From positions 1-20,915 of IMG/VR virus record IMGVR_UViG_3300043426_000139: a stretch of 20,915 bases of DNA; one strand, written 5' to 3'. The DNA comes from a virus. The notes beneath the pieces were generated by a model. It was not told where the DNA came from, searched no databases, and was given only the letters and a program-made list of their open reading frames with translations. Below, in pieces: positions 1 to 20,915 of this stretch. A program made the position numbers and the translations under genes. The stretch's first letter is position 1. Each line of letters begins with the position of its first letter.

Positions 1-115
1 TGTTCGAGCGGTTGCGCGTCGCCTCGTGGCACGGTCGGAGGGCGAACAGGGCGCCAGAGAACAGGCCAGAGGATACGGAATAGCCACGGGCGCCGTCGAG
101 AATGGCGGCGGCGCT

Positions 116-631
116 CTACTTCTCCCGTCGAGCGCGATCCTCTGCCATGTGCTCCCCGAGTGTCTTGGCGATGTCCTGCACTGCTTCCTTGAGGTCTCCG
201 ATGGCATCCATGTAGATGACCTGCGAATCGGCGGCTTGCTTGCGGAAGCCTTCCTGGAGACGGTCGCCAAGCGTGGTCAGCGCCAAGGCCAGCGTCGAAT
301 CGAAGTTGTTGAATCCGTGCTTTACCCGCTCATCCACAGCATCACGAAACGGCACTGAGGTTCGGGCGATGTTCTCGACGGACTCGCGAAACCCCGTACT
401 CCCATAGGCGCTGTTTTTGGTGTTCTCGGCGAACTCTTTGATGACCTCGCCAGAAAGGATCGAGCGAGCTAGTGAATCGTTCCTGTGCTGCTGCTCTTCG
501 GGCGTGCGGATCGGGCGCTTTGGCTCATACAGGGAGTCCGCCCACTTCTTGAGCGCCCATGTCGCCGCAAGCCAGAGGACACCGAAAGCGGACCACACTA
601 GACCGGGATTCTTTGCCAGCCAATCAACCAT
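116..631 (-). CDS. Membrane-anchored helical protein (171 aa)
   Basis: Start ATG 631 follows the previous TAG by one base, with GGGGGTG upstream. Residues 9-27 (PGLVWSAFGVLWLAATWAL) form one transmembrane segment. The next residues KKWADSLYEPKRP are positively charged, favouring N-out, C-in topology. The remainder is almost wholly helical, with charged coiled-coil-like stretches (RDAVDERVKHGFNNFDSTLA, EAVQDIAKTLGEHMAEDRAR). A short N-terminal anchor plus helical body of this length recalls inner-membrane spanins, but the charge pattern is the reverse of an N-in spanin and I see no overlapping outer-membrane lipoprotein frame. I leave the function open; lysis or envelope association is suggested by neighbours only. 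Confidence 0.7.
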   Translation of the reverse strand: MVDWLAKNPGLVWSAFGVLWLAATWALKKWADSLYEPKRPIRTPEEQQHRNDSLARSILSGEVIKEFAENTKNSAYGSTGFRESVENIARTSVPFRDAVDERVKHGFNNFDSTLALALTTLGDRLQEGFRKQAADSQVIYMDAIGDLKEAVQDIAKTLGEHMAEDRARREK

Positions 632-632
632 C

Positions 633-1067
633 CTACACCCCCTGCGTCCGTGAACCTGCCCAGATCGGCCACCCGATCACCTGCGACGACACCACCCGGT
701 AGAGCAACTCGCCCGACTGCCGGAAAATCATCCGCTGTGCCGGGCGGAACCAGCCGAACCAGACATTACACGTTTCAGCCATGATGCGATTGCCTGCCCG
801 GAAGCGATTGTTTGACCGCTCCCATTCCGTGACGGTGCCGTCGTTGTAGAGCGTCCAGCCTGCGTCGTGGATCAGCGCGGGGGCCTCGAATACAGCAAAG
901 ATGCGCGTGGTCAGCCAGAGGAGGGAGGCGTACTTGTCGGAGCCTATGCCGTTGTAGCACGCCTGGAGCTGCTCATCCGTGAGCGCGTCGAATCCCGCAG
1001 GCCGGGGCAGATCGTACTTGCGCACGGTCGCCCGGAGCTTGCGGATATGGGAGAGGGAGGATCTCAT
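633..1067 (-). CDS. Small protein with phospholipase-A2-like signatures (144 aa)
   Basis: Start ATG 1067 (MRSSLSHIRKLRATVRKYDLP) overlaps the membrane-peptide stop as ATGA; the upstream in-frame extension is rejected. The region CYNGIGSD (37-44) resembles the Y-C-G-x-G-G calcium loop of PLA2 proteins with Cys replaced by Asn. LIHDAGWTLY (65-74) supplies the His67-Asp68 pair that PLA2-type enzymes use for catalysis and calcium binding. Residues 82-95 (WERSNNRFRAGNRIM) follow the helical 'aD..F...l' pattern seen after the HD pair in PLA2-like and DUF1353-like phage proteins. The C-terminal part has several Trp and Arg. It may act on phospholipid in lysis or entry. Family assignment is an inference from motifs only. 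Confidence 0.6.
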   Translation of the reverse strand: MRSSLSHIRKLRATVRKYDLPRPAGFDALTDEQLQACYNGIGSDKYASLLWLTTRIFAVFEAPALIHDAGWTLYNDGTVTEWERSNNRFRAGNRIMAETCNVWFGWFRPAQRMIFRQSGELLYRVVSSQVIGWPIWAGSRTQGV

Positions 1068-1207
1068 GGTCCGTGGTCGATCAGGTCGTAGTGGTGACTC
1101 GTGGACACCATTTCCCACATCGCCCACACGAACACGCCAGCCATCACGCACGCGAGGCGGATGGAGGCGGCACGGTCAGCGAGGTGGGAGAGGGCGGCGC
1201 GGATCAT
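1064..1207 (-). CDS. Single-span membrane peptide (47 aa), possible holin-like
   Basis: A short frame fills the gap between the esterase gene and the next gene exactly. Its ATG overlaps the esterase stop (ATGA at 1207-1204) and its TGA overlaps the following start (ATGA at 1067-1064). It begins MIRAALSHLADRAASI, with three arginines before a hydrophobic segment at about residues 18-34 (RLACVMAGVFVWAMWEMV). A polar His/Asp tail follows. The positive-inside rule gives N-in, C-out. Its size, topology and place next to end-of-operon genes would suit a small holin or other lysis accessory, but no family is recognised. Confidence 0.65.
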   Translation of the reverse strand: MIRAALSHLADRAASIRLACVMAGVFVWAMWEMVSTSHHYDLIDHGP

Positions 1208-2712
1208 CCGATCCAGCCTTCGATTGCATCAGCCACGGCAACGCCGTAACGTGCCGTCCCCGCCTTGGAAAGGTGCGCGTCGATGCCTGCGGGATCCTCG
1301 TATCCTGGCAGCATCACGGACGGGTTGGACGGATCGCGTAATGCGGCGTCGAGGTCCACGACGATCACGCCACGGAGCAGGCGAACCATGTCGTTGAGCG
1401 CCGTCCTACGCAATTCCGCTGGGCCTGTTGCGCCGCGAGGGTGGAGGGTTCGGACAACTGGAGTTACCCCCGCCGCCTGTAGGGTTTTGATCCCGGCCAT
1501 GGTGCGACCCCAGCAATCGCGGAAAGCCTGCTCTGAGTCAGTGTCGTTTGCGGACCACGGGGAGAACAGGTGGAAGTCCGGGACGAACTGCGCCAACAGA
1601 GTGGTGATGTCTCCCATTGCGGCGGTGTGGTTTTGGCCTGCACGAGGCAAAGAAAAGTCAATGCACCGCTTCCCGCGCCGGATCAGCTCCCGGCACGCTT
1701 CCTCTGCGGCAGGTTGCCAAAGGAGGTTTGTGCCGCCCGAACGGTCCCAACCCTGGTCGATCGAGTCGCCAGTGCAGCCGATGGTATAGGCTGGCTTGTC
1801 ATCCACCGGGGTCCACTCGACGCCGAGGATATTGAGCTGGACCGATGTACTGTAGGTGGGAGTCATGCCCAGCGAGGTGAGTCGGTTATCGCCTACTGCG
1901 GCGTAGGCCAAAGCATCGGCACCATAGAGTGCTTGCTGTTTTTGGCACACTGCGGACTGGACAGAAAATGCCTTGTACACAGATGCTGCGCCGTAACACC
2001 TGACAAACAGGTACGGACGAGAGCTGCCGTCGAGACGTGGAACGGATGGCATGAACATCCAGTCAGTCCACTCGGTACCACCAGCGGCGGCACGGGTGTA
2101 GGCGGCTGTGGATCCGCCGATCGGAATCTGGGTCCACGTCCACGTCGATCCATTGTCCAGCTCAGCGCCATTGACCGCGCAGGAGTACTGCACGGCATCA
2201 TTACCGCCCGACGGGATGCGGAGACGAAACCCTCCGAACGCGCACGGGGCAGGGATGCGAAGGAGGATGGTACGGGTGCCAGGAGCGGACCAAACGGAGA
2301 GCTGGTTGTCGGGGAATAGGTTTTGGTACCACGTGGCGCGATGCCGCTGCACTCCGGTATTGCTGGCAACAACAGCCCCCGCCACCGCCACGTCGCCGGA
2401 GGGGGTGGAGGACGGAGTTGACGCCTCAGTGGATGCCGAGATCGACGCACCTGGAGAAGCAAAGGCACGATCTGTCGAGTAGTTCAGCGAGGTCGCGCCA
2501 GGAGCCGAGAACGCGCTGGTCTTGATCGGATCGGTTGCGCTGGTCGTCATCGTGTGGACGGGCGCGCCGTCTGCGTAAAACGTCACGATCACATCAGCAC
2601 CAGATGCGGGGCGCTTGACGGTGACGGAAATTGGCTCGGCTCCGGTATTGGTGACCGGGATGGCGTTTCCTGCCGAATAGGTTACCACGCTAGTGATTGC
2701 GCTCCATGCCAT
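1204..2712 (-). CDS. Tail-associated SGNH/GDSL esterase (502 aa)
   Basis: Predicted to hydrolyse ester groups, most likely O-acetyl groups on capsule or O-antigen, at the tail tip. The ATG at 2712 has GGAGG seven bases upstream. Residues 1-85 are a small beta module, probably for attachment. Residues 86-106 form a Ser/Thr/Pro linker. Residues 125-305 are beta-rich with many aromatics, perhaps carbohydrate-binding. Residues 308-502 are the SGNH domain: block I IGCTGDSIDQGW (Ser317), block II LPRAGQN (Gly359), block III WSANDTDS (Asn389) and block V GIDAHLSKAG (Asp478, His480). Asp and His are one residue apart rather than the usual two. SGNH-type deacetylase tailspikes are known (phage G7C gp63.1). 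The substrate here is unknown. Confidence 0.85.
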   Translation of the reverse strand: MAWSAITSVVTYSAGNAIPVTNTGAEPISVTVKRPASGADVIVTFYADGAPVHTMTTSATDPIKTSAFSAPGATSLNYSTDRAFASPGASISASTEASTPSSTPSGDVAVAGAVVASNTGVQRHRATWYQNLFPDNQLSVWSAPGTRTILLRIPAPCAFGGFRLRIPSGGNDAVQYSCAVNGAELDNGSTWTWTQIPIGGSTAAYTRAAAGGTEWTDWMFMPSVPRLDGSSRPYLFVRCYGAASVYKAFSVQSAVCQKQQALYGADALAYAAVGDNRLTSLGMTPTYSTSVQLNILGVEWTPVDDKPAYTIGCTGDSIDQGWDRSGGTNLLWQPAAEEACRELIRRGKRCIDFSLPRAGQNHTAAMGDITTLLAQFVPDFHLFSPWSANDTDSEQAFRDCWGRTMAGIKTLQAAGVTPVVRTLHPRGATGPAELRRTALNDMVRLLRGVIVVDLDAALRDPSNPSVMLPGYEDPAGIDAHLSKAGTARYGVAVADAIEGWIG

Positions 2713-2739
2713 TTTTTGGCCTCCGTGTTATGGGTAAAT

Positions 2740-5502
2740 CTACGATTCAGGATCAATCATTACGGTGAGCTGCACCGTTCTTTTTTCTGGATTCCAGTAC
2801 CGCGCAACGAGGGTGCCGCGCTTTGTTGCCGTCGCGTACCGGCGATGCGTGACGGCAAAACGCTTTCCCAGCGTAGCCCATGCGCCTGCGTGATTATCGC
2901 GGACGGAAAACTCTAGGATCTCTTTTCGCGACGAGATCCAATGCAAAAGGCCGTCGTCGATGAGCTGCGTTTGGATGTCGCTCGTGTACCGATACTCGAT
3001 GTCGCCATTCTGCTCGACACCGTACCGCGATAGGTTCGCGTGGAGGATCGCGTAAGCCTCGGATGCCTGCGCGAACGAATCCCACCCAGGAACGTACTGG
3101 AGATAGTTTCCAGAGGTCAGCGAGGCGGGAGCGAGGTCAAGCGAGAGTGTGAGCCCAACGGCCCGGAAGTCATCCGCCTGAGTCCACGAGCGCGACACGG
3201 TAGGCAGCGACACGACATCCTCGATGGCCGTCATCTGCGGCCCCTCGATTGATCCGTCTATGATGTCGGAATTGGATACCGTGTAGTCCTGGGATGCCGC
3301 GCCGATGGATCCCAACCAATTCTTCGCCGTCTCGCGCCCTGTCGAGTCATGCGCGCCGATCCAGTTGAATTCGTGACACATCCTCGCGAAGATGTCGGAG
3401 GACATTTCGGGCGAGGTGATCGCTGCGTGGATAGCCCTATTAGTCAGCGCTCCAAATGCCGTAGAGTCTACCTCGCTTCCGTCTAGCCCTAGATCATCCG
3501 TGAGCATGTACAATGCGGCATCATTGGCGTAGATGATCGGATCATCACTCGGGAGCAGTCGTCCGCTTGAGGCAGATACAATAAACTGGGATGATTCAGG
3601 AATATCCCCGTAGATTACAGCAATGCTCGCCTCACACTCCTCTATTGTGTAGAACGCCGCTGGATCCTCGAAGAACATTTCATAAGTACCGCTCGCGATT
3701 CCAAATGCTGAGTCAATTGTATAAGACCAGATCGGGCCTGAATTTGACTTCCCCGTTACGGTCCTCCACTCGCTCCCAGAGCGCCCAAAAATAGGAGTGA
3801 ATTCAAGGGGGTCGATACCATTCGCGCCAAGTGTAGACGTTAGCCCAATTGGGCGAACTCTCCACCCTATCGGGAATTCCGCAGGGATTCCGCCAAAAGT
3901 CGTAGACCCCGACGCATAGACGGACGGACCACGCCGCGCCACCGTAACGGTAGGAGGCAAAACCCCAACTGTAGTCGACTTGCAGAGCGTTATAAACGCC
4001 TCAATGGCTTCGTATGCATCCAAGATGCTAGGCAGATCAGGTATCTCGATTGCGTGGCGGCTATAGTTCCCGTCTGCTCCATCATCTCGCAGCGCCGTGT
4101 TATATGCGCTCATGTCGGAAGTGTCGATAAGTTTTGTCGTCAACGCGACATCGACGTTTATCAAATCTGTCGTGCCGTCGTAGCGCTTCGCTCTGACGTG
4201 AACAATCAGAGATTTGATGTCGGTTGTGTTGATTCCAAAAACAGAATACAGAAAACGCAATTCCCGCATCGAGCTTGCGTTAGACATGGAGATTGATTTC
4301 GTATCAATCTTGGTTCTGCATAGGATGTCGCCTATGTAGCTCCACCTTGTCCCGCTCCCGGTTGCGGCCTTTGTGATCGGAAGGTAAGAGCACGAGTCGC
4401 CTGATTGCGTCACCCCGTCGACAAGCCAAGCGCCGTAGCTGTACGCCCCTGGGTAGTCGGTGATCGCTTGGTAATTCGCTCCCACTAGGAACTCTTGCGA
4501 AACGCTGGCAACGACGATTCCGTCAATGACAGAATCCGAAGCCGCTACCTCGTATTCAACGCCATCAACGTCGGCACCGACCCTAGAAATAATGCCCTCG
4601 TCAAATGCTGCGAGAGATGCATAGTCAGCCTTCGAGAAGATCTTGAGTTCGGAGGTTGAGTCGGGTTGCGGAGAGAATGCGCTGTCAAGCGTGATGGAGA
4701 CCTTTTGCAGATCTGTCGCCGTCACCCCGTAAGAATACGATGCCATCCTGATCGTCTGGCCGCTGCCTGTGCCGCTTGCAATTTCCAGGTAGACAGGATC
4801 ACCAGCGAATAGAAGCGCCGTCCAGTGATCTGCGGGAAGCGAAAATGTTGGACCTCCAGGCTCGCCAAATAGCCCGATATACATCGTTGCGCCGGATGGA
4901 GAGCCGACAAGGAATGTCGATTTCCTCGCCACCGCTGCGCCGCCAGATACTTGATAGAATGCATCGAGGTAAGGGCGATCCTGCGAATACTTCGGAGGCG
5001 TCATCCTCTCCACGCTTCCCCAAACGATCGGGACCGCTGCGCCCTCGCTGGCCTGTGGAAGATTTGGAAGCTCATCACTGGTCAGCCGTCGCGCTGGAAT
5101 CTCGCGATGCCGTCGACCCGCAAGCGATTCGCACGTCACGACGATACTCGTCCCCGTCCATTCCCAATCGGAAACGTAGCCCACCCACCGAGGCGTTAGC
5201 GTGCTGCCTGAGAGCGTCCCGACTTCCACCGTGGCATTGTGGAGGCTTACCCCAGCCGCCGCCACTGTAGGCCAGTCTACGGCGGAAAACGCGACGGTGC
5301 AGTCTGAGAGGATAGCGTAATTGCCGCCCTTCGCGATGTCCACGGATTCGCCCACCTGGGAGCACGAGACGAGCTTGCCGGATGTCCACCCGACAGCGGG
5401 GGCACCAGCCGATAGCTTGGCGACGCCTCCGAGCCAAAAGCCACCCGTGTATGTTGGGGCGGGGGATGCAGGTGCGAGCGTGATGCGGGCGGCGTAGTCC
5501 AT
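2740..5502 (-). CDS. Large tail-tip / baseplate hub-like protein (920 aa)
   Basis: The ATG at 5502 follows an AGGGGGTGG ribosome site and is preferred over TTG 5535. By size and position it corresponds to the lambda J slot (1132 aa), the central tip protein that closes the tube and contacts the receptor. Residues 1-130 are beta-rich with WVGYVSDWEWTGTSIVVTCESL, then a segment with PQASEGAAVPIVWGSVER of the 'G..vPi..G' type common in tip proteins. The middle (about 250-680) is a long beta/loop region. The last 250 residues have hub-like features (MCHEFNWIGAHDSTGRE, SDIIDGSIEGPQ, EFSVRDNHAGAWATLGKRFAVTHRRY). GC falls sharply in the middle (35% at 4201-4260 against 65% at 5461-5520), suggesting an exchanged receptor-specific module. 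Assignment is by context. Confidence 0.6.
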   Translation of the reverse strand: MDYAARITLAPASPAPTYTGGFWLGGVAKLSAGAPAVGWTSGKLVSCSQVGESVDIAKGGNYAILSDCTVAFSAVDWPTVAAAGVSLHNATVEVGTLSGSTLTPRWVGYVSDWEWTGTSIVVTCESLAGRRHREIPARRLTSDELPNLPQASEGAAVPIVWGSVERMTPPKYSQDRPYLDAFYQVSGGAAVARKSTFLVGSPSGATMYIGLFGEPGGPTFSLPADHWTALLFAGDPVYLEIASGTGSGQTIRMASYSYGVTATDLQKVSITLDSAFSPQPDSTSELKIFSKADYASLAAFDEGIISRVGADVDGVEYEVAASDSVIDGIVVASVSQEFLVGANYQAITDYPGAYSYGAWLVDGVTQSGDSCSYLPITKAATGSGTRWSYIGDILCRTKIDTKSISMSNASSMRELRFLYSVFGINTTDIKSLIVHVRAKRYDGTTDLINVDVALTTKLIDTSDMSAYNTALRDDGADGNYSRHAIEIPDLPSILDAYEAIEAFITLCKSTTVGVLPPTVTVARRGPSVYASGSTTFGGIPAEFPIGWRVRPIGLTSTLGANGIDPLEFTPIFGRSGSEWRTVTGKSNSGPIWSYTIDSAFGIASGTYEMFFEDPAAFYTIEECEASIAVIYGDIPESSQFIVSASSGRLLPSDDPIIYANDAALYMLTDDLGLDGSEVDSTAFGALTNRAIHAAITSPEMSSDIFARMCHEFNWIGAHDSTGRETAKNWLGSIGAASQDYTVSNSDIIDGSIEGPQMTAIEDVVSLPTVSRSWTQADDFRAVGLTLSLDLAPASLTSGNYLQYVPGWDSFAQASEAYAILHANLSRYGVEQNGDIEYRYTSDIQTQLIDDGLLHWISSRKEILEFSVRDNHAGAWATLGKRFAVTHRRYATATKRGTLVARYWNPEKRTVQLTVMIDPES

Positions 5503-5513
5503 AAATCCACCCC

Positions 5514-6578
5514 CTACTGGAGGGTTGCGAGCCAATTAAGGCCGTCACTAGTTAAATCAGCTCTCCTCCAGGCGATACTAAACCCCCAGGAGCCAGCGTG
5601 CTCGACCCATGCGGATGCGGATACACTTGAAAACCACGGTTCAGGAGGGGAAAACGTCAAAGCGCCGCCGCCAACCTGCTCCTGCAGGAACGTATAGCTA
5701 TACCCCTGCAATGATGATGCAGCTGGGAGCGTCACAGTGATCGCTCCTTGGGTGCGAATCACTCTCTCAGTCGAAGCACTAAGCGTGAATGATGCCGATT
5801 TTACAGCGAATGAGTTTTCGCCACCACTGACTACCAACTTCCCCGTCGAGTCAATCGCGGCGGGTCGCGTTCCGGTTCCGGCGAGATTCGACACCACCAC
5901 ATCCGGCGCTGTCAGCGTTCCGGTGGCGGTCGGGTTGGCGGATGCCAAAGCCCCCAGCGTCAAACGCATCGAATAAGCGGTTAGATCGTTTAGGAGATCC
6001 AGTCCAAGCGCTGAAATCGGAAGATAGGCGTCATCCCACACATAGCGCCATGAGCCCCAAACGCCAGGGCTTGTCATGCCGCGGAAAGCGACCGCTGTCG
6101 CCGCCGTTAACGTTTGCGTCAGCCAGTTTGTCGCGCCCTTGCTTTGCAGAAGGTGCGCCTTGCCGCTTGTGAATCCGGAAGGCGCGTTACTTGTGCTTGA
6201 TGCATCTATTTCAGCCGAGCAAGGGAGCCCAGAATTGATGGAGTTGAAATTTACCGCGCCAGTCACGACAATTTCTGGGAGCGCCCCGACATCCGTCGCG
6301 ACCGCGCCAGACTTGGAGATCTTCCCCCACCCAATCGCGGCGGCGGCGTCGATGTTCGCGTCTGCCAACTTGATCGGTGCCCAGCCTCCCGCCGTGTACG
6401 CTGCGACCTGTCCGAGAGATGGGCTTGCGGCTTTGATGAACCCATCCGCTTCTAGCTTTGTCTCGACTTGCGCGGGAGTAACCTTCTCGGTAAGCCCCGC
6501 CGGATTATCCTGCGGGATGAATGCGTCCGGGTGCCATTGCGTAGCAGCGGGAAAGCCTGAAATTCTTTTGTCAGCCAT
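5514..6578 (-). CDS. Tail fibre-like protein (354 aa)
   Basis: Begins in a one-base TAATG overlap with the previous gene. The N-terminus (ISGFPAATQWHPDAFIPQDN followed by GLTEKVTPAQ) is typical of phage fibre and side-fibre proteins that begin with a short attachment segment. Residues 50-110 contain Ala/Gly/Asp-rich collagen-like or linker sequence. Residues 110-190 (TGAVNFNSINSGLP... LQSKGATNWLTQTL... FRGMTSPGVWGSWRYV) match the pattern of a pyocin-knob-like domain with its characteristic W..W pair. The C-terminal 130 residues are beta-rich (ITVTLPAASSLQGYSYTFLQ) and end in an aromatic cap. It probably contributes to host binding. It sits before the hub rather than after it, unlike lambda stf. 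Confidence 0.65.
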   Translation of the reverse strand: MADKRISGFPAATQWHPDAFIPQDNPAGLTEKVTPAQVETKLEADGFIKAASPSLGQVAAYTAGGWAPIKLADANIDAAAAIGWGKISKSGAVATDVGALPEIVVTGAVNFNSINSGLPCSAEIDASSTSNAPSGFTSGKAHLLQSKGATNWLTQTLTAATAVAFRGMTSPGVWGSWRYVWDDAYLPISALGLDLLNDLTAYSMRLTLGALASANPTATGTLTAPDVVVSNLAGTGTRPAAIDSTGKLVVSGGENSFAVKSASFTLSASTERVIRTQGAITVTLPAASSLQGYSYTFLQEQVGGGALTFSPPEPWFSSVSASAWVEHAGSWGFSIAWRRADLTSDGLNWLATLQ

Positions 6579-7372
6579 TAAGCCACCCCTACAAGGTTTG
6601 AGCCATCGTCTCCGATGATCGGCGAGCCGTCATCTCCAATTATACGATATGACACGGTTGGCGCTACGCTTGGGTTGCGAACCAATGTCAGCTCGATTCC
6701 CCAAGTCAAATTTGATTCCGCATGAACCGACCATTCCGGGATCCAAACGAATGCCGCTCCATCAATCCCAGGGCCCCACGGCTCGACGGCTAGCGGAGGA
6801 TGCCACTCGTATTGCGATCCTCGCAGTGTGCGCAACGCCTGAACCGCATCTTTCGCGCCCTGCGTGCTTAGGTTGGATGCGTACCACCTGCACTCCCGAT
6901 CAACAGCGCGCCCCGCTGTAACGCTGTACTCGTCGCCATCGCAAAGCAGGTAGGCCAGCGTGGTCGGGTATGCGGAGTGGTACGGCACGCCACCGGATAG
7001 TGCCCTCGAGATGTCGCCAGCGGCGGGGGCATCGAGAGGGCCGAACGCGACAACTATTGTCACGTCGTAAAGGTTCATCGACGAATCTGTTGGGCCATCG
7101 ACCACGACATCCAGAAGGGCGACGTGCGCACCTGCGCTCATGTCGATTTCGGGCCCCAATAGGTATCCCGTAGACGTGATGTCATAGCCTCGCGTGGTCG
7201 TCCAAGCTGTTTGCAATGCCTCCAACTCATCGGGCAGCAATCGCCCCGTTAGCGTTGCGCGGATCGAGTCGTAGGCAATGCCGTCGTCGTAACAGATTGG
7301 CGAACCATCCGCCGCCTCGCTCCATTCAAGAGCGAGGATGTATTCCGGTTCCGTTGTCTCCCAGGAAATCAC
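6578..7372 (-). CDS. Tail-tip protein downstream of the tape measure (264 aa)
   Basis: Starts at GTG 7372 in a GTGA overlap with the tape measure. It lies in the lambda M/L position, where proteins cap the tube and connect it to the hub. The sequence seems to contain two similar halves: a helix with ELEALQTAWTTTRGYDI and beta strands in the first 115 residues, and AKDAVQALRTLRGSQYEW with beta strands in residues 150-237. Both halves resemble the helix-plus-sandwich unit of tube-like tail-tip and distal-tail proteins. The last 25 residues carry a tandem repeat, IIGDDGSPIIGDDGSNLVG, which looks like an added tail. No enzyme motif is seen. Structural role by position; exact family open. Confidence 0.6.
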   Translation of the reverse strand: MISWETTEPEYILALEWSEAADGSPICYDDGIAYDSIRATLTGRLLPDELEALQTAWTTTRGYDITSTGYLLGPEIDMSAGAHVALLDVVVDGPTDSSMNLYDVTIVVAFGPLDAPAAGDISRALSGGVPYHSAYPTTLAYLLCDGDEYSVTAGRAVDRECRWYASNLSTQGAKDAVQALRTLRGSQYEWHPPLAVEPWGPGIDGAAFVWIPEWSVHAESNLTWGIELTLVRNPSVAPTVSYRIIGDDGSPIIGDDGSNLVGVA

Positions 7373-9069
7373 CGGATCCCCGTGTTTCGGCGGCGGTCAT
7401 CCTTGGTCAGTTGGCGACGGACCGAGACGGCTTGCGTTGGGTTTTGGACTACGATGGTGATCGTATCACCACCCTTGGCTGTAGGGGCCACCCGACCAGG
7501 ACTGCGGGGGATGATCGCCTCAGCCCTGCGCTCCTGCGTGACGAGATTATCCCCCGCCTCGTATGGTCCTCCACCAGCGCGGAAAACGTACTTCGACAGC
7601 CCCCCGGCAGCGAGGCCAAACCCGCCACCAGAAACGAGATTGAACAGCCCGAAAATGGCGGCGCGTGCGGCCATCTGCGCAGCCATCTCGATCAGCATAT
7701 TTTTGAACCCTTCGCCCAAGCTGGACCAAAGGTTGGTACCGTCACGGAGAGCGGATGCAAAGGACGACGAGAGCACGCCTTCGAGCTGGTTTGCGTAGTT
7801 CATTTGGCGCTGGAATGCCGCTTCCGCCGCCGCATCCTTTTCGGCCTCGAATCGCTTTTGCGCGTCCGATTTCGTCTTGAGCTCCAGTGCGTTTAGGCGG
7901 ATGCCTTCTTTGCTACGTTCCTCTTCGGCGGCAAGCGATTGCGCCTCGAATTCCTTTTGGAGATTGAATCGGGCTTGGACAATTTTTGCCTCTTCATCGA
8001 ATGCCGCCTTGATTCGATCATCTTCGGCCTTCTTCGCTTCTTTCTTGCCGTCGCCCGTGCCGTAACCTCCGCCTGTCGGAGTTTTGTCGGGCGGCGGCGC
8101 GTTGGATTTGTCGTATTCTGCGAGAGCTTCTTGTAGAGTCTTCCCTTCTATCGTTCCCGTTCCAACCTTCTTGTTGAGCCAAGCGGGAGCGCCCTTCATT
8201 ATGCCCTGCTGGTCTTGTAGCTCCCCGTACTTCTGGATGATCTGATCGCGGCCCTGCTTGATGGATTCCGACTTTGTCAGCATCCCCATTGCAAGACGGA
8301 TTCTGTCGACTCCTTCCGCCCATTTCAAAAGCTCCGGCAAAACCTTCTCCGCAATCCCGAAACCTACTTGCGTGAACATGCCTTTGATTTCAACCATTCG
8401 GTCGTTGAAATCATCAGCCATCCGCGCCATCTCGGTCGAGACAATCGGAGCCGCATCTCCCATCTCGCGCAATGCCACGCCACCCTGGACGAGGAGCGGA
8501 AGCATCTCCTGTCCAGACTTCCCGAAAGCATCGGTCGCGATCTTGAGCCGCATCATCGGGTCAGTCGTGGCGGCAACCTTGTCGGCAAGCTGGAATAAGG
8601 CTTCGTCTGCGCTGTTGGCCGTGACGCCGTAAGCCTTGAGCGTTTTATCTCCGCTCGCAACCTTTGCACCGAATCGCGCCATTTTCGACGCGAGCGTTTC
8701 GATAGTCGTCCCGCTCTGCTCTGCGTACATCTTGAGGACTGACAAGCGTTCCGTCGAAACTCCAAGCTGCAGCGAAAGGTCGTTGATGTGGTCGGCTGCG
8801 TTGATAGACGACATGACCATTGCGCCGAATCCGGCGGCAAGGCCAGCGACCGCCACGGAAGCCCCCACAAGCGGCCCTCGCGTCATCACGTCCATCGCCG
8901 CGCCTGCGCCGGGGATGCGCTGCGCTACCTCTCCAATCGCCTCAGATGCGCCTTTGAACGACTTAGACGCCTTCTTTCCGGATGCCTCGGCGACCGTGCC
9001 GAATTTGACGAGCTTTGGCGAGCCTTTGTCGTCAACGTCAAGCACATACCGGATTTTGTCGTCTGCCAC
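7369..9069 (-). CDS. H: Tail tape measure protein
   Basis: This 566-residue protein sets tail length and is ejected with the DNA. The GTG start at 9069 follows the T stop directly and has AAGGGG seven bases upstream. Residues 63-90 are Ala/Gly-rich and hydrophobic (VGASVAVAGLAAGFGAMVM). A TMP-like helical part (DHINDLSLQLGVSTERLS, VLKMYAEQSG) follows. A Gly/Pro linker (about 315-335) leads into a long charged coiled coil (about 335-425), then the lambda-type tail C domain (LSSSFASALRDGTNLWSSLG, LIEMAAQMAARAAIFGLFN) and a Gly-rich segment. At about 0.15 nm per residue the tail would be near 85 nm, shorter than lambda (135 nm). The stop overlaps the next start as GTGA. Confidence 0.93.
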   Translation of the reverse strand: MADDKIRYVLDVDDKGSPKLVKFGTVAEASGKKASKSFKGASEAIGEVAQRIPGAGAAMDVMTRGPLVGASVAVAGLAAGFGAMVMSSINAADHINDLSLQLGVSTERLSVLKMYAEQSGTTIETLASKMARFGAKVASGDKTLKAYGVTANSADEALFQLADKVAATTDPMMRLKIATDAFGKSGQEMLPLLVQGGVALREMGDAAPIVSTEMARMADDFNDRMVEIKGMFTQVGFGIAEKVLPELLKWAEGVDRIRLAMGMLTKSESIKQGRDQIIQKYGELQDQQGIMKGAPAWLNKKVGTGTIEGKTLQEALAEYDKSNAPPPDKTPTGGGYGTGDGKKEAKKAEDDRIKAAFDEEAKIVQARFNLQKEFEAQSLAAEEERSKEGIRLNALELKTKSDAQKRFEAEKDAAAEAAFQRQMNYANQLEGVLSSSFASALRDGTNLWSSLGEGFKNMLIEMAAQMAARAAIFGLFNLVSGGGFGLAAGGLSKYVFRAGGGPYEAGDNLVTQERRAEAIIPRSPGRVAPTAKGGDTITIVVQNPTQAVSVRRQLTKDDRRRNTGIR

Positions 9070-9806
9070 CTATTTCCCCTTCGTTTTTCGCTTGGCTTCC
9101 GACTCTTTCGCCTTGGCGTCTAGGTAAAGCTGGCGTTCGTTGGCAAGGATCCCGTGGGCGTCAGCAAACCACTGCATTTGGTCAAGCCACCCGCCAGCGA
9201 GCGGTAACGGCCCGAAATTATCGGAGCCGCCAAAGACGCGCCATGTCGCAACGACTGATTCCCATTCGGGGCCAACTTGGGATGCGGGGCATCGGTAGAG
9301 GTCGAAGTGTTTTCCATTGAATCCTCCGGAGATTGGATCTCCAAAAACTGGTGTCTTCGCTCTCTTCGTACATCCCCAAGCATCACGCGCCGCCTCGTCG
9401 TCGGTGTGCCTTCCCGGTGTGCAGGTGCAGCGGTATCGCCCCACCAGCAGCCGAAAGGCAAGGATTATTTTCCCCGGTCTAATTCCGATGCGCGGGAGCG
9501 TTTGACCACTTCGAGCAGGATTGCCCAGATCACGTCTGGATGGAGCGAACCGAAAACCTCGGAGCGTTCCGCACCCTTCTTGTCGTCGGCAATCCCGGAC
9601 TGGACCATCTTCTCGCAAAGCGTGTAAGCGGCGTCGCTGTCGCTATGGCCGAACGCCTGTTGGATCGCGGCGAACTCGCGCCCCGTGGCCGTGCGAATCT
9701 TGTATGGTCCGCCATCCTCGATCTTGAAGCGAGGCAAGCCCTTCTCGAACTCGGTACGGATCGAGACAGAAAACGTTACATCTGGAGTGAGGAAAATCGG
9801 GTCCAT
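9070..9806 (-). CDS. GT: Frameshifted tail assembly chaperone, gpG-T-like (-1 frameshift)
   Basis: A -1 shift at 9468-9474 joins the 113 residues of G to 132 residues read in the -1 frame, from ATA ATC CTT (IILAFRLLVG) to the TAG at 9072-9070. The product would be about 245 residues; lambda gpG-T is 279. The T part contains several cysteines (RCTCTPG, AWGC, YRC) and a Trp-rich region (WESVVATWRVFGG, GGWLDQMQWF) and ends in a Lys/Glu-rich helix. There is no good independent start with a ribosome site for the T frame, and the open -1 frame covers the whole gap between G and the tape measure. Both facts support production by frameshifting. In lambda the G:GT ratio is critical for tail assembly. 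Confidence 0.88.
9465..9806 (-). CDS. G: Tail assembly chaperone, gpG-like
   Basis: This 113-residue protein follows the tail tube, as lambda G (140 aa) follows V. It has an N-terminal beta part (FLTPDVTFSVSIR, KGLPRFKIEDGG), a helical middle (REFAAIQQAFGHSDSDAAYTLCEKMV) and a final helix (PDVIWAILLEVVKRSRA). Such chaperones bind the tape measure and recruit tube subunits but are absent from the finished virion. The last sense codons GGA AAA and preceding G form a frameshift heptamer directly before the TAA, so a fraction of ribosomes should make the longer GT product. Confidence 0.85.
   Translation of the reverse strand: MDPIFLTPDVTFSVSIRTEFEKGLPRFKIEDGGPYKIRTATGREFAAIQQAFGHSDSDAAYTLCEKMVQSGIADDKKGAERSEVFGSLHPDVIWAILLEVVKRSRASELDRGK
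9468..9474 (-). promoter_or_regulatory. Programmed -1 frameshift slippery site GGGAAAA
   Basis: Read in the G frame as G GGA AAA, followed at once by the TAA stop of G. It fits X-XXY-YYZ and differs only in its last base from the lambda site GGGAAAG at the same place. Re-pairing one base back keeps GGG and AAA codons and enters the open T frame. I do not see an obvious strong downstream stem-loop; lambda does not require a strong one either. Confidence 0.88.
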
Positions 9807-9809
9807 GTC

Positions 9810-10748
9810 TTAGCTCTGGGTCAGGGTGAGGCAGGGATCGGCGTCGTCAGAAACGAACTCGCCGACAACCGTAACGTATCCCACGCCGTCCATGTACTCG
9901 ATGGTCGGCTGTTCGATGAGCGCGATGGATCCGGTCCACGTCAGGACGTTTCCGGCGGTACCCTTGGACATCTGGAGAGAGACGGCCAGAGGCGCGGCGC
10001 GGGAGTCGTTGCGGTAGGCGTTGCGCCAATCGACCGTGCCGTCCTCGATCACGGAGGCGCGAATCATGCAGGCTTGCGTGGTGATGATGTTGCGACCGAA
10101 TCCAGACGCGTGCGTGCCGTCTGGCGTGGGGGTCACGGTGTTTTCGATGGAGATTTCCGCCGACGAAACAGATCCAGAAAAAGATCCAATCGAGCAGGCC
10201 ATTCCAAGGAACGGATTTCCCAGGCCAGCGGTCGGATGCGCCCCGGCAATGAAAGCTGTTTCCACGGCCTTGGAGTAGCGCCCCGTACCTTCGACTTCGC
10301 ACATCCACGATTCGCCGTTCTTGGCGAAAAATCGCAGCTTGGAAATGCGCGTACCTGCGGAAACGTGCTCATAGACGCCATCGCGATACTTGAATGTCGC
10401 GGCGGTCCCGATGATCGCGCTGGTTACGCCTTCTGCGCCGAAAGTGACGTTGTCGGTCGCGACCGTGCCACCAGCGGCGGCGGCGATTGCGTACCAGTCG
10501 GGCGCGGTGCCGTTGGTTCCGCTTGGGCGCGGCTCGAAGGATCCAGTCACCTTTCCGATGGCCGTTCCGCCGATGCCCTGCATGGCCGAATAGGAAGCGC
10601 GGCGCGGCTTGCGTGCGTTGTATGTGGATTCGTCCATGATGTCGCATTCCGACCAGACGGAGCCATAGTTGGCAGACACCAGCGTTTCAGCGGTCAGCTC
10701 GGCCGCTTCCGCCTTATAGCCCATTTGCTTGTAGGTTTCAATCAACAT
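9810..10748 (-). CDS. Major tail tube protein
   Basis: This 312-residue protein is mostly beta-strand (SANYGSVWSECD, FGAEGVTSAIIGTAATFKY, ISKLRFFAKNG, AEISIENTV, PLAVSLQMSKGT, NVLTWTGSIALIEQPTIEY, VTVVGEFVSDD) with Gly/Thr/Ser-rich loops. It lies between the terminator-position gene and the G/GT chaperone pair, the fixed slot of the tail-tube subunit that polymerises around the tape measure. Lambda gpV is 246 aa; the extra length may be a surface domain. The ATG is adjacent to the previous TAA. It should be among the most abundant virion proteins. Confidence 0.85.
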   Translation of the reverse strand: MLIETYKQMGYKAEAAELTAETLVSANYGSVWSECDIMDESTYNARKPRRASYSAMQGIGGTAIGKVTGSFEPRPSGTNGTAPDWYAIAAAAGGTVATDNVTFGAEGVTSAIIGTAATFKYRDGVYEHVSAGTRISKLRFFAKNGESWMCEVEGTGRYSKAVETAFIAGAHPTAGLGNPFLGMACSIGSFSGSVSSAEISIENTVTPTPDGTHASGFGRNIITTQACMIRASVIEDGTVDWRNAYRNDSRAAPLAVSLQMSKGTAGNVLTWTGSIALIEQPTIEYMDGVGYVTVVGEFVSDDADPCLTLTQS

Positions 10749-11234
10749 TTAGCGGCCTCCGAAAGCGCGGTGGAAACGGAATGAAAATTCAGCGGTAGCG
10801 GCCTCGCGACTTGCGCTACCAACACCTGTCAAAAAAGACGGTGTCATGGTATTGTCGGTGACCCATAACCCGACACCAGAAAAGCCAGAAATTGTCGCGA
10901 CTCCGGTAACATGATCCATGACCATATTGACCACGGCTACGCGAAGATCAGCGAGAAGATCGAGCGCGGATTGCGCGGAAGTCAAAAGCGATGGATCAGC
11001 GGTAATGCTGCGGGAAATTGTGACGGCGATGATCGGCGCGACGACATCGGGTGACCCGACTTGGTTGCCTTGCGCCTTCGATGCTTCCTGCATAAAGTGG
11101 ACGCGAATGGTATCGACCGTCTCGACGAACGCGCCGCCCGGAGCAGGCAGTCCATAGATGACAGAATATGTCGGGAAGGATGCGGTCATCTTTGCGCCGA
11201 TTGCAGCAATGAGGGATCCGACGAGCGTTGCCAT
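10749..11234 (-). CDS. Putative tail terminator (gpU-position) protein (161 aa)
   Basis: The start MATLVGSLIAAIGAKMTASFPTY at 11234 overlaps the previous stop (TGATG). The composition is mixed alpha/beta: an N-terminal helix, strands around VETVDTIRVHF, a central VVAPIIAVTISRSI strand, the helix SLLTSAQSALDLLADLRVAVVNMV and a final beta sheet ending FSFRFHRAFGG. The length and place directly before the tail-tube gene match lambda gpU-type terminators, which cap the growing tube and bind the head connector. Sequence identity to gpU is not evident to me. Its stop and the tail-tube start are adjacent (TAAATG). Confidence 0.55.
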   Translation of the reverse strand: MATLVGSLIAAIGAKMTASFPTYSVIYGLPAPGGAFVETVDTIRVHFMQEASKAQGNQVGSPDVVAPIIAVTISRSITADPSLLTSAQSALDLLADLRVAVVNMVMDHVTGVATISGFSGVGLWVTDNTMTPSFLTGVGSASREAATAEFSFRFHRAFGGR

Positions 11235-11950
11235 CAATCCCCCTTGCCCAGCGTGACGCCGCGCCGATTGAGCGCCATCAGATCGGGGTACTTCTTGCGG
11301 ATGAGCGTTTTCCAGCGGCCTTGCGCGGATCGAAGCGCACGCCACCAGCCACGAACGCCCTGCTGTGAATACACCGCCTTCCTTGTTCCAACTTCGGCGG
11401 CTCTGTATCCTCCGGATAGCGTAATATATCCGGATCCGTCTGCAGTAGTGCCAGCTTCCATCTCGCCGCTTTTCCCGTGTTGCCCATTGTTTTCCCATGC
11501 GATAATTTCGCCAGCGTCAACAGTAGGGGCGTGAGCGGCGATGTCTTTCGCGAAACCGAGCATCGCCCCAGAGCGAGAGACGAACTTCCCGCGAATGAAA
11601 ACCTTATCTTCCTTCGTGATCGTTTGTGCGACCTCGGAGTCTTCCAGCTTGTGCCACTGCCCTAATTTATTGCGCCCGAACCGCTCGCCACGGGCCGATA
11701 GTTTCGTGGTCGTGATGGGTCCGTGCGTCGAGCCTGGAGGCGATGTGTACGGCCTGCGCTGGCCTTCTGCGTAGTGCGTGGTAGGCGTGATGTACCGCGC
11801 CAACATTACCACTCCTACCTGTTGGATCACGCCAGAATTAGCATAGGCGAAAGCGGCGGGAGTGCCAGCCGGAACGGAACGAGCGACGCGAGCGAGGTCG
11901 TTTAGACTCGCCCCCACCGCCTTCCATTCCAGTCCAGCTACCCGCGCCAT
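11234..11950 (-). CDS. Putative head-tail connector / tail completion protein (238 aa)
   Basis: The start at 11950 (MARVAGLEWKAVGASLND) lies two bases after the previous stop with GAGGT upstream; the longer in-frame frame behind it is antisense-like low-complexity Arg and is rejected. The protein starts with an amphipathic helix, then has Gly/Thr-rich beta segments (YTSPPGSTHGPITTTK, ITLSGGYRAAEVG) and ends in a very basic helix (RSAQGRWKTLIRKKYPDLMALNRRG). It occupies the slot of neck/tail-completion proteins (lambda FII/Z, HK97 gp9/gp10) between head genes and the tail terminator. The basic ends recall gpZ-type proteins, but I see no diagnostic motif. Its stop overlaps the next start by one base (TGATG). 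Confidence 0.5.
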   Translation of the reverse strand: MARVAGLEWKAVGASLNDLARVARSVPAGTPAAFAYANSGVIQQVGVVMLARYITPTTHYAEGQRRPYTSPPGSTHGPITTTKLSARGERFGRNKLGQWHKLEDSEVAQTITKEDKVFIRGKFVSRSGAMLGFAKDIAAHAPTVDAGEIIAWENNGQHGKSGEMEAGTTADGSGYITLSGGYRAAEVGTRKAVYSQQGVRGWWRALRSAQGRWKTLIRKKYPDLMALNRRGVTLGKGD

Positions 11951-11952
11951 GA

Positions 11953-12354
11953 TTATACCTCGACGCCGTGCGCGATTGCCATCTCGATCAGCTTGTCCAC
12001 ACTGATGCGAGGCGGGACCTTGACATCCTTCGCCTTGAGCGCGGCGCGGATCGCGGCCACGTCTGCGGATGCGTCGGTCTGGTCGTCTTCGGTTTCTTCG
12101 GGGATTTCCTCGACAGATTCCGTCGCGACAGGCGCAGCGACTTCCACGGCAGGGATGTTGGATTTCCATTTTGCCTGGATGATGATTCCATCAGATCCGA
12201 AGGCGGTCAGGCGCGCAACGTCGTGCGATGCTTCGCCATTGAGGCGGCGCTTTTCTTCGCGAGCGGCGGCGTAGATGTCGCCTTTCTCGCCGGGCCGAAT
12301 CTCGACCGCGCCGTCGGCCTTTTCGATTACCAATACAGCCAGTTTCTTAATCAT
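11953..12354 (-). CDS. Head-completion-position protein with C-terminal HeH/SAP-like motif (133 aa)
   Basis: This is the first gene after the capsid terminator, with a GGAG ribosome site eight bases before the ATG. Residues 1-65 are a small alpha/beta domain (MIKKLAVLVIEKADGAVEIR, then a GIIIQAKWKS strand). Residues 70-95 are a Pro/Glu/Asp/Thr-rich acidic linker. Residues 98-133 (AAIRAALKAKDVKVPPRISV then a helix) resemble the short helix-extension-helix (HeH/SAP-like) domains found at the ends of phage packaging and head proteins such as lambda FI. Its position between capsid and neck genes fits an FI-like accessory role in packaging. This is context plus motif, not a firm family assignment. 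Confidence 0.6.
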   Translation of the reverse strand: MIKKLAVLVIEKADGAVEIRPGEKGDIYAAAREEKRRLNGEASHDVARLTAFGSDGIIIQAKWKSNIPAVEVAAPVATESVEEIPEETEDDQTDASADVAAIRAALKAKDVKVPPRISVDKLIEMAIAHGVEV

Positions 12355-12366
12355 GGTCGAGACTCC

Positions 12367-12397
12367 AAAAAGGAAAAGCGCGGTGCTGTCCCGCGCT
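12367..12397 (-). terminator. Intrinsic terminator after the major capsid gene
   Basis: On the minus strand AGCGCGG pairs with CCGCGCT around a seven-base loop (GACAGCA) and is followed by TTTCCTTTTT. The stem starts 11 bases after the capsid stop. A terminator here would make capsid mRNA more abundant than downstream neck and tail mRNA, by partial termination or by protecting a 3' end. The next gene has its own GGAG ribosome site, and no promoter is obvious in between, so read-through is presumably substantial. Confidence 0.85.
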
Positions 12398-12408
12398 GGT
12401 TTGGTTGG

Positions 12409-13296
12409 TTATGCCGACTTGAGGATGGTCAGCGCGGCGGCTTGGCCAGCCGAGATGCCGAATCCGAGACCAGCCCAGATGTGATAGTTGCCGTCGTTGC
12501 CATCCCAGAACTTGGTTGTGATGGTGATTCCGGTGGCCGGATCGGTGTAGCTTCCGATCAGCGCCGAGGTGCCGAAATCGGCATTCTCGAACGAGGGGCG
12601 GAAGCCCACCGCGAACGCTTCGGGAGCGGCCAGCCAGCCGACGAGGTTTGCCACGTCACCCGAAGCGGCCACGCTCGAAACCTTGGCGATCTCGAAGCCG
12701 TGGACGTTGGGAATGACGTTGCGCTTGATCACGCCGTCGTCACCGAAAGCGTAAGCGGCTTGGATCGCATTGTCTTTCGACAGAGCGCCCGTGTAGGTCG
12801 GAGTCAGGACGGCATAGCGACCTTCGGTGCTCGCCAAAGCAACATCCAGCCCGGTGGCAGCGTCGGCCATGTCGTCGGCGTCCCAGTTGGCAGCGGTCGA
12901 CGTGATTGCGGTGTTGGTGTAGGTTGCGGCCAGCACCAAAGCGTTCTGCATGGCAAACATCTTCTTGGCGATTGCGCGACCCATGACGGGGACAGCGGCC
13001 ATCGCGAAGTCGACTGGAGTTTGGTTGACCACCAGCTTATTCTGCTTGATGTAGTCGTAGACCTCGGTAAAGGTCACGGTCACGCCAGTGGTAGCCGCCG
13101 AGCTGGATGTATAGTTGGCGGTGGCCTGCGTGAACTCCGCGCCCGTGCGCTCGGCGAAGATGTTGACGACAGTTGACTTTGCTCCCGGCACATTCTCGAC
13201 CTTGATCGAGTTGCGGAGCACGGGACCAATTGCGGTTACCAGCGAGGGGAAAACGCCCCGCGAAACCGCTTCCATGTTCAAAGATGTGACAGCCAT
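12409..13296 (-). CDS. E: Major capsid protein
   Basis: This 295-residue protein directly follows the protease/scaffold gene, the invariant place of the main shell protein. It starts MAVTSLNMEAVSRG after a strong AGGAGAA ribosome site that overlaps the protease stop. Features seen in HK97-fold shell proteins include a TVVNIFAERTGAE segment, an E-loop-like beta region (YTSSSAATTGVTVTFTEVYD), a long central helix (AMAAVPVMGRAIAKKMFAMQ) and a late VHGFEIAKVSSV strand. The second half (DNAIQAAYAFGDDGVIKR...) recalls P22-type coat proteins more than lambda gpE (341 aa). No separate decoration gene corresponding to lambda D lies between protease and capsid. A terminator follows immediately. The role is secure by context; the exact family less so. 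Confidence 0.88.
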   Translation of the reverse strand: MAVTSLNMEAVSRGVFPSLVTAIGPVLRNSIKVENVPGAKSTVVNIFAERTGAEFTQATANYTSSSAATTGVTVTFTEVYDYIKQNKLVVNQTPVDFAMAAVPVMGRAIAKKMFAMQNALVLAATYTNTAITSTAANWDADDMADAATGLDVALASTEGRYAVLTPTYTGALSKDNAIQAAYAFGDDGVIKRNVIPNVHGFEIAKVSSVAASGDVANLVGWLAAPEAFAVGFRPSFENADFGTSALIGSYTDPATGITITTKFWDGNDGNYHIWAGLGFGISAGQAAALTILKSA

Positions 13297-13298
13297 GA

Positions 13299-13742
13299 TT
13301 ATTCTCCTGCGAAGATTTCTTTTTTGTGGGCGGAGTAGTAGGCGGCAGCTTCTTGCAGCCGCCCAGATTCGCGGAGAGCCTTTTCTTTCGCCGTATGCGT
13401 GGTGAAGGTCTCCAAGTCCCCCTCCTCGACATGAGACATCCCATCAGGTGCGGACACCTTGAGGTTGTGAGCGGCAAATTCTTGAGCGCCTTCGATCTTC
13501 GCGGCGGCGACAGCTTCTGTCAGCGCGAGAGCGTGGGCGGTGTTCGCAGCTTCGAGAGCAGCAACGGCTTCGGATGCGCGAGCCTCAGCAGCGGTGGCGC
13601 GGCCCTCGGCGTCGGCGATCTTGGCGACGGCTTCGGACAAAGCACCCTCGGCCTTCGCGAGGTCAGCTTTGATCTCGCTGGTCCCGTTGACCTTGGCGAG
13701 CATTCTTTCGAGCAAACTCGGTTCGTTTTCTGGAGTGGGCAC
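13299..13742 (-). CDS. Nested scaffold protein (Nu3-like) from an internal GTG start
   Basis: Inside the protease gene, in the same frame, a perfect AGGAGG (13753-13748) stands five bases before a GTG codon (13742-13740, residue Val184). This start would make a 147-residue protein, VPTPENEPSLLERMLAK onward, that is the coiled-coil scaffold alone. Lambda makes its Nu3 scaffold in exactly this way, from an in-frame start within gene C. The ribosome site falls at the Pro/Glu-rich junction between protease and scaffold, which is where selection for a second product would place it. A separate scaffold would be made in excess over protease, guide shell assembly and be degraded. Not directly proven. 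Confidence 0.75.
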   Translation of the reverse strand: MPTPENEPSLLERMLAKVNGTSEIKADLAKAEGALSEAVAKIADAEGRATAAEARASEAVAALEAANTAHALALTEAVAAAKIEGAQEFAAHNLKVSAPDGMSHVEEGDLETFTTHTAKEKALRESGRLQEAAAYYSAHKKEIFAGE

Positions 13743-14291
13743 GGTTGCCTCCTGTGGTGCGTGTTTGAACTTCATGGATTCCGGGATCTTCGCGAACGCT
13801 GCGGCCTTGCCTTCGATCCCGTGGGCAAATCCAAGCGCGACAGCCTCATCAGGAGAGAGCCACGTTTCGGCGTCCATCATTTCGCGAGCCTTGTCGACGG
13901 AGACTTTCCCTCCCGTGACTTCGCTGTACATCGCGGCCATGTCGTTTGCGATCCCATCGAGAACATCCGCTTCGGCGCGAAGGTCGTTCGCCTCGCCGCC
14001 TGCGTAGCTCGTCGGGTTGTGGATCATCAGGCGCGACCCGGTAGCCATCAGGCGCTTCTTGCCTGCCAAGAATATGACCGACCCCATCGAGGCTGCGAGG
14101 CCGTCGACGTGGGTCGTAGTGTTGCCGTGACCCTTGATCGCGTTGGCAATGGCGAGCCCCTCCCAGACGTAACCGCCTGGAGAGTTGACGCGTACTGTCA
14201 GCTTTTCGCCCTTGGCCTTGGAGACTTCGCGGACAACGTCCAGAGCCATCACATCCCATCCGATAGCGCCGTACAAAAGCAGATCAGACAT
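13299..14291 (-). CDS. C: ClpP-like (S14) head maturation protease fused to scaffold domain
   Basis: The protein has 330 residues. Residues 1-165 form a ClpP/S14-type serine protease: VRVNSPGG (33-40), nucleophile region DGLAASMGS with Ser68, general base in LMIHNP with His91, and MMDAETWLSPDEA (138-150), whose Asp140 is a candidate third residue. Residues 184-330 are an Ala/Glu-rich coiled coil typical of scaffolding (ADLAKAEGALSEAVAKIAD region), ending in a short folded tail. In lambda the C protease also carries the Nu3 scaffold sequence at its C-terminus, so the fusion is the normal lambda plan. The start at 14291 has GAGG seven bases upstream and overlaps the portal by eight bases. The product assembles and then processes the procapsid, probably destroying itself. 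Confidence 0.92.
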   Translation of the reverse strand: MSDLLLYGAIGWDVMALDVVREVSKAKGEKLTVRVNSPGGYVWEGLAIANAIKGHGNTTTHVDGLAASMGSVIFLAGKKRLMATGSRLMIHNPTSYAGGEANDLRAEADVLDGIANDMAAMYSEVTGGKVSVDKAREMMDAETWLSPDEAVALGFAHGIEGKAAAFAKIPESMKFKHAPQEATVPTPENEPSLLERMLAKVNGTSEIKADLAKAEGALSEAVAKIADAEGRATAAEARASEAVAALEAANTAHALALTEAVAAAKIEGAQEFAAHNLKVSAPDGMSHVEEGDLETFTTHTAKEKALRESGRLQEAAAYYSAHKKEIFAGE

Positions 14292-15825
14292 CGTCGTCCT
14301 CGTTCGGTTTCGGCGTTTTGGGTGCCGGGTCCTCTTGGTCTTCAGCGGGAGCGACTTGGGCAGCGGGAGCCGACCCCTTTGGAGGCAGTCCAAGCGTGAT
14401 GCGCTTTTGCATCTCGTACGCTTCGATCATCAAATTTTCATCAACCACTTCGCGAGCGTCGAGCCCTTGGGACGCGCATATCGAGATGATCGACTTCTGC
14501 CCAGTGGCAATCGCCTTTTCGTTGGCGGTGACTTCCTTGACGGGATCGACCCATTCCATTTCGTCCCAATGCCATTTCCCGGCAAGCAATTCCTCGGACC
14601 ACGGCACGCGCCCTAGTTCGCCATTCGCCCACCAGTACATGACGAGGAGCGCGATGGTAGGATTGCAGAGGCCGTCCAGCACCTTGTCGCGCCACTTGTT
14701 GTAGACCGCTTTGGACTTGAGGCGAACGGTACGAGCGTTCGAGAAATTCATCCCGGCATAGAGGTTGAAGACTTCTTCATTTGGCAGGCCCGTTGCCATC
14801 GCGTCAACTTGGAGGTGCGCTTTGATGTACTCGCCTGTGCCGCCGTTAACCTGCGGAGGGGTCGCCACTTGTGCGGACTCGCCCAGCCCTAGCACCATCG
14901 TGGTACCGTCTGGCGTGTTGCCGTAGGATCGACCCGACATGGCCTCTAGGAGGTCGTCATTGATTCCGTCCGCATTCTCGAAGGCGTCAGAAATTGCCTT
15001 CGGGTCAGGCGTCGAAATGATCGTGTGGACCTTCGCGGCCTGCGTTGCGCGGCGCGATTCCGTCAGGAGATAGGCTGGAATCTCCTTGAGGTTGTGCATC
15101 ATTGGCGCGAGGATGCCAGGGGTCCGCGATTGACGAGGGCGCTTGATGCTTGGCCGCTTGAACAGACGCGCATTGACGCGCCCGTTTTTGTTCAGCGGGA
15201 AGAAGTGGTAATTGTCCCAGCCTGTTCCGCCCTCGTCTGACTTCTTGACGTAGTAGCCAAGCACGCGCCCAAACTTGTCGTACCCAACGCCCAAACGGGA
15301 GGAGTAGACTTCGGGGGTCTTGTCGGTAGGTGTGTCGATGCGTCTTGCGTCGATGAGATCCACGCGAGGTTCGGAGCCATCGCCAACGTCCGGCCAAATG
15401 ACGAGCACGTCACCAGAGATGCAGGCGGCGGAAATCAGATCGTCGCAAACGTCCGACCAGCTCGAAACGCCATCCCATCCGGCAGCTTTCGACCACCGCT
15501 CGAATAGCGTGTTGATCTTCGCATCGGGCGACCTCCACCGAGGGCCGCGACCGACTACGCCCTGTTGGATCGTGTCGATGATTCCGTAGGCTGGGGCATT
15601 GTTTCTGACGAGGTCAGCGGACCGAGCACGTAGAGCGGGAAGGGCATTCGCCAATTCCGCATCAGGCGTGTTCTCGTTGACGCTCCATCGCGCCGAGTAG
15701 TTGTCTGTCCCCGCGCCATCGTAGGCGTTCGCCATCGCCTTGGGAGACATGACGCGGCGCCCGTACATGGGTGCAGGTTCGGACCTGCGGGAGAGGACGA
15801 AGCGGTTTACCTGCGCCTCGTTCAT
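14284..15825 (-). CDS. B: Portal protein, lambda gpB family
   Basis: This forms the dodecameric ring at the capsid vertex through which DNA enters and leaves and which docks the terminase. The 513-residue product (lambda gpB 533) has the family signatures: an early 'Y.GAG' segment (NAYDGAGTDNYSARW), the ALRARSADLVRNNAPAYGII helix, VVGRGPRWRSP and the domain ISGDVLVIWP with VDLIDARRIDTP, and a later NFSNARTVRLKSK segment. The ATG at 15825 overlaps the W stop as ATGA; an upstream in-frame extension lies wholly inside W and is rejected. The acidic/proline C-terminus overlaps the protease gene by eight bases. In lambda-like phages gpB is trimmed by the neighbouring protease, and the same may apply here. 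Confidence 0.93.
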   Translation of the reverse strand: MNEAQVNRFVLSRRSEPAPMYGRRVMSPKAMANAYDGAGTDNYSARWSVNENTPDAELANALPALRARSADLVRNNAPAYGIIDTIQQGVVGRGPRWRSPDAKINTLFERWSKAAGWDGVSSWSDVCDDLISAACISGDVLVIWPDVGDGSEPRVDLIDARRIDTPTDKTPEVYSSRLGVGYDKFGRVLGYYVKKSDEGGTGWDNYHFFPLNKNGRVNARLFKRPSIKRPRQSRTPGILAPMMHNLKEIPAYLLTESRRATQAAKVHTIISTPDPKAISDAFENADGINDDLLEAMSGRSYGNTPDGTTMVLGLGESAQVATPPQVNGGTGEYIKAHLQVDAMATGLPNEEVFNLYAGMNFSNARTVRLKSKAVYNKWRDKVLDGLCNPTIALLVMYWWANGELGRVPWSEELLAGKWHWDEMEWVDPVKEVTANEKAIATGQKSIISICASQGLDAREVVDENLMIEAYEMQKRITLGLPPKGSAPAAQVAPAEDQEDPAPKTPKPNEDDDV

Positions 15826-16061
15826 CGCACGCCGCCCATGTAGAGGATTCGGCCCCGTCCAGTCGTGGCGGCGTTCTCTTCGGTGACCTTTGCGCCCACC
15901 CAATCGACGTGCTTTTCCAGCTCTGCGAGACTGCGGAACGTATGCGCCACGCCATCGGGGCCCATTGGGGAGACGGACGAAAGAAGGATCTGACCGCCCT
16001 TGACATTTGCCAAGGCGTCGAGCACTTCCGTTTTATACGCTGCCCAGGTGGTAAATGCCAT
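15822..16061 (-). CDS. W: gpW-like head-tail joining protein (79 aa)
   Basis: This is the predicted head-completion protein that stabilises packaged DNA and makes the platform for tail attachment. At 79 residues it is close to lambda gpW (68 aa). It has the same arrangement: an N-terminal helix (FTTWAAYKTEVLDALANVKGG), a short beta hairpin with a Gly-rich turn (SSVSPMGPDGVAHTFRS) and a second helix (AELEKHVDWVGAKV), followed by a basic tail. It sits exactly between terminase and portal, as in lambda (A-W-B). No convincing ribosome site precedes the ATG, whose upstream bases are TTTTAGTTGACAG. The stop overlaps the portal start as ATGA. Confidence 0.75.
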   Translation of the reverse strand: MAFTTWAAYKTEVLDALANVKGGQILLSSVSPMGPDGVAHTFRSLAELEKHVDWVGAKVTEENAATTGRGRILYMGGVR

Positions 16062-16079
16062 CTGTCAACTAAAATAAAC

Positions 16080-16126
16080 AGCTAAACCGTTTTAGCTAGA
16101 CCTTTTTTCACTAAAGCGGTTTAGTG
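16080..16126 (-). repeat. Two near-identical palindromes between terL and W
   Basis: Two 18-base palindromes share the core CTAAA-N-CG-N-TTTAG: 16109-16126 (minus strand CACTAAACCGCTTTAGTG) and 16080-16097 (minus strand AGCTAAAACGGTTTAGCT). Their centres are 29 bases apart. The first lies in the last terL codons and the second spans the terL stop. Gene W begins 19 bases beyond with no visible Shine-Dalgarno sequence. On the plus strand the second palindrome is followed within a few bases by six T, so a weak rightward terminator is an alternative. Twin operator sites or an mRNA structure affecting W are other options. Confidence 0.6.
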
Positions 16127-18107
16127 ATGTCGATAGGTTGGCGGCATTGCGAGCCTTTACGAGGCGCGCTAGGGCTGATTCCTTGCGGACGGGCGCGACA
16201 GTTTGCGCGGGTTGCGCCTCGGATGACACCACAGTTTCGGCGGGAAGTTCCTTCCTCGCCCTCATGTCAAGAAGGTTCGCGTGTCCCGCCGCCGCCGTGG
16301 AGTAGACAAGGCAGTCGCGCAAATGGTTCTCGTGAGAGTGCGCTTTCCAGATATACGACAATGTCCCGTTACGATTCCGCACCGCCACTTTCCGCTCTGC
16401 CAGTAGGTGACGGTAAAGGAAGGATGGCGGATTGCAAGGGAGGTGACAGACGCCACGACCACGCCCTGGACCAGCTCCCAGAGCGGACTCGACTTGATCC
16501 TGCCAATAGGTTGTCCAGAGGATTTCTAGGGAGACGTGTCCTACCGTGCGACGGTTCGCGTCGAGCCGGTCGACCTTGGATGTCATCATTGGGAGTGTGC
16601 CGTCCTGCCTACCCTTGGACGGGATGAGCGTAGGAGTCCGGGCGCATACTCGGTAGACCTCATGGGTGCGGTAACCTGAATCCATCAGGCCGCGACGAGG
16701 TCGGACCAGCTCGCCACCCTGGACGATCCACTCCCGGCGATAGGCATAAGCGGCATTGTCTAGGTCGTCAGCCCCGGCGAACTTCCCAGCCCAAAGGACG
16801 ATGCTTTCCCCATGGTCGCCCCAGCCGCGAGCGATCCCCCATACCTCGGAGCCCTGGACGTCAAATCCCCAGGTAACAGCGCGAACGAATTCAGGGGCGC
16901 GGGGCGCTTCCTCGGACCTCCACCAGTCACTAGGCGGGTGCTCATAGCCATCAAAAGATAGGGTCGCTAGGTGGCCCTGGTCGGTCGATGAGGTCTTGAG
17001 AATTTCCCGGCGAGGCTCGGCAAGCCACTCATTTCGGAACTGTTTGAGCTTTTCCGGGTCGTCAATCGAAAGAAGGAATTGCGCCGCGATCTCTGATAGC
17101 GAAACGTCTGGCGAATAGAGGACGGAGATATTTAGCCCGACTTGGCGCATCGGCTTTTCAGGGTCTAAGCAATGCTCTCGGCCACCCTCGACAGCGCGGC
17201 GCTTCTGCGTCTCGTCCCATGCCTGCCCACATTCGCAGCACTCGTACCACGCCAGCCCAAGCGCAGCGATGCGGTCGGGCGTCTCGCTCGTGTCTCCGGC
17301 GGCGTTGCGCGGCCACCGGATGCGCGACATCTCCAGCGGCTGGTAGGCTCCGCAATGGGGGCAGGGGCAATGCCATTCATAGCGCCTGGACGATTCGTAT
17401 TCTGGCCAAATCCCCTCTGTCTCAACAGTTGGTGTCGATGTGAGGACGATCTTTCGAAGGCTTCCGTATGTGCGCGTTCTGGTCTTTGCCCGTTCCAACG
17501 GGGAGCCTGCGGAACGACTGTAGCGGATCGCCTCGTCGTACTCATCAAACAGCACCCACCGAGCGGGGCGACCCTTGAGCGCGTTCGGGGAACCCACGCC
17601 AATGACGTTGAGTGATCCGCCCGAAGGGAACGACACACCGCCCAATCGGAGGGATTGCGTTTTTAGGCCACGGCCAAATGGGGACGATTGGAAGATTGGG
17701 CGTAGTCGGTCGCGAACTAGGTCTTCGGCGTGCTCCTCGGATGGCATCAGAAAAAGGCCAGGGCCAGCAAGCCACTCGGCACCATAGAGGGAGATTGCCA
17801 CGTCGAGCGTGGTCTTTCCACATTGGCTCGCCACGTTCACCACAATCACCTCGACGCCATCCATTCCAAACCATCGAAGCGGGAGACGCCAATAGGGGCG
17901 CGTGCGGAATGACAAGCGGCCACCATTGCCACGAGCGGCCACCGACGACGGGAGGATCACGCCGCCACCCTCCACCCATGAAACAGGGTCGGGAGGGATT
18001 CGAGGCTTCCACGCATTGCGCCACGCCGCCGCGATTGCGCCCACCGCACGCGCCATCCCTCGACGCTGTAGGTAGGCAGGCTCACCAATGATCGGTTCGC
18101 GCCTCAC
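16092..18107 (-). CDS. terL: Large terminase subunit, GpA family (ATPase-nuclease)
   Basis: This is the packaging motor and endonuclease that cuts concatemers and pumps DNA through the portal. It has 671 residues (lambda gpA is 641). The ATPase domain has Walker A NVASQCGKTT (91-100, Lys98), Walker B WVLFDEYDE (184-192, Asp188/Glu189) and coupling motif LTSTPT (222-227). A zinc-ribbon-like insertion follows: Cys247, Cys249, Cys252 and Cys290, Cys291, Cys293. The nuclease domain shows TWGFDVQGSE (Asp416) and GLMDSGYR (Asp476), the usual metal-binding acidic residues. The GTG start at 18107 overlaps terS as GTGA; a later in-frame ATG at residue 18 is a weaker choice. The last codons form one of two palindromes that precede gene W. 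Identification is secure. Confidence 0.96.
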   Translation of the reverse strand: MRREPIIGEPAYLQRRGMARAVGAIAAAWRNAWKPRIPPDPVSWVEGGGVILPSSVAARGNGGRLSFRTRPYWRLPLRWFGMDGVEVIVVNVASQCGKTTLDVAISLYGAEWLAGPGLFLMPSEEHAEDLVRDRLRPIFQSSPFGRGLKTQSLRLGGVSFPSGGSLNVIGVGSPNALKGRPARWVLFDEYDEAIRYSRSAGSPLERAKTRTRTYGSLRKIVLTSTPTVETEGIWPEYESSRRYEWHCPCPHCGAYQPLEMSRIRWPRNAAGDTSETPDRIAALGLAWYECCECGQAWDETQKRRAVEGGREHCLDPEKPMRQVGLNISVLYSPDVSLSEIAAQFLLSIDDPEKLKQFRNEWLAEPRREILKTSSTDQGHLATLSFDGYEHPPSDWWRSEEAPRAPEFVRAVTWGFDVQGSEVWGIARGWGDHGESIVLWAGKFAGADDLDNAAYAYRREWIVQGGELVRPRRGLMDSGYRTHEVYRVCARTPTLIPSKGRQDGTLPMMTSKVDRLDANRRTVGHVSLEILWTTYWQDQVESALGAGPGRGRGVCHLPCNPPSFLYRHLLAERKVAVRNRNGTLSYIWKAHSHENHLRDCLVYSTAAAGHANLLDMRARKELPAETVVSSEAQPAQTVAPVRKESALARLVKARNAANLSTSLNRFSEKRSS

Positions 18108-18562
18108 TGCTTCATGCTCCCGGCCTGCGGACGACCCTTTCGGCCTTGGACAGTTTTAGACTTTGTCTCTTTCTTTCTTTCCTTTGGTCCTCGTACAGCT
18201 TCGGATGGTTTAGACTCTGTCGCATCTAGCATTTCCATCTCGATTGCATCGACGACGCCCATTGCCTCTTCTGCTGCGGAGTCCAGGCCAACCGATATTT
18301 GGACTTGACAGTCGGCCACGATCTCGCTCGCTACGGCGACCGATTCCGTATCCATTCCGAGTTCTCGAAACCGCTCCGGTAGGGTCTGCAAAATACCTGA
18401 GACTCGCCCCGCTAAATCAGATAGGATGCGGGTCAGCGCCTCGACGGGGATATGTTGACCGACCGCTATAGCATAGGTCAGCTCTCGGTTAACTGCGATG
18501 CCTCTATCGGATCGCGCTTTCCAGTCATTCCCGAGTGGGTCTAGTTCGTCATGTGAGGCCAT
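18104..18562 (-). CDS. terS: Small terminase subunit, Nu1-like, lacking the N-terminal winged helix
   Basis: The predicted role is to recognise phage DNA and load the large subunit. The 152-residue protein has a region at about residues 15-95 (WKARSDRGIAVNREL, then SDLAGRVSGILQTLPERF) that follows the C-terminal half of lambda gpNu1, where a long helix leads into 'R.A..I..IL..LP....RF'. Lambda Nu1 (181 aa) has a winged helix-turn-helix before this region and it is absent here. Instead, the C-terminal 45 residues are charged and end in a basic GRKGRPQAG stretch resembling an AT-hook core. Start: ATG 18562 with a GGAG three bases upstream; TTG 18571 (three residues longer) is possible. It overlaps the large terminase gene as GTGA. 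Identity rests on this similarity plus position. Confidence 0.7.
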   Translation of the reverse strand: MASHDELDPLGNDWKARSDRGIAVNRELTYAIAVGQHIPVEALTRILSDLAGRVSGILQTLPERFRELGMDTESVAVASEIVADCQVQISVGLDSAAEEAMGVVDAIEMEMLDATESKPSEAVRGPKERKKETKSKTVQGRKGRPQAGSMKQ

Positions 18563-18578
18563 AGACTCCAATATCCAT

Positions 18579-18695
18579 TCAGTTTACCCCCTCACACGGG
18601 TTTTTGTGCGGGGTAACAGGACCGCGATGCACCCCCCATTCCGGGAGTACCTTTTCGATTTCAGTAGGCAGATCTTGCCTATCTAGTGCGCTCAT
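18579..18695 (-). CDS. Possible short ORF upstream of terS (38 aa)
   Basis: The ATG at 18695 opens a 38-residue frame (MSALDRQDLPTEIEKVLPEW to NPCEGVN). It overlaps as ATGA the stop of a 14-codon minicistron (MTIRAGSEKGQARS) that itself starts just after the lipoprotein stop. Two successive coupling junctions are suggestive, but the ribosome site is weak. The 3' end of this ORF coincides with the inverted repeat at 18584-18616. No family is recognised. The interval could equally be a non-coding packaging-site region. Confidence 0.35.
   Translation of the reverse strand: MSALDRQDLPTEIEKVLPEWGVHRGPVTPHKNPCEGVN
18584..18616 (-). repeat. Inverted repeat just upstream of terS
   Basis: TTACCCC at 18584-18590 pairs with GGGGTAA at 18610-18616. 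After a small bulge, an inner CACA/TGTG continues the stem around an eight-base loop. On the minus strand the 3' arm contains a GAGGGGG stretch that would be a strong ribosome site, and the repeat ends about 20 bases before the terS start. In lambda-type phages the cohesive-end (cos) region lies just upstream of terS, so this is a candidate piece of a packaging signal. It could also sequester a ribosome site. Neither role is shown. Confidence 0.45.
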
Positions 18696-18736
18696 GATCT
18701 CGCTTGACCCTTTTCGGAACCAGCCCGGATCGTCAT

Positions 18737-19045
18737 TCACCTCTCGCATCCGAAATACCTCCGAATCCCGCTAAACCCGCCCACTACATCATCAATCTCA
18801 ACGGTATTGCAATTCTCCCCACGAGTCAGCCACTCAACCCTGGCCAATCGCGGTGCAGTCCCGTCACTGCATGTCGCGATGCTGTCCACCTCGTCAACCT
18901 GATTCGCCACTGTATTTCGGCACCACTTCCCCAGCCCCCCATTATGGTCATTGTAGCGGTACGGATCCGGCAACCCCTCCTCACTCGTCACGCACCCCAC
19001 CAGCGCGAATGCGGCGATGGCGAGAATTCCGCTTGCTTTGCTCAC
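18737..19045 (-). CDS. Secreted lipoprotein with four cysteines (102 aa)
   Basis: Starting at GTG 19045 (AGGGAGGG ribosome site) the protein has a textbook type II signal peptide: a positive N-terminus (SK), a hydrophobic stretch GILAIAAFALVG and lipobox L-V-G-C with Cys18 as the lipidated residue. The residue after Cys18 is Val, not Asp, which favours outer-membrane sorting in Gram-negative hosts. The mature part (about 84 aa) holds Cys42, Cys59, Cys79 and Cys100, enough for two disulfides in the periplasm. An earlier in-frame ATG would bury the signal peptide, so it is rejected. Its place before the terminase genes is unusual for a spanin. A superinfection-exclusion or host-surface 'moron' lipoprotein is a reasonable guess, not shown. 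Confidence 0.75.
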   Translation of the reverse strand: MSKASGILAIAAFALVGCVTSEEGLPDPYRYNDHNGGLGKWCRNTVANQVDEVDSIATCSDGTAPRLARVEWLTRGENCNTVEIDDVVGGFSGIRRYFGCER

Positions 19046-19197
19046 AGGAAATCCCTCCCTGCTATCCGTAAACAGATCGAGAGCCCAAAAATCCTCGTCC
19101 CGTAAAATCCGTTTCTGCGTGAAAACAAGCATTTACTGGCTCGCCTGATGGAGATCCAGTTTTGTTTTTCTGAGTGCATCATGGCTTTGTCGCTCAT
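19042..19197 (-). CDS. Possible small basic protein (51 aa) coupled to the lipoprotein gene
   Basis: The frame begins MSDKAMMHSEKQNW and ends IAGRDFL. It has a perfect AGGAGG site ten bases upstream (a slightly long spacer), and its TGA overlaps the GTG start of the lipoprotein gene as GTGA. It is rich in Arg and Lys, with a mildly hydrophobic middle (about residues 32-43, YGTRIFGLSICL). I recognise no family. The ribosome site and exact coupling argue for translation. Against it, the composition is unusual and the same DNA is open in another minus-strand frame. An alternative is an untranslated leader for the lipoprotein. Confidence 0.35.
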   Translation of the reverse strand: MSDKAMMHSEKQNWISIRRASKCLFSRRNGFYGTRIFGLSICLRIAGRDFL

Positions 19198-19213
19198 TGA
19201 AAACCATCCTCCT

Positions 19214-19246
19214 GCCTCGACGGGCAGCGTAGCGCTCCCTAGAGGC
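19214..19246 (-). other. Imperfect hairpin immediately before a Shine-Dalgarno site
   Basis: The arms GCCTC / GAGGC enclose further pairing GGG(c)AGCG / CGCTCCC around a three-base loop. On the minus strand the hairpin ends directly at AGGAGG (19213-19208), which precedes the ATG at 19197. No T-run follows, so it does not look like an intrinsic terminator. It lies in the longest stretch without a confident gene (19198-19322). A role as a translational control element, or as part of a packaging-site region, is conjecture. Confidence 0.35.
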
Positions 19247-19322
19247 GGACGATTGCGTACAAATCGACCTCCTCTGAGTGCATTTTTTTTCGCGTGTTGG
19301 CTAGGTACTTACTTTTTGGTGC

Positions 19323-19394
19323 CTATTCGCAGTTTCCAAAACCGTGATGGCTTGATGGATTTGGCTTGAAGTATGGGCAGGAATCGCAGGTCAT
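19323..19394 (-). CDS. Very short cysteine-containing peptide (23 aa), possibly truncated
   Basis: The frame opens at an ATGA overlap with the previous stop and encodes MTCDSCPYFKP followed by 12 residues ending FGNCE. The CxxC pair (C3, C6) followed by PYF and a later G-x-C resembles the start of small phage zinc-ribbon-like proteins that begin 'C..CRYF......G.C'. Those proteins normally continue with a second cysteine cluster, but a TAG stops this one immediately after the third cysteine. It may therefore be a decayed remnant or a genuine micropeptide. The precise coupling overlap is the main evidence for translation. Confidence 0.35.
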   Translation of the reverse strand: MTCDSCPYFKPNPSSHHGFGNCE

Positions 19395-19996
19395 GGCGTT
19401 GTCTCCCCTTTGGCGCTGCGGAGGGCCGACTCCATCGCGGACAGTGCAGCTTGACCGCTTCCAGGGCCAACAACCAAGCATCGCACAAGCCCGATTGCTG
19501 TTTTGATGGCCTCCCGATCCACCCCCACCATTCCATCGGCCATCACTCGGTCGGCGGGGATGGCTTGCGGAATCTTCCCACGCAACCAAAGGCCGTAGGC
19601 AGCGGCACCGGAAAGGAAATCCACCAGATCGGCGCTGATTGCTTTCGCTGCGATCTCCCGCCACTCGTCGGGAGTCGGCTCCGCCACCACGACCGCCCCG
19701 GTCGGTTCGTGCGCGTCCGTGCGGATCGCGAGGTCGAGCTTGCCGAGGTAATTGAATTCGCTCTGGTCGCCACCGAACGGATCGCCGCTTGTAGACCAAA
19801 CCACGCCGGATTCGATGCTTGCAAGCCGCTTTCCGAAAAGCACGTATCGAACATCCTCGCGGCCAAAGCACATCCCCACCTCGATCCGCTCCGGCCAGTT
19901 GCGCTTCGTGGCCTTCTCCGCACGCATCGCGGTAAGTTCCGCCTTCACCTCGGCCACCAGCTTTTCAGCCTGCTCTAAGCGTTCTTCCAAGCTCAT
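19391..19996 (-). CDS. Hypothetical protein with N-terminal coiled coil (201 aa)
   Basis: The start is MSLEERLEQAEKLV at 19996, overlapping the preceding stop as ATGA; the purine-rich AGGAGGAAGAA just upstream is a strong ribosome site. Residues 1-30 form a Leu/Glu/Ala/Lys heptad-like coiled coil. The middle (about 35-90) is mixed alpha/beta with a YVLFGKRLAS segment. Residues 105-155 are helical and hydrophobic (ADLVDFLSGAAAYGLWLRGK), and the C-terminus is Ala/Gly-rich. There is no signal peptide or recognisable catalytic motif. It lies in the coupled small-gene run downstream of the ribbon-helix-helix-like gene. I do not recognise the family. Confidence 0.7.
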   Translation of the reverse strand: MSLEERLEQAEKLVAEVKAELTAMRAEKATKRNWPERIEVGMCFGREDVRYVLFGKRLASIESGVVWSTSGDPFGGDQSEFNYLGKLDLAIRTDAHEPTGAVVVAEPTPDEWREIAAKAISADLVDFLSGAAAYGLWLRGKIPQAIPADRVMADGMVGVDREAIKTAIGLVRCLVVGPGSGQAALSAMESALRSAKGETTP

Positions 19997-20148
19997 TTCT
20001 TCCTCCTCTTCGTTTCGTTTTTGAGTCCGAGCCGTACAAGCTGGCTCCACGTCATCCCGCGCCGCGCCGCCTCTGCCTGTCCCGCTTCCTTCTCGTCTGC
20101 CGTACAACGGAACGATTCGCGCTGGAGTGGGTCGGGCTGGGTGGTCAT
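19993..20148 (-). CDS. Ribbon-helix-helix-like small DNA-binding protein (51 aa)
   Basis: The start at 20148 (MTTQPDPLQRES) is chosen because it overlaps the upstream stop as ATGA; a longer in-frame extension runs back inside the upstream gene and is unlikely. The core from about residue 11 (SFRCTADEKEAGQAEAARRG) to residue 45 (MTWSQLVRLGLKNE) has the pattern of a short strand, helix, turn and helix seen in MetJ/Arc/CopG-type ribbon-helix-helix proteins and in MobC-like relaxosome proteins. The tail is strongly basic (KRRKK). The product would act as a dimer or larger oligomer on DNA. It is too short for a second domain. A target is not known; direct repeats at 20607-20623, upstream of this run, are one place to look. 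It ends in an ATGA overlap with the next gene. Confidence 0.6.
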   Translation of the reverse strand: MTTQPDPLQRESFRCTADEKEAGQAEAARRGMTWSQLVRLGLKNETKRRKK

Positions 20149-20369
20149 TTTACCACCTCTGGTGGCGGTGGTAACGGCATCCAATGCGTCATCCCTTGAA
20201 ATCGAGTGCCGTTCGCGTCGCGCCATTCCGGTTCACCTTTCGCGTTTGGGTGGTACGTTCGCCACTTTGCCGCGATTGGCGCGAATCCATTTATGTCGTA
20301 CGTTTTTTCATGGCAAAGGAGAATTGTTGTTCCATCTTTTGGAGCGGTGTCAATTGGATGCCAATGCAT
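20145..20369 (-). CDS. DUF551-like small protein, copy 2 (74 aa)
   Basis: The protein is 74 residues long with the classic DUF551 layout: an N-terminal 'W.PIDTAPKDGT.ILLC' element, a central aromatic stretch (AAKWRTYHP, PEWRD) and the closing THWMPLPPPP. It matches the family pattern more closely than the copy directly upstream. It begins in a one-base TAATG overlap with that copy and ends in an ATGA overlap with the ribbon-helix-helix-like gene, so coupled translation is likely. There are no membrane segments. Phage DUF551 genes usually sit among small accessory genes rather than virion genes, which fits this position. The function is unknown. Confidence 0.75.
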   Translation of the reverse strand: MHWHPIDTAPKDGTTILLCHEKTYDINGFAPIAAKWRTYHPNAKGEPEWRDANGTRFQGMTHWMPLPPPPEVVK

Positions 20370-20557
20370 TACGCAACTCCTTCTGGCTCTTCAGGAAGAT
20401 CCATCCAGTGCGTGACGGTCTTGGAAAAGAAATCTCCCGTAGGCTCAAACCAGTGCATGACTTCCATGTGACCGGGAGATCCTCCGATACCTTCGCACCA
20501 AACCAGCTTGCGACCGCCTCCGGTTGGCTTGCAATCTTCAATCTTGTTCCAGCCCAT
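20369..20557 (-). CDS. DUF551-like small protein, copy 1 (62 aa)
   Basis: The protein is 62 residues long and starts MGWNKIEDCKPTGG; it ends with THWMDLPEEP. The N-terminal 'W..I.d..P..g' and C-terminal 'THWM.LP..P' elements are the hallmark of DUF551-type proteins, small proteins of unknown function common in phages and prophages of Gram-negative bacteria. A GAGGG ribosome site precedes the ATG. The stop overlaps the next gene's start by one base (TAATG), and that next gene is a second DUF551-like protein, so the two look like divergent tandem paralogues. No biochemical role is established for the family. Family assignment rests on motif recognition. Confidence 0.65.
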   Translation of the reverse strand: MGWNKIEDCKPTGGGRKLVWCEGIGGSPGHMEVMHWFEPTGDFFSKTVTHWMDLPEEPEGVA

Positions 20558-20637
20558 TTTCGCCCTCGTTCGCTAGTGGTTTGTCGTTGCCTCCTCTACA
20601 ACATACGTCCGACATTGTCCGACCGCAACAACTATTT

Positions 20638-20871
20638 TCATTTCCCCAATCTTTTCCTCAACTCCCCCGCCCACCCCCTCGCGATCAGTGCGGCCCCTGC
20701 CAGCTCGCGACCATGCGCCGCAAGCTCCCCGAATCCTCCGAGGTACTCCATGTCCACCGCGACCCTCTCCATGCCCACAGCGAGCCGTACAAGGTCGCCG
20801 GATAGCTCGGCGCGTGTCGGTGGATGGTTGAGGGGTGCGCGGGGCGCGTCGAGGTCCGTGGGGCGTTTCAC
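20638..20871 (-). CDS. Small hypothetical protein, 77 aa
   Basis: Unrecognised protein of 77 residues. The GTG start at 20871 is preferred because a GGGGG Shine-Dalgarno-like stretch lies five bases upstream and the start overlaps the stop of the preceding frame (GTGA). An in-frame GTG at 20883 is the alternative. After a proline- and charge-rich first 20 residues the protein is mostly predicted amphipathic helix rich in Ala, Gly, Leu, Glu and Arg (from about residue 21 to the basic end RKRLGK). There is no signal peptide, no membrane segment and no cysteine. It is the first complete member of the small accessory run upstream of the packaging genes. Its high-GC codon use matches its neighbours. 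No function is assigned. Confidence 0.55.
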   Translation of the reverse strand: MKRPTDLDAPRAPLNHPPTRAELSGDLVRLAVGMERVAVDMEYLGGFGELAAHGRELAGAALIARGWAGELRKRLGK

Positions 20872-20915
20872 GCTAACCCCCACTGATCCGCCATCGCGTC
20901 CGCAATACCTTGGAA
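20868..20915 (-). CDS. C-terminal end of an unidentified upstream gene (partial)
   Basis: The frame is open from the right edge of the window and ends FQGIADAMADQWGLA followed by TGA. Only 15 codons are visible, so no function can be given. The call rests on the GTGA overlap between this stop and the GTG start of the next gene, the same junction type used repeatedly in the following small-gene run. A chance open frame this short is quite possible. The sequence to the right of the window would settle it. Confidence 0.4.
   Translation of the reverse strand, partial: FQGIADAMADQWGLA

Follow-up and report, generated by a model that had tools for sequence, protein, structure and literature searches.

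The question raised by the protease gene of this virus is whether its single reading frame yields one protein or two. The window analysed here, i.e., the whole 20,915-base virus record, carries a lambda-like head module on its minus strand, and within this module lies a 330-residue open reading frame (13299-14291, minus strand) for a ClpP-type head maturation protease with a C-terminal scaffold-like tail. The first-pass annotation had claimed that an internal start in this gene produces a separate scaffold protein, following the strategy of lambda C/Nu3. The proposed nested gene would span 13299-13742 (minus strand) and encode 147 residues.

The protease gene and its tail

Upstream of the protease, family matches identify a gpA-type terminase (18107-16092, minus strand) and a lambda-family portal protein (PF05136; ending at 14284, minus strand), the stop codon of which is overlapped by the protease ATG (ATGTCTGA), with GAGG upstream of this ATG. 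Directly downstream of the protease frame is the gene of the major capsid protein (phrog_267; 12409-13296, minus strand), with a Shine-Dalgarno (SD) sequence in the arrangement AGGAG-N7-ATG. The protease is assigned through NF045542 (ClpP-related head maturation protease), matched with 149.8 bits against a curated cutoff of 120, and through the Pfam family CLP_protease (PF00574), which covers residues 25-159 with 100.2 bits against a cutoff of 20.2. The candidate residues S68, H91 and D140, which by comparison with ClpP we take to be the Ser-His-Asp triad, are invariant in 30 homologues. In the AlphaFold2 model, residues 1-163 (13803-14291, minus strand) form a ClpP domain with pLDDT near 95, and this part matches solved ClpP structures in the PDB (E about 2e-13, TM 0.8 by target). 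The linker (residues 177-190) is predicted to be disordered, with pLDDT below 50, and is followed by a tail (204-329) in which a long helix (204-280) is separated by a break from small helices at the C-terminus (290-329; pLDDT about 90). The model thus depicts the tail as an independent helical, scaffold-like module placed after the linker.

The different parts of the locus have different closest relatives. One close homologue, L002, is 52% identical in the protease, 71% in the coil, 88% in the C-terminal domain of the scaffold and 92% in the capsid protein, while the values for a second one, L003, are 75, 63, 48 and 67%, respectively; a third, L095, is like L003 in being closer than L002 in the protease (69%). 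By sequence identity, the evolution of the tail follows that of the capsid protein and not that of the protease. This switch of closest relative between protease and scaffold fits a recombined scaffold-capsid unit, and the rise in identity to L002 from 52% to 88-92% (12409-14291) makes it likely that the recombination boundary lies inside the scaffold. The scaffold role of the tail is predicted from gene order and helical architecture, and the identity pattern supports it, notably as regards capsid binding by the C-terminal helices. Alternatively, the tail could serve the protease as a targeting or regulatory arm, the internal product then being something else, e.g., a decoy. In favour of this, the sequence-family matches are to a head maturation protease and none of them names a scaffold domain. 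However, the tail is coded between the portal and capsid genes, where no other scaffold candidate was seen, its long helix and C-terminal helical domain fit a scaffold, and it follows the capsid protein in sequence identity, all of which makes a targeting or regulatory arm highly improbable.

The proposed internal start and its conservation in close homologues

The final conserved stretch of the protease part, F175-x3-P179 (13755-13769, minus strand), in which F175 is nearly invariant among homologues, is followed shortly by the proposed internal start. On the minus strand, the codons around position 184 read CCA CAG GAG GCA ACC GTG CCC, i.e., AGGAGG-N5-GTG in frame, with AGGAGG at 13753-13748 and GTG at 13742-13740. 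The AGGAGG five bases before an in-frame GTG is therefore present as first described, and so is its location at the protease-scaffold junction, with V184 in the middle of the predicted linker, five residues past P179. GTG apparently serves as start codon of other genes of the window too (ORFs 18107, 9069 and 7372). When SD sequences were scored as the energy of the anti-SD duplex (kcal/mol) with a spacing penalty, the V184 site (-9.7) was the strongest among the window starts compared, with -5.6 (moderate) for the protease, -7.4 for the capsid protein and -1.3 to -9.5 for other genes. RNA folding was uninformative on the use of the start, the region being slightly less structured than shuffled sequences (z = +0.9), with a small hairpin of 4 bp over the GTG.

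Taken alone, the motif is weak evidence, since its count is near chance and the same gene holds a second motif of this kind. AGGAGG-N5-GTG occurs once in the window against 0.18 expected, and at least once in 18 of 100 shuffles; AGGAGG itself occurs 13 times against 9 expected. The second motif, an in-frame AGGAGG-N5-TTG near the C-terminus of the protease gene (13426-13413, minus strand; EEGDL), scores slightly better in the SD scan than the V184 site. It is kept in L002 and missing from L003 and L095, is probably without meaning and, not being conserved in the latter two, serves as a negative control.

Comparison with L002, L003 and L095, the three close homologues found (55-66% identical), is more informative. 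In each of them, the codon aligned with V184 is an in-frame ATG, which lies five or six codons past the residue matching P179 and follows an SD-like sequence. The arrangements are AAGGG-N9-ATG in L002, GGAG-N9-ATG in L003 and GGAGG-N8-ATG in L095. The residues upstream of the start vary across the four sequences (PQEAT, PEDIR, PLEITA and PKGMYT), and no part of the gene is less conserved in its DNA or changes faster than the linker, which shows 24-53% identity around residues 181-195. Judged from these alignments, conservation extends to where a start with some SD lies and not to the sequence AGGAGG-N5-GTG itself: of the expectation that this motif would be kept in homologues, the position and an SD-like sequence held in three of three, and the exact string did not. 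Further close relatives were absent from a scan with the L095 protein, and a tail-only search of viral contigs for free-standing scaffold genes returned only L002 (as L094) and L003, in both of which the scaffold is fused. Alphaproteobacterial genomes gave distant matches only, in 9 of 385.

These comparisons bear on the possibility that AGGAGG-GTG is a chance by-product of the codons CAG GAG G, and that the fusion works only as one protease-scaffold chain. The near-chance count and the second AGGAGG-N5-TTG would agree with this, as would a synonymous randomisation of the ten codons before the start, in which the joint SD excess, tested on the four homologous sequences only, was not significant (Fisher p = 0.22) because random synonymous codons often give an equally good SD when the amino acids are fixed. 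Nevertheless, a chance by-product is very unlikely in view of the three homologues, which retain a start and an SD-like sequence at the site despite different residues, and of the enrichment of ATG codons at the junction across the wider family.

The junction in the wider ClpP-type protease family

This enrichment was observed in a sample of 70 non-redundant open reading frames with a ClpP domain and a tail of 130-300 residues, which were compared with 25 short-tailed proteases. An in-frame ATG lies at codons +26 to +46 after G154 in 73% of the long-tailed proteins, against 16-29% for later windows of equal width. In the short-tailed proteases, the corresponding figure is 44%, which is not above that of their own preceding window (56%). 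As single-linkage clustering chained nearly all sequences, greedy clustering of the tails only was used, and a junction ATG was found in 18 of the 29 resulting clusters against 7.1 expected (p about 1e-5; Wilcoxon p = 7e-4). The test window lacks an ATG in the other 11 clusters, in some of which the codon falls just outside it. Because the clusters share ancestry and the junction window was picked after the sequences had been viewed, these family figures are to be read as strong support and not as exact probabilities.

The SD at the junction follows the habit of the phage. Where the capsid gene has an SD, the junction usually has one too, and where the capsid gene has none, the junction ATG often lacks one as well. 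Over 71 loci, SD strength at the junction correlates with SD use by the other genes of the phage (rho -0.45, p = 8e-5), although control windows in the tail likewise correlate with it, weakly (rho -0.40). In SD users, strong SD values are reached by 67% of the junctions versus 22% of the tail control windows, and the junction SD surpasses the tail controls in the groups that use SD sequences (p = 0.0014). A further observation concerns the group formed by L096, L097, L099, L105 and L109, which have two conserved in-frame methionines in the tail. The second one (MNAELQxK, +64 to +72) is preceded in most of them by an SD-like sequence, and it may be here that the scaffold of this group actually begins.

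Free scaffold could also arise without any internal start, if the only route to it were self-cleavage of the 330-residue protein within the disordered linker and AGGAGG-GTG were incidental. Lambda gpC and related proteases do self-process, the linker is predicted to be disordered, and the conserved F-x3-P just before it could be a cleavage site. However, self-cleavage needs neither a start codon that recurs at this place in homologues nor an ATG enrichment at the junction or an SD strength that follows the SD habit of the phage, and it is therefore unlikely to be the only source of scaffold. Moreover, F/Y-x3-P occurs in short-tailed relatives too, so that the motif looks like a feature of the protease; cleavage may still take place in addition to internal initiation. 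F-x3-P (residues 175-179), which is conserved in ClpP-type head proteases with or without tails and falls in a low-confidence region of the AlphaFold model, is possibly a cleavage or docking site.

The best reading of the locus is thus the one first put forward, that a separate scaffold is made from an internal start, and it is supported by the conserved position of the start, the ATG enrichment in the family, the covariation of the SD and the predicted location in the linker. Very probably, the frame at 14291-13299 gives rise to two proteins, the protease-scaffold fusion and a nested, separately translated scaffold of 147 residues; the use of the internal start, the stoichiometry of the products and their role in assembly are inferred.

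Known nested scaffolds and the proposed role in assembly

The window shares with lambda the order terminase, portal, protease-scaffold and capsid, a lambda-family portal (PF05136) with a gpA terminase, and a scaffold that is nested within the 3' part of the protease gene and shares its frame, a feature which in lambda is annotated and here is predicted. It differs in that no gpD gene lies between the protease frame and the capsid gene, and in that the annotated nu3 start of lambda scores -1.5 compared with -9.7 for the internal SD of the window. Furthermore, lambda C is an S49 protease, whereas that of the window is of the ClpP type (PF00574, S14); only PF00574 was matched in it and an S49 domain was not found. 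The likeness to lambda C/Nu3 therefore extends to the proposed function, i.e., a nested in-frame start at the junction, and not to the protease family, and for this reason the gene is not filed under the lambda C family. Mu-like phages (Mu I/Z, BcepMu gp32/gp33 and KS10 gp28/gp29), the protease family of which differs from the ClpP type, likewise have the scaffold inside the protease gene and in its frame. In KS10, AGGA precedes the internal ATG, and the same is said of many phages (PMC2628397). The open-access literature searched yielded no description of a scaffold nested in a ClpP-type gene.

A related ClpP protease domain is present in the protease-scaffold-capsid fusions of NF045540 (Gifsy-2, Fels-1, mEp460 and MD8), which differ from the window in that the capsid protein is fused too; the protease of the window (P0001) scores 171.8 bits against this family, below its cutoff of 475. 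A 2010 paper reportedly deals with the tripartite gene of Gifsy-2. All nine named ClpP-capsid fusion phages compared (L186, which is Gifsy-2, and L187-L194; MD8 was left out) have an in-frame ATG about 25 codons past the ClpP anchor, behind a GAGGA/AGGAG-type sequence and overlapping a conserved F-x2-M-P motif. Since this ATG lies inside the motif, it may exist for protein reasons, and the Gifsy-type fusions were downgraded as extra support. Among the relatives, all seven triple-fusion frames (L113:3637, L119:1563, L078:3544, and those of L121, L035, L044 and L122, the latter four with the ATG +73, +60, +63 and +52 codons after the anchor, respectively) show, a short distance past the ClpP domain, an ATG that is in frame and accompanied by an SD-like sequence, e.g., AAGGAGG-N5-ATG in L113. 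If used, this internal ATG would produce a separate scaffold-capsid protein.

In the proposed pathway, initiation at the protease ATG, coupled to the portal stop and helped by a moderate SD, would yield small amounts of the full protease-scaffold fusion, while initiation at GTG 13742 behind AGGAGG would yield larger amounts of the free 147-residue scaffold. More free scaffold than protease would be expected from the difference between the internal SD (-9.7, albeit before a GTG) and that of the protease (-5.6). The free scaffold, consisting of a long coiled helix and a helical domain at its C-terminus, would attach to the capsid protein and guide the assembly of procapsids. Through the shared tail, the fusion would bring the protease into the procapsid, and the protease would then digest the scaffold.

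A nested start of this kind would be a simple way for a single gene to supply few proteases and many scaffolds, and would extend the strategy of lambda to a protease of a different family. The arrangement is of a known kind, here with a different type of protease, and is thus ordinary in kind and useful in its generality. More tentatively, it is quite possible that the capsid genes of phages with ClpP-type proteases, including the Gifsy-2/MD8-like protease-scaffold-capsid fusions, generally have nested and mostly unannotated starts where the ClpP domain ends, that the internal start sets how much protease is made relative to scaffold (or scaffold-capsid) protein, and that phages not using SD sequences keep the start codon without one. 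Gene callers give one protein where two are probably made, and the scaffold of these phages is consequently absent from annotation and seems to be missing.
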